A stretch of DNA of 64,000 nucleotides. Origin: Pedobacter zeaxanthinifaciens. GTDB taxonomy: Bacteria > Bacteroidota > Bacteroidia > Sphingobacteriales > Sphingobacteriaceae. The notes beneath the pieces were generated by a model, which was not told the DNA's origin, ran no database searches, and worked only from the letters and a program-made list of their open reading frames with translations. Both the position numbers and the translations under genes were made by a program. Position 1 is the first letter of the stretch; each line of letters begins with the position of its first letter. Positions 1 through 64,000 of this stretch are shown one piece after another. The stretch covers positions 33,383 through 97,382 of the forward strand of contig NZ_QMHP01000008.1 in NCBI RefSeq assembly GCF_003313335.1, read 5' to 3'.

Positions 1-402
1 GTTGAAGTTGTTTAAGCTGTGCTGCCTATTCCCTTGTTGGCGTCCCCGCCAACGGGTAGCTTAGTCATGTTTTTGAGATTAATTGTCAATAACCACTTTG
101 TACGTTGTGGGGGGGACGGTGTCAGGCTGTATGTTTTGATTGCAGTATTGTAGCATTGCGCTCTTGTTGGCGTCCCCGCCAACGAGCAGCTTAGGAATAC
201 TATTTTGTAAGTTAACTAGAACGCCAACGTGAGCGGAAAGGTTGCTCCATCATAGCAGTGGATATATTTAAATAGACTTGATGGAAATGGAAGCCCCGCA
301 GCCGAAGCGAAGCGTTGTAATGTACAGCGAGACTATCGGGAAATAGCAACACAGTAATTGCTCTCTAATAAAAGTGGCAGGGTTCGGTTTGTTATAAATA
401 AA

Positions 403-432
403 AATCCCAACTAGCTTTTACGCCAGTTGGGA
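403..432 (-). terminator. Duplicated terminator-like hairpin, orphan copy
   Basis: ATCCCAACT and AGTTGGGAT arms flank a short loop, with a T-rich tail when read on the minus strand. It is the left copy of the aconitase terminator inside the duplication. No gene ends directly before it. Confidence 0.6.
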
Positions 433-1004
433 TTTGTCTTTCAGTCTTTACCGACTTGCCAGAAAAATACTTTTGGTCGTCCGCGTCTTTTTATGAGAAT
501 GGTGACGGTTCGTTTGATTTTGCAACTCACTATAAAGAGTAGCAGTATGCCAATTTGCACGTTGGCGGGGACGCCAACATGAGCGAGATAGTTGAAGTTG
601 TTTAAGCTGTGCTGCCTATTCCCTTGTTGGCGTCCCCGCCAACGGGTAGCTTAGTCATGTTTTTGAGATTAATTGTCAATAACCACTTTGTACGTTGTGG
701 GGGGGACGGTGTCAGGCTGTATGTTTTGATTGCAGTATTGTAGCATTGCGCTCTTGTTGGCGTCCCCGCCAACGGGTAGCTTAGGAATACGATTTTGTAA
801 GTTAGCTAGAACGCTAACGTGAGCGGAAAGGTTGCTCCATAACAGCAGTGGATATATTTAAATAGACTTGATGGAAATGGAAACCCCGCAGCCGAAGCGA
901 AGCGTAGGCGAGGAGTTGTAATGTACAGCGAGACTATCGTGAAATAGTAACACAGTAATTGCTCTCTAATAAAAGTGGCAGGGTTCGGTTTGTTAAAAAT
1001 AAAA

Positions 1005-1038
1005 AATCCCAACTAGCTTTTACACCAGTTGGGATTTG
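1005..1038 (-). terminator. Rho-independent terminator of aconitase
   Basis: The ATCCCAACT / AGTTGGGAT stem is followed on the minus strand by a T run. It lies about 30 bases after the aconitase stop codon, as expected for an intrinsic terminator. Confidence 0.8.
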
Positions 1039-1069
1039 TCTTTCAGTCTTTACCGACTCTCCAACTATT

Positions 1070-3352
1070 TTATGCTTGTGCAGCTTTAGCAGCAGCTTCT
1101 CTTCTGATGATATTTAGCGCCCCACCAGCTTTGAACCACTCAATTTGTTGTTCATTATAGCTGTGGTTAACATCAAATTGCTCTGTAGTTCCATCAGCAT
1201 GGTGCAACACCAAAGTTAATGGTTTGTTAGGAGCAAATTCTGTTAAGCCCAAGATATCGATGGTATCATCCTCTTGGATTTTGTTGTAATCATCTTTATC
1301 AGCAAATGTTAAACCTAACATCCCTTGTTTTTTCAAGTTGGTTTCGTGAATACGGGCAAAAGATTTTACCAATACAGCACGTACACCTAAATGACGGGGC
1401 TCCATTGCAGCGTGCTCACGAGATGAACCTTCGCCGTAGTTTTCATCGCCAATTACAATTGAACCAATTCCTTGCGCTTTGTAGGCACGTTGCGTAGCAG
1501 GAACAGGTCCGTACTCGCCAGTCAATTGATTTTTGATGTTATCAGTACTGTCGTTAAAATAGTTTACAGCACCAATTAACATGTTGTTGGAGATGTTATC
1601 TAAGTGACCACGGAATTTCAACCATGGACCAGCCATCGAAATGTGGTCGGTAGTGCATTTTCCTTTAGCTTTGATCAATAACTTCAACCCTTTCAAGTCG
1701 GTACCTTCCCAAGCAGCAAAAGGATCAAGCAATTGTAAACGGTGAGAAGTTGGAGAAACAATTACTTCAACACCCGAGCCATCAGCAGCGGGAGCTTGGT
1801 AACCAGCATCTTCAACAGCATATCCTTTTTCAGGCAATTCCCATCCAGTAGGTTCATCAAGCTTCACTTGCTCACCTTTATCGTTGGTTAACGTATCAGT
1901 AAGTGGATTAAAGCTTAAATCGCCGGCAATAGCTAGAGCAGCCACAATTTCTGGAGAAGTTACAAAAGCAAAAGTATTTGGGTTACCATCGGCACGTTTA
2001 GCGAAGTTACGGTTAAACGAGTGTACGATAGTGTTTTTTTCTTGTTTTTCGGCACCTGTTCTGTCCCACATACCAATGCATGGTCCGCAGGCATTAGTAA
2101 AAATAGTGGCATCTAAATCAGTGAAAGTATCTAATAAACCATCACGATCTGCGGTGTAGCGTACCTGCTCAGAACCTGGGTTAATACCAAATTCAGCTTT
2201 TTTGCCTAAGCCTTTAGCGATTGCTTGTTTAGCAACAGAAGCAGCACGAGATAAATCCTCATAAGAAGAGTTGGTACAAGAACCAATTAATCCCCATTCT
2301 ACTTTAGTTGGCCAACCGTTAGCAGCAGCAACTTCTTTCATTTGAGAAATTGGAGTAGCCAAATCAGGTGTGAAAGGGCCATTCAAATAAGGCTCAAGCT
2401 CATCTAAATTAATTTCGATTAACTGATCGAAGTATTTTTCAGGTTGTGCGTACACTTCAGCATCGCCAGTTAAGTGCTCTTTTACTGCATTTGCAGCATC
2501 GGCTACATCGGCACGGTTAGTAGCACGTAAATAGCGCTCCATGCTCTCGTCATATCCGAAAGTTGAAGTAGTAGCACCAATTTCTGCCCCCATGTTACAG
2601 ATAGTACCTTTACCAGTACAGCTTAGGTTAATAGCGCCGTCGCCAAAATATTCTACAATAGCACCAGTACCACCTTTTACAGTTAAAATACCGGCAACTT
2701 TTAAAATCACATCTTTAGCCGAAGTCCAACCATTTAATTTACCGGTTAACTTCACGCCAATTAATTTAGGGAATTTTAGTTCCCAAGGTAAGCCAGCCAT
2801 TACATCGCAAGCATCGGCACCGCCAACACCAATAGCTAACATTCCCAAACCACCAGCATTTACGGTGTGGCTATCTGTACCAATCATCATACCGCCAGGG
2901 AAAGCATAGTTTTCCAAAATTACTTGGTGGATAATACCTGCACCTGGTTTCCAGAAACCAATACCATATTTGTTAGAAACTGACGAAAGGAAGTCGAAAA
3001 CTTCGGCACTTTCAGTTTTAGCATGAGGTAAATCAATTTCAGCACCTAATTTGGCAGTGATTAAGTGATCACAATGTACAGAAGAAGGTACCGCCACTTT
3101 TGGTCGGCCAGCTTGCATAAATTGCAATAAAGCCATTTGTGCCGTAGCATCTTGCATCGCCACTCTGTCTGGTGCAAAATCTACATAATCCGTACCGCGG
3201 GTAAAAGCTTTTTTTGCTTTTCCATCCCAAAGGTGTGCGTATAATATCTTTTCTGAAAGTGTTAAAGGTCTACCAACTAGTTCACGGGCAGCATCTACAC
3301 GGCTCCCAAAGTTTGCGTACACCTTTTTGATCATTTCTATATCAAAAGCCAT
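1070..3352 (-). CDS. acn: Aconitate hydratase, mitochondrial-like type
   Basis: This enzyme interconverts citrate and isocitrate in the cytoplasmic TCA cycle. The 760-aa length matches the mitochondrial-type aconitase subfamily rather than the roughly 890-aa AcnA/IRP type. The three [4Fe-4S] ligands are visible: Cys359 in GSCTNSS, and Cys422 and Cys425 in ACGPCIG. The swivel domain with its GSSREHAA motif follows in the C-terminal third. The gene is monocistronic, ends at its own hairpin near 1005-1038, and lies within 27 kb of sucA, sucB and lpdA. Start and length agree with family members. The function is secure. Confidence 0.96.
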
Positions 3353-3584
3353 TGATAATCTGTTTAAAAGGTTAAAAATCTTAAATCGAGCGAATTTACG
3401 AAAAAAACGGCTTTAACGGCATCATCCGTTTATCATTATATTATTTGGAAAAATTCTAAATAGTGCCAATGGCGAGTCTTTTTTCATCATTAAAAGGTAC
3501 AGCCTGCTCCAATAGTTCTTGGGAAGTAATCCTTCAACTATACTTGGGCAAGAGAAAAGATACATCGGGCCGACTTAATGAGCA

Positions 3585-4508
3585 CTATTTTTTATTCAGT
3601 GCTTTAAGTTCTTTTTTGCTCATTTCTTTTTGGATAAGTTCTGCCGGAAGAACTGCAGTATAAAATTGTTGATTGGTTAGCTTACCATTCGCATTGGCCG
3701 TGGTGCAGAAATAAGGATCTACAAAGCCGTACAGGCTTTTCGACTCTTTAATATTGCTTCTTGCCGTTGTAATATCTGCCGATTTTAGGTAGGTTATCAT
3801 CAATGAAATCCCGTGTCTGTCATTAGCGATCGAGTTCATTCCCAGGGCAGTGCCTGGAAATACAATTTGACCTTCTTTAACAAAAATTCCTTTCTTGAAA
3901 CCTCTGTAAGTGGCAAGCGTCCCATCAGCATGTTCAATAATTAAGCTATTTGTTTTACTGGTATATCGTAAGTCCTTCGTGTCATCGTCATACAAATCCA
4001 CAATTTCTACAACCGTACCTTTTCTAACAGCGGTAACGGTGTCGGCTTCATCGCTATAAAAGTGATATACTTTCCAGTCTTCCGGGGTTGTAGCGCCGAA
4101 ATAAGTGGCATTCACAAACTTAGATTCAACTGGTCTGGTTTTTTTGCCCGCTTTATAAGGTAGTGCGTAAACGAAGAGTGTGTTAACTTTTGGGTTGAGC
4201 TCACCCCTAATGTAAGAATAGCTGTAGGAAAGACCTATGCCTTGATCTTTATTAGATGGGTTTAACGTCAGGAAATTGTCGTTGCTATTTCTTATTCTGA
4301 AAATAGGATTGCCAAAGCTGTTTGCATTAGTTAGTTGTTTAAAGTTGATAACCAAAGTATAGGTGCCTTCTGGTTTTTTTTCAGCGGTAAGCGTTACGCT
4401 TCTGTCTGGATTACTTTTAGTAGTAACGATAAGCGCTTGGTCTTGAGCTTTTAAATTGCTGTAGACTAAAATTACAAGTAGCGATAAAATAGATTTTTTT
4501 AATTTCAT
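3585..4508 (-). CDS. Secreted degenerate LytM (M23-like) domain protein
   Basis: A 307-aa protein with an N-terminal signal peptide (cleavage probably after KAQ, residue 21-22). The C-terminal half has the beta-rich layout of M23/LytM peptidases: a segment HADGTLATYRGF, then GQIVFPGTALGM. The usual metal-binding H-x-H after the tyrosine is replaced by YRGF, and no clear HxxxD is present. It therefore looks like a catalytically dead M23 relative that might bind cell-wall or periplasmic partners. It stands alone between aconitase and rnhB on the opposite strand. The fold assignment is from motif spacing only. Confidence 0.7.
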   Translation of the reverse strand: MKLKKSILSLLVILVYSNLKAQDQALIVTTKSNPDRSVTLTAEKKPEGTYTLVINFKQLTNANSFGNPIFRIRNSNDNFLTLNPSNKDQGIGLSYSYSYIRGELNPKVNTLFVYALPYKAGKKTRPVESKFVNATYFGATTPEDWKVYHFYSDEADTVTAVRKGTVVEIVDLYDDDTKDLRYTSKTNSLIIEHADGTLATYRGFKKGIFVKEGQIVFPGTALGMNSIANDRHGISLMITYLKSADITTARSNIKESKSLYGFVDPYFCTTANANGKLTNQQFYTAVLPAELIQKEMSKKELKALNKK

Positions 4509-4808
4509 TTTGATGATTTAATTTAACGAAGATAGCTTTTCCAAGGGATAGTGGGAAAAATAACGAACTCTGTTTAGTGCTAACTTTAGCTCATTTTTCC
4601 GTTAGGTAGCACATACTTTTTTAAGGAAATTTGCTTCTAACCCTAGCTCGATTAATAATTCATTGCTAGTTACCTTTCATGTTCAGTATCGAGGTTAGTT
4701 AGCTATAAAATATTGTATGTTATTGTAAATCAAATAAATAATGATGGCGTTCAAGTTTAAATGAATTTAGTTTGGTGACTTAAAGCTTTGTATTGTTATT
4801 TTTGTAAG

Positions 4809-5435
4809 GTGCTGTTGAACTGTTATCAAATAGAACTTGTTGAGGCTGGCTGTGATGAGGCTGGTCGTGGCTGCTTGGCTGGGCCAGTGGTAGCTGCTGC
4901 AGTTATTTTGCCTCGGGATTTTTATTTAGAAGGCTTAACAGATTCAAAACAGTTGTCGCACAAGCAGAGAGATGAATTGCGCCCAATTATTGAGGAAAAG
5001 GCTTTAGCTTGGGCGGTTGGCATGGTAGATCACGAGGAGATTGACCGAATCAACATCCTGAACGCTTCATTTTTGGCAATGCACAGAGCTTTAGACCAGC
5101 TCGTTTTGCGTCCAGAATTTTTAGTGATTGATGGAAACAGGTTTAAGGCCTACCAAAATGTTAAACATTCGTGTATCGTTAAAGGTGATGGCAAATATTT
5201 GAATATTGCTGCGGCATCTATCTTGGCCAAAACTCACCGAGATGAATATATGGCTGCGCTGGACATCGATTATCCGCAATATGAATGGAAAAAGAACAAA
5301 GGTTATCCTACCATTGCACATCGTAATGCGGTTATTAATTTAGGTCCATCGCCGTTCCATCGAAAAACATTTAACGTTAGCAGTCCACAGCTTACTTTAA
5401 CTTTTGATTTTGAAAGTACTTCTGTTGAGCCATAG
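4809..5435 (+). CDS. rnhB: Ribonuclease HII
   Basis: Cleaves the RNA strand of RNA-DNA hybrids, and single ribonucleotides embedded in DNA, in the cytoplasm. The metal-binding DEDD residues are visible: the Asp-Glu pair in GCDEAGRG near the N-terminus, VIDGN near residue 105, and a later Asp in the C-terminal half (AKTHRDEYM). About 208 aa, the usual length. A TTG at 4788 would add seven poorly conserved residues. The GTG at 4809 gives the family-typical N-terminus ([20 protein letters not shown]) and is preferred, though the start is not certain. The stop overlaps the following glycosyltransferase start. Confidence 0.92.
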
Positions 5436-6633
5436 CGTCCCGTTTCCGCCAAATAGCGGTTATCCAATAGTAGTGTATAATACTGTTAAGGGTTTGCTTG
5501 CCTGCGGAGCTGAAATTACACTGTTTAGCTTAAACAATTCAAAGCAATATGTGGACGTGGATGATATTTACGATCCAGTATTTGAAGCCATAGATTTTCA
5601 TTCTTTTACCATTGATATTGAGGTAAATGTTTGGGATGCTTTTGTCAATATTTTCTCCAATCAGTCTTATAACGTATCGCGATATTTTGATTACGACGCG
5701 GAAAAGGTGTTGGAAAATGTGCTTCGTGAACATGATTTTGATGTTGTGCAATTTGAAGGGCTTTTTGTTGTGCCATATTTGGATATAGTAAAGCAATGCA
5801 GCAAAGCAAAGCTGATTTACAGAGCACACCACATAGAGCACGACGTTTGGGAGCGCTTGGCATTACGTGAACGCTTCACGCCAAGGCGTACTTATTTGGA
5901 GTTCTTATCTCGCCGATTGAAAGCCTACGAAATGGAGCAAATTAATCGCTTTCATGAAGTGTTTGCTATCAGTGAGCCTGATCGTCAAAAGTTGCTGCTG
6001 ATGGGATGTCAAACTAGGTTGGAGGTTTTTCCTGTAGCGCTTGATTTCGAAAAATATCAAATTGATACGGCTAAGACTAGCTTTCCTACACTCTTTCATT
6101 TGGGAGCGATGGATTGGCGTCCCAATAAAGAAGGCTTGGAGTGGTTTTTGGATGAAATTTGGCCAGATATTGAAGAGTTGAGCGGTGAACTACGATTTTA
6201 CATCGCAGGTAAAAACATGCAAAAGCAGTTTTTTAATTACGATTCGGACAACCTGATTGTAGAAGGCGAGGTGTTTGATGCCGTTGATTTCATTAACAGC
6301 AAAGCCATCATGATTGTGCCCTTGTTATCTGGAAGTGGGATGCGTGTTAAAATTATTGAGGGTATGGCCATGCAAAAATGTATCATCGCTACTACAATGG
6401 CTGCTGAGGGTATCGATTGTAAGCATGGCAGGGATATATTGATTGCAGATACTGCAGACGAATTTTATCGTTCCATTTTGAAGTGCATCACACAGCCAAA
6501 CAAATGGAGGGAAATTGGCGAGAATGCCAGGAAAACCGCCGAAAAGTATCATGAAATTAATAGCAGCGCCAAAAGAATGTTCGATATTTATGTGGCATTG
6601 CTAGTGGCAAAGGAAGATCCATTGTCAGCATAA
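5410..6633 (+). CDS. Glycosyltransferase, GT4-like (GT-B fold)
   Basis: About 407 aa with two Rossmann-like halves. The N-terminal half opens with [16 protein letters not shown], the acceptor-side glycine-rich loop of GT4-type enzymes. The C-terminal donor half has [19 protein letters not shown], where the Glu-containing stretch binds the nucleotide-sugar ribose in this fold. It probably transfers a sugar in surface polysaccharide or glycolipid synthesis; donor and acceptor cannot be read from sequence. The start is a TTG (5410, or 5404) inside the rnhB 3' end in another frame, a 26-32 bp overlap suggesting translational coupling. There is no ATG near the start. Confidence 0.85.
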
Positions 6634-6660
6634 GCTTGCCATAATGTTATTGCATAAAAC

Positions 6661-6691
6661 AAGCTTAGCTGAACAAGCTGAGGCTTTTCTT
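6661..6691 (+). terminator. Terminator after the glycosyltransferase
   Basis: AAGCTTAGCT pairs with AGCTGAGGCTT (one bulged G) across a five-base loop, followed by TTCTT. It lies 28 bases after the stop codon and touches the end of the convergent gene. Confidence 0.55.
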
Positions 6692-7127
6692 ACTTTGCAA
6701 TTTCCTTGTTGGTGCTAATCGCAATTCTATTCCAACTATTGATCGCTACGCAAGCAATGATAATTTGCGCCACGTAATTTTCGCCGAAAGTAGCAATGGC
6801 TTTGCTATAAAGCTCATCACTTACGCCGCCTTTATGTATCAATGTGATTTGCTCTGTCAATTCCAAAACGATTCTTTCTTCCTCAGTAAACAAATCAGTT
6901 TCACGCCAAGCATTTAACAGAAAAATTCGTTGTGGCGTTTCTCCATATTTCATCGCATCTTTGGTGTGCATATCTAAGCAAAAGGCGCAGCCATTAATTT
7001 GGGATGCCCTAATTTTAATCAGTTCCTTATGGGTTTTTGTTAGTGCGCTACTTTGCACATAAGTTTCTAAAGGCACTAAGGCTTTGTAAGCATTTGGTTC
7101 TACGCTGAACAGGTCTATTCTTTTCAT
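6690..7127 (-). CDS. Carboxymuconolactone decarboxylase / AhpD-like protein
   Basis: About 145 aa from the ATG at 7127, which replaces an upstream TTG that would add 11 unconserved residues. The signature of AhpD-like proteins is present: C47-AF-C50 followed by H54 (GCAFCLDMH). In characterised members the Cys pair and His act as a peroxidase-linked redox centre. Small stand-alone members in Bacteroidota often sit beside a Crp-type regulator, as here (next gene upstream on the same strand). It probably acts in peroxide or alkyl-hydroperoxide detoxification; no substrate can be named. Confidence 0.88.
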   Translation of the reverse strand: MKRIDLFSVEPNAYKALVPLETYVQSSALTKTHKELIKIRASQINGCAFCLDMHTKDAMKYGETPQRIFLLNAWRETDLFTEEERIVLELTEQITLIHKGGVSDELYSKAIATFGENYVAQIIIACVAINSWNRIAISTNKEIAK

Positions 7128-7224
7128 CTTTAATCTTTTAATGGTGATTTGATGAAGCAAAGTTATTGTGCATTTTATCCATAAAACTTAAACCAGTTTA
7201 AGAAATTAGGTTGCGTTATTTTAT

Positions 7225-7296
7225 GTTTTCGTCATGCTGAATTTATTTCAGCATCAGTTTGGTTTAACAGACTCTGAAATGAATTCAGGGTGACGA
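7225..7296. repeat. Interspersed palindromic repeat, CTGAATTTATTTCAG type
   Basis: CATGCTGAATTTATTTCAGCATC forms one hairpin, and a second half (CTGAAATGAATTCAGGGTGACG) follows after 20 bases in inverted relation. A close relative occurs at 13784-13812. It fills the gap between the AhpD-like gene and the regulator and could act as a terminator for the latter. Confidence 0.7.
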
Positions 7297-7306
7297 GAAA
7301 TGTGAG

Positions 7307-7885
7307 TTACTTTCCAAGATGTTTTTTCTTGATCTCACTCAGATACTCCGGTGTAAAACCCAAATACGAAGCCAGCATGTACTGGGGAATGCGTTGTAAA
7401 AAAGCAGGTTGTAGTAAGGCGAAATGATGGTAGAGTTCTTCTCGGGAATAGTCATTAATGTATTTAATGCGCATTTGAGAAGCAGCAAAAGATTTTTCGT
7501 ATACATTTCTGAAATATCGCTCCATTTGAGGAAAGCGGTTCAGTAGCTTTTCTTGCGCATCAAAGCTAATAGATAGAACAGTTGAAGTTTCTACAGCCTG
7601 AATCGCAAAATTACTTTTCTGCTGCGCCAAAAAAGCAAAATTATCAGTTATCCACCAGTTTTCTATAGCAAATTGAGTGGTTTGCTCTATTCCGTTCTCT
7701 TTCACAAAAAACAGTCGCAAACAACCATTCAACACAAAAAAATGTTTACGGCAAATTTGCCCCTCCCTCAACAGGATTTCTTTCTTTTTAACTTGCAACA
7801 ATTCAAAAAACTTAATTATTTCTTCAAATTCCGAGTCGCTAAGATTGGTGAATTTCCTGATATGTTGTAAAAATAGCTTTTGCAT
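7307..7885 (-). CDS. Crp/Fnr family transcriptional regulator
   Basis: 192 aa. Residues about 10-115 form a cyclic-nucleotide-binding-type beta roll (EILLREGQICRKHFFVLNG, then a hydrophobic core). The C-terminal 60 residues form a short helix-turn-helix region (MLASYLGFTPEYLSEIKKK). No FeS-binding Cys cluster of Fnr is present, and the cAMP-contacting residues of Crp are not conserved. The effector is unknown. It is transcribed towards the AhpD-like gene 179 bases downstream, and this pairing suggests it controls that gene. Confidence 0.87.
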   Translation of the reverse strand: MQKLFLQHIRKFTNLSDSEFEEIIKFFELLQVKKKEILLREGQICRKHFFVLNGCLRLFFVKENGIEQTTQFAIENWWITDNFAFLAQQKSNFAIQAVETSTVLSISFDAQEKLLNRFPQMERYFRNVYEKSFAASQMRIKYINDYSREELYHHFALLQPAFLQRIPQYMLASYLGFTPEYLSEIKKKHLGK

Positions 7886-8038
7886 TTGAAGGCTAAGATA
7901 TGGTCTTTTACCATCTTTTTAAACAGTGTTGTTGTTATGCTGATATGTTATAGATATGTAAAATTGAGGTGTTGGATTGCCTAGATGCACTAAAATTTTC
8001 GCAAATTGCATACCACTTATGATAAATTGCTAAAGGGT

Positions 8039-9325
8039 ATGGGCAAAAAGATTTTAGTTTGGTTTAGAAATGATCTTCGCTTGCATGATAACGAAATGCT
8101 GGTTGAAGCTATTTCAAAAGCTGATGAAATACTGCCCGTCTACATCTTTGATCCACGTCATTTCCAAAAAACAGCTTACCATACCTACAAAACTGGAGCT
8201 ACAAGAGCAAAATTCTTGTTGCAAAGTGTTGCTTCTTTACAGCAATCGCTGCAAGGTTTAGGAGGTAATTTGTTGGTGCTAAGCGGATATCCGGAAGAAT
8301 TATTGCCAGAATTGGTAGCTAAGTACGAGCTTTCCGAAGTATACCATCATCGTGAGGTGGCGGGAGAAGAAACTGCAGTTAGTGTAAGTGTTGAGGATGC
8401 CTTATGGAAACTCAAAGTTAATTTGAAGCATTTTATTGGCCATACGCTTTACAATAAAGAAGATTTGCCTTTTCCTATTAAGGATATCCCTGATGTGTTT
8501 ACGCAGTTCAAGAAAAAGACTGAAAGAGACGCAATCGTAAAGCCGTGTTTCGCAACGCCAACTACAATTTCATTTGTTAGTGCCGATGATTGGGGCGCTA
8601 TTCCAGAAATTAATGCACTTCTACAGGATAGTGAAGCTAATGCGCTAACGCTTAATTCGGAATTTGTTGGCGGTGAAAAAGAAGCTTTAAGTCACTTACA
8701 TGATTACTTGCATGCAGGTGAGGGAATGATTTTAGCCAACGCCTCTTTGAAAAAGCACGAAATTGTATCCAAATTGTCGGCTTGGCTTGCTTTAGGCTGC
8801 TTATCGCCTCGAGAAGTTTACTGGAAAATGCAGGATGCAGAAGCCATTTACGGTGTTAAACCGTATTTCCATCAAATTATATTGGGGCTGCTTTGGAGAG
8901 ATTATTTCCGTTTCATGTTCAAAAAATACGGCGGTACTTTTTTTACGCCTCAGGGTTTCAAAAAGGATGCTTTAGATTTACCGCTCAACTATAGTCAGCA
9001 ACTACAAGGTTGGAAGCTTGGACAAACCGGGCAGCCACTGGTTGATGCTTTTATGGAAGAACTCAACACAAAAGGATATATTAATCAGGTAGCTAGGCAG
9101 TTGGTTGCCACGTATTTGGTAAAAGTGTTGGGCATAAATTGGGTGTTGGGAGCCGCCTATTTCGAAGAGAAATTAATTGATTATTGCCCTGCAAGTAACT
9201 GGGGTAATTGGGCAACTGTTGCCGGTGTCGGTAATGATCAAAAACTATCTTCCAGCTTTGATTTTGAGAAGCTTTTGAAATTTTTAGATCCAAAAGGTGC
9301 ATTCGCACAGGTCGTTCAAGCTTAA
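8039..9325 (+). CDS. DASH-family cryptochrome / photolyase
   Basis: 428 aa from the ATG at 8039, which follows an AAAGGG-like ribosome site. An upstream TTG at 8006 is less likely. The N-terminal alpha/beta domain begins KKILVWFRNDLRLHDNE and has the TGATRAKF segment typical of DASH members. The C-terminal FAD-binding domain shows GLLWRDYFRFMFKKYG, GYINQVARQ, and the ASNWGNWATVAGVGND stretch that binds FAD. DASH proteins repair cyclobutane pyrimidine dimers, mainly in single-stranded DNA, using blue light. The gene is monocistronic. Confidence 0.93.
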   Translation: MGKKILVWFRNDLRLHDNEMLVEAISKADEILPVYIFDPRHFQKTAYHTYKTGATRAKFLLQSVASLQQSLQGLGGNLLVLSGYPEELLPELVAKYELSEVYHHREVAGEETAVSVSVEDALWKLKVNLKHFIGHTLYNKEDLPFPIKDIPDVFTQFKKKTERDAIVKPCFATPTTISFVSADDWGAIPEINALLQDSEANALTLNSEFVGGEKEALSHLHDYLHAGEGMILANASLKKHEIVSKLSAWLALGCLSPREVYWKMQDAEAIYGVKPYFHQIILGLLWRDYFRFMFKKYGGTFFTPQGFKKDALDLPLNYSQQLQGWKLGQTGQPLVDAFMEELNTKGYINQVARQLVATYLVKVLGINWVLGAAYFEEKLIDYCPASNWGNWATVAGVGNDQKLSSSFDFEKLLKFLDPKGAFAQVVQA

Positions 9326-9374
9326 AAAAGCGTCTATACTTTAATTAAATTTTTATTGACATTTAAATGTGATT

Positions 9375-9409
9375 TTATTGCCCTTTTTAAAGGTAAAATC
9401 CTAATTTTG
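9375..9409 (+). promoter_or_regulatory. Putative Bacteroidota sigma-A promoter of sucA
   Basis: The -7 box TAATTTTG (9402-9409) matches TAnnTTTG exactly. A TTATTG box (9375-9380) stands 21 bases upstream, within the accepted spacing. It would give a leader of roughly 25 bases before the sucA ATG. Confidence 0.6.
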
Positions 9410-9440
9410 CAATACTTATCGTAATAGTTATAATATACAA

Positions 9441-12245
9441 ATGGATAATTTATCTTATCTCAACGGCAGCAATGCCGATTATGTGGATTCCCTATATCAG
9501 AGTTACAAAGAAGACCCTAGTTCTGTAGATTTTGGATGGCAAAAGTTTTTTGAAGGTTTCGATTTTGGAAGAAACTCAGGCGGTACTGCTGTAAGTGCAG
9601 ATGAAGCTCCAGAGCAGTTTTTAAAAGAAATCAGCGTACTAAACTTGATCAATGGCTACCGTCAGCGTGGTCACCTTTTTACCAAAACAAATCCGGTTAG
9701 AGATCGCCGTAAACATTTACCTACCCTAGCAATTGAAAATTTTGGATTAAGCAGTGCCGATTTAGATACGGTGTTTAATTCGAGTGTGGAGTTGGGCATT
9801 GGCCCTGCAAAACTTAAAGATATTGTTGCCTTTTTGGAGCAAACCTATTGCGGCCCAATTGGCGTAGAGTACAAGTATGTACGTACGCCTGAGGTGTTAA
9901 AATGGTTAGAAACCAAAATGGAGGGTGAGCGTAATACACCTAAGCTGTCTGCTGATGAAAAAATGCGTGTGGTAAAGAAATTGAACGAAGCTGTAGTTTT
10001 CGAAAACTTTCTTGGTACTAAGTTTTTAGGTCAGAAACGTTTTTCTTTAGAGGGTGCAGAGGCTTTGATTCCCGCTTTGGATTCGGTGATTGAAAAAGGT
10101 GCTGAGTTAGGGATTGAAGAGTTTGTTGTTGGTATGGCGCACCGCGGTCGTTTGAACGTGTTGGCTAATATCATGCAAAAAAGCTATAAAGATATTTTTA
10201 CAGAATTTGAAGGCCGTAGCTACAACCCTGAAACGCCTTTTGGTGGCGACGTAAAATACCACTTAGGTTACTCAACTGACGTAACTACCGCCAACGGAAA
10301 AAGCGTTCACTTAAGTCTTTGCCCTAATCCATCGCATTTAGAAACTGTTGATGGCATTGTGGAAGGAATGAGCCGTTCGAAAATCGATTTCAAATACAAT
10401 GGCGATAATGGTCGTTTAGCACCAATATTAATCCATGGTGATGCTTCTGTTGCGGGACAAGGTATCGTTTACGAAGTGATTCAAATGGCTGGCTTAGATG
10501 GTTACAAAACCGGAGGAACCATCCACTTGGTAATCAACAACCAAATTGGTTTCACTACCAACTATAAAGATGCCCGTTCAAGCACTTATTGTACGGATAT
10601 TGCGAAAGTAACGCTATCACCAGTGTTCCACGTAAACGGTGATGACGCAGAAGCCTTAGTGTATGCCATTAATTTAGCGATGGAATATCGTCAGAAATAC
10701 AGAAATGATGTATTCATTGATATTCTTTGCTATCGCAGATTTGGACACAACGAGTCGGATGAGCCTAAATTTACACAACCTTTGTTGTATAAGGCCATTG
10801 AAAAACATCCTAATCCTTTAAAAATCTATGTTGAAGAACTGATTAAAGAAGGAAAATTAGATGATGCTGCCGCTAAGAATATGGAGAAAGAGTTTAAAGC
10901 TCATCTTCAAACTTCATTAAACGAAGCAAAAGAATATAATGCGGCATTGGCTGAAGTAAAATTTGGTGGTGCTTGGGCTGATATGCGTTTAGCTACAGAA
11001 AAAGATTTCGAAAAATCTCCTGAAACTGGCGTGAAAAAAAATACTTTGTTAGAGGTGGCCAAACGTATTGCCACTTTGCCAAAGGACAAAAAGTTCTTCA
11101 AAAAAATTGAAAAATTATTTGAAGAGCGTTTAAAGATGGCTACTGATACCCACATTTTCGACTGGGCAATGGGTGAGCAGTTAGCTTACGGAACCTTATT
11201 GGCCGAAGGTAAACGTGTGCGTTTAAGTGGCCAGGATGTGAAACGAGGTACTTTCTCACATCGCCATGCGGTATTAACTTTAGAAGATTCGGAGGAAGAA
11301 TACACTCCATTGTTGAATATTTCAGAGCAGCAGGCACAGTTTGATATCTATAACTCACACTTATCAGAGTATGGTGTTTTAGGTTTCGAATATGGTTATG
11401 CGATGGCTAATCCTAATGCCTTAACAATTTGGGAAGCACAATTTGGTGATTTCTTTAACGGAGCTCAAATTGTAATTGACCAGTACATCGCAAGTGCGGA
11501 AACTAAATGGCAACGAGCTAATGGTTTAGTGATGTTGTTGCCTCACGGTTATGAAGGTCAAGGTCCAGAGCACTCATCAGCACGTATTGAGCGTTTCATG
11601 GAACTTTGTGCAGAGTACAACATGCAGGTAACTAACTGTACTACCCCAGCAAATTTCTTCCATGCTTTACGCCGCCAATTCAAGCGTGATTTCCGTAAGC
11701 CTTTGGTGAACTTCAGTCCTAAAAGTTTATTGCGTCATCCGCTTTGCGTTAGCCCATTGAATGATTTTACTGATGGTGGTTTCAAAGAAGTGATTGATGA
11801 TGTAAATGTAAAAGTGGCTGATGTGAAACGTGTGGTTTTCTGTTCAGGTAAAGTTTATTACGATTTACTTGATGCACAGAAAAACAATGATGGTAAGGAT
11901 GTGGCACTTGTACGTGTTGAGCAGCTTTATCCAACGCCTGTGGAGCAAATGGAAGCCATTGTTGCGAAGTACAAAAACGCCAAAGATGTACTTTGGGTAC
12001 AAGAAGAGCCAGAAAATCAAGGTGCTTGGCCATACATGCTCCGTCGCTTAAGAAAAACGTCATTAAACGATATTGATGTAGTTTCAAGAAAAGAAAGTAG
12101 CAGTCCGGCAACAGGATATATGAAACAACATACTAACCAACAAGCTTACATTGTGGCAAAAACTTTCGAAACTTCGGTTGCTGAAATAGCTAAGAACTCG
12201 ATTAAAGAAACATCGAAAAACGCAGTAAAAGATAAAGTAGATTAA
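9441..12245 (+). CDS. sucA: 2-oxoglutarate dehydrogenase E1 component
   Basis: 934 aa, the usual length of a homodimeric thiamine-diphosphate-dependent E1. It decarboxylates 2-oxoglutarate and passes the succinyl group to the lipoyl arm of E2 (SucB, next gene). The short N-terminal E2-binding segment (LNGSNADYVDSLYQSY) is intact. Active-site stretches are clear: GMAHRGRLNVLAN, IHGDASVAGQGIVYE and INNQIGFTTN (thiamine and metal binding), and LLPHGYEGQGPEHSSAR in the transketolase-like C-terminal part. It is preceded by a good TAnnTTTG promoter and followed 94 bases later by sucB. Confidence 0.97.
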   Translation: MDNLSYLNGSNADYVDSLYQSYKEDPSSVDFGWQKFFEGFDFGRNSGGTAVSADEAPEQFLKEISVLNLINGYRQRGHLFTKTNPVRDRRKHLPTLAIENFGLSSADLDTVFNSSVELGIGPAKLKDIVAFLEQTYCGPIGVEYKYVRTPEVLKWLETKMEGERNTPKLSADEKMRVVKKLNEAVVFENFLGTKFLGQKRFSLEGAEALIPALDSVIEKGAELGIEEFVVGMAHRGRLNVLANIMQKSYKDIFTEFEGRSYNPETPFGGDVKYHLGYSTDVTTANGKSVHLSLCPNPSHLETVDGIVEGMSRSKIDFKYNGDNGRLAPILIHGDASVAGQGIVYEVIQMAGLDGYKTGGTIHLVINNQIGFTTNYKDARSSTYCTDIAKVTLSPVFHVNGDDAEALVYAINLAMEYRQKYRNDVFIDILCYRRFGHNESDEPKFTQPLLYKAIEKHPNPLKIYVEELIKEGKLDDAAAKNMEKEFKAHLQTSLNEAKEYNAALAEVKFGGAWADMRLATEKDFEKSPETGVKKNTLLEVAKRIATLPKDKKFFKKIEKLFEERLKMATDTHIFDWAMGEQLAYGTLLAEGKRVRLSGQDVKRGTFSHRHAVLTLEDSEEEYTPLLNISEQQAQFDIYNSHLSEYGVLGFEYGYAMANPNALTIWEAQFGDFFNGAQIVIDQYIASAETKWQRANGLVMLLPHGYEGQGPEHSSARIERFMELCAEYNMQVTNCTTPANFFHALRRQFKRDFRKPLVNFSPKSLLRHPLCVSPLNDFTDGGFKEVIDDVNVKVADVKRVVFCSGKVYYDLLDAQKNNDGKDVALVRVEQLYPTPVEQMEAIVAKYKNAKDVLWVQEEPENQGAWPYMLRRLRKTSLNDIDVVSRKESSSPATGYMKQHTNQQAYIVAKTFETSVAEIAKNSIKETSKNAVKDKVD

Positions 12246-12339
12246 ATAGATTTGAGAACTGAGATGTGAGATTTGAGATGTTGTACATGTGCAACGTTTC
12301 AACTTTACAACATTTCAACCTTACAACATACATAAAAAT
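12246..12339. repeat. Short-period repeat tract between sucA and sucB
   Basis: A stutter tract of TGAGATNTGAGA-like words, then the motif CAACTTTACAACATTTCAAC, which also forms the long tract before lpdA at 26351-26523. It separates the two coding regions and holds no gene. Confidence 0.75.
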
Positions 12340-13578
12340 ATGAGTTTAGAAATCAAAGTTCCGCCGGTAGGCGAGTCGATTACCGAGGTAGTGTTATCTC
12401 GTTGGGTTAAAAACGATGGTGATTTTGTAGAGATGGACGAAATTATTGCTGAGCTGGAATCAGACAAAGCAACATTCGAACTAACTGCAGAGCAATCAGG
12501 AACTTTAAAGGTAGTAGCTGCTGAAGGCGATACCTTAGAAATTGGTGCTGTAGTTTGTACTATTGAAGAAGGCGGCGCTGCTCCTAAAGCAGAAAGCGAA
12601 AAGCCTAAAGCTGAAAGCGCTCCTGCGGCAGATAAAGCTGCGGCTCCGGTGGCTGAAAAAGAATCGAAAGACAGTTACGCGTCTGGAACACCATCACCTG
12701 CTGCTGGTAAAATTTTGGCAGAAAAAGGTATTGATGCGGGTAGCGTAAAAGGCACTGGCGTTGATGGTAGAATAACCAAAGAAGATGCGAATAATGCACA
12801 AAAGTCCGAAAGTCCGAAAGCAGGTAGTCCGAAAGTAGAAGCTGCCAAAGCTGCGGCTGCTCCTGTTGTTGCAGGTTCAAGAAACGAGCGTACTGAAAAA
12901 ATGTCGCCATTGCGCAAAACTGTTGCTAAACGTTTAGTTGCAGTTAAAAATGAAACAGCAATGTTAACTACTTTTAATGAGGTTAACATGAAGCCAATCA
13001 TGGATTTGCGTGGTAAATATAAAGATCAATTTAAAGAGAAACATGGAGTAGGCTTAGGGTTCATGAGTTTCTTCACCAAAGCGGTTTGTGAAGCTTTGAA
13101 GGATTTCCCTGCGGTTAATGCTCGTATTGATGGCGAAAATATCATCTACAATGATTTTGTTGATGTATCAATCGCTGTATCAGCTCCCAAAGGTTTGGTG
13201 GTTCCGATTATTAGAAATGCAGAAAGCATGAGCTTGGCTCAAATTGAGAAAACTGTAATTGAATTGGCTACTAAAGCAAGAGATAGCAAATTGACTATTG
13301 AAGAAATGACTGGCGGAACTTTTACCATCACCAATGGTGGTGTATTTGGTTCAATGATGTCTACACCAATTATCAATGCACCTCAATCTGCAATTTTAGG
13401 TATGCACAACATTGTGGAGCGCCCAATTGCCGAAAACAAAGAAGTGGTGATTCGCCCGATGATGTATATTGCATTATCTTACGACCACAGGATTATCGAT
13501 GGACGTGAGTCGGTTGGTTTCTTAGTAAGAGTTAAACAATTATTAGAAGATCCAGCAAGATTGCTATTAGGAGTTTAA
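12340..13578 (+). CDS. sucB: Dihydrolipoyl succinyltransferase (E2 of 2-oxoglutarate dehydrogenase)
   Basis: About 412 aa from the ATG at 12340. An upstream in-frame codon at 12289 would translate the repeat tract. The order is lipoyl domain (lysine in ESDKATFEL), an Ala/Pro/Lys-rich linker, an E3/E1-binding domain ([14 protein letters not shown]...GRITKEDA), a second linker, and the acyltransferase core. The core ends with the catalytic [15 protein letters not shown] His-Asp motif. It forms the 2-oxoglutarate dehydrogenase core with SucA (upstream) and Lpd (26569). It probably shares the sucA promoter, and a strong terminator follows. Confidence 0.96.
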
Positions 13579-13661
13579 AATTGCTTGCGCTGAATACCTC
13601 AGTGTAGGCATTTTTGAGTGCAACTAGTGCTGAACTAAGTTTAGCATGACGATATTAAATT

Positions 13662-13697
13662 AAAAGCCTTGCTCAAGAAATTGAGCAAGGCTTTTTT
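13662..13697 (+). terminator. Terminator of sucA-sucB
   Basis: AAAGCCTTGCTCAA and TTGAGCAAGGCTTT form a perfect 14-bp stem with a four-base loop and a T run, 84 bases after the sucB stop. Confidence 0.92.
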
Positions 13698-13727
13698 GTG
13701 TCGTTTATTGTTTGTTAATAGTTTTAA

Positions 13728-13815
13728 GATTGCTTCGTCGTTCCTCCTCGCAATGACGACAAGGATAAGGAGAAATTTTAGCGTGTCACCCTGAATTTAT
13801 TTCAGGGTCAGCTTT
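13728..13815. repeat. Two interspersed repeat elements side by side
   Basis: GATTGCTTCGTCGTTCCTCC followed by TCGCAATGACGAC (13731-13761) belongs to the same family as 18346-18429 and 20352-20440. CACCCTGAATTTATTTCAGGGT (two halves, 13786-13807) is a palindrome related to 7225-7296. The rest of 13816-13990 holds no gene that can be supported. Confidence 0.75.
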
Positions 13816-13990
13816 AAATTACATAATTCAATCAAAAAGTTATTGGACTCGAGTCAAACTTTAATTTAGGATACTATTTAATTTTGGATGACGGCCCGCC
13901 GAGTAAAAATCAATTTGTCTACTTTCTGTTACGAATACGTCTATTCTAACTTATTTTAATATTTTCGTTGGTCACACTAATTAAAACCAA

Positions 13991-14710
13991 ATGAGAAAAA
14001 TATTGCTGCTGGCTATTTTCAGCTTCACTGCATTATTGTTGCAAGCCCAAACAGTTACTCAAAATACAGGATGGTTGTTATTTTTAAATAGTACCAAATT
14101 CAACGAGAAATGGGGTCTACACTTTGATTTTCAATTGCGTTCGCAGAATAATTGGGACGGTGTAAGAAATGTGCTGGTTCGTCCAGGGATCACCTACTAT
14201 ATCAATAAAAGCTCCAATGCAACCTTAGGTTATTTATACACACCAACTTTTTTGCAAAACAATAGTGTAGTAGGAGGCGTATCACCAAAAAGCACCCTAA
14301 CTGAGCACCGCATTTGGCAGCAATATATCTACAGCCACCAACCTTGGAAAAGTGCAGCTTTAAGTCACCGTTTTAGGTTAGAACAACGTTTTATAGAGCG
14401 CCAAACCGACGACCTGTTTGCCCAGCGTTTCCGTTACTTTTTTAGATTAGTGCAACCGCTACAAAAGCAAGAAGGTGCATTTACCAAAGGAGTTTTCGCT
14501 GCGTTGCAGAACGAGTTGTTCTTTAACATTCAGAACAAAGATCAGTTAAATGGAAGTTTATTTGATCAAAACCGGGCTTATTTAGCAATTGGTTATCGCG
14601 TATCTAAAAGCTTTGATATCGAAGCTGGATATTTAAATCAAGCTGTTAAAGGGGCTAGCGCCAATACGGTAAATAACGTTGTTCAACTCGCACTGTATAC
14701 GAGGTTTTAA
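13991..14710 (+). CDS. DUF2490 outer-membrane-type protein
   Basis: 239 aa with a clear signal peptide ending LLLQAQ (about residue 20). The mature part starts with a Trp-rich beta segment (QNTGWLLFLNSTKFNEKWGL) and continues as alternating amphipathic strands. It ends in an aromatic C-terminal residue (LALYTRF), typical of an outer-membrane beta barrel. This matches the DUF2490 family, frequent in Bacteroidota and without a known function. It is monocistronic, followed by another probable barrel protein 123 bases downstream. Confidence 0.82.
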   Translation: MRKILLLAIFSFTALLLQAQTVTQNTGWLLFLNSTKFNEKWGLHFDFQLRSQNNWDGVRNVLVRPGITYYINKSSNATLGYLYTPTFLQNNSVVGGVSPKSTLTEHRIWQQYIYSHQPWKSAALSHRFRLEQRFIERQTDDLFAQRFRYFFRLVQPLQKQEGAFTKGVFAALQNELFFNIQNKDQLNGSLFDQNRAYLAIGYRVSKSFDIEAGYLNQAVKGASANTVNNVVQLALYTRF

Positions 14711-14832
14711 TGTAAGGTACTGAGATCAAAAAACTATTTTTTTAAAATACATCACTTGTTTAGTTAAGTCATACCTAAGTTAAAAGCGTATTTGTACTTA
14801 AAAGTTTAGCGTATTTTACGCAGCTTTGCGTC

Positions 14833-15723
14833 ATGAAACGTACATCTATTCTAATTTTTGCTTTATTACTTGGTAGAAAGTTAAATGCTCAGGAAAACAT
14901 AGCTAAGTTAACCCCAACCGTAGAGATTGGGAAAAGCTTATTCTCGAATACTAATAAAAGAGATTTTTCTCGAAAAGGTAAGGTTTATATCCATTGGGGA
15001 TGGAATTTCTCTTGGTATGATAGAAGTGATATCACCTTCAAAGGGCCAGGTTATGATTTTACTTTGAAAAATGTAACTGCGAAAGATCGACCATCTAAAA
15101 TAAGCTTAGATTATATCAATCCAGCGCAGCTGACTACGCCACAGTTTGATTTCAGGTTCGGATATTTTTTCAAAGATAATTACAGTGTTTCTATTGGGTG
15201 GGATCACATGAAGTATGTAATGGATATTCCGCAGAAAGTGACTATCGACGGTTACATTAATCCATCTGTTTCTAACCCGGGCATTACTACCGGCAACTAT
15301 GCGGGCATATATAAAAATCAGCAATTAGAAGTAAAGGATGATATGTTAACGTTCGAACATACGGATGGTTTAAACTATGTAAGTGCGGAAGTAGAACGCT
15401 ACGATGATATTTGGGTAGCTAAAAATAAGAAGCAAATGCTAGCTATGGAGACTGGTGTAGGAGCGGGTTTTGTAATTCCTCGTTCTGATGTGCGTCTTTT
15501 CGGAGTGGGGGAAAATAACTTCTGGAACTTTGCAGGCTATGGTGTTTCAATTAAAGCGGGCTTGAAGTTCAATGTTACAAGGAAATTATACTTCCAAAAT
15601 GTAACGAAAGCCGGATATATCGATATGAATAAAATTCACACCACCGGTAGAAACGATATTGATAGGGCAATGCAAACGATAAGGTTTTTGGAAAACTATA
15701 CCGCTATAGGGTATCAGTTCTAA
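14833..15723 (+). CDS. Conserved outer-membrane protein of unknown function
   Basis: 296 aa with a signal peptide (cleavage likely near LNAQ, residue 20). The mature chain is beta-rich with many aromatic residues and ends in YTAIGYQF, as barrel proteins do. Stretches such as IHWGWNFSWYDRSDITFKG and NYSVSIGWDHMKYVM resemble a widespread uncharacterised Bacteroidota envelope family. No catalytic motif or carrier could be identified. It may be co-expressed with the DUF2490 gene upstream, although 122 bases separate them. Confidence 0.75.
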   Translation: MKRTSILIFALLLGRKLNAQENIAKLTPTVEIGKSLFSNTNKRDFSRKGKVYIHWGWNFSWYDRSDITFKGPGYDFTLKNVTAKDRPSKISLDYINPAQLTTPQFDFRFGYFFKDNYSVSIGWDHMKYVMDIPQKVTIDGYINPSVSNPGITTGNYAGIYKNQQLEVKDDMLTFEHTDGLNYVSAEVERYDDIWVAKNKKQMLAMETGVGAGFVIPRSDVRLFGVGENNFWNFAGYGVSIKAGLKFNVTRKLYFQNVTKAGYIDMNKIHTTGRNDIDRAMQTIRFLENYTAIGYQF

Positions 15724-15798
15724 ATTAGTTGAGTTGTAAGGCTCATATAAGACTCCTAATTACACTCACACATATATCGAGTTACTAGATACAAAAAA

Positions 15799-15825
15799 GG
15801 TGTTCCAATTAATTATCGGAACACC
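15799..15825 (-). terminator. Terminator of the head-GIN gene
   Basis: GGTGTTCC and GGAACACC arms with an 11-base loop. Read on the minus strand it is followed by a run of six T, 22 bases after the stop of the head-GIN gene. Confidence 0.8.
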
Positions 15826-15846
15826 CTAAAATAGTATGCTTATTAA

Positions 15847-16599
15847 TTAACTTAGTTTTTTTACACCGCCCGAACCTAAGAATTTCTTTTCGCTCACGCT
15901 TGCATTTCCTGTGTAATATACTTTTCCTGAACCGCTGATAATGGCATTGATATCGCCATTGGTATGTACGTAAACACTTCCAGAGCCACTAATAGTTGCC
16001 GACAAAGAACCTGCTTTTAGTGCTCCTTTTTTAGAAAGTACGCCCGATCCGCTAATAGTTGCAGTTACATTATCGGCTTCGCCAGTAACATTTAACTTGC
16101 CAGAACCGCTGATCACCCCATTAAAATCGCCAGCAATAATATTGGCATTGATTGCGCCAGATCCGCTTAAGGTAGCTACAAAAGAGTTTTGGGTAATGGT
16201 TCCTTTTACCGTAATTGAGCCATCACCGCTCATGGTTAAGCTTTTGAGCACCTTTGCATTAACATAGGCAGTAATTTTTTTATCCCTGTATTTGTGTGCC
16301 CAGCTAGTCCAGCTTACCTGCGGGCGGATAATCAGCGAGTTTCCTTTCACTTCAGCTACTAAAGTTGAAATCGCTTCGGCATCACCCTCAAACCTAATTC
16401 CTTCGGTATTACCAAGGGTTACAATCACCTCAATGGGGCCGCCGGCTGCTACCGAGCTAAAGTTTTTTACTTCTATTTCTTTTGCCTTACTGCTATTTTT
16501 AGCAAGACTGATATTTACTGGTAATTCAGTTTGAATTGGATTGGCGCTGGCCGTAGCTACTGCTAATAATAAGCCAATGGAGATATATTTTCTATTCAT
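15847..16599 (-). CDS. Head-GIN domain (DUF2807) exported protein
   Basis: About 250 aa from the ATG at 16599, which directly precedes a signal peptide (cleavage near ASANP). The mature protein has a DUF2807 head. Its C-terminal half is a repetitive right-handed beta-helix with a turn motif S-G-S-G or S-G-D-G repeated about every 20 residues (TMSGDGSI, TLSGSGAI, VISGSGKL, TISGSGVL, TISGSGSV, IISGSGKV). Such proteins are periplasmic or surface-exposed adhesin-like structures. No biochemical function is established. It is monocistronic with its own terminator. Confidence 0.85.
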   Translation of the reverse strand: MNRKYISIGLLLAVATASANPIQTELPVNISLAKNSSKAKEIEVKNFSSVAAGGPIEVIVTLGNTEGIRFEGDAEAISTLVAEVKGNSLIIRPQVSWTSWAHKYRDKKITAYVNAKVLKSLTMSGDGSITVKGTITQNSFVATLSGSGAINANIIAGDFNGVISGSGKLNVTGEADNVTATISGSGVLSKKGALKAGSLSATISGSGSVYVHTNGDINAIISGSGKVYYTGNASVSEKKFLGSGGVKKLS

Positions 16600-16663
16600 T
16601 TCAGTTTTGTTGTTATTATACAAGACGGTATCATAATTAACAACGTTGCATCCAAAGCAAAAA

Positions 16664-18319
16664 TTATTCAGCTTTTTTTACATCGATGTAGAAATTTCTG
16701 TCTATTGAAAAATTATCGTTCGTGATAGTACTGTCGACCTTAATTGTTTGCCAATTATTGGTAGGCTTAATTAAGCTGTACTGCCCGGCTTTAAGCGTCA
16801 CTTTTAAAGGCATATCAAAGCCTGTTACGTCTGTAATCCAACGATACTGTAAATTGCCATCATTTATTTTGTACTCCAACGTTGGAATATTAGCCTTACG
16901 GAGATATTGATCAAAAACTTTGTCTAATTTAAGTCCGCTTTGTTGTGCAATGTATTGTTCTATCTGGGCCGATGTTACCGTTTGATGGTAGAAAGTTTTA
17001 TTTAAGCCTCTTAGAATTTGCCTAAACTTTTCGTCATCACCAATGAGCTGCCTAATGGTGTGTATTAAGTTAGCACCTTTGTTGTACATGTCGCCATCTC
17101 CTTCAGTGTTGGTATCGTAAACACCTATAATGGGACTCTTATTCCCGATATTTCTACGCTGACCAATCACATAATTTTCGCCGGCGGTTTTACCTTGCGT
17201 ACTTTCTGTAAACAATGCCTCCGAATAAGTTGTAAAACCTTCGTGTACCCACATGTCGGCAATGTCTTTTGTGGTGATGTTATTGCCAAACCACTCATGT
17301 CCACTTTCATGGATGGTAATGAAATCCCATTTTAAACCATGCCCAGTTCCCGATAAATCACTGCCTAAATAACCTTTTCTAAACTGATTACCGTAGGCTA
17401 CCGCACTCTGGTGTTCCATACCCAAATGAGGAGCTTGCACCAATTTATATCCATCTTTGTACCATGGGAAAGGGCCAAACCAATATTCGAACGATTTCAG
17501 CATTGGCTTTACATCAGCGTCCCAATGTGGGCGGGCTTTGGCACTATCCTCTTTTAAGGAATAAAAATCTAAGCTTAGTTTTCCACCTTCACCATCGTAT
17601 GTATCACTCCAGTGCGCATATTTTCCAATGTAAAATGCTACATCGTAGTTATTAATTGGGTTGCCCACAAACCAATGGTGTTTGCTATAGCCGTTATTTA
17701 AATCGGTTTTACCTCTACTACGACCGTTAGCAATGCAATCTAAGCCCGTTGGTGCGCTAATGCTAATGAGCATGCTATCTACTTCGTCACTTTGATGATC
17801 TTTGTTAGGCCACCAAACACTTGCGCCTAAACCTTGGCATGCTACTGATACAAATGGATTGCCCGATTTATCTTTTTTGAAAATAAAACCGCCATCCCAA
17901 GGGGCATTTTTGGCTACACGAGGATTGCCACTATAGTAAACAGTGAATTTATCTTTTACGCCTTTCTTTATTTTAGGGAATTTTACAAAAACAGCCGCAA
18001 ACTCTCTGGTGAACGGCAATTCTTTTCCTTGGTAAATTATTTTTTCAACCTTTAGATTTTCGAATAAATCGAATTGAAGTTTATCGAAATCCTTGGTAGC
18101 GGTAAATGCAAACTCGTTGCTGCCAATTACTGAACGATTGTCAAGATCTATTTTCACATCCAAGTGATAGTAATTGATATCATAACAAGTTCGTAAATCT
18201 GTTAGCGCACCACGTAAGGATTTTGCCCGGGCATTATTTTCATTGCTTCCAAGCATGTCCTGGGCGGATATAGTTAAAGAAGAACTTAGGATCGCAAGAG
18301 CGATAAATACTTTTTTCAT
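16664..18319 (-). CDS. M1-family zinc metallopeptidase, secreted
   Basis: 551 aa with a signal peptide ending ISAQ. The M1 zinc site is complete: H337-E-S-G-H341, with Glu360 eighteen residues beyond the second His (VHEGF). The aminopeptidase motif usually read as GAMEN is here HLGMEHQ (300-303), so the N-terminal-amine contact may differ. The usual C-terminal ARM-repeat domain of full-length M1 enzymes is absent. It probably degrades peptides in the periplasm or outside the cell. The next upstream gene on this strand is also an exported hydrolase, but 118 bases with a repeat hairpin lie between. Confidence 0.9.
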   Translation of the reverse strand: MKKVFIALAILSSSLTISAQDMLGSNENNARAKSLRGALTDLRTCYDINYYHLDVKIDLDNRSVIGSNEFAFTATKDFDKLQFDLFENLKVEKIIYQGKELPFTREFAAVFVKFPKIKKGVKDKFTVYYSGNPRVAKNAPWDGGFIFKKDKSGNPFVSVACQGLGASVWWPNKDHQSDEVDSMLISISAPTGLDCIANGRSRGKTDLNNGYSKHHWFVGNPINNYDVAFYIGKYAHWSDTYDGEGGKLSLDFYSLKEDSAKARPHWDADVKPMLKSFEYWFGPFPWYKDGYKLVQAPHLGMEHQSAVAYGNQFRKGYLGSDLSGTGHGLKWDFITIHESGHEWFGNNITTKDIADMWVHEGFTTYSEALFTESTQGKTAGENYVIGQRRNIGNKSPIIGVYDTNTEGDGDMYNKGANLIHTIRQLIGDDEKFRQILRGLNKTFYHQTVTSAQIEQYIAQQSGLKLDKVFDQYLRKANIPTLEYKINDGNLQYRWITDVTGFDMPLKVTLKAGQYSLIKPTNNWQTIKVDSTITNDNFSIDRNFYIDVKKAE

Positions 18320-18345
18320 TTTTATGAATATCTGGTTTTTATGGC

Positions 18346-18429
18346 CGTCATTGCGAGGTACGAAGCAATCTTAAAGCGATAGTTAGTTGCGAATGTTGTA
18401 GGATTGCTTCGTACCTCGCAATGATGACT
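18346..18429. repeat. Interspersed repeat pair, inverted, TTGCGAGG type
   Basis: TTGCGAGGTACGAAGCAATC recurs as its exact reverse complement 40 bases later, giving a large stem-loop. It lies between the M1 peptidase and the S15-type hydrolase and may end transcription of the latter. Relatives occur at 13731 and 20352. Confidence 0.85.
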
Positions 18430-18437
18430 TTTGTATG

Positions 18438-20315
18438 TTATTGCTTTAATACTGGTAAAGATAGGAAAGAACTGTTTGTGATGTCATGATAAATGCGTTG
18501 CGTAGCTTTCTTAAAATCTTTAGGTTCAGCTTCGTAAATGTTCATGAATTGCTGCGGATTTCTATCTGCTAGCGGAAACCAAGAGTGCTGTATCTGCACC
18601 ATGATGCGGTGTCCTTTTTTGAAGGTGTGGCCAACATCTGGCAGTGCATATTTTACGTTAGTTACTTGATTTGGCACAAAGGCTTCAGGTTTTTCAAAAC
18701 TATTACGGTATTTACCTCTCAAAATTTCTCCTCGCACCAACATTTGGTAACCCGCCATCATTTTATTTTGATCCGCTGGCGATGTTGCTTTGGTATCTTC
18801 TGGATATACATCAATCAACTTCACCACATAATCTGCATCGGTGCCAGTGGTGCTTACCATCAAATTGGCCAAAACTGGACCAGTAAGCGTGATATCTTCC
18901 GTTAAAACATCGGTTTGATACGTTTTTACATCCGGTCTTCTTGAAGCAAAACGCTGGTCATCAATCATGTATTCCCTTGTGCGGTTTGCCTGTATGCCAT
19001 CTTGATAAGGTACGGGTGTGTTTGGATCGCTTACATATTCATCAAAGCTGTTGCTCTGGTTTGGTTTGCTGAAAGAAAGCTTTCCGTTTGGCTGAAAGTA
19101 AAGCGATTTTAGCTCCACGTTTTGTGGTGGCCAAGTGTTAAATTTATGCCACTGGTTGCTTCCCGTAAGGAAAATGTTGGCTTCGGCACCACCGAAACTA
19201 CCTACGCCTTTGAGGTAATATTTGAAGAAAGGAAGCTCCAGGTTATCTTGGTAATAAGTACTCGTAGCCGTTCCAAAGTTGATGTCTCCAAAGCTCTCGC
19301 CCTTTCCGCGTACCCAACCACCGTGAAACCAAGGTCCGGCCACTAAAATGTTATTCGCGTTTGGATTTTGTCGTTCAATGGCTTTGTAGGTTTCGAAAGC
19401 ACCGTAGGCATCTTCGGCATCAAAAAAACCACCTACCACCATCACTGCTGGCTTCACATCAGTTAAATGTCTGGTAATTTGACGAGCCTGCCAAAAAGTA
19501 TCTAGATTAGCATGTTTGAATAAGTTGTTCCAAAACTTAATGCTATCGCCCATGTATTTTTCTTTCAAATTCTTAACTGAACCTGCTTCTAAATAGAAAC
19601 GATAATTATCCTTAATTGGAAATTCAAATGGCTTTGGACCTTTGTCTGGCGTAATTGGCTTTGGACGAGGAACGCCAAATGAAGTCATGAATTTAAAAGC
19701 ATCCATTACAAACAATGCTCCGCCATGATGAAAATCATCTCCAATGAACCAATCCGTAACTGGCGCTTGTGGCGATACCGCTTTCAAAGCTGGGTGTGAT
19801 TTTACCAAGGAAGTAGTGGAATAAAAGCCAGGGTAGGAAATACCGTAAATTCCGGCCTTACCGTTGTTGTTTTTAATGTTTTTTACTAACCAATCGATGG
19901 TGTCGTAGGTATCGGTACTTTCATCGATATCCTTTTTGCCTTTGCCCAAATTGGTTGGCCTAATATCCTCAAAGTTGCCTTCGCTCATCCAACGTCCGCG
20001 AACATCTTGGTATACGAAAATGAAGCCATCACGCATTACAGCGGGATAGCCACCTAAACTGGTTTTGTATTCGTTTTCGCCATAAGGCCGCACGGTATAG
20101 GGCGTTCTGTTAATCAAAAAAGGATATTTTTTTCCTGCCGAGATATCTTTTGGGATATAAATAGCCGTGAATAGTTTGGTGCCGTCACGCATGGGAATAA
20201 GGCGTTCGATTTTGGTGTAGTGGTTGCGTACGTAAGCTGAGTCTGTTTCCTGTGCAAAAGCGTTTGATGCTAAAAAGCAGGAAGCTAGAAGAAAGGTTAG
20301 AAGTATTCTTTTCAT
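18438..20315 (-). CDS. CocE/NonD (S15-type) alpha/beta hydrolase, secreted
   Basis: 625 aa with a signal peptide (cleavage after NAFAQ). The N-terminal alpha/beta-hydrolase half carries the nucleophile Ser160 in GISYPG. A cap domain follows, and the C-terminal third is the jelly-roll domain of the X-Pro dipeptidyl-peptidase / alpha-amino-acid ester hydrolase family (DYVVKLIDVYPED, GHRIMVQIQHSWFPLADRNP). It cleaves an amide or ester bond of an exported or imported substrate; peptide, glutaryl or amino-acid ester specificity cannot be told apart. No obvious operon partner. Confidence 0.87.
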   Translation of the reverse strand: MKRILLTFLLASCFLASNAFAQETDSAYVRNHYTKIERLIPMRDGTKLFTAIYIPKDISAGKKYPFLINRTPYTVRPYGENEYKTSLGGYPAVMRDGFIFVYQDVRGRWMSEGNFEDIRPTNLGKGKKDIDESTDTYDTIDWLVKNIKNNNGKAGIYGISYPGFYSTTSLVKSHPALKAVSPQAPVTDWFIGDDFHHGGALFVMDAFKFMTSFGVPRPKPITPDKGPKPFEFPIKDNYRFYLEAGSVKNLKEKYMGDSIKFWNNLFKHANLDTFWQARQITRHLTDVKPAVMVVGGFFDAEDAYGAFETYKAIERQNPNANNILVAGPWFHGGWVRGKGESFGDINFGTATSTYYQDNLELPFFKYYLKGVGSFGGAEANIFLTGSNQWHKFNTWPPQNVELKSLYFQPNGKLSFSKPNQSNSFDEYVSDPNTPVPYQDGIQANRTREYMIDDQRFASRRPDVKTYQTDVLTEDITLTGPVLANLMVSTTGTDADYVVKLIDVYPEDTKATSPADQNKMMAGYQMLVRGEILRGKYRNSFEKPEAFVPNQVTNVKYALPDVGHTFKKGHRIMVQIQHSWFPLADRNPQQFMNIYEAEPKDFKKATQRIYHDITNSSFLSLPVLKQ

Positions 20316-20351
20316 TGTGAAAGTTGGTTAGGGAGCTAAATGTTTGTCGAT

Positions 20352-20440
20352 TGCTTGGGATTGCTTCGTCGTTCCTCCTCGCAAAGACGAAAATAGTAGC
20401 GTCACTGCGAGTTTACGAAGCAGTCTTGGAGATTGCTTTT
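20352..20440. repeat. Interspersed repeat, GATTGCTTCG type
   Basis: GATTGCTTCGTCGTTCCTCC, then a degenerate inverted partner (GCGTCACTGCGAGTTTACG). Same family as 13731 and 18346. Confidence 0.65.
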
Positions 20441-20441
20441 A

Positions 20442-20477
20442 AAAGAAAAGCTTCCCATTTTGAGAAGCTTTCTTAAG
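20442..20477 (-). terminator. Terminator of the 57-aa membrane protein gene
   Basis: On the minus strand GAAAGCTTC and GAAGCTTTTC form a stem around a short loop and are followed by TTTT. Confidence 0.7.
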
Positions 20478-20479
20478 TC

Positions 20480-20653
20480 TTAGTGTCCGCCGTCGGCAGT
20501 ATCAACAGGTTTACGGAAAGCAAAGCCTAAAATAAAATAAATTAAGGCGATTACGTACCAAACCGTTGGGCAATCATTATTAAATACCAATAATCCAAAA
20601 AGGAGGGCGCCTAGGCCAACCACAAAAAATGGAATGTTTCTTAATCTAATCAT
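20480..20653 (-). CDS. Small membrane protein, 57 aa
   Basis: A short open frame (ATG at 20653, TAA at 20480) encodes two hydrophobic segments: IPFFVVGLGALLFGLLVF and VWYVIALIYFILGFAF. They are joined by NNDCPT, with a basic N-terminus (MIRLRN) and a polar tail ending in ADGGH. It sits 53 bases after the long helicase gene on the same strand and directly before a good terminator, so it looks genuine and possibly co-transcribed. No family was recognised. An inner-membrane location is inferred from hydrophobicity alone. Confidence 0.7.
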   Translation of the reverse strand: MIRLRNIPFFVVGLGALLFGLLVFNNDCPTVWYVIALIYFILGFAFRKPVDTADGGH

Positions 20654-20706
20654 ATTCAAACTTAGATAAAGTTGGATAGATAAGCAATAATAATTTAGCT
20701 TAACAT

Positions 20707-23700
20707 TTAAAGAACGGTCTTCCTCTCAAAAACAAGCTCCGGTAAAACTACTTTAATTTCCTGTTCAGTATCTTCTTTTTTCCAGTAGATGATAAAATTC
20801 ACCTTTGCACTTTTCAGTTTATAGTTCTTCGCTTTCATGCTTTCAATTTGTTGAATGAAATACTTCGAGAATTTTAAAATAGAGTTTCCTTTATGATCCA
20901 AGCATTCGTCATCGTTTATGAACATTGAATCTCCACTAGTAAGCTGTTCAATAAAATTTTGCTTTTTGATAAAATAATCTAACCATACATCTTTCAATGA
21001 CAAATGCATTGCTAATTCATTAGGAGGTAAATAAATTTCTTTATTGTCTACTCGTTCTAAATTTTCGGCTGTTAAATTATCGAGAAAGTTAGAGTTTAAA
21101 TGAATCGTTAAATTTTGTTTTGCTCTTGTCATTGCAACATACAACTGTCGTTTAGCTTCGTCGGTTGTAATATTAAAGTTTTCAAGCATCAAAAAAACAT
21201 TATCAAACTCTCTTCCTTTAGCTTTATGTATGGTTGAAACAAAAATGGTCTCTCCGTTTTCGCTATAAAAATCTTCCAATTTCGATTCTCGTATAAAAAC
21301 TTCTAGATCAGATTTATATTTTCGTTTCGGGTTAGATGCTTCGAATTCCTTAATGATATTTCCTAATATTTCTAATTTGGTACTAAGCCGATATCTACTC
21401 ACAACCTGTTTTTTTGCATTTAACCAAACTTCGTCTGTGATTAGGAAAATATCACTCCGTAAATTAAGATGATTTAGAAAATATCTTACTTCTGCCAAAT
21501 TATACAAATTAAATCCATCGTTACTTTGTATAAGTTTAGCTTTTAAATTGTTTTTTAATAGTAGTCCAGCAATCTGTAGTGCATCTTCATTGGCTTTTGT
21601 TAATACGCAAGTTGTGCCTGAAAGACCAGTATTAATGAGGTCATTTACCAGAGGAATGGCAAGGTTTTCACTTTGGTAGCGTACAATTTTCAATTTACCA
21701 TCGTCATTTTGAGTTGCGATGATTGGTGTGTTTTTTAGTCTGTGAGAAATTCTTTTTACAAATTGGTTTGTAAAATTTACGAGATTGACTTTGCTTCTAT
21801 AATTTTCTATTAATTCATGTTTAACTGCGTTATTCACGTTGATGAATTGTTCAAGGTATTTTGAGCTAGCACCTCTAAATTCGTAAATATTTTGATCATC
21901 GTCTCCTACTGCAATCACTCTCATTTCCTCGTTTTGCTCCATTAAAATATTAATCAACTCAAATTCATCTTTATCCATGTCTTGAGCTTCGTCTATAACT
22001 AAAACCGTTTTTGTTATTCTACTAGCTTCAACTTCGTAATTATTTATTTTTTGAATAGTTGTTTTTACAATTTCACTAGATTTTTCTAAACTGCCCACCT
22101 TACCCAGCAAATCGAAACAGTAAGAATGAAAAGTTTTAATCTCAATAAAATTTGCTACGTTGCCTATCAATTTAAGCAGGCGTTTTTTAAACTCAGTTGC
22201 AGCGGCTCTCGAAAATGTAATCATTAACAATTGTTCATGTTTTACATCTTCCATTAAAAGTAGAGATGCTAATTTATGAACAAGAACCCTTGTTTTTCCA
22301 CTTCCAGGCCCTGCAGCAACAGCAATGTGTTTGTTCTCATTATCGTTAATAATCTTTAATTGTGTTGGCGAAAGTTCACCAAAAAGTTGCCTGAATTTTG
22401 CAGGTGTAATGTTGCGCTTAATTTCATTCTGCCTGCTTCCTTTAAAGTATTTATTAAGAAACGATGAATAATTGAGCTGAAAATAATCTTCTACAAATTG
22501 TAGCGCATTTTTGTAGTCATCGATCATTTTAGTAGCGTACTCACCTACAATGTGGATTTGCTGAATTTTGCTTTCGTAAAATTGGTGTAGCTTCTGATAA
22601 TCGTCTTTTGTATAGCGCTTTTTGTTGTCATTTTCAGTACGCTCAATAGTTAATCGGTTGTAAACAACCAAAAAGCCACCTTCAATCTTTATGGCCTCAA
22701 TGCGTGATAAGTAAAAGAGGGTATCTTCAACATCATCAAGACTAATATCGACTTTAAATAGGCTGTCGTTATAATCATAAGCATTTTTTAGCTCTTGAAC
22801 AGAAAATTCAACCAACACTTCATCTTTTGTCAACTCTTCTTTAGAAACATTTAAATTACTTTTTTTATAAAGAAAATCAACAATAAACTTAGCCAAGGTA
22901 TGTCGTTTTTCTAGTTTGTCTTTCAGCAATGATTTTTTATGTAAAGCAGCTATTGCGACATGGTTTTTCGAGTCCAGATTTTTTCTTTTGATCCAGTTTT
23001 TAATTGCCCAAAAATTAATAATCGTTTTAATCTGATTGGTGCCAACATCAGTGAGTCCATTGTCTTCGGCTTGCTCATTGAGTTCTTTTAAATGAAATAT
23101 GTGCTCTTGTTCGTCAAAAAAAGGGAATAGAAAGTTTTCGATTTTGCTGAAAGTATCGACAATGTTGTATGAACGGTTTTTGCTTTCGCCTTTTTTAACA
23201 AATGCCGTTAAATCTTTTGCATCTGCTAAAATTTTCTCTTCTCGCAAAAGATTAATGATGGTAATTACTTCTTCTTTTACAATTCCTAAGTGATCGCTGA
23301 TATAGTCAACTCTTGATTCAGCACTTTCATCACTTGAATGTTTTCGGCTTTTGCTAGAAAAGAGTTTTTTGATAATTCTAATAGCCTTCGCTTTATGGTT
23401 TTCTAGCAGTTTTTCCGAGGCATTAATTTTATCAATTGCTTCTTGTGCATTTTTTGAAAGAATACTGTTGGCAAAGACTCGAGGCATGTTTTGGCCTCTC
23501 TTCAAATATCCTGCATCTTCTAACGCTGCAATAGCTGTGTTTACACGTGTTTCTATATCTGCAACGCTATCATCCCAACCAGCTAGCCTGGCAATTTCTA
23601 AAGCAGAGTTTGAAACTTTTGTGCGAAATTTCGTGATTTCTTTAATTGCCTTCCAAACCTGTTGAATTTCTTTGATGGATAATTTGGTTTGATTAAGTAA

Positions 23701-25527
23701 AATAAAGTGCTTGCTTAAATCTTCTTCGTTAAAAAGTACAAAACATTCTGCAGTAATATTTTCATCTCTACCAGCTCTACCTGCTTCTTGTACGTAATTT
23801 TCTAGTGAATCTGAAATTTCGAAATGAATAACCATTCCCACATCTTTTTTATCGACACCCATCCCGAAAGCAGACGTTGCCACCATTATCTGTGTTTCGC
23901 CGTTGATAAAAGAATTTTGATTTGCAGACTTTTCAGCCTTGTCCATTTTTCCGTGATATGCTTTTGCACTAAATCCGTCTTTAAATAGTCTTTCTGCTAG
24001 TAGAAAGGCTTTTCTAGTTCTTGATACATAAATAATGGTAGGGCAATTTTTTAATTCGATCAAATCTCTAACGGTTTGATATTTGTCATCTTCATCTCCC
24101 TTTTCGTAAACTTTGTATCGAAGATTTGTCCTTGATGCCTTTGAGGTAAATACTTCAAGGTTAAGCGAAAGTTTCTCTTTAAAGTAATCTTTGATATCTT
24201 CGATTACCTTTTGTTTCGCTGTAGCAGTAAAGCAAGAAACGGGAATTCCATCTTCCAGATTTTTCTTTTCCTGAATGGATTTAATGAAGTCCCCTATGTA
24301 TAAATAATCTACTCTAAAATCTTGACCCCAAGAGGAGAAACAATGTGCTTCGTCTATTACAAAGCGTGCAATTTTTCTACCAAGAACTAAGCGCTCAATA
24401 GTTTTTGACCGTAGCGATTCAGGTGATATATATAGAATTGAAGCAGAGCCATTTTCAACCCTTTCGAAAGATTTTGCCCTTTCAATGGGGTCAAGTAAAC
24501 CATTTATTGTTACCGCATCAGTTATTCCAATTTTTTCCAGATTGTCTACTTGGTCTTTCATTAACGACTGCAGTGGGGATATTACAATAGTTAATGACCT
24601 GGAATTCTCGCCGCTCATTAAGGCCGGCACTTGGAATGTAATAGATTTTCCACCGCCTGTGGGAAAAATGGAAAGTATAGATTTATTACTAAGAGCAGCT
24701 TTAACAGCATTTTCTTGTAACGGTTCATCACCATATTTTCTATACGTATCGAATCCGAAAAATCTTTTTAGCCCTTTTTGGGCATCTAAAGCGGTATTGC
24801 AATACGAGCAGCCGCTCAGGCAAGGCTTATTTCGTAAGCGAAACATAATTCGTTCCGTTTCAGGATAGTTTTTTAAAACCCATGGTGGTGTTATGGAGTG
24901 TATTTTTTTATGCTCAACGAAAGAGTTAATTAATGATAAACAATAAGCAAGCTCAATTGGATGTTCTGAAGTTTCTCGATGCAATGATACTTGTTTGCAA
25001 ATTTGATTTTCAAATCTTTGGTGGATTATGCTTTCGATTTCTGCGGTTGAGACGCTATAGTTGATATAGTTAAAAAATCCACTAAATTCTTTTTGTTTAT
25101 GTAGCAGTGAGTAAAAAATTTGTTTGAGTTCTTGATCAGCTTGATCAAAAGTAGCTACTTCATCGTAAAATAAATCTCGTGCCTTTATCGAATCGTTAAG
25201 CGGGTTGTTGGTGTCTTCTGATTGCAACTTATCATCTTTGATTAGCGAATGATAAGGGTTTGCTGGAAAAAGCAGCGGCGAAAGAAACAAAGTGTCAATA
25301 ATATTGCTGCTATTTATTCCTGCACTTTCAAGTGCTTTAGAAACGTATTTTACATCGTGGTTTAGTATATTATGTCCACAAATGAACTTTACTCCGGAAA
25401 TGAATTCTGCAAACTCTGTCAGTGAAGCCTTGTGGAAACGCAATCCATTATCCCTGATACCACCGATATCAACAACTTTGTAACTTTTGGCGTCAATTTC
25501 CGTATCAATAAATGCAATAGTATTCAA
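20707..25527 (-). CDS. DnaQ-like exonuclease / RecQ helicase / UvrD-like helicase fusion
   Basis: A 1606-aa cytoplasmic DNA-processing protein. Residues 1-130 hold a DEDDh exonuclease set (D8, E10, D58, H93-x4-D98). A cysteine knot-like C236-x3-C-x2-C243 follows. RecQ helicase motifs are at TGGGKS (290-295), DEAH (392-395), TAT (434-436) and QEAGRAGRD (580-588). The usual RecQ zinc subdomain is missing, and a winged-helix-like region follows (650-950). A second, UvrD-type helicase has GPGSGKT (1073-1079), DEAQD (1189-1193), GDDDQNIYEFRGA (1208-1220), and VAMTRAK (1464-1470). The start is a TTG, the first possible codon after an in-frame stop, with an 18-bp palindrome just upstream. Repair or phage-defence roles are both possible. 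Confidence 0.93.
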   Translation of the reverse strand: MNTIAFIDTEIDAKSYKVVDIGGIRDNGLRFHKASLTEFAEFISGVKFICGHNILNHDVKYVSKALESAGINSSNIIDTLFLSPLLFPANPYHSLIKDDKLQSEDTNNPLNDSIKARDLFYDEVATFDQADQELKQIFYSLLHKQKEFSGFFNYINYSVSTAEIESIIHQRFENQICKQVSLHRETSEHPIELAYCLSLINSFVEHKKIHSITPPWVLKNYPETERIMFRLRNKPCLSGCSYCNTALDAQKGLKRFFGFDTYRKYGDEPLQENAVKAALSNKSILSIFPTGGGKSITFQVPALMSGENSRSLTIVISPLQSLMKDQVDNLEKIGITDAVTINGLLDPIERAKSFERVENGSASILYISPESLRSKTIERLVLGRKIARFVIDEAHCFSSWGQDFRVDYLYIGDFIKSIQEKKNLEDGIPVSCFTATAKQKVIEDIKDYFKEKLSLNLEVFTSKASRTNLRYKVYEKGDEDDKYQTVRDLIELKNCPTIIYVSRTRKAFLLAERLFKDGFSAKAYHGKMDKAEKSANQNSFINGETQIMVATSAFGMGVDKKDVGMVIHFEISDSLENYVQEAGRAGRDENITAECFVLFNEEDLSKHFILLNQTKLSIKEIQQVWKAIKEITKFRTKVSNSALEIARLAGWDDSVADIETRVNTAIAALEDAGYLKRGQNMPRVFANSILSKNAQEAIDKINASEKLLENHKAKAIRIIKKLFSSKSRKHSSDESAESRVDYISDHLGIVKEEVITIINLLREEKILADAKDLTAFVKKGESKNRSYNIVDTFSKIENFLFPFFDEQEHIFHLKELNEQAEDNGLTDVGTNQIKTIINFWAIKNWIKRKNLDSKNHVAIAALHKKSLLKDKLEKRHTLAKFIVDFLYKKSNLNVSKEELTKDEVLVEFSVQELKNAYDYNDSLFKVDISLDDVEDTLFYLSRIEAIKIEGGFLVVYNRLTIERTENDNKKRYTKDDYQKLHQFYESKIQQIHIVGEYATKMIDDYKNALQFVEDYFQLNYSSFLNKYFKGSRQNEIKRNITPAKFRQLFGELSPTQLKIINDNENKHIAVAAGPGSGKTRVLVHKLASLLLMEDVKHEQLLMITFSRAAATEFKKRLLKLIGNVANFIEIKTFHSYCFDLLGKVGSLEKSSEIVKTTIQKINNYEVEASRITKTVLVIDEAQDMDKDEFELINILMEQNEEMRVIAVGDDDQNIYEFRGASSKYLEQFINVNNAVKHELIENYRSKVNLVNFTNQFVKRISHRLKNTPIIATQNDDGKLKIVRYQSENLAIPLVNDLINTGLSGTTCVLTKANEDALQIAGLLLKNNLKAKLIQSNDGFNLYNLAEVRYFLNHLNLRSDIFLITDEVWLNAKKQVVSRYRLSTKLEILGNIIKEFEASNPKRKYKSDLEVFIRESKLEDFYSENGETIFVSTIHKAKGREFDNVFLMLENFNITTDEAKRQLYVAMTRAKQNLTIHLNSNFLDNLTAENLERVDNKEIYLPPNELAMHLSLKDVWLDYFIKKQNFIEQLTSGDSMFINDDECLDHKGNSILKFSKYFIQQIESMKAKNYKLKSAKVNFIIYWKKEDTEQEIKVVLPELVFERKTVL

Positions 25528-25532
25528 TCAAA

Positions 25533-25550
25533 TATCAATAAGTATTGATA
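25533..25550. promoter_or_regulatory. Perfect palindrome before the helicase fusion gene
   Basis: TATCAATA-AG-TATTGATA lies 5 bases upstream of the TTG start codon of the fusion gene. It could be an operator or an RNA hairpin that hides the start. The role is inferred. Confidence 0.45.
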
Positions 25551-25759
25551 AATATAGGTTTTTATTGTCATTGGTTCGCTACTTAATTTAAATTAAAAAC
25601 AGCTGTTTTTTGGTTCTCAATATGCTTTTATACAGTTGTTTGTCTTGTGAAATGGGATTGCATTGGAAATCGTTTTTTTGAAGCTTGTGCCCTCAGGAGA
25701 CTTCGTAAGTTTTCAAAACTTAAAAAGTCTTACTTGTATTCGTGAAAAAAATATCGAAA

Positions 25760-26283
25760 GGAACACCCAGAAATAAAATCCATGGGTTTTTAAATCTGCT
25801 AGTTTTAAAAAGTACCCTTGTAGCAGTGTACAGGTAGATAGATTCCTCGGAACTCGGAATGACAGGTAGGCTAAAACAAAAAGATTGCAGGGAACAGCCC
25901 TGAGATAAAATCCATGGGTTTTTAAATCTGCTAGTTTTAAAAAAGATCCTTGTTGCAATGTACAGGTAGATAGATTCCTCGTTCCTCGGAATGACAGGTA
26001 GGCTAAAACAAAATATCGCAGGGAACATCCAGGAAAATCCACGGTTTTTTAAATCTACTACTTTAAAAAAGATCCTTATTTCAGTGTAGACGCTAGATAG
26101 ATTCCTCGTTCCTCGGAATGACAGGTTGGTTAGGACAAAAAGATTGCAAGGAACGTGCAGGAATAAAACCGATGTGTTTTTAAATCTGCTACTTTAAAAA
26201 AGATCCTTATTTCAGTGTAGACGCTAGATAGATTCCTCGGAACTCGGAATGACAGATAGGCTAAAACACAAAGATTACGACGA
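25760..26283. repeat. Four tandem copies of a roughly 130-bp repeat
   Basis: Four units begin near 25760, 25891, 26023 and 26152. Each has an ATCCATGGGTTTTTAAATC-like segment, a CCTTGTTGCAATGTACAGG-like segment, and the palindromic word ATTCCTCGNNNCTCGGAATG, then a purine-rich joint. The pairs 1/2 and 3/4 are most alike in their central parts. The palindromic core resembles the interspersed elements at 13731 and 32450. The open frames across it repeat the same junk peptide and are not genes. Nothing else is seen between 25551 and 25760. Confidence 0.88.
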
Positions 26284-26350
26284 ATAGCCTCGAAGTAAAT
26301 TCTGGATTAGGTTGTGATGAAATTCAGCTGTTGCTTTACATATCCATTTT

Positions 26351-26523
26351 AAACCCCAAACTTTACAACTTTACAACTTTACAACATTTCAACTTTACAA
26401 CATTTCAACTTTACAACATTTCAACTTTAGAACATTTCAACTTTAGAACATTTCAACTTTACAACATCACAACATCACAACATCACAACTTTACAACTTT
26501 ACAACATTCCAACTTTTCAACAA
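26351..26523. repeat. CAACTTTACAACATTT tandem tract before lpdA
   Basis: About ten imperfect copies of a 15-16 base unit with shorter AACATCAC variants. It is almost free of G on the plus strand and ends about 45 bases before the lpdA ATG. The same unit precedes sucB at 12293-12330. Confidence 0.88.
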
Positions 26524-26568
26524 TAAAACAAATCACTAACTTAGCCGCACAAAAATTCTTAGAAGATC

Positions 26569-27975
26569 ATGCAATACGATGTAGTTGTTATTGGCTCGGG
26601 GCCGGGCGGTTATGTAGGTGCCATCCGTTGTGCACAATTAGGTTTAAAAACAGCGGTAGTTGAAAAGTATAAAACTTATGGCGGTACCTGCTTAAACGTA
26701 GGTTGTATCCCGTCAAAGGCATTGTTAGATTCATCGGAACACTTCCATAATGCAGCCCATACGTTTACCACTCACGGTATCAATTTAAAAGATTTAAAGG
26801 TTGATATGAAGCAGATGATTGCCCGTAAGGATGACGTGGTGGCTCAAAACACTGCAGGTATTACTTATTTGTTCAAGAAAAATAAAATTGATGCTTACGA
26901 AGGTGTAGGCTCATTTGAAGATAAAAATACAATTGTAGTAACTAAAGCTGATGGAAGCACAGAAAAGTTAACTGCAAAGAATGTAATTATTGCTACGGGT
27001 TCTAAGCCAACTGCTTTGCCGTTTTTGCCTGTAGATAAAAAGCGAATCATTACTTCTACCGAAGCTTTAAACCTTCAGGAAGTACCTAAAACCATGGTAG
27101 TTATTGGTGGCGGTGTGATTGGTTTGGAATTAGGCTCGGTTTACGCCCGTTTGGGTACTAAAGTTACCGTTGTTGAATTTGCTCCTTCCATCATCGGCAC
27201 TATGGATGCTGGCTTAGGTAAGGAATTGCAACGAGTATTGAAAAAACAGCTAGGCATGGAGTTTTTAACCAGCCACAAAGTTACCGGAGCATCAGTTAAA
27301 GGTAAAGTAGTTACAGTTACGGCTGATAATGCTAAAGGTGAGGCGGTAAAATTGGAAGCCGACTATTGCATTGTTGCTGTGGGTAGAACCGCTTACACAG
27401 CTGGTTTAGGTTTAGAGAAAATTGGCATCACTCCTGAAGAGCGAGGTAACAAAATTCCTGTAAATGATCATTTAGAGACTTCGGTTGCTGGTGTATATGC
27501 CATTGGCGATGTAGTTAAAGGGGCGATGTTAGCTCACAAAGCGGAAGACGAAGGTATTTACGTAGCAGAGCGTATTGCCGGACAAAAACCACATATCAAT
27601 TATAACTTAATCCCTGGTGTGGTTTACACTTGGCCAGAGGTTGCGTCTGTGGGTCAAACCGAGGAGCAGTTGAAAGCGGCTGGCGTAAAATACAAAGCAG
27701 GTTCGTTCCCTTTTAAAGCTAGTGGACGTGCAAAAGCTAGTATGGATACCGATGGTTTTGTGAAAGTATTGGCTGATGAAAAAACAGACGAAATTTTAGG
27801 AATCCACATGATTGGCCCACGTGCTGCTGATATGATTGCAGAGGCTGTGGTAGCTATGGAATTCCGTGCTTCGGCTGAAGATATTGCTAGAATTTGCCAT
27901 GCACACCCAACTTATACCGAAGCTTTAAAAGAAGCTGCTTTAGCGGCTACTGAAAACAGAGCGATACATATTTAA
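26569..27975 (+). CDS. lpdA: Dihydrolipoyl dehydrogenase (E3)
   Basis: 468 aa, full length. FAD-binding GSGPGGYVGA is at the N-terminus. The redox-active disulfide is GGTCLNVGCIPSKAL, followed by the NAD-binding VIGGGVIGLELGSVYARLG, the FAD motif VYAIGDV, and the C-terminal catalytic HAHPTYTEALKEA. It re-oxidises the dihydrolipoyl arm of E2 and reduces NAD. Because sucA and sucB lie 13 kb upstream with no other E3 in the window, it likely serves 2-oxoglutarate dehydrogenase and perhaps other lipoyl complexes. The start follows the repeat tract; a terminator is at 28024. Confidence 0.97.
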   Translation: MQYDVVVIGSGPGGYVGAIRCAQLGLKTAVVEKYKTYGGTCLNVGCIPSKALLDSSEHFHNAAHTFTTHGINLKDLKVDMKQMIARKDDVVAQNTAGITYLFKKNKIDAYEGVGSFEDKNTIVVTKADGSTEKLTAKNVIIATGSKPTALPFLPVDKKRIITSTEALNLQEVPKTMVVIGGGVIGLELGSVYARLGTKVTVVEFAPSIIGTMDAGLGKELQRVLKKQLGMEFLTSHKVTGASVKGKVVTVTADNAKGEAVKLEADYCIVAVGRTAYTAGLGLEKIGITPEERGNKIPVNDHLETSVAGVYAIGDVVKGAMLAHKAEDEGIYVAERIAGQKPHINYNLIPGVVYTWPEVASVGQTEEQLKAAGVKYKAGSFPFKASGRAKASMDTDGFVKVLADEKTDEILGIHMIGPRAADMIAEAVVAMEFRASAEDIARICHAHPTYTEALKEAALAATENRAIHI

Positions 27976-28023
27976 GGGGTCAGGAATCAGTTGACAGTGG
28001 TCAATTAGTTACGACCTTATATC

Positions 28024-28053
28024 AATCCTGCGGTTAGTACCGTGGGATTTTTT
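28024..28053 (+). terminator. Terminator of lpdA
   Basis: ATCCTGCGGT and ACCGTGGGAT pair (two G-U) across TAGT and are followed by six T. Confidence 0.75.
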
Positions 28054-28060
28054 ATTGGTT

Positions 28061-28438
28061 CAAATTGCTGCTCCGAGTAGCAAATTGCTTAGGCAAGAGT
28101 GGAAAGAGTTTCTCCTAGGGGGAACGTTGTTTCTCCGAGCAACAATTTGCTTGTTCCGACAGGAAAAATTGCTTGTTCTATAAGCAACATTGCTTCTCCT
28201 AGAGGGAAAATTGCTTCTCCAAACAGGAATTTGCTTGTGCTAATAGAAAAAAATGCTTCTTTGAGTAGGGGCATCGATTGTTTGACTAGGACTGTCGCTT
28301 GTCCAATAAGGAAATTTGTTGCTTTAAGTAGGGTCGTCGCTTGTTCGACTAGGATTATTGCTTCTCAGACTAGGATTATTGCTTCTCCAATAAGGAAATT
28401 TGTTGCTTTGGGTAGGATATTACCATCTCGAGCATGAA
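28061..28438. repeat. 21-bp minisatellite, about 18 degenerate units
   Basis: Units such as attattgcttctcagactagg are in strict 21-base register from 28081 to 28438. A TTGCTT core and a TAGG-like end recur. Because 21 is a multiple of three, long open frames occur on both strands, but they show only the repeat. No gene is supported here. Confidence 0.88.
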
Positions 28439-28528
28439 ATTGGTTGCCTAGGATATTGCTATCTCATTTCAGCTTCAAAATTTGATAACGCTTTTAAAGT
28501 TTAAGATTGTGATGTGTATTTTAGAACG

Positions 28529-29710
28529 ATGAAAAACAGCTTCTTTCTATTCGTTACCTTACTCCTTTTGTCTGCCTGTGTGCCATTGCGGTCCATTAAA
28601 TACTTAGTGCCCGATTTAAATGATAGTGCGAAGTTCACTAACGTGACGATTCAAAAATCGGCTACGCCATTTCATTTTAAGTTTAACTTGGGCAATAAGG
28701 TTTTCGATTCCTTAAAAAATCATTTAGATACCACATTAATTGGCACCAAAACCAATGCTTTTATCATCATTAAAAACGATAGCATCATTTATCAATACCT
28801 TTCTAGCGGAACCAACATCAATGCTAAGCAACCTAGTTTTTCTGTCGCAAAATCATTTATTGGCACTTTGGTTGGTATTGCGGTAGATAGAGGCGAAATT
28901 AAATCGACAAGTGAACTGGTAATTAAATATTTGCCGGAGCTGGCAGCTAATGATCAGCGCTATCAACAGTTAACCATACAGCATCTTTTAGATATGCGCA
29001 GTGGATTTAACTACAATGAACGGTCATTCAATCCGTTCTCGAAAATTGTACGTAGCTACTACGGTGCTGATTTAAAGAAGATGGTTGAGAAACTGAAAAT
29101 GAAAAATGAACCGGGAAAGGTTTTTGAATATCAAAGTATCAACACCCAAGTGCTTGCTTTTATTTTGCAGAAAGCCACCGGTAAAAACATACAAACTTTA
29201 ATGCAGGAACGTTTGTGGCAACCTTTGGGGGCCGAAAGTGACGCACTTTGGAGCTTAGATGATGGCGGTAACATCAAGGCGTTTTGCTGTATCAACGCCA
29301 CTGCGTTAGACTTTGCTAAAATCGGCAGACTATATCTTAACGGAGGAAATTGGAACGGTAAGCAGCTTATTTCTAAACAATGGGTTGATATTACTACAAA
29401 TCCGGATACGCTGACAAAAAGCAGGTACAAAAATCAATTCTGGGCTACTCGGGATTTTAGTTTTTTTAAAGATTCTGTGAGTGCCGTAACAGCGCTAGGT
29501 AAAGAAGGCTTGACCTATCCGGTAGAAAGAAATCCAGATGGGCGTTATTTTTATGCGAAGAAGGTTTACGATTATAAAGCACAGGGAATGTTTAATCAAT
29601 CGGTTTATGTAAACCCTAAAAACAAAGTGATCATTGTGCGCTTGGGAGATAGACAGAAGAAGCTGAATTTCCATCGTTTTGTACAAGACGTAGGACGAAG
29701 TATTAAATAG
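28529..29710 (+). CDS. Serine hydrolase lipoprotein (beta-lactamase / NylB-like)
   Basis: 393 aa from the ATG at 28529 (an upstream GTG at 28514 adds five residues before the signal peptide). It has a lipoprotein signal ending LLLSAC. The class C beta-lactamase superfamily nucleophile is S105-V-A-K108 (PSFSVAKSF). The tyrosine region reads FEYQSINTQ, as in 6-aminohexanoate-dimer hydrolase (NylB)-like proteins, rather than the YxN of true class C enzymes. Role: an outer- or inner-membrane-anchored amidase, esterase or D-peptidase of unknown substrate. No operon partner is evident. Confidence 0.87.
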   Translation: MKNSFFLFVTLLLLSACVPLRSIKYLVPDLNDSAKFTNVTIQKSATPFHFKFNLGNKVFDSLKNHLDTTLIGTKTNAFIIIKNDSIIYQYLSSGTNINAKQPSFSVAKSFIGTLVGIAVDRGEIKSTSELVIKYLPELAANDQRYQQLTIQHLLDMRSGFNYNERSFNPFSKIVRSYYGADLKKMVEKLKMKNEPGKVFEYQSINTQVLAFILQKATGKNIQTLMQERLWQPLGAESDALWSLDDGGNIKAFCCINATALDFAKIGRLYLNGGNWNGKQLISKQWVDITTNPDTLTKSRYKNQFWATRDFSFFKDSVSAVTALGKEGLTYPVERNPDGRYFYAKKVYDYKAQGMFNQSVYVNPKNKVIIVRLGDRQKKLNFHRFVQDVGRSIK

Positions 29711-29838
29711 TTGCAGCTATAGGCTTTCCGCTTATACAAAGTAATTTCAATGTTAAAAGTAGAAAGATTAAAGACGGTATAGATACATTGTCTTCGTTTT
29801 TGCTGACCTTTGCAAAAATTTAACTCCACCGTTCTTTC

Positions 29839-31023
29839 ATGTCAACAATTGCAGACAGTTCAACTTTAGCGCCTCAAGAAACCAGCAAGTATAGTAAGCA
29901 AGCTATTCGCTTAGCGGTATCTTTATTTTACTTTGGCCAAGGTTTGGTTTTTGCCAGTTGGGCAAGTCGTATTCCCGATATTAAAACTGCACTTCATTTA
30001 TCAGATGCCGCTTTGGGAAGTATTTTATTAGCACTTCCTGTAGGTCAGTTGATTACCATGCCGCTATCGGGCAGGTTAGTAGCTATTTTTGGAAGCAAGA
30101 GGATCTTAACTTTGGCTGCGCCTTTTTACGCACTTTGCTTAACCAATGTGGCATTAGCTACTGCAGGGTGGCAATTAGCGCTATGCTTACTGCTGTTTGG
30201 CGTATCTGGAAACCTGTGCAATATTGCCTTAAATACGCAAGCGGTAACTGCCGAGACGCATTACGGCAAACCAATTATGTCTTCGTTTCATGGTTCTTGG
30301 AGTTTGGGGCTGTTCACTGGAGCTTTGGTAGGCTTGCTAATGATGAATTTGCACTTAAGCACCAGTAATCATTTTTGGATTATTGCACCACTAGCCTGGT
30401 TGCATATTTTTATCAATCACCGTTTTTTACTGATTGGGAAATCCGCACAAAAGGAAAAACCCAAATTTTTAATAAAGCCGCAAGGGGTGTTGGTTCAGTT
30501 GGGTATTATTGCTTTTTGTAGTATGGCAACCGAAGGGGCTTTAATGGATTGGAGTGGTGTTTACTTTAAGGAAATTGTTAAGGCTCCAGCCAAATGGGTG
30601 ATTTTGGGCTATGCTTCGTACTCTGCTATGATGACCCTGGGCAGATTTATAGGAGACAGGTTTATTGCTACTTATGGAAGAAAAAAGCTACTGCAATTTT
30701 GTGGATTGTTGGTTTCTTCGGGGATGATAATTTCTGTAATTTTCCCATATCTATTTACGGCTACACTTGGTTTTATGATGGTGGGTATCGGTGTATCTGT
30801 TATTATTCCCATGATTTATTCTATCGCCGGAAATAATGATAAAATTCCTGCCAGTTTAGCAATAGCGATGGTTTCGAGCATTGGTTACTTTGGATTTTTA
30901 ATGGGGCCGCCGCTTATTGGTTATATTTCTGAACTATTCAATTTACGTTATTCCTTTGCTTTTGTGGGTTGTTTTGGGGTGTTGATTAGCTTAATTGTTA
31001 GCAAAATTAGGGCGATAAGGTAG
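29839..31023 (+). CDS. MFS transporter, YbjJ-like
   Basis: 394 aa with about twelve hydrophobic segments in two six-helix halves. The first loop region carries FASWASRIPDIKTALHLSD, typical of the YbjJ / FucP-like branch of the major facilitator superfamily. The conserved loop 2-3 motif is weak (GRLVAIFGSKRI). The substrate is unknown; sugars or small metabolites are plausible. Monocistronic and followed by a short-period repeat tract rather than a clear terminator. Confidence 0.88.
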   Translation: MSTIADSSTLAPQETSKYSKQAIRLAVSLFYFGQGLVFASWASRIPDIKTALHLSDAALGSILLALPVGQLITMPLSGRLVAIFGSKRILTLAAPFYALCLTNVALATAGWQLALCLLLFGVSGNLCNIALNTQAVTAETHYGKPIMSSFHGSWSLGLFTGALVGLLMMNLHLSTSNHFWIIAPLAWLHIFINHRFLLIGKSAQKEKPKFLIKPQGVLVQLGIIAFCSMATEGALMDWSGVYFKEIVKAPAKWVILGYASYSAMMTLGRFIGDRFIATYGRKKLLQFCGLLVSSGMIISVIFPYLFTATLGFMMVGIGVSVIIPMIYSIAGNNDKIPASLAIAMVSSIGYFGFLMGPPLIGYISELFNLRYSFAFVGCFGVLISLIVSKIRAIR

Positions 31024-31102
31024 GATTAGGGATTAGGGATCAGTGGTTAGGTATTAGGTATTAGGTATTAGTAATCAGGTATCAGGTATCAGTGGTTAGT
31101 TG
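31024..31102. repeat. Stutter tract of AGGTATTAG words
   Basis: Repeats of TTAGGGATTAGG, GGTATTAG and GGTATCAG fill the space between the convergent MFS and 4-TM genes. A similar style occurs at 12246 and 35791. Confidence 0.75.
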
Positions 31103-31657
31103 TTAGGTATTAATGCTTTTAAACTCTGCTAAAGTGGCCTCTAATTTATTTATTCTTTTTGTCCAAAGGCGATACAGCAACCATAGTTGCACGCTAAAAA
31201 TCGCAAAAATTGAAATTAAAAGCCACCATTTGAATTCGGAAAAGCTGATGTGATATGTGAAAAATGTTATCAGGCCAACAGCAAATAGTAGCCTTACTAA
31301 AACAACTTGAAATCTATAAGATTTGAGTTGGATGGTAAAGCTTTTCAAATCGTCATTTAAGTTTGTGCTGCTTTTGAACCTGCTTTGCAATAAAAAACCT
31401 TTATAGCCGTAAAACAATTGAAGTAGCGTAGCAGCAATTATGATTAAGTTGGTAGCTAGCGGCTTGGTTTCGCCATCAAACATAGCGAAATAGCAAAATA
31501 GAAATGCGGTAAAGCCTAAGGACTCAACAATGATTTGCTTTTTTGCCGACGCTAGTATCGGATGGCTATTTTTCTTCAACAATAGACTTAGTTCCTCGCT
31601 GTTTTTTTGAGGTGTCGAAATATCCTTCCAAACGGATTTTAAATTATCTATTTCCAC
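31103..31657 (-). CDS. Four-helix membrane protein beside ECF sigma
   Basis: 184 aa starting with GTG (31657). A soluble N-terminal part (MEIDNLKSVWKDI...) of about 45 residues precedes four predicted membrane segments, the last two before a short basic C-terminal tail. It overlaps the end of the sigma-factor gene by 14 bases, so the two are translationally coupled. The position suggests an anti-sigma factor or a sigma-linked membrane sensor; no anti-sigma zinc motif is present. No named family was recognised. Confidence 0.75.
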   Translation of the reverse strand: MEIDNLKSVWKDISTPQKNSEELSLLLKKNSHPILASAKKQIIVESLGFTAFLFCYFAMFDGETKPLATNLIIIAATLLQLFYGYKGFLLQSRFKSSTNLNDDLKSFTIQLKSYRFQVVLVRLLFAVGLITFFTYHISFSEFKWWLLISIFAIFSVQLWLLYRLWTKRINKLEATLAEFKSINT

Positions 31658-32126
31658 GATTTAAAATTTGATAAAGTTTGTTCTTAATACGGTTAATTTT
31701 CACGCCTACGTTGTTCTCCGTTATTCCTATAATTTCCGCAATTTCCTGATAGCTCATTTCGTCTAAATAAAGTGCCATTATTGCACGTTCGGCTTCATTT
31801 AGTTTTTTGATAGCACAAAGTAGTCGCTGTTTTTGGTCGGTAACTTCTGTTGGTTGGTCCGCAATTTGATCTGGCAAAACTGACACAAGCGCTATGGCCG
31901 GTTTCCTTTTTCGAAAAGAGCCAATAGCTGTATTTAAAGCTATCCGATAAAGCCAGGTACTAAATTTTGCATCGCCTCTAAAATTGGGGTAGCCTTTCCA
32001 AGCGTGGTACGTAATTTCCTGAAACAAATCTTCATAGTCCTCTTGTTGATTGCAATAGATGCTGCAAACCTTGCCAATAATGCCCTGGTTATGGGAGAGG
32101 AGTTGAAGAAATTCGATTTCGCTCAT
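31644..32126 (-). CDS. RNA polymerase sigma factor, ECF family
   Basis: 160 aa. Region 2 is EDLFQEITYHAWKGYPNFRG with the FSTWLYRIALNTAI signature. Region 4 ends with MSYQEIAEIIGITENNVGVK, a helix-turn-helix that recognises the -35 element. Middle gene of a three-gene minus-strand operon: small lipoprotein, sigma, 4-TM protein. It overlaps the downstream gene by 14 bases. Such membrane-linked ECF pairs respond to envelope signals; the signal here is unknown. Confidence 0.92.
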   Translation of the reverse strand: MSEIEFLQLLSHNQGIIGKVCSIYCNQQEDYEDLFQEITYHAWKGYPNFRGDAKFSTWLYRIALNTAIGSFRKRKPAIALVSVLPDQIADQPTEVTDQKQRLLCAIKKLNEAERAIMALYLDEMSYQEIAEIIGITENNVGVKINRIKNKLYQILNRGNR

Positions 32127-32133
32127 ATTTGCA

Positions 32134-32334
32134 TTATTGCTTTAATTTCAAAGCCTTGATTTCAGCGTTTAGCAGCCTTAAACTATCTAAAATATCGATT
32201 TGCTTATGCTCCAGCTCGTCTAGTCGTTGTGATAGTGCGCTATCTCTTAATTGTGCTCGGCCATCAGGCGATGAGTTTTTTCCGCAACTTGTTATTGCCA
32301 ATATAGTGATAAATATAAGTGCTCTTATTTTCAT
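32134..32334 (-). CDS. Small coiled-coil lipoprotein
   Basis: 66 aa. The lipoprotein signal ends ITSC, with a Gly after the modified cysteine. The mature part is charged, with a helical heptad-like C-terminal stretch (LSQRLDELEHKQIDILDSLR). It is seven bases upstream of the sigma factor in the same direction, so it is almost certainly the first gene of the operon. It could be an envelope input for the sigma system. No homolog family was recognised. Confidence 0.78.
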   Translation of the reverse strand: MKIRALIFITILAITSCGKNSSPDGRAQLRDSALSQRLDELEHKQIDILDSLRLLNAEIKALKLKQ

Positions 32335-32449
32335 TTCGTTGTTTTTGATATAAGTAGCGAATTGGAAGAAATACTTACACTTGCCGGTAAAAACTTTGAT
32401 AGTAGCAAAAGCAGTATTAAATAAACGGGATTGCAGCGGAAATACTTTT

Positions 32450-32531
32450 TGTGTGTCCCGCTGAGCGAAGCGAGGAATCTGTAGCTATGCGAAGTAAGCA
32501 TATAGATTCCTCCTAACGTCGGGATGACACA
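32450..32531. repeat. Inverted repeat of the GAGGAATCT family
   Basis: GTGTCCCGCTGAGCGAAGCG with AGGAATCT is mirrored by AGATTCCTCCTAACGTCGGG and ATGACAC, giving a long hairpin. It is related to the palindromic core in the 25760-26283 block. The flanks in 32335-32619 hold only this and a terminator. Confidence 0.75.
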
Positions 32532-32562
32532 CGATTTATCAATGATTTTGGAGAATAAAAAA

Positions 32563-32590
32563 ATCCCGATAACGTGTTGCTATCGGGACT
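32563..32590 (-). terminator. Terminator of the efflux operon
   Basis: TCCCGATA and TATCGGGA form a stem with a T run on the minus strand, 30 bases after the RND stop. Confidence 0.85.
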
Positions 32591-32619
32591 GGTTTTATTG
32601 TGTGTTGGGAAAATTCTAG

Positions 32620-35600
32620 TTAATGGTGTTGATCCCACTCATTTACGTCTTTGTGCTTGTAAGGTTCATCCATCATTTCTTCAATGGTTTTACCCTTTTT
32701 GTTAAAGCCAAATCTGTTTAAAATGTTATCGAAAATTTGATACATTACCGGTACTACAACCAATGTTAGGAAGAGCGAACTCGTTAAACCTCCAATAATT
32801 ACCCATGCCAAACCATTTTTCCAGTCGGCACCTGCGCCGCTAGCCAAGGCAATAGGCAACATACCAATAACCATGGCAATGGTAGTCATTAAAATTGGGC
32901 GCAAACGAGCGTGGTTTGCTAAAATTAAAGCTTCGTGAGTGGTTTTGCCCTGCGCTTTCATTTGGTTGGTAAAATCCACCAAAATGATGGCGTTTTTAGC
33001 TACCAAACCCATTAACATGATGAAACCTAAAATGGTAAAGATACCCAAGGCATTGTTAGTTAATGCTAATGCAAGCAACGCACCAATTAACGCCAACGGT
33101 AGTGAGAACATTACCACAAAAGGGTACACAAAACTGTCGTACAGTGCCACCATAATTAAGTAAACCAAAATGATTGCGGCCAATAATGCGATACCCAAAG
33201 TACCAAAACCTTCGCTTTGGTTTTCGGCGTCACCCGCCCAGAAAAAGCTGATGCCGGCAGGTGTTTTCATTTTGTCCAGTTCTGTTTGGAAATCTGCAAC
33301 AACCGAACCTGTTGGTCGGCCCACGGTTTGCGCTTGTACAGTTACTGAAGTAGATTTATTTAAACGCTCCAGCAAACTTGGCCCCGAACCTTCTTTGATT
33401 TCCGCAAACTGCGAAAGCTTGATTTGTTGGCCAGCTTGGTTTACAAACAGTAAGTTACGTACGTCGTCAATATCTTTACGGTCGAAATCTTGGTACTGGA
33501 TATTGATATCATATTCATACTCACCCGAACGGAATTTACCATCGGTATTACCAGCAAAGGCCGTTTGCATGGTGGCACCAACTGTTCCCAAGTTCAATCC
33601 TAAAGCCGACATCTTATCGCGGTCAACTTTTACATTAATTTCAGGTGTTCCTTTTTCTACAGATAGTTTTGTTTGCGTAGCACCAGGTATTTTAGCCAAT
33701 ACTTTTTCCGCTTTTTCAGCAAAAGCTAATACCTGATCTAACTCAGGGCCCATTACCACAAATTGAATTGGAGCATTATCCGCTGTACCTAAAATGCCAA
33801 TTGGTACGGTTTTAATTTTAGCACCTACCAACACTTTTTCTAACTTACGGGTGTAAGTGGTAGAAAAAATATCAGAAGAAACATTGTTACGTGCTGGCTT
33901 GTCCACCAATTTTACGTTAATTTCAGATTTATATGCCGTAGCCGTAGTTGCTCCCATGTTACCGCTGGATTGACCAACCGTTGTAATCATTTGAACTACT
34001 TCTTTCTGCTGACTTAAAAAGTTTTCTGCTTTTTGGGTATACAAGTTGGTTTGCTCCAAAGAAGCATCTTTAGGCATCTCTATCTGTAATAAGAACTCGC
34101 CTTTATCCGATTTAGGGAAAAACTCAAAACCGATATAACCTGCGCCTAATAAACCGCAAGAAGAAAGGAAAAGCACCACCATGGTAACCAATGTAATGGC
34201 TTTATGCGCTAGTGTCCATTCCAAAACTCGAGTTACCCAATTGGTAAATTTACGTAGCTGTTTTTCAAACCATAGGATAAATTTGCCAAATAGATTTTTA
34301 CCTTCAATGCGCTCTAACTTACCAAAACGTGAGAAGATTAATGGCACAATAGTAAAGGAAGCTAATAATGATAATAGAGTAGAGATAATTACCACCACAC
34401 AGAATTGGCGTAAAATGTTGGCCACCATACCGGTACTCACCGCAATAGGGAAAAACACTACCACAATTACAAAGGTGATAGATACTACAGTAAAACCAAT
34501 TTCACGAGTACCATCAATTGCAGCACGCACTTTGTTTTTGCCCATTTCCATGTGGCGTTGGATATTCTCCAATACTACAATGGCATCATCCACCAAAATA
34601 CCTACTACTAATGATAAACCTAGTAGCGACATTAAGTTTAAGGTATAACCAAACAAGCCAATACCAATAAATGTAGCAATTAATGATGCTGGGATAGATA
34701 CCATTACAATGATAGCGTTACGTAAGCTGTGCAAGAAGAACAACATTACCACGGCTACGAGTACTACCGCTAACATTAAATCGTGGATTACCGCATCGGC
34801 AGATTGTAACGTATAGTCGGAGCTATCATTCACAATTTTAATGTCCAAACCAATGTCTTTATAATCAGATTTTAGTTTTTCGATAATTGCTTTGGTACCC
34901 TCACTCACTTTTACGGCGTTGGCATCACTTTGTTTAATGATTTGTACCGCAATAGCGTTGTTTCTGTTGATACGAGCAATTTTTTCGGTTTCTTTTTGAG
35001 TATCCTGTACATCGGCAATATCACCTAAACGAATTTGTGCGCCATCTTTTGCAGTAGTTACTACCAAGTTGCGCATCTCATCAATGCTGGCATATTTACC
35101 TGATAAACGCACTAAAATGTCCTGCGATTTCGTTTTAACACTTCCAGTAGGGAAATCTAAATTGGAATTCAAAATGGCTTGCTGAATGGTAGGAACAGCC
35201 AATCCATAGCCTTGTATTTTCTTAGCATCAAGTGATACTTTGATTTCACGTTCAGAGCCACCAATTAAGTTCACCTGCGCAACACCAGTTACACGCGAAA
35301 TAATTGGCGCAATACGCTTGTCCATCAAATCATAAAATGAAATGTCGTCCATTTTTGCAGAGGCAGACATAGTGATTACCGGGAAATCATCTAACGAGAA
35401 CTTACTTAATGAAGGCTGTTTTACATCATCAGGAAGTTCCGCTAAAATGGCATTCACTTTTCGCTGTGCATCGTTTAGCGCAATATCAATTTGTGCTTTA
35501 TCAGTAAGGGTAATAATTACAACGGATAAACTTTCGTAAGAACTAGCATTGATCTTTTTGATGTTCTCCATTGAAGATACCGCGTCCTCAATTTTTTTGG

Positions 35601-35790
35601 TCACCGTACTTTCTACCTCGTTTGGAGAAGCACCCGGATAAATAGTTGAGATAGATACTACGTTGGAAGTGAACTTAGGTAAAAGCTCATATCCTAAGGA
35701 GAAATAACTCAACAGCCCCATCAAGGTTAGTGCAGTAAATACCACAATTACCAATGATGGTCGTTTTATAGATATGTCAGTGATTTTCAT
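32620..35790 (-). CDS. RND efflux transporter, inner-membrane permease
   Basis: About 1056 aa from the ATG at 35790. An upstream candidate start at 35853 would add 21 residues translated from a repeat tract. It has the canonical twelve-helix RND plan with two large periplasmic loops. It opens with ISIKRPSLVIVVFTALTLMG, and the proton-relay pair lies in the GILVDDAIVVLENIQRH helix. Last gene of the tetR-tolC-adaptor-RND operon. It pumps drugs, dyes, detergents or metabolites out of the cell using the proton gradient; specificity is not readable. Confidence 0.95.
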   Translation of the reverse strand: MKITDISIKRPSLVIVVFTALTLMGLLSYFSLGYELLPKFTSNVVSISTIYPGASPNEVESTVTKKIEDAVSSMENIKKINASSYESLSVVIITLTDKAQIDIALNDAQRKVNAILAELPDDVKQPSLSKFSLDDFPVITMSASAKMDDISFYDLMDKRIAPIISRVTGVAQVNLIGGSEREIKVSLDAKKIQGYGLAVPTIQQAILNSNLDFPTGSVKTKSQDILVRLSGKYASIDEMRNLVVTTAKDGAQIRLGDIADVQDTQKETEKIARINRNNAIAVQIIKQSDANAVKVSEGTKAIIEKLKSDYKDIGLDIKIVNDSSDYTLQSADAVIHDLMLAVVLVAVVMLFFLHSLRNAIIVMVSIPASLIATFIGIGLFGYTLNLMSLLGLSLVVGILVDDAIVVLENIQRHMEMGKNKVRAAIDGTREIGFTVVSITFVIVVVFFPIAVSTGMVANILRQFCVVVIISTLLSLLASFTIVPLIFSRFGKLERIEGKNLFGKFILWFEKQLRKFTNWVTRVLEWTLAHKAITLVTMVVLFLSSCGLLGAGYIGFEFFPKSDKGEFLLQIEMPKDASLEQTNLYTQKAENFLSQQKEVVQMITTVGQSSGNMGATTATAYKSEINVKLVDKPARNNVSSDIFSTTYTRKLEKVLVGAKIKTVPIGILGTADNAPIQFVVMGPELDQVLAFAEKAEKVLAKIPGATQTKLSVEKGTPEINVKVDRDKMSALGLNLGTVGATMQTAFAGNTDGKFRSGEYEYDINIQYQDFDRKDIDDVRNLLFVNQAGQQIKLSQFAEIKEGSGPSLLERLNKSTSVTVQAQTVGRPTGSVVADFQTELDKMKTPAGISFFWAGDAENQSEGFGTLGIALLAAIILVYLIMVALYDSFVYPFVVMFSLPLALIGALLALALTNNALGIFTILGFIMLMGLVAKNAIILVDFTNQMKAQGKTTHEALILANHARLRPILMTTIAMVIGMLPIALASGAGADWKNGLAWVIIGGLTSSLFLTLVVVPVMYQIFDNILNRFGFNKKGKTIEEMMDEPYKHKDVNEWDQHH

Positions 35791-35874
35791 ATTTTTTTCA
35801 GTATTGCGTATTGCGTCCTGAGTATTGGGTTTTAGAGCGGTCTCTGTACTCACATCTCAATACTCATATCTAAT
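35791..35874. repeat. Stutter tract in the efflux operon
   Basis: A GTATTGCGTATTGCGTCCTG-like tract and ACTCATATCTCAATACTC-like words occupy the 84-base gap between adaptor and permease genes. Confidence 0.65.
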
Positions 35875-36939
35875 TTATTTTATAATGGTAACGGCAGTAC
35901 CGTTAGTTAAATTAATTTGTCCGCTGGTAATTACAGTTTCACCTTCTTTCAAACCATCTAAAATTTCTACGCTTTCTCCCAAAATTCGGCCTGATACCAC
36001 TTTACGAGTTTCAGCTACACTTTTTTCTTTATTGAAAACATAAACCTCGTTGCTGCTTACACTACCAACAAATGAAGTACGAGGCACCAAAATAGCAGGG
36101 GCTTGTTTAGGAAACTTAAAAGTTGCCGTGCCATACATTCCCGCTTTAAGACTATTTTTTGTGTTGTTAGTTACCTCAACTTCAATAGGGAAATTCAACG
36201 TTTGATCCGCTTTTGCGGCAATAAAGCTCACTTTGCCTGAGAATTTTTCATCAGGGAAAACCGAAGACTGGATATCCACTTTATCACCAATTTTTAAGTT
36301 GGCTACCTGACCTTCGTTAACGTTTACTTTTAATTTCAATTTAGAAACATCCACAATTTCAAATAATTGAGTGCCTGGTGCAACTACGGCACCAACTTCA
36401 ATCATTTTTTTGTTAACGATACCGTTGATAGAAGATCTGATGTTAGCATCGTTTAATTTTTTCTGCTGCTGTTGCAAACGAAGTTTAGCATTTTGTGCAT
36501 TTAAACGAGCTTGATCTAGCTGCTGTTGAGTTACGCCGCCAGTAGCAAAAGAACTCTCGTAACGAGCTAAATCTTTTACCGCATTTTGGTACGTAGCTTC
36601 TGCAGTTTCTCTGTCTGTATTTAAAATTTCAGCATCAATTCTGGCTAAAATGGTGCCTTTGCTTACTCTGCTGCCTTCTTCTACAAATATTTTGCTTACT
36701 CGGCCCGAGTTTTCAGCACTAAAATTTAGTTCTTGGTTGGCAATAAAATTTCCGTTGGCAGTAAAGTCAAGGTTAACTTCCTTACGTTCTACATTAGCAA
36801 TTTTTACTGCTACAGAGTCACTTCCTTTGTTAATGAAATCTGTAGTTTCTTGCTGCTTCTTTTTATTGTTATTTAACACGTAGCCAATTGCCACTAATAC
36901 TAAGGCTACTACTACAATGATGGTAATTACTCTTTTCAT
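35875..36939 (-). CDS. Efflux RND periplasmic adaptor (membrane-fusion protein)
   Basis: 354 aa with an N-terminal membrane anchor, then the HlyD-like layout: a split lipoyl domain (KIFVEEGSRVSKGTILARID and the later GIVNKKMIEVGAVVAPG), an alpha-helical hairpin rich in Gln/Ala (LRLQQQQKKL), a beta-barrel and a membrane-proximal domain. It links the RND pump and the TolC channel across the periplasm. Between the tolC (30 bases upstream) and permease genes. Confidence 0.94.
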   Translation of the reverse strand: MKRVITIIVVVALVLVAIGYVLNNNKKKQQETTDFINKGSDSVAVKIANVERKEVNLDFTANGNFIANQELNFSAENSGRVSKIFVEEGSRVSKGTILARIDAEILNTDRETAEATYQNAVKDLARYESSFATGGVTQQQLDQARLNAQNAKLRLQQQQKKLNDANIRSSINGIVNKKMIEVGAVVAPGTQLFEIVDVSKLKLKVNVNEGQVANLKIGDKVDIQSSVFPDEKFSGKVSFIAAKADQTLNFPIEVEVTNNTKNSLKAGMYGTATFKFPKQAPAILVPRTSFVGSVSSNEVYVFNKEKSVAETRKVVSGRILGESVEILDGLKEGETVITSGQINLTNGTAVTIIK

Positions 36940-36968
36940 TATCTTAATGTTATTTCTTCTATTTTGGT

Positions 36969-38309
36969 TTATTGAGCTAAGGTTTTAATATCTCCTTTTG
37001 ATTTGATAAGCTGTATTTCAGCTACTTTGTAATTTAACAAGGCTTGTGTATAGCTATTTTGCGCTTGGGTTAAAGCGTTTTCAGTATCTAATAAATCAGT
37101 TAAAGAAGCCAAGCCGTTATTGTAATTGTTTTGTGTGCTCTGATAAATTTCCTGTGCCAATTCTGCATTTTTCTTTTGAGCAACTATCGTGTTAATGCTA
37201 TTTCTCAATTGAATTTTAGCATTTTCATAAGCCATATTTAAAGCATTGGTCATCTCTTTACGGTCAAACTCATATTGCTTAATTTCAACATCAGCCTGGC
37301 GAACTTTTGAGCGAGTTAAAAATCCATTGAAAATAGGAATGCGTAAAGTTAAGCCTATTGCCGAAGCATCGAAGCCAATTGCTCTGGAGTTGGATTTAAG
37401 GAAATCGAAGCCGTTAGCCTGACTGCTGTAGTTATAGTTTGCATTAAGCGCCAAGGTAGGATAGTATTCCGATACATAGGCTTTGCGCTGTAGGTCAAGC
37501 AATTTCTTTTGTACATCCATCAATTTAATTTCTGTGCGGTTAGCCAAACTAATTGTATCTGCCAATACTGGATTTTGATTAACATCTGTCAACTCAGTAG
37601 GAGGCAAGGTGATTGGCGTGTTGATAGGCATACCCATTGACAGCTTCAGCATGTTTTCCAACATAGTGATGGCATTAGCCGCTTGTTCTCTTTGGGTATT
37701 TAAGTTGGTTAAATTAACATTGATACGATCTACATCTATCTTTTTAGCCAAACCATTTTTATATTGGTTTGCAATAATGCGCTCTACCACCTTCACGTTT
37801 TTGATGTTGGTGTCAATCACATTCAGCTGTTGCCTATTTACCAATACTTGATAGTAATTGTTTGCTACTTGCTCAATTACCTGCTCTTGCGTTAGTTGTG
37901 CATTTAATCTGTAATAAGCTTCGCTAGATCTGGCTGCTTGCAAACCGGTAAACACTTGTTGGTTAAACAACTGTTGTGATAACTGTACGCCAGCGTTGGA
38001 GTTCCAAGTTTGGCCAAAGCGCAAAGTTTGTAGCTGTCCGCCGAAATCTACCACTTGTTGCCCGATGATGGCATTGTAAGTTAAGCCCACTGTTCCGTTA
38101 AGTTGTGGTAAAGCCTGTGCCCTAACTTCCTGCGTTTTGAATTTCCCCTTGTCCATCTCAAGCACAGCTTTTTTAGCATTTGTATTATTTTCTAATGCAT
38201 ATTTTAAAGCCTCCTTTAGCGTAATTGCTTGTTGTGCGAAGGTTAGGCTTGGCAAACTAATGCTAAAAGTTAGCAGAAATAACAGTTTTGCCGTCTTTAT
38301 TCTAAACAT
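36969..38309 (-). CDS. TolC-family outer-membrane efflux channel
   Basis: 446 aa. Signal peptide (PSLTFAQ cleavage region), then repeated long helices and strands with the TolC repeat words (ALKYALENNTNAKKA, NALTQAQNSYTQALLNY). Forms the trimeric exit duct for the RND pump. Only 6 bases follow the tetR stop before its start, so it is co-transcribed with tetR. Confidence 0.94.
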   Translation of the reverse strand: MFRIKTAKLLFLLTFSISLPSLTFAQQAITLKEALKYALENNTNAKKAVLEMDKGKFKTQEVRAQALPQLNGTVGLTYNAIIGQQVVDFGGQLQTLRFGQTWNSNAGVQLSQQLFNQQVFTGLQAARSSEAYYRLNAQLTQEQVIEQVANNYYQVLVNRQQLNVIDTNIKNVKVVERIIANQYKNGLAKKIDVDRINVNLTNLNTQREQAANAITMLENMLKLSMGMPINTPITLPPTELTDVNQNPVLADTISLANRTEIKLMDVQKKLLDLQRKAYVSEYYPTLALNANYNYSSQANGFDFLKSNSRAIGFDASAIGLTLRIPIFNGFLTRSKVRQADVEIKQYEFDRKEMTNALNMAYENAKIQLRNSINTIVAQKKNAELAQEIYQSTQNNYNNGLASLTDLLDTENALTQAQNSYTQALLNYKVAEIQLIKSKGDIKTLAQ

Positions 38310-38315
38310 AGTTGA

Positions 38316-38957
38316 TTAATTATTATTTTTTGGGTGATTTTCTTGTTCTTTTAACTCTTGATCGTATTTATGGATAAGTTTTAGCCCTTCATTGTTACAT
38401 ATTCCAAACAAAAAATGACGAGTTATTTCTACCATAATGTTAGCCAAGCTGTACTTGGTGGTATCATATAAATTATTTTGGGTGAAAATGGTATCTATTT
38501 GATTCAACCTCATCCTAGTTACAATCTCCACATTAAGCTCTTGTCTGTACAACCCTTCGGCAATGCCGCGTTGTAGGTTTTGGGCTACCGTTTTACCAAT
38601 TTCTTTTTCCTTAAAGGCGATGAAGTTTAACCAAGCTTCCTGATGATACTTTTGTAAATCGTAAAATAGCATGGGGTTCATTGTTGCTAAAAAGAAATCC
38701 ATATCCTGCATGCCAATAAAAACTTCCTGAACAGCATTTTCCGATTCCACCACGCACTTGTTCATCTGTAAATCCTGGTTCACAATTCTGTCTCTTATCA
38801 GGATGTTGATCAACTCATTTTTATCTTTAAAATTTTGATAAATGGTTTTCTTAGATACGCCCAGGTTTTTTGCAATATCATCCATCGTCACACTTTTAAA
38901 ACCGTATTGGCAAAAAAGTTTGTCCGCCCCGTCTATGATATAATCTTTAATTTCCAA
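38316..38957 (-). CDS. TetR/AcrR-family transcriptional regulator
   Basis: 213 aa. The N-terminal helix-turn-helix is MDDIAKNLGVSKKTIYQNF, followed by an alpha-helical ligand domain and a charged C-terminal tail (HPKNNN). First gene of the efflux operon, so it very likely represses its own operon through the palindrome at 38989-39024. The start is a TTG preceded by AAGGAG 5-6 bases upstream, one of the few clear Shine-Dalgarno sites here. Confidence 0.93.
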   Translation of the reverse strand: MEIKDYIIDGADKLFCQYGFKSVTMDDIAKNLGVSKKTIYQNFKDKNELINILIRDRIVNQDLQMNKCVVESENAVQEVFIGMQDMDFFLATMNPMLFYDLQKYHQEAWLNFIAFKEKEIGKTVAQNLQRGIAEGLYRQELNVEIVTRMRLNQIDTIFTQNNLYDTTKYSLANIMVEITRHFLFGICNNEGLKLIHKYDQELKEQENHPKNNN

Positions 38958-38983
38958 TTCTTACTCCTTTTCAAAATTCGCTA

Positions 38984-39010
38984 CAAAACTATGGAAACTT
39001 TTTTTAATCA
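38984..39010 (-). promoter_or_regulatory. Putative promoter of the efflux operon
   Basis: Read on the minus strand, TTTG, 17 bases, then TAGTTTTG (38991-38984) match the TTTG / TAnnTTTG consensus. The -33 to -7 interval lies inside the palindrome at 38989-39024. Confidence 0.6.
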
Positions 39011-39024
39011 AAAAGTTTCCATAG
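38989..39024. promoter_or_regulatory. TetR operator candidate: 36-bp perfect inverted repeat
   Basis: CTATGGAAACTTTTT, six bases, AAAAAGTTTCCATAG; all 15 base pairs match. It overlaps the promoter -33 and -7 spacing of tetR. Divergent murB starts 128 bases away. Binding by the neighbouring TetR is inferred. Confidence 0.75.
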
Positions 39025-39128
39025 CTAAATTTTTTGTTTTCAAGGTAAATTACATTTGGCAGACAAAATAGTTTTACCTGCGGTTGATATCATGTTGGCT
39101 CATCTAATTTAATGTGGTAAATCATTGT

Positions 39129-39136
39129 TACATTTG
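39129..39136 (+). promoter_or_regulatory. murB -7 box
   Basis: TACATTTG matches TAnnTTTG and stands 15 bases before the murB ATG. No clear -33 box was found. Confidence 0.4.
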
Positions 39137-39151
39137 CACAAAACTTATGTT

Positions 39152-40165
39152 ATGCCGTTTACTACAAATCAGCCATTAAAAAACTTAAATACTTTTGGAA
39201 TAAGCGTTAACGCTAAATTTTTTGCGGAGATTTTATCTGAAAAGGATTTGGCAACTGTTTTTGCAAGCGACATCGTAAAAGCAAATAAGTTGCTAGTGCT
39301 TGGTGGAGGTAGTAACATGCTTTTTATCAAAGATTACGAAGGCTTGGTACTTAAAGTTGGCATTAAAGGGATTAATGTAGAAGAGCGGGGCGATGATGTA
39401 TTGGTTACTGCTGGAGCAGGTGAAGTTTGGGATGTACTGGTAAAGTATTGTGTAGCTAAAGGTTACGCTGGTATGGAAAACTTAACGCTAATTCCTGGTA
39501 CCGTTGGTGCTTCACCTATCCAAAATATTGGGGCCTACGGTGTAGAGGTAAAAGATATTTTTGAAAGTTGTACAGCATTTGAAATAGCAACTGGTGAGAT
39601 TAGAACTTTTACTAAAGCTGATTGTGAGTTTGCTTACAGGGAGAGTGTTTTTAAAGGGAAACTTAAAGGGAAGTTCATTGTTACATCAGTTACTTATCGG
39701 TTATCTAAAAAACCTAATGTACAAACACATTATGGTGCAATTAACGCCGAGTTAGAAAAAAGAGGAATAAGTGAGCCTACAATTGCGGATATTTCTGAAG
39801 TAGTTGCTGCCATTAGGGTAAGCAAACTACCTGATCCAAGTACAATTGGGAATGCGGGAAGCTTTTTCAAGAATCCCATTATTGATCAAACGGTTTTTGA
39901 ACAATTGGTGTCGCAATTTCCAGACATGCCGCACTATCCGGCGGCTGATGGTAGGGTAAAATTAGCAGCAGGCTGGTTGATAGAAGCCTGTGGTTTTAAA
40001 GGAATGGTGGAAGGTAATACCGGTACTTGGAAAAATCAGGCTTTAGTTTTGGTAAATCATGGTGGTGCAACAGGACAGGAGGTGTACAGATTTTCGGAAA
40101 CTATCATCAATACTGTACAGCAAAAATTTGGTGTTTTACTAGAGCGAGAAGTTAATATCATTTAA
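39152..40165 (+). CDS. murB: UDP-N-acetylenolpyruvoylglucosamine reductase (type I MurB)
   Basis: Reduces the enolpyruvyl group to UDP-MurNAc in the cytoplasmic steps of peptidoglycan synthesis, using FAD and NADPH. 337 aa from the ATG at 39152 (an upstream TTG at 39125 lies in the promoter). FAD-binding stretches VLGGGSNML and IPGTVGASPIQNIGAYG are intact, and the proton-donating serine sits in NAGSFFKNP. C-terminal type I domain present. Essential house-keeping gene. Confidence 0.96.
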   Translation: MPFTTNQPLKNLNTFGISVNAKFFAEILSEKDLATVFASDIVKANKLLVLGGGSNMLFIKDYEGLVLKVGIKGINVEERGDDVLVTAGAGEVWDVLVKYCVAKGYAGMENLTLIPGTVGASPIQNIGAYGVEVKDIFESCTAFEIATGEIRTFTKADCEFAYRESVFKGKLKGKFIVTSVTYRLSKKPNVQTHYGAINAELEKRGISEPTIADISEVVAAIRVSKLPDPSTIGNAGSFFKNPIIDQTVFEQLVSQFPDMPHYPAADGRVKLAAGWLIEACGFKGMVEGNTGTWKNQALVLVNHGGATGQEVYRFSETIINTVQQKFGVLLEREVNII

Positions 40166-40320
40166 TTATAGCTGTAGGAAGTACTTTTTAATCCTTAAAT
40201 ACAAATAGGTTTTATAAATTCTAGTTTTTGGTATCATAGTTGTGATGTGTTACATAACTATGACAGTTGCCGCCCATCTAGCATCTGTTCTTTTATTAAC
40301 TAAAAACTAAGAATAAGAAT

Positions 40321-40836
40321 ATGACACAGCTGCAATTTAACGAACAACTTAACGATTATTCTACCTCATTGAAATCATTTGCCTTAAATTTTACTAAAGA
40401 TATGGAGGATGCGAATGATTTGGTGCAGGATACCATGCTCAAGGCCGTAACATATTATAGTAAATTCAAAGAAGGTACAAATTTAAAAGGGTGGTTATTC
40501 ACCATCATGCGTAATACGTTTATCAATAACTACAGAAGATTGGTTAAAACTAATGCCTTAATTACGCAAAGCGAAGACATTACTTATGCTAACTTACATT
40601 ATAGCGCAACTAACAATGCCGTAGAAAGCAAATTTGTGCTAAAAGATATCAACAAAGCGCTTGAATCTCTTGCCCCAGAGTACTATGTTCCATTTATTAA
40701 ATATTTTGAGGGCTTTAAATACCATGAAATTGCTGAAGAGTTAAATATTCCAATTGGTACGGTTAAAACACGTATCCACGTAGCTAGAGGTCAGCTGAAA
40801 AAGTACCTTAAAAACTACGGTGCCGACAGAGGATAA
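40321..40836 (+). CDS. RNA polymerase sigma factor, ECF family (stand-alone)
   Basis: 171 aa. Region 2 has DANDLVQDTMLKAVTYYSKF and GWLFTIMRNTFINNYRR. Region 4 has YHEIAEELNIPIGTVKTRIH. No adjacent anti-sigma gene: upstream is murB and downstream, after a terminator, a membrane protein on the same strand. It belongs to the RpoE-like group common in Bacteroidota; its regulon is unknown. Confidence 0.92.
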   Translation: MTQLQFNEQLNDYSTSLKSFALNFTKDMEDANDLVQDTMLKAVTYYSKFKEGTNLKGWLFTIMRNTFINNYRRLVKTNALITQSEDITYANLHYSATNNAVESKFVLKDINKALESLAPEYYVPFIKYFEGFKYHEIAEELNIPIGTVKTRIHVARGQLKKYLKNYGADRG

Positions 40837-40862
40837 GTTTAAATTTCTAATATATATAGTGA

Positions 40863-40888
40863 AGCCCCTACCAAAAGTTGGGGCTTTT
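40863..40888 (+). terminator. Terminator of the sigma gene
   Basis: AGCCCCTA...TTGGGGCT stem with a TTTTA tail, 26 bases after the stop. Confidence 0.75.
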
Positions 40889-40930
40889 ACTTTGTAAAGA
40901 AACTTTAAAGGGATTAAAATTAATAAATGA

Positions 40931-40938
40931 TACTTTTG
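40931..40938 (+). promoter_or_regulatory. -7 box of the membrane protein/b5 operon
   Basis: TACTTTTG matches TAnnTTTG, 18 bases before the ATG. A TTTA (40904-40907) is 23 bases upstream. Confidence 0.45.
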
Positions 40939-40955
40939 CGTATTAAATCAGTATC

Positions 40956-41636
40956 ATGAAGTTTTTATTTTTAGCGTTGTCGCTAGCTTTTTTGCTTAAG
41001 CCCTTAGGATTGCAAGTTGTTAAAAAGATTTTTAACAATGCTAATTTAAAGCCTGCTTTAGGCGCAAGTTTAATTGCCACCATATTATTTTCGGCTACGG
41101 CGGCAGTACTTAGCATGATTGGCGTTGTGCTTTTTGATGTGAATAAAACTGTTGACGTTTTAATTAATGAGCTGCCCATTGAGCAGTATCTGCTTAATTT
41201 TAGTTTAAGTTTTGGGGGAATTGCGGTGTACCTTTACCTTAACCAAGTTTTCCCCAAAAATGATTTACAAAAATATAGTTTGGCGTTAAGTAACTTGCTT
41301 ATAGGATTGAGCATCGCTTTTTTATTTTTCGCTTATCCTAAATGGTTTACCATGGTTACGTTTGCTATGTTGGTTTTGGTATTGCTATTAATCGAATATG
41401 TAGGCAAAATTAGGTTCATGTATTGGGCCTATCGGGCTTTTGCTGTAATGTTGATTCCGCTGCTTGTGATCTACGGCATTCTATTTAACAACGGTACACT
41501 TAAAATCGCTAGCAATCAATTGTCTGATATGTATTTGTTTAAAATTCCAGTGGAGCAATGTTTTATGTTTTTAGCGATGTTCCTGGTAAGTGTATATATG
41601 TTTGAGTTTTTTAAAGCGAGGGCTGCTAAGCGATAA
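40956..41636 (+). CDS. Lycopene-cyclase-domain (CrtYcd-like) membrane protein
   Basis: 226 aa with about seven membrane segments. Two internally related halves each end in the family's Pro-x-Glu motif: DVNKTVDVLINELPIEQYLL and the later DMYLFKIPVEQCF. This is the layout of the carotenoid-cyclase domain (CarR/CrtYcd) superfamily. Other catalytic residues are not confidently conserved, and no other carotenoid gene is in the window, so cyclase activity is not claimed. It shares the TAATG stop/start with the cytochrome b5-like gene behind it. Confidence 0.7.
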   Translation: MKFLFLALSLAFLLKPLGLQVVKKIFNNANLKPALGASLIATILFSATAAVLSMIGVVLFDVNKTVDVLINELPIEQYLLNFSLSFGGIAVYLYLNQVFPKNDLQKYSLALSNLLIGLSIAFLFFAYPKWFTMVTFAMLVLVLLLIEYVGKIRFMYWAYRAFAVMLIPLLVIYGILFNNGTLKIASNQLSDMYLFKIPVEQCFMFLAMFLVSVYMFEFFKARAAKR

Positions 41637-41869
41637 TGGAACTTCCAATTTATACCAAATCGCAGCTAGCATTACGTAACGGCCAAGACAAGCCTCAAAT
41701 TTGGGTAGCTTATAAAGGGATGATTTATGATGTTACTGACAGCAGGTTGTGGCGAAATGGTAAGCATTATGAGCATTGGGCCGGTCAGGATTTAACCGAG
41801 GAACTGGCTGATGCGCCACACACCGAAATGGTTTTTGAAAAATTTGAAGCTGTAGGAGTGTTGCAATAA
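41636..41869 (+). CDS. Cytochrome b5-like heme/steroid-binding domain protein
   Basis: 77 aa, one domain. The b5-type fold signature GKHYEHWAGQDLT is followed by APHTEMVFEKFEAVG. His residues at 44/47 and 62 are possible heme ligands, while canonical b5 uses an HPGG loop that is missing here. It resembles the bacterial predicted heme/steroid-binding proteins. No signal peptide. Translationally coupled to the membrane protein upstream, so the pair may work together. Confidence 0.85.
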   Translation: MELPIYTKSQLALRNGQDKPQIWVAYKGMIYDVTDSRLWRNGKHYEHWAGQDLTEELADAPHTEMVFEKFEAVGVLQ

Positions 41870-42180
41870 ATTAGTAACCTGAGTTGGATTATTATTTATT
41901 TGATTTACAATAATATACCATATTTTATAGTTCACTGAGCCCGATCCGAACATTAGGGATTAGTATCAGTTTTGAAAAGCTAATTAGCAATGAATTAATT
42001 GGAGAACTCGGGTTAGTAGAAGCTTACGTAAATAATTGCAGTGATTTTTTAGAGTGGTTGTTTTTTGCAACGACCATACAAAAATAGCCCCGGTTGTAGC
42101 GAGCATCCCGATTTTACATCGGGATAAAGCGTAAAACGGGACTATCCTTATATAGTAGAAGAATTACTGCGCTTCAAGAA
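41870..42180. repeat. Intergenic 311 bp with a nested inverted repeat
   Basis: No gene is supported in this stretch. Positions 42087-42151 fold as nested arms: ATCCCGA/TCGGGAT inside, TAGCG/CGCTT-like and TAGCCCCG/CGGGACTA outside. It lies 30 bases beyond the convergent PfkB stop and may terminate it. Confidence 0.65.
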
Positions 42181-43101
42181 TTATTGTGCAATCTCAAAGC
42201 TGCTTAAATTCACAAATTGTTGCAGTCGGCTGCTGATTTCTTCTTGGCTTAGTTCCAATAAGCGCTCTGTTCCAAATTTTTCAACGCAGAACGATGCCAA
42301 CGCGGAGCCATAAATTAGCGCATTTTTCATGTTGTTAAAATTGATGGTGCCAACTTTAGCTAGGTAGCCAATAAATCCGCCAGCAAAAGTATCGCCAGCG
42401 CCAGTTGGATCAAAAACATCTGCCAAAGGAAGTGCAGGCGCAGAGAAAATTTTGTCTTCGTGGAATAACAAAGCACCGTGTTCACCTTTTTTGATGATCA
42501 GGTATTTTGGACCCATGGTTAAAATTTTGTTTGCTGCCTTTACCAGGGAGTATTCGCCAGAAAGTTGACGGGCTTCAGAATCGTTAATGGTTAGTACGTC
42601 TACCATTTTGATGGTTTCTAACAAATCATCCATCATAATGTCCATCCAAAAATTCATGGTGTCCATTACAATTAGCTTAGGCCTGTTTTTAAGGCGTTTA
42701 ATTACGGTTTGTTGTATGGCAGGGGTTAGGTTGCCTAACATTAAATATTCGCAATCTTGGTAGCTGTCGGGAATAATGGGATCGAAGTTCTCCAATACGT
42801 TCAATTCCGTAATTAGCGTATCACGACTATTCATGTCGTTGTGGTATTTGCCGCTCCAAAAGAAAGATTTCTCGCCTTCTTTAACTTGTAAACCTTCGGT
42901 ATCTACACCGTGCTGGTTAAGTTTTTGAATGTCTTCTTTTTTGAAATCATCGCCCACAACGGCAACAATTTTTGTTTTGTTGTAAAGGTAGGAAGCTGCC
43001 AAACTAGCAAACGTAGCTGCGCCACCTACAATTTTATCTGTTTTTCCAAAAGGAGTTTCTATGGCATCAAAAGCCACAGTACCTATGATTATCAGGCTCA
43101 T
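42181..43101 (-). CDS. PfkB-family sugar/nucleoside kinase
   Basis: 306 aa, cytoplasmic. N-terminal glycine motif GGAATFASLAASYL and the C-terminal anion-hole and catalytic base motif DPTGAGDTFAGGF are both present. An Asn-Asp-Ser-Glu-type motif (TINDSEARQL) sits at the middle. Substrate could be ribose, adenosine, fructose or another sugar. The gene is monocistronic, upstream of the tRNA region on the other strand. Confidence 0.9.
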   Translation of the reverse strand: MSLIIIGTVAFDAIETPFGKTDKIVGGAATFASLAASYLYNKTKIVAVVGDDFKKEDIQKLNQHGVDTEGLQVKEGEKSFFWSGKYHNDMNSRDTLITELNVLENFDPIIPDSYQDCEYLMLGNLTPAIQQTVIKRLKNRPKLIVMDTMNFWMDIMMDDLLETIKMVDVLTINDSEARQLSGEYSLVKAANKILTMGPKYLIIKKGEHGALLFHEDKIFSAPALPLADVFDPTGAGDTFAGGFIGYLAKVGTINFNNMKNALIYGSALASFCVEKFGTERLLELSQEEISSRLQQFVNLSSFEIAQ

Positions 43102-43243
43102 ATGTAAATTGTTATATTTTTTATCTTTTTTTTCGCTACAAATATTGCATAAATAATTTAAAAGCCCTAATATTGCATTCCCAAAACGAACAAGGGTGTT
43201 TTAGTGAAAACTAACATTTGCCGCGTTTAGGGAAAGCCAGCAC

Positions 43244-43358
43244 TCCTTCTTAGCTCAGCTGGTTAGAGTCCCGTACTTACGGGATTAATCAGGGGGTGCG
43301 AAGAGAGCGAGCCAAAGGATTTTGGTGTAAAGTTTAATGATAACCATTTAAAATATAT
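43244..43358 (+). repeat. Disrupted tRNA-Asn-like unit 0
   Basis: TCCTTCT acceptor-like bases and the TAGCTCAGCTGGTTAGAG D-arm are intact, then TCCCGTACTTACGGGA replaces the anticodon stem. The T-arm-like end is degenerate (GAGAGCGAGCC). Ends directly at the first true tRNA. Confidence 0.8.
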
Positions 43359-43432
43359 TCCCGAATAGCTCAGCTGGTTAGAGCATCTGACTGTTAATCA
43401 GAGGGTCGCTGGTTCGAGCCCAGCTTCGGGAG
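43359..43432 (+). tRNA. tRNA-Asn (GTT), copy 1
   Basis: 74 bases folding as a full cloverleaf. Acceptor TCCCGAA pairs with TTCGGGA; the D arm is AGCTCAGCTGGTTAGAGC; the anticodon loop CTGTTAA reads GTT; the T arm is CTGGTTCGAGCCCAG. CCA is not encoded. Followed by its own terminator at 43438-43462. Confidence 0.96.
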
Positions 43433-43437
43433 CAAGA

Positions 43438-43462
43438 GCCTTACATGTTAGTAAGGCTTTTT
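43438..43462 (+). terminator. Terminator after tRNA-Asn copy 1
   Basis: GCCTTAC and GTAAGGC with a six-base loop and TTTTT. Confidence 0.85.
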
Positions 43463-43503
43463 ATTTGAAAAGTTAATAGCCAATATTTCCGTTAAAGGAA
43501 TAT

Positions 43504-43845
43504 TCCCGAATAGCTCAGCTGGTTAGAGTCCCGTACTTACGGGATTAATTAGAGGGAGCAAAAAGGGTTGAGCCAAAGGATTTTTGGTTTAAGGTTTATT
43601 GATAATAAAAAAAATATTCCCGAATAGCTCAGCTGGTTAGAGTCCCGTACTTACGGGATTAATTAGAGGGAGCAAAAAGGGTTGAGCCAAAGGATTTTTG
43701 GTTTAAGGTTTATTGATAATAAAAAAAATATTCCCGAATAGCTCAGCTGGTTAGAGTCCCGTACTTACGGGATTAATTAGAGGGAGCAAAAAGGGTTGAG
43801 CCAAAGGATTTTTGGTTTAAGGTTTATTGATAATAAAAAAAATAT
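43504..43845 (+). repeat. Three perfect 114-bp tandem disrupted tRNA-Asn units
   Basis: Units begin at 43504, 43618 and 43732 and appear identical base for base. Each has the tRNA-Asn acceptor and D arm (TCCCGAATAGCTCAGCTGG, TTAGAG), then the TCCCGTACTTACGGGA hairpin where the anticodon arm should be. A remnant of the T arm and an A/T-rich joint follow. The next unit begins directly at the following TCCCGAA; the last unit joins the second true tRNA. Confidence 0.93.
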
Positions 43846-43919
43846 TCCCGAATAGCTCAGCTGGTTAGAGCATCTGACTGTTAATCAGAGGGTCGCTGGT
43901 TCGAGCCCAGCTTCGGGAG
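43846..43919 (+). tRNA. tRNA-Asn (GTT), copy 2
   Basis: Identical to copy 1 over 74 bases: same acceptor, GTT anticodon and T arm. A terminator at 43924-43953 follows at once and also ends directly at the start codon of the GIY-YIG gene. Confidence 0.96.
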
Positions 43920-43976
43920 CAAAAGCCTCACAGTCCGTGGGGCTTTTTTGTTTGATGACATTTTACATCTACATAC
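43905..43976. repeat. Direct repeat, left copy: tRNA 3' end, terminator and nuclease start
   Basis: Begins GCCCAGCTTCGGGAGCAA, runs through the tRNA terminator into the ATGACATTTTACATC start of the GIY-YIG gene. The right copy is at 44301-44372 and differs at only a few bases. The pair flanks the nuclease gene. Confidence 0.9.
43924..43953 (+). terminator. Terminator after tRNA-Asn copy 2
   Basis: AGCCTCAC and GTGGGGCT (one G-U) form a stem, then six T. A duplicate lies at 44321-44350. Confidence 0.85.
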
Positions 43977-44260
43977 TTTGGTCGGAGGTTTCCGATATCT
44001 ATTACGTTGGCTACACTTCCGACTACGAAAAGAGGTTGTTGGAGCACAACACTAGCATCTACCATACGTTTACTTCCAAGCATAGACCGTGGTTACTTAA
44101 GGCTGTGTTTAGCTGTGGCGATAATAAGTCGGAAGCTTTGCGCATTGAGCGTTTCATTAAACGGCAAAAGAGCAGGAAGCTGATCGAGAAATTAATTGCA
44201 GGCGATGATTTTAGCGGTGAGTTCGCTCAGCTTGTTAGAGTCCCGTATATTCGGGAATAA
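43955..44260 (+). CDS. GIY-YIG nuclease with tRNA-derived C-terminus
   Basis: 101 aa from the ATG at 43955, which gives the family N-terminus MTFYIYILWSEVSDIYYVGY (the GIY and YIG equivalents are YIY and YVG). Arg in YEKRLLEHN and the Glu-bearing helix EALRIERFIKRQ complete the small single-domain nuclease fold. The last residues (AQLVRVPYIRE) are read from a disrupted tRNA-Asn D arm and hairpin at 44216-44260. It starts two bases after the T run of a tRNA terminator, so read-through may be needed. Homing or repeat-linked activity is possible but unproven. Confidence 0.88.
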   Translation: MTFYIYILWSEVSDIYYVGYTSDYEKRLLEHNTSIYHTFTSKHRPWLLKAVFSCGDNKSEALRIERFIKRQKSRKLIEKLIAGDDFSGEFAQLVRVPYIRE

Positions 44261-44315
44261 TCAAAGGTTCGCTGGGAAGTATGATTCCGATTATTGGAAA
44301 GCCCAGCTTCGGGAG
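44216..44315 (+). pseudogene. Disrupted tRNA-Asn copy behind the GIY-YIG gene
   Basis: A D-arm-like GCTCAGCTTGTTAGAG precedes the hairpin TCCCGTATATTCGGGA. The T-loop is broken by about 25 bases (GAAGTATGATTCC...) between GCTGG and GCCCAG. The acceptor 3' end CTTCGGGA is intact, but the 5' acceptor is not. It overlaps the last 45 bases of the nuclease gene. Confidence 0.82.
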
Positions 44316-44372
44316 CAAGAGCCTCACAGTCCGTGGGGCTTTTTTGTTTGATGACATTTTGCATCTGCATAT
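44301..44372. repeat. Direct repeat, right copy
   Basis: Matches 43905-43976, including the terminator and an ATGACATTTTGCATC start-codon remnant that stops after nine codons. Confidence 0.9.
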
Positions 44373-44396
44373 CTTCTTAGCAGATAGCTTTTTGAG

Positions 44397-44429
44397 AAAC
44401 TTACGAAATCTACACGACTTCGTAAGTTT
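44397..44429. terminator. Bidirectional hairpin after the molybdenum enzyme operon
   Basis: AAACTTACGAA and TTCGTAAGTTT form a perfect 11-bp stem, 8 bases after the operon's last stop; T-rich on the plus side. Confidence 0.55.
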
Positions 44430-44436
44430 TGTATTT

Positions 44437-46653
44437 TTAAGCTAATAGCACCTTGTCGGGAGTGATAGGCAAATCTCTTAATCGTTTTCCTGTAGCGTTG
44501 TAAATGGCATTGGCAATTGCTGCGGCTGTACCGATGATACCCACTTCTCCCAATCCCTTTGAGCCTTGGGGGTTGATGTTTGGATCGGGCTTATTGATAA
44601 ATGCAACCTCGATAATTGGCGCATCTGCATTTACCGGGAAGTGATAACCAGCGAAATCATTAGCTACTAAACTATCAAGTTTTTCGTCGACAAGTTGCTC
44701 CTCCATTAAAGCCATGCCAATACCGCCAACTGCTGCTCCAGACATTTGGTTGGCCGCAGCTTTTTCGCTGATGATTTTGCCGCCATCTGCAACTGTTACC
44801 ATGCGTTCCAGTTTTACTTTTCCGGTTTTCACATTCACTTTCACTTTGCAAAAGTGGGCTGCGGAAGAACAAAAAGCATATTTCTGTCTTTCAGCACCCG
44901 GACCAGAACTCGCTTCTACCTCTAAAATATCTAACTTATTCTTGTCCCAGATTGAGGCATAAGATATAAATAGATTATTGGCATTTTTAAGTGAGATGCC
45001 TGTATCTGATAGTAAAATATCATTTACTGCAGCACCTTTGTAAGCATCGTTTTGTGAGGCCGCATACTCAGCTAATTTTGATTTTAGCATTTCAGTAGCG
45101 GATACCACAGCGCCACCAATAGAGGATAATCCGTTGCTGCCGCCCTGACTGGGAGCAGGGGGTAGGTTGGAATTTCCCAATTCAATTTTTATTTTATTTT
45201 TAGCAATTCCAGTACGCTCATGAGCTATATTTTGCATGGAGATCCCGGTTCCGGTACCAATATCAGTCATTGCAGTTTGCACCGTGATGGAACCATCTCT
45301 TTGCATTTGTATCGCGGCACTTGCTGTTCCTCTTCCAGCATTCCAAGCGCCAACAGCCATGCCATAACCAACACTCCAGTCGCCTTCTTTTAACTGCGAT
45401 GGTGTTGATTTTCTATTGCTCCAATTAATCATTGAGGCACCTTTTTCAATACACTCATTGATGTAGTTGGTTGACCAAGGTAAGCCGCTTTCGGGATTTT
45501 TATCCAAGGCTAAATTTTTGATTCTTAGTGCTACAGGATCGATATTCAGTTTGTAGCTCAACTCGTCAATAGCGCTTTCTATCGCAAAATCTCCAGTACA
45601 GTCGCCTGGACCTCGCATCCATGTAGGGGTTGATAAATTTAAAGGAACCGTAGCTGCTTCAGTTTTTAAGTTCTCAAAATTGTAAATCAATCGAGCTACG
45701 CGAGTAATTCCTTCGTTGAAATTCTCGTAAACAGAAGTTCCATTTTTAGCCTGATGATGCATTCCGATGAACTTCCCATCTGAGTTAGCGGCAAGTTTAA
45801 TTTTTTGCCAAGCCGCAGGTCGGTAACCCACCGAATAAAACATCTGTGGTCTGGTTAGCATCAGTTTTACTGGTCTGTTAAGCTGTTTAGCGGCCATTAT
45901 GCAGGCCAAAGTATGCGGCCAAACTCTTAGTCCAGAGCCAAAACCTCCGCCAACAAACTCGCTGATAACTTCAATATTATCCACAGGGATGGCAAACAGT
46001 TTTGAAAAAGTACGCTGTACATTATTTACTCCCTGGTTTTTATCAAATAATTTCAACTTATCTGGCGCTTTCCACTCAGCAATAGTGGCATGCATTTCCA
46101 TCGGATTGTGTACTTCTGCTTTGATATTGTATTCTTGCTCCACAACTTGTACTGCGCTATCCAAAGCACTCAAATTTCCACGATCTTTACCGGCAGAAGT
46201 TAAAGGAATGGCGTTGCTTGCTTCCTTAAAATCTACTTTCGCCTCCGTTTTTTCGTAAGTAGCGGTAATTAAAGATGCTGCATAAGTTGCATCTTCGAAG
46301 GTTTCTGCTACCACCAAGGCAATTGGCTGTCCCTTGAAATAAATCTTATCAGTATGAAAAACGGCAAAACCCAAGCGAGCTTCCTTTATTTTGGCCTCAT
46401 CTGCCAAGCCTGGCACCAAAGGTTTATTTAAATGGGTAATGATATCAATTACACCGGCAACTTGCTTCGCGTTAGCTACATTAATACTTTTTATCGTGCC
46501 CGCGGCAATGGTACTGCCTACCAGTACGGCATGGCAAAGTCCTTCAACTTTATATTCTGCTGAATACTTCCCAGCGCCAGTTACTTTTGCAATGCCTTCT
46601 ACTCTACCTTCGGCTGCGATATTGAAATCAAATGGTTCGTCAAAAAATCCCAT
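44437..46653 (-). CDS. Molybdenum hydroxylase large subunit (PaoC/XdhA-type)
   Basis: 738 aa from the ATG at 46653; a GTG three bases earlier is the only alternative. Holds the molybdopterin-binding domain pairs: EFVGGGFGSGLRVWPHTLA, AWNAGRGTASAAIQ and the active-site Glu in GSKGLGEVGIIG near the C-terminus. Together with the next two genes upstream it oxidises aldehydes or N-heterocycles by adding a water oxygen. No export signal of its own; it would be carried out with the Tat-targeted small subunit. Last gene of the operon. Confidence 0.92.
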   Translation of the reverse strand: MGFFDEPFDFNIAAEGRVEGIAKVTGAGKYSAEYKVEGLCHAVLVGSTIAAGTIKSINVANAKQVAGVIDIITHLNKPLVPGLADEAKIKEARLGFAVFHTDKIYFKGQPIALVVAETFEDATYAASLITATYEKTEAKVDFKEASNAIPLTSAGKDRGNLSALDSAVQVVEQEYNIKAEVHNPMEMHATIAEWKAPDKLKLFDKNQGVNNVQRTFSKLFAIPVDNIEVISEFVGGGFGSGLRVWPHTLACIMAAKQLNRPVKLMLTRPQMFYSVGYRPAAWQKIKLAANSDGKFIGMHHQAKNGTSVYENFNEGITRVARLIYNFENLKTEAATVPLNLSTPTWMRGPGDCTGDFAIESAIDELSYKLNIDPVALRIKNLALDKNPESGLPWSTNYINECIEKGASMINWSNRKSTPSQLKEGDWSVGYGMAVGAWNAGRGTASAAIQMQRDGSITVQTAMTDIGTGTGISMQNIAHERTGIAKNKIKIELGNSNLPPAPSQGGSNGLSSIGGAVVSATEMLKSKLAEYAASQNDAYKGAAVNDILLSDTGISLKNANNLFISYASIWDKNKLDILEVEASSGPGAERQKYAFCSSAAHFCKVKVNVKTGKVKLERMVTVADGGKIISEKAAANQMSGAAVGGIGMALMEEQLVDEKLDSLVANDFAGYHFPVNADAPIIEVAFINKPDPNINPQGSKGLGEVGIIGTAAAIANAIYNATGKRLRDLPITPDKVLLA

Positions 46654-46663
46654 CACTTTTGTA

Positions 46664-47641
46664 TTATGGATTTAAACATTGTTTTAATGCGGTTTCAATT
46701 GCTCCTTTTAACATCGGGATTTTGAAAGCATTATGCATTTGTGGTTTTAAGCCTTTAGTGGCGATATTTGCTGCGGCCTCAAAGTTTGCAATAGTAGCTT
46801 CTTTACCCTTTAAAAATTGCTCTGCTTCTAGCCAGCGCCAAGGTTTGTGTGCTACACCTCCGGAGGCTAGTCGGGCTTCAATAATTTTATTGCCGTTTAG
46901 GTTTAAAGCTGCCGCTACCGAAATTAGCGCAAAAGCATAACTGTCTCTATCGCGAAGCTTCACATAGCTACAATTTTTTGCGAAATTATTATTGCTTAAA
47001 TTTATGGATTGGATCAGCGCATCCGCTGGTAAGTTGTTATCTTTTTCGGGATTATTATCCGGCAAGCGATGAAAATCCTTGAAAGCGATACTTTGCGTTT
47101 TGTTGGATTTGTCCATTACTTTTACCGTTGCGTCCAAAGCAGCTAGTGCTACACATAAATCTGATGGGTGAACCGCGATACATTGCGGACTGTGCCCAAC
47201 TACAGCACTCATTCTATTTTCGCCGCTTATTGCACTGCAGCCAGAACCCGGTTGACGCTTGTTGCAGGGCGTAGTTACATCATAAAAATACGGACAACGA
47301 GTACGTTGAAGTAGGTTGCCCCCCATTGAGGCCATGTTACGTATTTGTGGAGATGCTCCGGCTAAAATAGCTTTTGAAACTAACGGAAATTTAGCTAATA
47401 TGGTAGGGTCGGTTGCGGTAGCGCTATTGCGCATCATTGCACCAATGCTTACGCCTTGTGCCGTGTTTTCTACTTTATTAGGCAAAGCCGATGAAATATC
47501 TACCAAGTTATCTGGATTGGCAATGTGCTTTTTCATCAAATCGACCAAATTAGTGCCGCCCGCAATAAATTGGGTATTACTTTTTTTCTTCGCTATGGCT
47601 TGATTTGCCGCAGTTGATTTGGAAAATAAAAATGGTCTCAT
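46664..47641 (-). CDS. Molybdenum hydroxylase FAD subunit (PaoB-type)
   Basis: 325 aa. FAD-binding AGGTNLVDLMKK and GASPQIRNMASMGGNLLQRT are present. An insertion with C116, C126, C135 and C154 (RCPYFYD, PCNKR, GSGC, PQC) matches the extra [4Fe-4S] cluster of PaoB-type subunits. Overlaps the upstream iron-sulfur gene by four bases (ATGA) and precedes the large subunit by ten. Transfers electrons between the 2Fe-2S subunit and an external acceptor. Confidence 0.92.
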   Translation of the reverse strand: MRPFLFSKSTAANQAIAKKKSNTQFIAGGTNLVDLMKKHIANPDNLVDISSALPNKVENTAQGVSIGAMMRNSATATDPTILAKFPLVSKAILAGASPQIRNMASMGGNLLQRTRCPYFYDVTTPCNKRQPGSGCSAISGENRMSAVVGHSPQCIAVHPSDLCVALAALDATVKVMDKSNKTQSIAFKDFHRLPDNNPEKDNNLPADALIQSINLSNNNFAKNCSYVKLRDRDSYAFALISVAAALNLNGNKIIEARLASGGVAHKPWRWLEAEQFLKGKEATIANFEAAANIATKGLKPQMHNAFKIPMLKGAIETALKQCLNP

Positions 47642-48231
47642 TGTGCAGCTACTTTTTGAATAGATTCTACAATTCCGTTATATGCACCGCAACGACATAA
47701 ATTGCCGCTCATAAATTCTTTAATTTCAGCTACAGACTTGGTGTGGCCTTCGTTTACGCAAGCTACTGCCGACATGATTTGCCCCGGTGTGCAGTAACCG
47801 CATTGGAAGCCATCGCATTGGATAAAGGCTTCCTGCATGGGATGCAGCTGATCACCGTTGGCTAGGCCCTCAATGGTGGTAACTTCTTTTCCAGGTAAGG
47901 TAGCGGCTAAGGTTAGGCAGCTTAATACACGCTGTCCGTCTATATGAACGGTACATGCACCACACTGGCCGTGATCACAACCTTTTTTTGCTCCGGTTAG
48001 GTTTAAATCTTCACGAAGTAGATCCAGTAGGGTAGTACGTGTATCCGCCTTGATGGCGTAGCTTTTTTTATTGATGGAAACCTTTAAAGGGATTTGTTCT
48101 TTTGTTGGGATGATGTAGTTTTTGACATCTTCGTAAAATGCTTTTACTCCTCTGGGGATAAAAGCTAGTGCACCAAGTGCCGAAGAGGTTTTAAGGAAAA
48201 ACCTGCGAGAAAAATTGTACTCCTGCTTCAT
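47638..48231 (-). CDS. Molybdenum hydroxylase 2Fe-2S subunit with Tat signal
   Basis: 197 aa. A twin-arginine signal (SRRFFLK) and hydrophobic stretch open the protein, so the complex is exported folded to the periplasm. Plant-type cluster: C85, C90, C93, C105. Second cluster: C144-GYC147, C179-R-C181. First gene of the operon. The set matches periplasmic PaoABC aldehyde oxidoreductases better than cytoplasmic xanthine dehydrogenase. Confidence 0.93.
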   Translation of the reverse strand: MKQEYNFSRRFFLKTSSALGALAFIPRGVKAFYEDVKNYIIPTKEQIPLKVSINKKSYAIKADTRTTLLDLLREDLNLTGAKKGCDHGQCGACTVHIDGQRVLSCLTLAATLPGKEVTTIEGLANGDQLHPMQEAFIQCDGFQCGYCTPGQIMSAVACVNEGHTKSVAEIKEFMSGNLCRCGAYNGIVESIQKVAAQ

Positions 48232-48381
48232 AAAAGACGGTTATCGTTTAAGGCAACGGATTAATTAGTGAATTGTTTCGTTTGTTGAGGTAAAGCGTTT
48301 TGCAATCCCTAAATAAAAGTAAGAAAAATAAGTCAACAACCTTTGATTCTGGTTGTGTAATTAAACGGATACAGATAGGGT

Positions 48382-48904
48382 TACAATCGTATCGGTTAGT
48401 TTATTTTGGCTAAAGCCTTTTTTGGGTCGTTTATTTTATCCCCCGGCTGAAGCCGAGGGCTAGAATAGTTTTGATTAAGTTCAAATCTGTGGAGTTCTTT
48501 TTTGAGTCCAAGCGGCACAGGGGTTTGTGCAATTAATTTTATTGCCTTCGGTGTTAGGGATACAATTGTTACCGGTTAATTTATTTTGGCTAAAGCCATT
48601 TTCTGGTCGTTTATTTTATCCCCCCGGCTAAAGCCGAGGGCTAAAATAGTATTTGATTAGGTTCAAATCTGTAGAGTTCTTTTTCGAGCCCAAGCGGCAC
48701 AGGGCTTTGTGCAATTAATTTTATTGCCGTCGGTTTTAGGGATACAATGGTTGTCGGTTAGTTTATTTTTGGCTAAAGTTTATTTTATCCCCCGGCTAAA
48801 GCCGAGGGCTAGGATAGTTTTTGATTAGATTCAAATCTGTGGAGTTCTTTTTTGAGCGGCCCAGGGTTTTGCGCAATTAATTTTATTGCCGTCGGTTTTA
48901 ACCT
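48382..48904. repeat. Three tandem repeats of roughly 160-183 bp with a CCCCGGCT core
   Basis: Units near 48382, 48562 and 48745 share GGTTAGTTTATTTTGGCTAA, the palindromic CCCCGGCTAAAGCCGAGGG, and CAAATCTGTGGAGTTC. Each ends in an AATTTTATTGCC(G/T)TCGGT segment. A fourth, partial copy runs on to about 49000. No gene is seen in 48232-49007. Confidence 0.88.
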
Positions 48905-48966
48905 TTTTATTAGGTTGCAAATCTAAAGAGTTCTTTTTTGAGCGGTCCGGTGTTTTGCGCAATCCA

Positions 48967-48999
48967 TTTTATTGCCGTCGGTTTTAACCGACGGCAATA
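48967..48999 (-). terminator. Inverted repeat ending the alcohol dehydrogenase gene
   Basis: TTATTGCCGTCGGTT and AACCGACGGCAATAA form a 15-bp perfect stem just after the adh stop. Half of it belongs to the neighbouring repeat unit. The T tail is weak. Confidence 0.6.
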
Positions 49000-49007
49000 A
49001 ATTAAAA

Positions 49008-50069
49008 CTAGCTGTTTTTTAAAGATGCCATGTCAATCACAAAGCGGTAGCGCACATCGCTTTTAAGCATGCGCTGGTATGCCGTATTGATATCCTGCAT
49101 TTTAATAATTTCGATTTCAGAAACGATTCCTTTTTCGCCACAGAAATCCAACATTTCCTGTGTTTCGGCTATGCCGCCAATTACTGAACCCGCAACAGAT
49201 TTGCGACCCAAAATCATTGGAACAGTATTTAGCATGTTTTCCAATGCGCCTAAATAACCTACTAAAACCAAAGTTCCACTGATATTTAGAGTAGAAACGT
49301 AAGGATTTACATCGTGGTCATACGGCACAGTATCTATGATTAGATCAAACTCCCCAGCTACGGCTTTCATTTGTGCTTTGTCGGTAGAAATAACTACATG
49401 ATCAGCACCTAGCTCCTTTGCATCGTCAGCTTTATCGGGCGTTCTAGAAAACAAAGTAACGTCGGCACCTAAACCTTTCGCTAATTTAATAGCCATGTGC
49501 CCTAAGCCACCCAAACCAACTACGGCAACTTTGCTGCCTTCTTTTACGTTCCAATGTTTTAACGGCGACCAAGTAGTTACACCTGCGCAAAGCAACGGAG
49601 CAACAGCAGCTAAATCTAAATTTTGCGGCACTGATAATACATAATGCTCGTCTACCACTACTTTTTCAGAATAACCACCAAAAGTTTGGCCACCTAAGTG
49701 CAAATCTTGACCATTATAAGTGCCAGTGAATCCATTCAAGCAATATTGTTCTAAATCTTGTTTACAGCTGTTGCAAGTTCTGCAAGAATCAACAATACAG
49801 CCAACTGCTGCTAAATCGCCTACTTTAAATTTGGTGACATCGCTACCTACTGCGGTTACCTTACCTACAATTTCATGGCCTGGTACTGCTGGATAAACAG
49901 AGCCTCCCCAGTCGTTTCTAGCCGTATGTAAATCAGAGTGGCAAACTCCGCAGTACAAAATGTCTATTTCTACATCTTTTGGCAAAACCGCCCTTCGGTT
50001 GATGCTTATTGGAGCTAAATCTGCTTCCGGTGATGGTGTGCCGAAAGCTTTAACGGTTGTTGTTTGCAT
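49008..50069 (-). CDS. Zinc-dependent NAD(P) alcohol dehydrogenase, YahK/CAD-like
   Basis: 353 aa from the ATG at 50069 (an upstream start would add 18 non-family residues). Catalytic zinc residues sit in CGVCHSDLH and PGHEIVG. The structural zinc site is CRTCNSCKQDLEQYC. The nucleotide-binding Rossmann motif is VVGLGGLGHMAIKLAKGLGA. Probably reduces short or aromatic aldehydes. Transcribed in the same direction as the mannan genes but 122 bases behind them, so its membership in that locus is uncertain. Confidence 0.93.
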   Translation of the reverse strand: MQTTTVKAFGTPSPEADLAPISINRRAVLPKDVEIDILYCGVCHSDLHTARNDWGGSVYPAVPGHEIVGKVTAVGSDVTKFKVGDLAAVGCIVDSCRTCNSCKQDLEQYCLNGFTGTYNGQDLHLGGQTFGGYSEKVVVDEHYVLSVPQNLDLAAVAPLLCAGVTTWSPLKHWNVKEGSKVAVVGLGGLGHMAIKLAKGLGADVTLFSRTPDKADDAKELGADHVVISTDKAQMKAVAGEFDLIIDTVPYDHDVNPYVSTLNISGTLVLVGYLGALENMLNTVPMILGRKSVAGSVIGGIAETQEMLDFCGEKGIVSEIEIIKMQDINTAYQRMLKSDVRYRFVIDMASLKNS

Positions 50070-50191
50070 AATTATTATTTTTGTTTTGGTACAACAAAGT
50101 AAGATGTTAGATGTTGTTGCCAAAGCAAAAATTGGGTCATTTTTTTGAAAGATTTAAGGGAGCTGAGGCGATGTAGGTGCGAAAGGAACTG

Positions 50192-51385
50192 TTAGCTAAG
50201 CTGCTGTATCCTCTTGATCAATTCAATACAAGCTCTGCCGTTGTGATAGGGACACTTCCAAAACCCAGCTTTGTCTTCGTTGTCCATTACCATTAAAGTC
50301 TTGTCAACTCCCCAAAACCATTCGCCGTTTTTAGTATCCTTGATATGGTTTTTAACGAATGCCCAAATGTTTATCACCTTTTGTAGTGTGTGTTGATCTT
50401 TATTTATCTGCCAAGCATTAAAGAAACCAACCATTGCTTCAGCCTGAGGCCACCAATGATATTCTTCAATTAAATGATTGTTGGAAGTATCAAGCTCGTA
50501 AATTAAACCTCCATTGTTTTGTATGCCACGAGCTGCGGCGTTAGTCATTGTCAAAGCCAAAGATCGAAATGTTTCTATTTCGTGTTCATCTCCAATTACT
50601 TCTGCCGCTTCTAGCAATAGCCAAGCTGCTTCAATATCATGACCGTAGGAAACTAGGGAAGATTTTACTTTCCAATCCATATCGAAAAATAACTGCAAGT
50701 GGCCAGTTTCTCGACAAATGATGTGTTTTTTAAAATTGAAAAGTAATTTTTTGATGGCTGGTTTTACTGTTGCGTTCGTAGAAACGGTGTAGAGATTGGC
50801 ATAAGCTTCAATAACATGCAAATGCGTATTCATCGATTTTTTATCGTTCTGGTCTTTTTCGCTCAGTCTTAAATCATCAATAGTTTGCCAATTCCTGTTA
50901 TGAGCCTCAATATACCCTGTGAAAATTTCATCGTAACTATGAAGCTCTAGTAAAAGATAAGTTTGTTCTGCTAATTGTAGTGCCGCAATATGGTTGCTTG
51001 CCTTGTAAAACTCAGTTAAAGCATAAATGCAAAATGCTTGCCCGTATACCTGTTTCTTGGTTTCCTTGGGTTTACCTTCTGGCGTTAACGACCAATAAAA
51101 TCCGCCAAAGTCCTTATCATGAAAAAAATCCACTAGATAATGATAAGCTCTTGTTGCTACAGCCAAATACTTTGGTTGATGATTCAATAAATAGGCCGAA
51201 GAAAAAGTATAAAGAATTCTGGCATTTAAAACCAGTCCTTTTGGTGCTTCAAAAGCTTCATTCTGGTTGTCGACTTTTCCGTAAAAGCCACCTAATTGAT
51301 GGTCAACAGTATGAGCTGACCACCAATCCAGTATGGAGTTAAGTTCTGTTGTTAATTCAGATTGAAGTGTATGAAGCTCCTGCAT
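50192..51385 (-). CDS. AGE-family 2-epimerase (mannobiose/cellobiose type)
   Basis: 397 aa, all-alpha (alpha/alpha)6 barrel: repeated helices such as LVLNARILYTFSSAYLL. Catalytic His candidates and the Arg in LNARILY are present. Only one base follows the GH130 stop. With GH26, GH130 and a symporter it converts imported mannobiose to mannosyl-glucose. The layout matches the characterised mannobiose 2-epimerase pathway of Bacteroides fragilis; enzyme specificity here is inferred from context. Confidence 0.9.
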   Translation of the reverse strand: MQELHTLQSELTTELNSILDWWSAHTVDHQLGGFYGKVDNQNEAFEAPKGLVLNARILYTFSSAYLLNHQPKYLAVATRAYHYLVDFFHDKDFGGFYWSLTPEGKPKETKKQVYGQAFCIYALTEFYKASNHIAALQLAEQTYLLLELHSYDEIFTGYIEAHNRNWQTIDDLRLSEKDQNDKKSMNTHLHVIEAYANLYTVSTNATVKPAIKKLLFNFKKHIICRETGHLQLFFDMDWKVKSSLVSYGHDIEAAWLLLEAAEVIGDEHEIETFRSLALTMTNAAARGIQNNGGLIYELDTSNNHLIEEYHWWPQAEAMVGFFNAWQINKDQHTLQKVINIWAFVKNHIKDTKNGEWFWGVDKTLMVMDNEDKAGFWKCPYHNGRACIELIKRIQQLS

Positions 51386-51386
51386 C

Positions 51387-52607
51387 TTAATAGGGCACCG
51401 AATGGCCGTTCAAATGTACTGTCTTATTTTGTTCTACTAATTTTTTATTGTTGTCGATAATACTGATAATCGTATCGACAGTTTTTGCTGAGCGTAATCC
51501 ATCAGCTGGATTATTCAAAACATAGTCGAGCAATTGCTCAATTGAACTTGTTGCTACGTGGATACGTGTATCTGACGATGCATAATAAATGTACACCGTT
51601 CCATCTTCATCAGCAATCCATCCATTGCTAAATACCACGTTGGACACGTCACCAATTCTTTCATCACCCTCAGGAGCAATAAAATAACCAGCGGGTTTGT
51701 GGGTCACTTTGGTTAAATCATTTAAATCGGTTAAAAACATGTAAAGCACATAACGTAACCCAGCTGCGGTATTTCTAACGCCGTGGGCCAAATGTAACCA
51801 GCCTTTATCGGTTTTAATAGGAGCGGGGCCTTGGCCATTTTTAGCTTCGTAAACAGTGTGGTAAAGTTTTTTATCTATCACCAATTCTTCATTTACTTCA
51901 GCATTTTCAATAGTATCCGATAAACCAAAACCAATGCCTCCGCCTTTGCCAGCTTCAATAAAACTATCTTGTGGGCGGGTATAAAATGCATACTTGCCGT
52001 TTACAAATTCGGGATGCAGCACCACGTTGCGTTGTTGTGGAGACTTGGTTTTCAAATCAGCTAGGCGCTCCCAGTGAAGTAAATCCTTAGTGCGGGCAAT
52101 ACCACATTGCGCAATTGCTGCCGATTGGTCACCCTCACTAGCGCTAGGATCTCTTCTTTCGGTACAAAATAAACCGTAAATCCATCCGTCTTCATGCGCT
52201 ACCAACCTGATGTCGTAAACATTAGTATCAGGCACATCGGTTTCTGGCATTACCACAGGATAATCCCAAAACTTAAAGTTGTCGATTCCGTTTGGACTTT
52301 CTGCAATGGCGAAGAACGATTTACGGTCTATTCCTTCTACTCTGGCCATTAAAATGTATTTTCCGTTCCATTTAATTGCACCCGGATTAAGAATAGCGTT
52401 GATGCCAAATCTCTCGATAAGATATGGATTGCTTGCCGGATTAAAATCGTAGCGCCAATTTAAAGGAATATGTTTTGCCGTTAATACGGGATTTTTGTAA
52501 CGATGATACACCCCGTTAGTTTCATCTAAAGGCGTGTTGGTTGTTGTTTGTAGTTCCTCTTGTGCTTTGAGCATTGCAGAGATGCGTTGTTTGAAATTTA
52601 CTGTCAT
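51387..52607 (-). CDS. GH130 4-O-beta-mannosyl-glucose phosphorylase
   Basis: 406 aa, five-bladed beta-propeller. Catalytic Asp132 in NVYDIRL and the phosphate-binding RRDPSA, HPEF and related segments are consistent with the GH130_1 branch. It phosphorolyses mannosyl-(1,4)-glucose to mannose-1-phosphate and glucose in the cytoplasm. Three bases separate it from the upstream symporter gene, one base from the epimerase gene that follows. Starts with ATG. Confidence 0.93.
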
Positions 52608-52610
52608 AAT

Positions 52611-54437
52611 CTAATCTTCTAATCTATTCCACCAGGTTCTTTTTAAAATAGTTACAATAACGGCTAGGATAAGTAGTGTAAGCCATAAAGGCGAGTACAT
52701 GCCCGTAATTAGGTACATGGGTAGTATGGTTAAGCACAACTGTGCGATAATGCCAAGTGCCACGTTGAACATATCCAGTTTAAAGTTTTTGTTTGCTTTA
52801 AATGATGGGTTTTCTTTTGCAACTAGTTGATGTATGGGTTGCCAAAAGCCCCAAGGTTTTACTGTGGCATAAAATGATTTAAGGACTGCGGTATCGGTTG
52901 CTGGCGCAGTGTAAGTGCCAATTAAGCAGCCCGCTAATGATAAAGCAAAAAGTAGCGGCCACCAATACAAAGGAAGACCAGTAGTAACGTAAGGCATTAA
53001 CAACGCTGCGCCAACGCCAACCGTCATTCCCCAGAAAAATCCATGGGCGTTAAAGCGCCACCAATACCATTTTAAGCAGTTTGCAGCTACGTAACCGCCA
53101 TAAAGTCCGCCCACAATCCATTGCAAAATATTGTTGACATCCTTTGTTAAAAAGCCAAACCCTATGCCAGCAGCTACTACCACAACACCAACAATGTAAT
53201 TCATGGAAATGATTTTTTTAGTGGGAGCTTCGGGATTGATGTATTTAAGATAAATATCGTTAACGATATAGGCTTGAGCAGCATTTAAAGTGCCGCTGAA
53301 AGTTCCCATAAAAGCACCTAGCAAGCCAGTAAGTACCAAGCCCAACACACCAATTGGTAAAAAGTTATTGATGGTAGCCGGCAATATGCGTTCAAAATCC
53401 GTAACGCCATCAGGGCCTTTTAAGTAAAGCTGATTGTAGTAGAGTAGTGCTAATACGGTTAGTCCGGTTACCATAGAGTAGCGGATGGGCAACAGCACAA
53501 TGCTGACGAAACCAGTCATTTTACTAGCCTCTTTCGGACTACGAGTACTCAATATTTTTTGCATATCGTAATTTGGTGCTGGACCCGCAAGTGAAGCAAA
53601 AACACCTTTTAGCAACATCATCATGAAAAACACTCCGAACAGACTGAACCCATCCTCGGCTATTTTCTTATTGGCATCAGCTGCGATTGCGCTCCAATCC
53701 AAATCTAATTTCCAGCTAAAGAATGGGTTGTTCCAGCCCTTTGGAACATTGAGGGTTTGCGTTTGCAAATGCTGTACTGCAATTACGCCAATGGCAATGC
53801 AGGCCAAAGTCATGATGGCATATTTGATTACATCGCCCAAAACTATGCTGTGCATGCCGCCAATAATGGAATAAAACATGGCGAATAATGTAAATATGAT
53901 ACCGTAGAAATGGGGTACATACTTAATGGGCACATCAAATGGGATATATGCTTTCACATGATCCCAAGGCACAAATACTTCAATAAATTTTCCCAAGCCA
54001 ATAAAGCCGTAGGCCAAAAATCCTAGGCAACTAATTAAGGCAAATGCAATAACGATAGCATGAGAACCATTTACACCTTTGCCGGTAAGCCCAAACCTGG
54101 TTTTGAGCCACTCGGCACCTGTAGTTGCATTGGATCTTCGTAGCCACTTGGAAAGGAACATCATCATAAAAACCTGATTAAACACAGGCCACAGCCAAGG
54201 AATCCAAATGCTTTTGAAACCGTAAACGAAGCATAAGGCTACCATCCACATGGTTCCGCTGATATCGAACATATCACTGGCATCGCTTAAACCAAGCATA
54301 TACCAGGGTAACTTTTTGCCACCCATGAGGTAGCTTTCTTTGTCTTGCTTGGCCTTATTTTTCATGTAAAAACCAATCATTACCATGGTAATGAGGTACA
54401 TGACCAAAATGGCGATATCTAAAAAGTGTAAGTTCAT
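52611..54437 (-). CDS. Sodium:solute symporter, mannobiose transporter candidate
   Basis: 608 aa with about fourteen membrane segments, an SSS-family member (GGKKLPWYMLGLSDASDMFD, and QAYIVNDIYLKYINPEAP in the ninth-helix region). It overlaps the end of the GH26 gene (ATGA). In the mannan operon its likely cargo is mannobiose or mannosyl-glucose, taken up with sodium. Confidence 0.88.
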   Translation of the reverse strand: MNLHFLDIAILVMYLITMVMIGFYMKNKAKQDKESYLMGGKKLPWYMLGLSDASDMFDISGTMWMVALCFVYGFKSIWIPWLWPVFNQVFMMMFLSKWLRRSNATTGAEWLKTRFGLTGKGVNGSHAIVIAFALISCLGFLAYGFIGLGKFIEVFVPWDHVKAYIPFDVPIKYVPHFYGIIFTLFAMFYSIIGGMHSIVLGDVIKYAIMTLACIAIGVIAVQHLQTQTLNVPKGWNNPFFSWKLDLDWSAIAADANKKIAEDGFSLFGVFFMMMLLKGVFASLAGPAPNYDMQKILSTRSPKEASKMTGFVSIVLLPIRYSMVTGLTVLALLYYNQLYLKGPDGVTDFERILPATINNFLPIGVLGLVLTGLLGAFMGTFSGTLNAAQAYIVNDIYLKYINPEAPTKKIISMNYIVGVVVVAAGIGFGFLTKDVNNILQWIVGGLYGGYVAANCLKWYWWRFNAHGFFWGMTVGVGAALLMPYVTTGLPLYWWPLLFALSLAGCLIGTYTAPATDTAVLKSFYATVKPWGFWQPIHQLVAKENPSFKANKNFKLDMFNVALGIIAQLCLTILPMYLITGMYSPLWLTLLILAVIVTILKRTWWNRLED

Positions 54438-55558
54438 TTAGTTTGGTATATTTTTTTGCTGCTTAAGTTTTTCTCAAATAGTATTTTTTTGTTTTGGTAG
54501 AATTTTACAAAATCCTTTTCAGAGGCTTGACCTTTGTGCGGAGCGTAGTAGTGCATTTTTTGGGTTGATGGCATGTATCCAGCATTGCGCCAAACTAATA
54601 CATAAGACAATCGGTAATCTTTAATTGCGGGCCATAAGGTTCCAGTCCACCAATCAGGGTCGGGTAGGTTTTCGAAGCCTGTTTCGGCAAAAGCTGCTAA
54701 CTTTTTCTTCTCTGCAGCAAGCTTGGTTACAATGGCTGATTGTCGTTTAATCTCGTTGATGAAATCCTGCTTTTTGGCCAAGTCGAATTGATAGGTGTCA
54801 AAGCTTAGCACATCCACATAATCATCTCCGGGATAGCTTCGTAAAAAATCAGCTTCTGTTTTAAAGTCGTTGGTATTATACACCAAAATTAGCTGATTTA
54901 GTTTTTTAGTCTTCCTCAGGTAATCGGCGGTGAACTGCCAAATTTGCTTCATTTGCTCAGGTGTGGTAGCATGACTTCCCCACCAAAACCAGTTGCCGGT
55001 AAGTTCGTGGAAGGGCCTGAATAAAACAGGAATGGCTTCACCTTTACTACCTTTTAAGCTGTGAAGAAAAGTTGCAGCTCTATCCAACCACGTTTTAAAA
55101 AGTGCATGTTTTTCGCCGCCAGGCAAAATAGATTTAACTGTATTGCGGGTAGTATCCCAAGATGAGCCGCCTGTGAGTGGATTATCAAAATGCCAGCTGA
55201 TGGTAATTACAGCGCCACGCTGATAGCCATCAATGATATATTTGCGCATTTTGTTAAATGGAACACCATCAATATTGTTGGCGGCATTGTGCTCAATTTT
55301 ACTGATATCCCATCCATAAACTGCGGGGTAATCATTTACCACATCTTTAATATCGCTTTTATTTGGAATGTATTTCCAGCCTACGCCGTAAGCTAAATCA
55401 TCCTGATGCCCAAAAAGCGTATAATTTTTACTGAGCTGATGCAAGTTTTGATACAGCGCTTTGGTTAAGGCGGTGGCATTAGGATTGCTGAGCTGTTGTG
55501 CGTCAGCTTTTAGTGTGAATAAACAAAAGATGAAGGAAAGAGATAAGATATGCTTCAT
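54434..55558 (-). CDS. GH26 beta-mannanase, secreted
   Basis: 374 aa. Signal peptide (KADAQ cleavage), then one (beta/alpha)8 domain. Acid/base Glu185 in RPFHELTGNWFWWG and nucleophile Glu292 in FAETGFE. Cuts beta-1,4-mannan outside or at the membrane; Bacteroides homologs release mannobiose. No binding module is attached. Confidence 0.94.
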   Translation of the reverse strand: MKHILSLSFIFCLFTLKADAQQLSNPNATALTKALYQNLHQLSKNYTLFGHQDDLAYGVGWKYIPNKSDIKDVVNDYPAVYGWDISKIEHNAANNIDGVPFNKMRKYIIDGYQRGAVITISWHFDNPLTGGSSWDTTRNTVKSILPGGEKHALFKTWLDRAATFLHSLKGSKGEAIPVLFRPFHELTGNWFWWGSHATTPEQMKQIWQFTADYLRKTKKLNQLILVYNTNDFKTEADFLRSYPGDDYVDVLSFDTYQFDLAKKQDFINEIKRQSAIVTKLAAEKKKLAAFAETGFENLPDPDWWTGTLWPAIKDYRLSYVLVWRNAGYMPSTQKMHYYAPHKGQASEKDFVKFYQNKKILFEKNLSSKKIYQTK

Positions 55559-55569
55559 AAAGTTTCGGC

Positions 55570-56667
55570 TTAAGGCTTAGATAGGACGGAGGTAATTGGC
55601 TTGCCAATAGTATGGCCATTTTCAAATTTAACACCTAAAAAAGCCGCTATGGTTTGCGCTAGCTGGTTTTGATACAATTGACCTTTGGTTTTGATTTCAC
55701 CCATTGCCTGGGTATCTGGCCCCATCACGGCAAGGAAAATTTCGTTAGAATGCGGTACGGTGTAGTAATGGTGTTGCCAACTGTCTTCGTTTCCCCTACC
55801 ATGATCTTCCGTAATGATAAAAGTAGTTTGATCTTTATAAAACGGATCTTTCTGCATGTAACTCCATAAATCGGCAATCATCCTATCGTTGTAATTGGCC
55901 GCATCTAAATAAAAATCGTATTTGCCCGAGTGCGCTAAAGCATCTGTTTCAATAAAGCTAATCTGCAACACTCGTGGATGGTGTAACTTCACATGTTCCT
56001 TAGCCAATGCATAAGTGATCGCATCGTGTCTTTCGCCCATTCCGTAATCCTTAGGAAGCCACCATTGCAGGTCATTAAGCATTTGCTGTACATCGCTAAG
56101 CTGCTCGCCTTTTACATTGGTGTATCCAGCATTAATGGGAAATCCTGCTCGCTCTTGATTAAGGATTTTACTAAAAGTATCCCATGAAGTATAAGTGGCT
56201 ACTTTCCCTTTGAAGGCGGGCAATTGGTGTAAAAACTCCAACACATTAACGTTGTGGTTGGCCGGATGTGAATTGGAATTGATTAACGTATCGGGGTAAC
56301 CGGTAAATATTTCGTTGTAGCCAGGGTAGGAGAACCAAAATTTATTACTTACATCAACTTGGTTGCCATAGTTCCTGTTTCCATAAATCTGCCCATTACT
56401 GGCAATCGTACTCCAGAAAAACGGCATCAGCTTAGCTCGTCTTTCTTCCGCAGTTTTTGCCCAGTATTTTTTTACTCTCCAAGTGGAGTCTTGAGAGGTG
56501 AATTTTTTTCCGAAAAGATGGCTTGAATCTGCGCCATTGAACAGTTCTTTCCAGCGGTAACCATCAAATGTAATGATCACCACGTTCTTAGTTTTCTGGC
56601 CAAAACTTTGGGTAATGGCCAGAAACAAAACAAGTAAACTAAGATTTATAAACCGATTAAAATTCAC
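55570..56667 (-). CDS. Alkaline-phosphatase superfamily phosphodiesterase
   Basis: 365 aa with a signal peptide (ITQSFGQ). Metal ligands of the nucleotide pyrophosphatase/phosphodiesterase branch: Asp in VVIITFDGYRW, Thr/Ser nucleophile in PGYNEIFTGYPD, and DHGRGNEDSWQHH. It lies in the mannan operon, 11 bases upstream of GH26, starting with GTG. A role could be removal of a phosphate-linked or sulfate-like mannan decoration, but substrate is not readable. Confidence 0.85.
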   Translation of the reverse strand: MNFNRFINLSLLVLFLAITQSFGQKTKNVVIITFDGYRWKELFNGADSSHLFGKKFTSQDSTWRVKKYWAKTAEERRAKLMPFFWSTIASNGQIYGNRNYGNQVDVSNKFWFSYPGYNEIFTGYPDTLINSNSHPANHNVNVLEFLHQLPAFKGKVATYTSWDTFSKILNQERAGFPINAGYTNVKGEQLSDVQQMLNDLQWWLPKDYGMGERHDAITYALAKEHVKLHHPRVLQISFIETDALAHSGKYDFYLDAANYNDRMIADLWSYMQKDPFYKDQTTFIITEDHGRGNEDSWQHHYYTVPHSNEIFLAVMGPDTQAMGEIKTKGQLYQNQLAQTIAAFLGVKFENGHTIGKPITSVLSKP

Positions 56668-56686
56668 GAATTACTCAATTTGGTTA

Positions 56687-57709
56687 TTAATAGAATCCAA
56701 CATCGTCGATAAATATCTGCGATGCAAAACCACTAAATTCTTGGAAAGTAAGGTACTCGATTGTCGCAGGATTTCCGATGTTGATGAATGGAACTTGATA
56801 ATCAGTCCATTTGCCTTCGTTCAATACCAAATCGTATGTGCCTGCTGTTGGCGTAACGGATATTCTCACTTTCTTGCCCTGTGTACCTGGGCCTCCAAAC
56901 ATCGAAATTTTTACCATGCTATAACCTGCAGTAGCAAATTTGGCTACTAACCTAAATCGCACTGCGGAAAAAGCTTTATGTACTACGTTAATGGCAGTTG
57001 TGCCTCGGCGTGCATTTGTTGTGCTAGCTAAATCTAAAGAAGTAAATGAGTAAGAAGTGTTTGTCCACGAATTTCTCAATGCGTCATCAAATATGGTATG
57101 TTTTAAGCCGAAAGTTTTGGTAGCTGTTACCGAACCTACAGAGGTAGTAATTACCACTTGGCCATAAGTTCCGCCAGCAGGAACTTTTATTTTCACCTGC
57201 GTTTGTGTGCTAGATACAATGGTAGCTGCAACGCCGTTAATGGTAACGCCTGTAATACCCTTAAAGTAATTGCCGTCGATGGTAATTTCGTCATCAACGT
57301 TGCCTGCGCCTGGACTAAAATCAGTGATTTGCGGGCCTGGTTGTTTGATCTGGAAATTCAAGGTAGCGGTGCCGTACTTGGTTGTCACCGTGATCGGGTT
57401 GTTGATCGGATCGGTAAGGTTAGCAGGTATTTTCACCGTAATGCTGTTGTCTTCCGAGTAGGTGAGCGAATCGGCTGCTAAAGTACCGTTAAAATCAACC
57501 TTTGAGGTAGTACTCAAATTGGTTCCTTTAATGATAATCCACTCGCCATAACCGATGGATTGCAGTGGGGTTCCCCTTTCGTTGAGTGTAGTTACTGCAC
57601 TTAAGGTAGGCGGAGCGGTGTTTTCCGAGCTATCTTTTTTGCAAGCTCCGAGAATCAATGTCGCTAGCATTACTAAGCCAACTCCAATGTTTTTGTTTAT
57701 CATTCTCAT
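56687..57709 (-). CDS. TIG/IPT-domain surface lipoprotein, SGBP candidate
   Basis: 340 aa from the ATG at 57709 (a TTG at 57718 and an ATG at 57703 are alternatives). Lipoprotein signal ends LGAC. Two IPT/TIG beta sandwiches (to about residue 205) precede a C-terminal jelly-roll-like beta domain ending FIDDVGFY. Next to SusD: the typical place of a surface glycan-binding protein. Mannan binding is inferred. Confidence 0.87.
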   Translation of the reverse strand: MRMINKNIGVGLVMLATLILGACKKDSSENTAPPTLSAVTTLNERGTPLQSIGYGEWIIIKGTNLSTTSKVDFNGTLAADSLTYSEDNSITVKIPANLTDPINNPITVTTKYGTATLNFQIKQPGPQITDFSPGAGNVDDEITIDGNYFKGITGVTINGVAATIVSSTQTQVKIKVPAGGTYGQVVITTSVGSVTATKTFGLKHTIFDDALRNSWTNTSYSFTSLDLASTTNARRGTTAINVVHKAFSAVRFRLVAKFATAGYSMVKISMFGGPGTQGKKVRISVTPTAGTYDLVLNEGKWTDYQVPFINIGNPATIEYLTFQEFSGFASQIFIDDVGFY

Positions 57710-57737
57710 ATCAATCAATATTTAAATGTTTGATGAA

Positions 57738-59387
57738 TTACCAACCAAAGTTGTTGCCTTTGATGGCAGTATTTGAATTCAGTTCGTTTAATGGAATAGG
57801 AAGTAATAAATTCTTCTGCTGACGTACTTTGGAAATGTTGTTTTGTCCCGTGCCAATTTTATTCATTACTTGAAGATAAACTCCCCAACGCATTAAATCA
57901 AAGCGCCTAACTCCTTCCAAGTTAAATTCTCTAGCTCTTTCCGCTAGTACGTAGCTACGGAATTGCTCGGGCGTCATGCCAGCTGGAGCGTAAGCCTCAG
58001 GAACGGGTGCCGCTGGTGTTCCAGTAGTTGGAAACGAACGAAACCTTACCGTGTTCAGTGCATTATAAGCTGCGGTTGTAGGCCCGTTAACTTCATTTTC
58101 TGCCTCTGCATACATTAAAAATAGTTCTGCATAGCGAAGCATAGGATAAAATGCGTCGCTACTAACAACAGTTGGATCGGTTACACCGCTAAATTTAATG
58201 GTGTAAGCTCTTTCGGCAGTAGTAGTACCTGAGTTGTTATAGGTAATGCCGCCTACTACTTTATATTGTGCCGATTGCCATGATGGGTAAAAGATGTACG
58301 TGCCTTGTAAGGTTTGGTAGTTGTGCGTAATGCCATCTAGCACACGTTTGTCCTGTACATCATAATCGTTGTAGTGATTGTTGGTTGTCCATACAGCGCC
58401 TACGCCAAATGTTGAACGGGCTGAAAAATATGCATTTAAATTGTTGATGAAAGCACTTCCAGCAAGGGATTGCAATTGCCACATGTGTTCTTTCGAGTTC
58501 CTGCCGGCAATGCTCCACAAGTCTTTCCAGTTTGCAGTTAATGCGTAAAGGTTGCTGCTGATTACTTCGGCTGCTTTGTCCCTAGCCAGAGTGTAGTAAG
58601 CCCTAGCATCCAATCCTTCTAATCCTTTCACCACATCTTTGGTATAAGTGTAGTAGCCATTATCGGTTCCGCCACGTACGGTGACATTACCTGTAGATGC
58701 GCCTGAAGCCATGGTTAAATAAGTTTTAGCTAAAAATGCTTTAGCCACTCCTTGGTTTACCCTTCCAGGCTCACCAGCTTTAGCATTGCCGTAAGGAAGT
58801 AGGTTTTGCTCTGCAGCTTTAAAATCTGCAATTACCACATCGTAAGTTTCTTTTACTGTAGCTCTTGGTACATTTGTTTCAGGGTTATTTGCTGATAACG
58901 ACTTGAGTTTAATTGGTACGCCGCCATAAAGCTGTACCAGTTGAAAATAAGCCCAGCCACGTAAAAAATAAGCTTCGCCTAAAATCCTTTTCTTAATATC
59001 TGGATCTATATCCGTAATGTTAGCCACATTTTCCAGTACGGTGTTTGCCCGGGCAATAATAGTATAGCAGCCTACCCAGGGGCCATCAATTCCCCAGTAG
59101 CCTTGCGGGTTACCTGCACCAGTGGTGCCTAAAAACCAATCGGCACCAGCTACATGGTCATCATCTAACATCGTGATGTTCCAAAATGGTTGATAAAAAA
59201 GGTCTGTAAACCAAAGCTCGGCATATACGCCATTTATTGCCGCTTTGGCATCACTTTCATTTCTGTAGAAATTTTCAGGTGAGTAAAAAGAAAATGGTTT
59301 TTCTTCGAGTGCTTTTTTGCAAGAACTAGTGCTTAATAAAGCCAGTCCTACAATTGAAGCCATAAAATATGTTGAAATCGCTTTCAT
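57738..59387 (-). CDS. SusD/RagB nutrient-uptake lipoprotein
   Basis: 549 aa. Lipoprotein signal ends STSSC. The helical SusD plan is clear: ENFYRNESDAKAAINGVYAE, FLRGWAYFQLVQLYGGVPI and the late FNLEGVRRFDLMRWG. Surface lid of the SusC transporter, 18 bases behind susC. Its pocket likely binds mannooligosaccharide. Confidence 0.95.
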   Translation of the reverse strand: MKAISTYFMASIVGLALLSTSSCKKALEEKPFSFYSPENFYRNESDAKAAINGVYAELWFTDLFYQPFWNITMLDDDHVAGADWFLGTTGAGNPQGYWGIDGPWVGCYTIIARANTVLENVANITDIDPDIKKRILGEAYFLRGWAYFQLVQLYGGVPIKLKSLSANNPETNVPRATVKETYDVVIADFKAAEQNLLPYGNAKAGEPGRVNQGVAKAFLAKTYLTMASGASTGNVTVRGGTDNGYYTYTKDVVKGLEGLDARAYYTLARDKAAEVISSNLYALTANWKDLWSIAGRNSKEHMWQLQSLAGSAFINNLNAYFSARSTFGVGAVWTTNNHYNDYDVQDKRVLDGITHNYQTLQGTYIFYPSWQSAQYKVVGGITYNNSGTTTAERAYTIKFSGVTDPTVVSSDAFYPMLRYAELFLMYAEAENEVNGPTTAAYNALNTVRFRSFPTTGTPAAPVPEAYAPAGMTPEQFRSYVLAERAREFNLEGVRRFDLMRWGVYLQVMNKIGTGQNNISKVRQQKNLLLPIPLNELNSNTAIKGNNFGW

Positions 59388-59405
59388 GAGATTACTTTAT
59401 TAAAG

Positions 59406-62400
59406 TTAAAAATTGCAACGTAGCGATAAATTGTACGTTCGTGAATTTGGATAGCCCCCTAAATCTACCCCGAATAGGGCAGGATTATCGCCATAGCTAT
59501 TAATTTCAGGATCGTATCCAGTGTATTTAGTGAAGGTTAATAAGTTGTTTGCACCAACGGATACCCTCAAGTTAGAAATGGTTTTTGATTTAAGTGGAAC
59601 GTTGTAGCCAAACGTTACATTTTTTATCCTCACAAAACTGCCATCTTCAATAAATCTTCTAGAAAATAACAGGTTTCTGAAAAACTGGCGCATAATTTTT
59701 GGGCCTGTAGCGTTAGTGTTGTCCTGTCCCTGTGCCCAAGCTCCATCCGCCATTTCTTGCGTAATATTTTTATTGGTTCCTAGGTTGGCGTTAAATCGGG
59801 TATTCATATTAATGATATCATTTCCTTGTACGCCGTTTACAAAAATGCTCAAATCAAAGCGTTTGTATTTGAAGTTGTTGGTAAACCCAAAGGTGTAATC
59901 AGGGCTAACATCGCCAATGAAGGTTCTGTCGCCTTGGCCAATGGTTGTAGGGTCGTTGTCTAAGTTTTTGTACTTGATTTCGCCAATGGTACGCAAGATA
60001 ATCGCGTTGCCTTGGTTAGTGTACTGAGGGTCGTTGCGTACTTCAGCCTCGTTATCGTAATAACCATTTTCAACATAGCCATACAAAGCACCAATTGGCT
60101 TGCCTACCGTTTGTATAAAAGGGGCATCTCCGGTAGAGATATTACGGCCATATTGTTCCGTAACATTTGGTCCTAAACTCAAAATCTTATTTCTGTTGAA
60201 GGCAATGTTAAAATTGGAAGTCCATTCAAAGTCTTTAGCTTTCAACACCGTTCCGTTTAAAGTTACTTCTAATCCTTTGTTTTGGATTGAGCCAGAGTTT
60301 ACCAGCTGCGTTCTAAATCCTGTTGATGACGGGATAATTAAGTTCTGTAAAAGGTCATCAGTAATCTTTTTGTACAGCTCCACATGTAGGTTTAGTCTGT
60401 TTTTGAACATGCCCAAATCTAAACCTAAGTTGTAGGCGCTTGTGGTTTCCCATTTCAACTTTTCGTTTGCGGGTCCAGCAAATAAATCATTAGCTAAACC
60501 AGTTTGTACTGCGCCCCCAAAAACGTAATTGTAAACGCTCAGCTTTGCCAATGAAGTATAAGAGCCAATACCCTGATTTCCTGTTTTGCCATAGCTGAAA
60601 CGTAATTTCAAATCGCTAATAGTTTTAATGTTCTTCATGAAATCCTCATTAGAGATTTTCCAGGCAACCGCTGCCGAAGGGAATCCCGCCCACTTGTTAT
60701 CTTTACCAAACTTGCTCGAACCATCTTGACGGAACGATACGGTAAGTAGATAACGTTCATCGAAATTGTAGTTTACCCTTGCCAAAAACGACATTAAGGT
60801 AGATTGGTATCGGTTAGTTACCACTGGCATAATTACTTCGCCGGCGGCCAAGTTTTCGTTTTGCAACGCATCATTAGGGAAGGTTTTCGCTTCAGCTCTT
60901 TTGCTTTGTCCGTTGGTGCGCTCATAAGTTCCGGCTGCAACGGCATTGATGTTATGCTTGTCAAATTTTTTGGTGTAGCTTAAAATGCTTTCAGCAGTGG
61001 CATTGCTCCAAATGTTATCTGCTTTTAATCCCCATCCTTTCATTGCAAAACCTTCATACACACTACGAGGGTAGTATTGGTCTCTTGCACTGTTGGAGTA
61101 GTTAAAGCCAATATTTTGTCTGAATTTGAAATCTTTTAAAAAAGTAGCTTCAACATAGTTGGATGAGAAAATATTCAGTCCTTTTACTTTGTTTAAAACA
61201 TCGTTTACATAAATGTAAGGATTGGTGATAAATGCATCCCCAACGCCGTCATAAGCAATTGGATCAGCAATGGTAGAAGGGAAGGTAATTGCCGAACGGA
61301 TAATCCCAGCACTTGCTGCATCTGACTTGTCGGTTCCTGTTTTTACACCATCGGTATTGGTGCTTGCAAATGAGGTACTGGTACCAACTTTAAAAGTTTT
61401 ACTTACATTTCTCGACAAGTTAAGACCTAAACCAAACCTATTGTAGGCCGAGTTCATTACCGTTCCTTGCTGATCTAAATAGTTAAAAGAAATGCTGTGG
61501 CTGCCTGCATCGCTTCCTCCTGATATGTTAAGCGAATAGTTTTGGTACAAACCGGTGCGGAAAATCCTGTCTTGCCAGTTGTTGGTATCTCCAATAAAAT
61601 CTTGCGGACTTTTGTTGTAATACGTTTGTCCGGGCCTATCCGGATCTGGAATGGTTTCGCCGCGGTACGGTAATGTGTAATTTGTTCCTGTATAGATATT
61701 TGAATTGCGGTAAGCTAAATTTTGGTAAGCTGCATATTCAGATGCGTCAAGTACATCTAGTTTTTTAGAGACCTGAGCTGATCCAACGTTGAAATTAGCT
61801 TCGATTCTGTCCTTGCCGCTGCGCCCTTTTCGAGTGGTAATAAGCACTACACCATTGGCACCACGTGAGCCGTAAATAGCTGTTGCAGAGGCGTCTTTTA
61901 AAATATCGATACTTTCAATATCATTAGGGTTGATGAACGACATGGCGTTTAACGTCTGCTTTTCGTCCTCGCCAATTGACATAGGTGTAGAGCCAGTGCT
62001 AGAGTTGTTGAATGGAATACCATCAATAACGTAAAGGGGCTCGGTGCCACCTAAAAAAGAGTTGGAACCCCTAACGCGGATACTTAGTCCGGCTCCCGGA
62101 GCCCCATCGTTTTGAGTAACGTTAACGCCTGCAATTTTACCTTGCATAGCTTGTAGGATGTTAGTGGGAGCATCTCTGGTAAATTCCTCACGTTCAATCC
62201 TGGCTACTGATCCAGTTAAGTCACCTTTTTTTACCGTGCCGTAACCTACAATTATTACGTCTGATAGGATGGTTGCATTTGGCTTTAGCCTTACATTGAA
62301 AATAGTTTGCGTGCCAATGGCGAATTCTTGTGGCTCCATCCCTAAAAATGAAAAAACAATTACCTGTGCGTTTGCTGGCACGGTAATATTAAAATTTCCA

Positions 62401-62579
62401 TTTTGATCGCTAATAGCCGAGGACTTCGAGTTTTTAACGCTAACGGAAGCGCCAGCTAAAGGGCTTCCACTCTCATTAACTATTTTGCCTGATAGCTTTT
62501 TTTCTTGGGCAAAACATAGCGTGGTAGCGAATGTCCATACAAGTACTGCCAATAAAATACAGTTTAGTTTATTAAGCAT
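59406..62579 (-). CDS. SusC/RagA TonB-dependent transporter
   Basis: 1057 aa. Signal peptide, a carboxypeptidase-regulatory-like N-terminal domain (GKIVNESGSPLAGASVSVKN), plug (IIVGYGTVKKGDLTGSVARI, with RGSNSF), then a 22-strand barrel ending SLRCNF. Imports mannooligosaccharides with SusD using TonB energy. First gene of the mannan operon, promoter just upstream. Confidence 0.96.
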   Translation of the reverse strand: MLNKLNCILLAVLVWTFATTLCFAQEKKLSGKIVNESGSPLAGASVSVKNSKSSAISDQNGNFNITVPANAQVIVFSFLGMEPQEFAIGTQTIFNVRLKPNATILSDVIIVGYGTVKKGDLTGSVARIEREEFTRDAPTNILQAMQGKIAGVNVTQNDGAPGAGLSIRVRGSNSFLGGTEPLYVIDGIPFNNSSTGSTPMSIGEDEKQTLNAMSFINPNDIESIDILKDASATAIYGSRGANGVVLITTRKGRSGKDRIEANFNVGSAQVSKKLDVLDASEYAAYQNLAYRNSNIYTGTNYTLPYRGETIPDPDRPGQTYYNKSPQDFIGDTNNWQDRIFRTGLYQNYSLNISGGSDAGSHSISFNYLDQQGTVMNSAYNRFGLGLNLSRNVSKTFKVGTSTSFASTNTDGVKTGTDKSDAASAGIIRSAITFPSTIADPIAYDGVGDAFITNPYIYVNDVLNKVKGLNIFSSNYVEATFLKDFKFRQNIGFNYSNSARDQYYPRSVYEGFAMKGWGLKADNIWSNATAESILSYTKKFDKHNINAVAAGTYERTNGQSKRAEAKTFPNDALQNENLAAGEVIMPVVTNRYQSTLMSFLARVNYNFDERYLLTVSFRQDGSSKFGKDNKWAGFPSAAVAWKISNEDFMKNIKTISDLKLRFSYGKTGNQGIGSYTSLAKLSVYNYVFGGAVQTGLANDLFAGPANEKLKWETTSAYNLGLDLGMFKNRLNLHVELYKKITDDLLQNLIIPSSTGFRTQLVNSGSIQNKGLEVTLNGTVLKAKDFEWTSNFNIAFNRNKILSLGPNVTEQYGRNISTGDAPFIQTVGKPIGALYGYVENGYYDNEAEVRNDPQYTNQGNAIILRTIGEIKYKNLDNDPTTIGQGDRTFIGDVSPDYTFGFTNNFKYKRFDLSIFVNGVQGNDIINMNTRFNANLGTNKNITQEMADGAWAQGQDNTNATGPKIMRQFFRNLLFSRRFIEDGSFVRIKNVTFGYNVPLKSKTISNLRVSVGANNLLTFTKYTGYDPEINSYGDNPALFGVDLGGYPNSRTYNLSLRCNF

Positions 62580-62600
62580 ATTGAGTTATTTGGTTGATAT

Positions 62601-62608
62601 CAAAAGTA
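62601..62608 (-). promoter_or_regulatory. -7 box of the mannan operon
   Basis: TACTTTTG (62608 to 62601) matches TAnnTTTG, 21 bases before the susC ATG; TTTA is 17 bases upstream. Confidence 0.45.
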
Positions 62609-62805
62609 GTATCTCTTGATTCTCTTAAAGTAATACTATTTTATCTTTTTATTGTATTTTTAACTCAATAATCTACGTCTGCTTTCTCGCTGTGCGTTTT
62701 AAACAATTGTAAAGCGCTTTTTAATTGATAAATAGCATTAGTATGTTTTATCTTTGCTTATGGTACTATTTTATCAAAAATGTTGATATTATATTTATTA
62801 AGCCT

Positions 62806-63681
62806 ATGCATTTGAACATCATTAAAGAAATTACACCTCTTACCAATGGCGATTGCTTCACCATTTTTGAGCGCAGGAAAAGGGATTTTGATTTCCCGTT
62901 ACATTACCACGAAGAGATGGAGCTCAATTTTATTTCTAACGCCGCCGGAGCAAGAAGGGTAGTGGGTGATCACATAGAGGAAATAGAAGACGTTGAGTTG
63001 GTGCTCATCGGCTCTAACTTGCCGCATGTTTGGGAAACGCATAAGCTTAATGGAAAGGAAATTCATGAAGTGACTATTCAGTTTCATAAAGATCTGTTCG
63101 ATGAGAAGTTTTTAAGGCGTAATCAGCTGCGTTTAGTAAGGGAAATGTTTGAAAAGGCCAAGTGCGGTATTTTGTTTTCCAGCGAAACGGCTAAACTGAT
63201 TGGCCCTCGATTGGTTAAGCTCAACAAGCAACATGGTTTCGATTCGGTGTTAGAGCTCATGTCTATTTTGCATGATTTGTCTACGTCGCGGCAAATGCGT
63301 ACCCTTTCCGATTCCACGTTTAGCCAAGCGGAGTTTTCGTATACAAGCCGCAGGGTTGAAAAAGTGATGGAATACATCAACCTAAATTTTGATAAGCAGG
63401 TTTCCTTGGCAGAAGTTGCCCGCATCGCTAACATGACGGAAGTTTCGTTCAGTAGGTTTTTTAAGAGCAGAACGGGGATCAGCTTCATCGACAGCTTAAT
63501 AGAAATTCGCCTTGGGCATGCTTCCCGTAAGCTAATTGATACCAATGAAACGGTGTCGGAAGTAGCTTACAACTGCGGTTTCAATAACATCTCTAATTTC
63601 AATAGGATTTTTAAAAAGAAAAAAGGTTGTACTCCGAAAGAATTCAGGGAGAATCTTTCTGGTCATCGTGTATTTGTCTAA
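62806..63681 (+). CDS. AraC-family transcriptional regulator
   Basis: 291 aa from the ATG at 62806. The N-terminal cupin-like domain (FDFPLHYHEEMELNFI) likely binds a sugar. Two C-terminal helix-turn-helix motifs are SLAEVARIANMTEVSFSRFF and VSEVAYNCGFNNISNFNRIF. Divergent to susC across a 226-base gap, so it likely controls the mannan genes and the esterase behind it. Confidence 0.92.
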   Translation: MHLNIIKEITPLTNGDCFTIFERRKRDFDFPLHYHEEMELNFISNAAGARRVVGDHIEEIEDVELVLIGSNLPHVWETHKLNGKEIHEVTIQFHKDLFDEKFLRRNQLRLVREMFEKAKCGILFSSETAKLIGPRLVKLNKQHGFDSVLELMSILHDLSTSRQMRTLSDSTFSQAEFSYTSRRVEKVMEYINLNFDKQVSLAEVARIANMTEVSFSRFFKSRTGISFIDSLIEIRLGHASRKLIDTNETVSEVAYNCGFNNISNFNRIFKKKKGCTPKEFRENLSGHRVFV

Positions 63682-63698
63682 ATCAACCAAAACATCAA

Positions 63699-64000
63699 AT
63701 GAAAAAAATATTGCTTCTAATTTTAGTGTCAAGTGTGGCATTATCTTGCTTTGCCAAAGAAAAACAATTTTTTAAGGCCAATCATCCTTTTATCCAATAT
63801 ACAGGTAGGGTTGATTATTCTAATCCTTTAAAACCTAAGTTTTGGGCTTCAGGGGCTTATGTTGAAATTAAATTTAAGGGCAATTACTGCGCCATGAAAA
63901 TCAACGATGAAATGCTGTGGGGAAATATATTGAACTATTTGGAAATCAAAATTGATGATCAACCTGCATACAGGATTAGGCTTACCGGCAAGGAAAATGA
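63699..64000 (+). CDS. CE2-like carbohydrate esterase, 5' part only
   Basis: The frame opens with ATG at 63699, 17 bases behind the AraC gene, and runs off the window after 100 codons. Signal peptide MKKILLLILVSSVALSCFA. The segment YTGRVDYSNPLKPKFW and the following AYVEIKFKGNYC match the N-terminal jelly roll of carbohydrate esterase family 2; the catalytic SGNH half would lie outside. Deacetylation of acetylated mannan fits the locus. Confidence 0.7.
   Translation, partial: MKKILLLILVSSVALSCFAKEKQFFKANHPFIQYTGRVDYSNPLKPKFWASGAYVEIKFKGNYCAMKINDEMLWGNILNYLEIKIDDQPAYRIRLTGKEN

Follow-up and report, generated by a model that had tools for sequence, protein, structure and literature searches.

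A GIY-YIG nuclease gene is wedged between an intact tRNA-Asn gene and a partial, hairpin-bearing copy of the same tRNA in the 64,000-nucleotide stretch of Pedobacter zeaxanthinifaciens DNA that we analyzed (the window), and the same anatomy recurs across the phylum Bacteroidota. We see about an even chance that such genes make up a family of free-standing GIY-YIG genes of the homing type that live inside tRNA genes and spread or amplify in a SegB-like manner.

Organization of the tRNA-Asn array

The array lies beside a PfkB-family kinase gene (pfkB; 42181–43101, minus strand; family name assigned by inspection), a syntenic anchor found next to tRNA-Asn in the genus, and its own features are all on the plus strand. 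ARAGORN and Rfam identified two intact tRNA-Asn(GTT) genes, no. 1 at 43359–43433 (70 bits, acceptor TCCCGAA/TTCGGGA) and no. 2 at 43846–43920. These are the only genes matched by the exact tRNA-Asn anticodon-arm pattern in the window genome, a 4.25-Mb draft in 26 contigs, and an Rfam gathering scan of the window returned the two tRNAs only, with no self-splicing intron in a tRNA. The motif CCCGN6CGGG is present in five disrupted units (at 43270, 43530, 43644, 43758 and 44242), compared with a mean of 0.20 and a maximum of 2 in dinucleotide shuffles. Dead unit 1 (43244–43358, placed relative to pfkB) consists of a tRNA-Asn 5' half, a hairpin at 43269–43284, TTAATCAG, a second hairpin (CCAAAGGATTTTGG) and a spacer. 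Dead units 2, 3 and 4 (43504–43617, 43618–43731 and 43732–43845, with hairpins at 43529–43544, 43643–43658 and 43757–43772) were delimited by pattern and repeat comparison, and are three 114-bp repeats without differences. The fold z-scores of dead units 1 and 2 are -2.38 and -3.77, respectively.

Downstream of tRNA-Asn no. 2, a terminator-like hairpin (43921–43947) separates the tRNA from the nuclease gene (43955–44260), which encodes 101 residues and matches Pfam PF01541 with 54 bits. The last codons of this gene, encoding FAQLVRVPYIRE before the stop, derive from a tRNA D-arm and the hairpin. Dead unit 5 (44226–44316) thus doubles as the 3'-terminal coding sequence of the nuclease gene; it comprises the coding D-arm, a hairpin at 44241–44256 and a tRNA-Asn 3' half in which a longer insert replaces the T-loop. 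A near-identical second terminator (44317–44343) and the initial bases of another GIY-YIG copy (44351–44376, recognized by eye against 43955–43980) follow, such that 44317–44376 repeats the terminator plus the first ~25 bases of the gene as a truncated second unit.

This inventory bears out the sequence-only reading, which had described two intact tRNA-Asn genes, five disrupted units and one GIY-YIG gene; ARAGORN, Rfam, the pattern and PF01541 agree with it. That reading also stated that every unit keeps the acceptor and D arm, which is correct for units 1–4, albeit with the acceptor 5' strand TCCTTCT in unit 1 and TCCCGAA in the intact tRNAs and units 2–4, but not for unit 5, which lacks the acceptor 5' strand. 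The hairpin was said to replace the anticodon arm; it replaces the 5' strand of that arm together with part of its loop, but TTAATCAG (TTAATTAG in units 2–4) is retained. That reading had overlooked that the nuclease gene has its coding end in the last unit. Assembly error is excluded as an account of the units, because the same kind of structure is present in many other assemblies, including that of genome G472 (contig of 6.45 Mb), although the 26-contig draft could be off in how many identical 114-bp repeats it shows.

Conservation of the unit across genomes

We scanned species genomes for the pattern TTAGNG-TCCCG-N6-CGGGA and found at least 119 stretches with 201 units; among the matches listed, 113 stretches are from Bacteroidota, four from Chlorobiota and two from Ignavibacteriota. 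The usual order is one or more dead 5' halves, tRNA-Asn, terminator, GIY-YIG gene and dead tRNA. An intact tRNA-Asn lies within 800 bp on the same strand in 71 of the 119 listed loci, and none of the 119 has one on the opposite strand. Among the other 48 listed loci, 40 have a unit no more than 700 bp from where the stored stretch ends, and the remaining eight, which are away from stretch ends, count against a strict rule. Units form the 3' end of a GIY-YIG match in 78 of the 201 listed cases (66 with at least 42 of 101 model positions), and a GIY-YIG match lies within 800 bp in 82 of the 119 listed loci if tail-alone matches are included, or in 71 with at least 42 model positions. Hairpin unit, tRNA-Asn and GIY-YIG gene therefore co-occur phylum-wide, the reverse of the finding that the sequence-only reading had named as its refutation. 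Dead units upstream of an intact tRNA-Asn are not general (40 of the 119 listed loci), and many loci have the nuclease without them; the longest tandem run numbers 11 (L100). In most Asn units the hairpin sits at one exact position.

Other searches gave a similar picture. A family scan with GGTAGAGTCCCGN6CGGGA, allowing one mismatch, matched 20 of 201 genomes, and the reversed control matched once in each of two; of ten family-scan loci that we read, two (L242 and L247) proved not to be tRNA units. A protein-profile search of 295 genomes of the class gave 26 matches in 21 genomes. At 25 matched loci, the upstream same-strand tRNA is tRNA-Asn in 20, tRNA-Ala in two and neither in three, two of which are at contig ends; one match without a tRNA (L391) counts against a strict rule. 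Within the 20 Asn loci, one has no dead copy (L397) and another only a trace (L389). Tandem nuclease units are found in two genomes, with eight copies spaced by 397–399 bp in G472 and four spaced by 379 bp in G722. Among 60 sampled genomes of the genus, profile matches of at least 85 bits number 11 in nine genomes, the window's included; 51 genomes are without such a match and two have partial ones only. Finally, we compared dead 3' halves in 35 loci with the order tRNA, GIY-YIG gene, dead copy. Thirteen are intact (at least 85% identity to the local tRNA), and of these 11 are identical to the local tRNA and two match at 97% (mean 99.6%), compared with a mean of 82.9% to tRNAs of other loci.

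Empty and filled sites beside pfkB

A pfkB match at E<=1e-60 is present in 54 of the 60 genus genomes, and we examined 50 of these loci. tRNA-Asn lies beside pfkB in 48, and the other two are cut by contig ends. One intact tRNA-Asn is present in 27 loci, two in 14 and dead units in seven; a GIY-YIG match occurs in five of the 50. The 41 loci of the one-tRNA and two-tRNA classes are free of dead units by pattern, though one of the two-tRNA class (L207) has a decayed unit visible by eye. The proposed target of the nuclease, the tRNA-Asn site at pfkB, is therefore without a dead unit in most related alleles, as expected for homing. Dead unit 1 occupies the site at which relatives carry their intact tRNA-Asn. 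Given this position relative to pfkB and its own acceptor, TCCTTCT, we read unit 1 as the probable relic of the host's former tRNA-Asn. We had also considered whether the TCCCGAA acceptor proves the tRNA to be foreign, an argument weakened by the occurrence of this acceptor in G033, G456 and three other genomes of the genus. In the loci that we read, the intact tRNA beside the nuclease has the same anticodon arm as that of the empty host, and thus no cleavage-resistant rescue copy is evident.

Structure and genomic context of the hairpin

The inner two pairs of the hairpin covary (score 0.216, compared with 0.042 when shuffled), and its two tip bases are unpaired, being complementary in 41% of cases versus 37% when shuffled. 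This combination led us to reject a purely palindromic protein-binding site as the whole story. G-U pairs are too few to tell an RNA from a DNA hairpin. Dead copies have additional hairpins in their T-loops and D-arms. The window genome contains 30 TCCCGN6CGGGA sites, compared with two for the reversed control, and 24 of the 30 are neither at the array nor at tRNA-Thr, many of them REP/REPIN-like. We read all 25 sites outside the array and found many in REP/REPIN or terminator contexts, with one being the tRNA-Thr unit. Y1 transposase matches in this genome number three, none within the array; one (C25:32728) is just to the left of the window, ~44 kb from the array. A REP origin of the hairpin is possible but unproven. 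A sigma-70 promoter scan was discarded as uninformative for Bacteroidota.

The GIY-YIG nuclease

In a 46-row alignment of the nuclease, Y6, Y17, G19 and E65 are invariant and R27 is nearly so; we take these five to be the catalytic residues. The predicted structure (pLDDT 88.9) has fold matches that include Slx1 and UPF0213, and the closest solved sequences are 1zg2 (E 1.1e-5) and 1ywl. The gene is under purifying selection, with dN/dS of 0.15–0.18 in three pairs (dS 0.25–0.46). The tail cannot be added to this argument as a conserved protein segment, because the search pattern itself imposed the synonymous invariance of VRVP..RD, which was left unused; the unforced positions, Q, A and L alone, have values of 0.04, 0.28 and 0.49, respectively, versus 0.53 in the body.

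The nuclease had no match in PHROG at E<=1e-3 or in PADLOC up to E 1, tblastn found none in 50,697 phage records at E<=1e-5, and 72,556 plasmid records gave none at E 1e-5; no match in viral contigs was confirmed. We therefore rejected a phage, plasmid or viral vehicle in these three record sets, and no vehicle is known for the GIY-YIG unit. As to a tRNA-targeted element carried by an integrase, with the integrase gene beside the tRNA junction, the ~0.4-kb unit itself has room for the GIY-YIG ORF alone. The nuclease gene tree has 11 changes of host-order label, where four is the least possible and shuffled labels give 22.4, in a tree of 88 columns with few resolved forks and 13 of 54 rows without an order. 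The tree thus appears mostly to track host orders, a pattern more in keeping with long residence than with rapid spread.

Related arrangements at other tRNA genes

Related GIY-YIG genes are similarly sandwiched at tRNA-Val, -Leu(TAA), -Leu(GAG), -Ser, -Arg and -Ala. Of 80 listed places with small GIY-YIG genes in 40 genus genomes, 18 have a tRNA or tmRNA no more than 350 bp away, invariably on the same strand, and 60 are away from any tRNA. Dead tRNA copies are present at the Val, Leu, Ser and Arg genes that adjoin GIY-YIG genes, with none seen at the Val loci L284–L286. Dead 5' halves also lie upstream of tRNA-Thr and tRNA-Met, a feature missed earlier. At these Thr and Met units no GIY-YIG match was found within stretches of 1.7–5 kb.

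Discussion

The sequence-only reading had proposed an element, active through its nuclease, that makes use of tRNA-Asn or copies it, and simple decay of tandem tRNA genes as the alternative. The phylum-wide co-occurrence, hairpin covariation, retained catalytic positions, purifying selection and recurrence at six other tRNAs favor the element, whose mobility and activity remain putative. Duplication with later decay nevertheless appears to be part of the history, as the 14 two-tRNA pfkB loci indicate. A wholly passive history, in which tandem tRNA duplicates decay, REP-like TCCCG..CGGGA palindromes enter their loops and GIY-YIG genes settle by chance or at insertion hot spots, is unlikely in our estimation. 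It would explain why two-tRNA arrays without the pattern hairpin are common, why most palindromes in the window genome lie elsewhere in a genome with three Y1 matches, and why second hairpins occur in T-loops and D-arms. It fits poorly with dead tRNAs that are the nuclease's own 3' end in 66–78 of the 201 listed units across the whole phylum, with an exact hairpin position and covarying pairs in most Asn units, with like architecture at several tRNAs and with a nuclease under purifying selection.

Two functional alternatives deserve mention. The GIY-YIG protein might attack the tRNA of its own operon and be restrained by hairpin-bearing dead copies that act as uncleavable decoys, as in a type III toxin-antitoxin system. 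Covariation that keeps the hairpin structure, well-folding leader units, tandem runs of up to 11 decoys, the pairing of each gene with decoys of its own tRNA, the terminator between tRNA and gene, and like architecture at tRNA-Leu(GAG) (L291) all speak for this model. To our knowledge, however, the GIY-YIG nucleases characterized so far act on DNA, and the DNA nuclease Slx1 is among the best fold matches; moreover, many nuclease loci lack upstream units, the Thr and Met units lack a nuclease match, and the dead copies have no whole acceptor stem. We therefore regard decoys as improbable. More improbable still is a host-beneficial tRNA-dosage or repair device, whereby the nuclease would provoke tRNA gene duplication upon tRNA depletion (e.g., by tRNA-cleaving defenses or toxins) and dead units would be by-products. 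Repeated tRNA copies and tandem units are in keeping with it, as is the precedent of SegB in phage T6 (PMC13096335), but the repeated units are mostly dead copies, unable to raise tRNA dosage, and 51 of 60 genus genomes have no profile match of at least 85 bits.

We favor a homing-type element instead, for which the tRNA specificity, the empty and filled pfkB sites and the intact dead 3' halves that match their local tRNA also speak. The GIY-YIG gene, one end of which lies in or next to tRNA sequence, is flanked by an intact tRNA and its partial copy. The nuclease would cut DNA within its own tRNA gene or at the array junctions. Homologous recombination repair through the repeated tRNA sequence could then insert, tandemly amplify or transfer the [nuclease - dead tRNA - terminator] unit, analogous to the amplification of [tRNA-Tyr - segB] by phage SegB. 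Survivors would be only those products that retain one intact tRNA, such that the host's last working tRNA would lie inside the array and old copies would be left as dead halves. The TCCCG-N6-CGGGA hairpin may refold each dead copy into a self-contained stem, thereby removing the cut site and/or keeping the remnant from folding together with the working tRNA or undergoing the same processing. Homing alone is no explanation for the repeated use of one hairpin sequence. Also weighing against this model are the dead 5' halves at tRNA-Thr and tRNA-Met, the 60 small GIY-YIG places away from a tRNA, the Asn and Val loci with little or no dead copy, the unchanged anticodon arm of the tRNA beside the gene, the tree that largely tracks host orders and the lack of a match in the phage, plasmid and viral records. 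A stronger version is possible, though we doubt it: a selfish chromosomal class that holds essential tRNA genes hostage, in which isoacceptor-specific GIY-YIG lineages (Asn, Val, Leu, Ser, Arg and Ala) would destroy the resident tRNA gene, keep or bring the sole working copy in the array and mark dead copies with the TCCCG hairpin, as a natural home-and-rescue drive in bacteria.

We found no description in the literature of nuclease genes nested between intact and dead tRNA copies. Layouts with tandem structured RNA repeats, a terminator and then a nuclease gene are familiar from toxIN, but the fold here is GIY-YIG rather than that of the ToxN/AbiQ ribonucleases, and the repeats are tRNA halves that many loci lack. 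Group I introns in tRNA genes have their site in the anticodon arm; here no intron was seen, and the tRNA is duplicated instead. Like REP/RAYT elements, the hairpins are short conserved palindromes with a variable tip, and REP-like TCCCG..CGGGA sites occur elsewhere in the window genome, yet the hairpins are tied to a place in the tRNA remnant and the linked gene is GIY-YIG rather than a Y1 (HUH) transposase. The protein resembles UPF0213/YhbQ in single-domain size and fold, with 1zg2 and 1ywl nearest, whereas its gene is nested between tRNA copies and its C-terminal tail comes from a D-arm and hairpin. Mobile endonuclease genes are described as invading tRNA genes (PMC3984707). T-even phages are reported to amplify a tRNA and the segB GIY-YIG gene as a tandem unit (PMC13096335), a process thought to use microhomology between the tRNA 5' end and the nuclease 3' end (PMC13096335, PMC2988022). 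The SegB/seg homing endonucleases share with our elements a GIY-YIG gene among tRNA genes and tandem amplification. The elements described here differ in being chromosomal in Bacteroidota, in their short YhbQ/UPF0213-like protein without a match in the phage records, in being divided into several families, each tied to a single tRNA species, and in their hairpin-disabled tRNA remnants.

If the homing interpretation is correct, these elements would be a phylum-wide chromosomal counterpart of the phage SegB strategy, with nuclease genes that reside in tRNA genes, copy them and inactivate them, each lineage being specialized on one tRNA. They would account for unusual tRNA arrays, for dead tRNA halves and for small GIY-YIG ORFs in Bacteroidota genomes. 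The recurrent TCCCG hairpin, a well-defined and covarying structure, is a separate puzzle. Whether the GIY-YIG protein targets tRNA-gene DNA, the hairpin or the tRNA becomes a testable question, and the arrays would provide a natural example of an element that is hard to lose because it encloses the sole copy of an essential gene.

Organization of the array and its hairpin

In the genome that contains the window (4.25 Mb in 26 contigs), the array is flanked on one side by a PfkB-family gene (42181-43101, minus strand) and on the other by an ORF that resembles an oxidoreductase by inspection. All of its elements are on the plus strand, in the order dead unit 1, tRNA-Asn, dead units 2-4, tRNA-Asn, terminator, GIY-YIG gene (43955-44260), dead unit 5, a terminator copy and the start (~25 bases) of another GIY-YIG gene. 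Here, a dead unit is a tRNA remnant carrying a TCCCG-N6-CGGGA hairpin. Units 2-4 are three identical 114-bp copies, and a whole-genome search with the exact anticodon-arm pattern found no intact tRNA-Asn genes other than the two in the window. The sequence-only reading had counted unit 5 among five disrupted tRNA-like units. Its D-arm and hairpin (GCT CAG CTG GTT AGA GTC CCG TAC TTA CGG GAT TAA) translate in frame to AQLVRVPYLRD and a stop, and the GIY-YIG protein ends in FAQLVRVPYIRE before its stop codon. Because the remnant is readable in the GIY-YIG frame, the fifth unit is the 3' end of the nuclease gene.

The 166 distinct units carry 63 distinct hairpins. Among these units, inner pairs 6 and 7 are paired in 92% and 86% of cases, against 39% and 48% after shuffling, and the tip is unpaired. 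In a 51-row alignment, the five outer pairs are nearly invariant, which is largely fixed by the search pattern, and the covariation score was 0.216, compared to 0.042 after shuffling and a maximum of 0.030 with slid partners. The hairpin follows GAG in most Asn units, is placed as GCATCTGA-hairpin-AGGGTCC at locus L396, sits in the D-loop at Leu(GAG) and Met, and takes a shifted form at L174. These differences between lineages indicate that the hairpin originated or changed position repeatedly. In the predicted fold of units 1 and 2, the D-loop CUGGUUA pairs with UAAUCAG (UAAUUAG in unit 2) 3' of the hairpin and lengthens it; a tRNA fold is therefore not predicted for the remnant.

Distribution of the tRNA-Asn unit

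Allowing two mismatches or fewer, 9 of 59 relatives carry the unit, as do 9 of 395 genomes of the phylum, counting the window's genome in each case, and a reversed control pattern matched no listed genome of either set. An exact-pattern scan of a species-genome collection, on which our locus and unit counts are based, returned at least 119 stretches. The 119 listed come from Bacteroidota (113), Chlorobiota (4) and Ignavibacteriota (2) and hold 201 units. Of these units, 78 make up the 3' terminus of a GIY-YIG match, which in 66 cases covers 42 or more of the 101 model positions. A tRNA-Asn gene lies within 800 bp on the same strand in 71 of these 119 loci and on the opposite strand in none; among the remaining 48, 40 have a unit no more than 700 bp from the end of the retrieved sequence and 8 do not. 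Units precede an intact tRNA-Asn in 40 of the 119 listed loci, and L100 has 11 upstream units with a 79-bp period. Loci are usually arranged as (dead 5' half)n - tRNA-Asn - terminator - (GIY-YIG - dead tRNA)m.

A profile built from a 46-row alignment of the protein gave 26 matches in 21 genomes and 19 genera when searched against 295 class genomes. Among 25 loci retrieved with it, 20 have an upstream tRNA-Asn in the same orientation, two have tRNA-Ala(GGC) and three have neither (L391, and L392 and L394 at contig ends). Among the 20 Asn loci, L397 lacks a dead copy and L389 retains only a trace.

Similar arrangements at other tRNA genes

Weaker profile matches and matches to PF01541 revealed further cases within the genus. 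A sandwich similar to that of tRNA-Asn occurs at tRNA-Val(TAC) in L280-L282, with the dead copy absent at Val loci L284-L286; at tRNA-Leu(TAA) in L298, with eight copies spaced 397-399 bp apart in genome G472; at tRNA-Leu(GAG) in L291 and L297 (L376 by tally only); at tRNA-Ser(GGA) in six genomes (L354 and L364 were read); and at tRNA-Ala in L398. L291 has the Asn architecture of three dead 5' units, tRNA, terminator, GIY-YIG gene and a dead tRNA, the last with hairpins in both D-loop and T-loop. At the Ser and Arg loci the nuclease gene lies 5' of the intact tRNA rather than 3' of it, and at tRNA-Arg(CCT) in L363 it starts within the dead copy and has its stop codon within the intact tRNA.

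The PF01541 tally of 40 genus genomes gave at least 80 places with an open frame below 200 aa. Among the 80 listed, a tRNA or tmRNA gene lies within 350 bp in 18, always on the same strand (18/18); one further place is at 1048 bp, one has only the tail, at a contig end, and 60 have none. One "Ile" call among the 18 is a degenerate Val by eye. In the sole tmRNA case (L361, G451:C1:2303029-2305638), tmRNA is followed 207 bp downstream, on the same strand, by a small GIY-YIG gene, and no dead tmRNA copy is visible.

Dead 5' units also lie upstream of tRNA-Thr in four genomes and of tRNA-Met in three, with no match to the GIY-YIG profile within the 1.7-5 kb stretches scanned. The Thr cases include the window's genome, outside the window at C25:181643 (L226, L255, L270), where a tRNA-Thr(TGT) 5' half with the hairpin TCCCGTACATACGGGA stands immediately 5' of the intact tRNA-Thr in a Thr-Tyr-Gly-Thr cluster; similar units occur in genomes G513, G529 and G538. 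At the Met loci (L246, L248, L253), one to three dead copies with a TCCCG-type D-loop hairpin are followed by intact tRNA-Met(CAT) and then tRNA-Glu.

The nuclease

The window's protein matched PF01541 with 54 bits, and its closest solved sequences are UPF0213 1zg2 and 1ywl. A structure model (pLDDT 88.9, weak in the tail) gave At-HIGLE and Slx1 as top fold matches. PHROG, PADLOC and NCBIfam returned no match to the protein, searches of phage and plasmid records none to the nuclease, and 0 of 199 pattern stretches from viral contigs were confirmed. The dN/dS ratio was 0.15-0.18 for three pairs with dS 0.25-0.46, a scattered 0.20-0.82 for six pairs with dS below 0.07, and 0.40-0.55 for seven pairs with dS near 1 (median of all 16, 0.42). 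A tree of 54 proteins largely tracks host orders, with some exceptions.

GIY-YIG genes also occur away from tRNAs. In the window's genome, one at L006 (C20:250470) has REP-like palindromes on both sides (TCATGCTGAA..TTCAGCATC), which gives it the look of a REP-associated nuclease. Inverted TCCCGAACATTCGGGA pairs ~50 bp apart at L220 and L221 (C12:151956 and C21:403908) in the same genome look like REPINs. This genome has three Y1 transposase matches, one just left of the window. An NPNWxDL-like end is common to several further GIY-YIG genes that are not near tRNAs.

Empty and filled sites

Of 54 pfkB loci found in the genus, 50 were compared: 27 have one intact tRNA-Asn, 14 have two with no dead unit by pattern (TT), seven have dead units and two are cut off. 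The intact tRNA-Asn of relatives lies ~145 bp from pfkB; in the window and in L181, L190, L192 and L201 a dead unit occupies that site, and the intact tRNA is ~114 bp beyond it. Dead unit 1 of the window has the acceptor TCCTTCT, as in its nearest relative (G458, pfkB 97%), and the acceptor is TCCCGAA in units 2-4 and in both intact tRNAs. L207, scored as TT, holds (by eye) a decayed unit with a two-sided change in the hairpin, and L184, scored as single, keeps only the unit's spacer. The spacer 5' of the second tRNA is common to dead-unit loci and TT loci such as L195, and for this reason the dead units look derived from TT tandems, which speaks against simple insertion.

Thirteen of 35 loci with tRNA, GIY-YIG gene and dead copy have an intact dead 3' half (at least 85% identity to the local tRNA). 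Eleven are identical to the local tRNA and two match at 97% (mean 99.6%), compared to a mean of 82.9% against the tRNAs of other loci. Such a match is expected if [nuclease - dead tRNA] entered the resident tRNA by a single crossover; gene conversion or local duplication would produce it equally well. Changes are present in the remaining 22 dead 3' halves, and by eye 12 or more of these carry an additional TCCCG hairpin in the T-arm. In dead Asn units at L124, L129 and L133, a second hairpin, TCCCG-type in the first two, takes the place of the D-arm's 5' strand. Hairpins thus seem to take over the arms one by one.

Discussion

The nearest described system is SegB of phage T6, a GIY-YIG homing endonuclease that drives [tRNA-Tyr - segB] to amplify in tandem, by recombination that its authors attribute to microhomology shared by the 5' end of the tRNA and the 3' end of segB (PMC13096335). 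In the element described here, homology is built in, since the nuclease gene ends in or borders a tRNA copy. As the most likely mechanism, we propose that the nuclease would break DNA in its tRNA gene and that these breaks would cause the unit to be duplicated or taken up; recombinants would survive only if they kept one working tRNA, and the hairpins would neutralize the dead copies left over. The weakest link of this proposal is a working tRNA without visible protection, and self-protection is an open question for SegB as well (PMC13096335). Dead units might instead act as RNA decoys against a GIY-YIG enzyme that attacks tRNA, much as in type III toxin-antitoxin systems. Decoys account better for the hairpins and the upstream arrays, but they require a GIY-YIG enzyme that cuts RNA, and we consider them unlikely.

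Our literature search, which covered titles and abstract openings and few subscription papers, found no report of GIY-YIG genes nested in bacterial tRNA genes or of hairpin-disabled tRNA halves. Free-standing GIY-YIG genes linked to tRNAs are already known: the seg genes of T4 are free-standing homing genes, with segB located between tRNA genes (PMC2988022). There is a fair chance that the system described here represents a new class.
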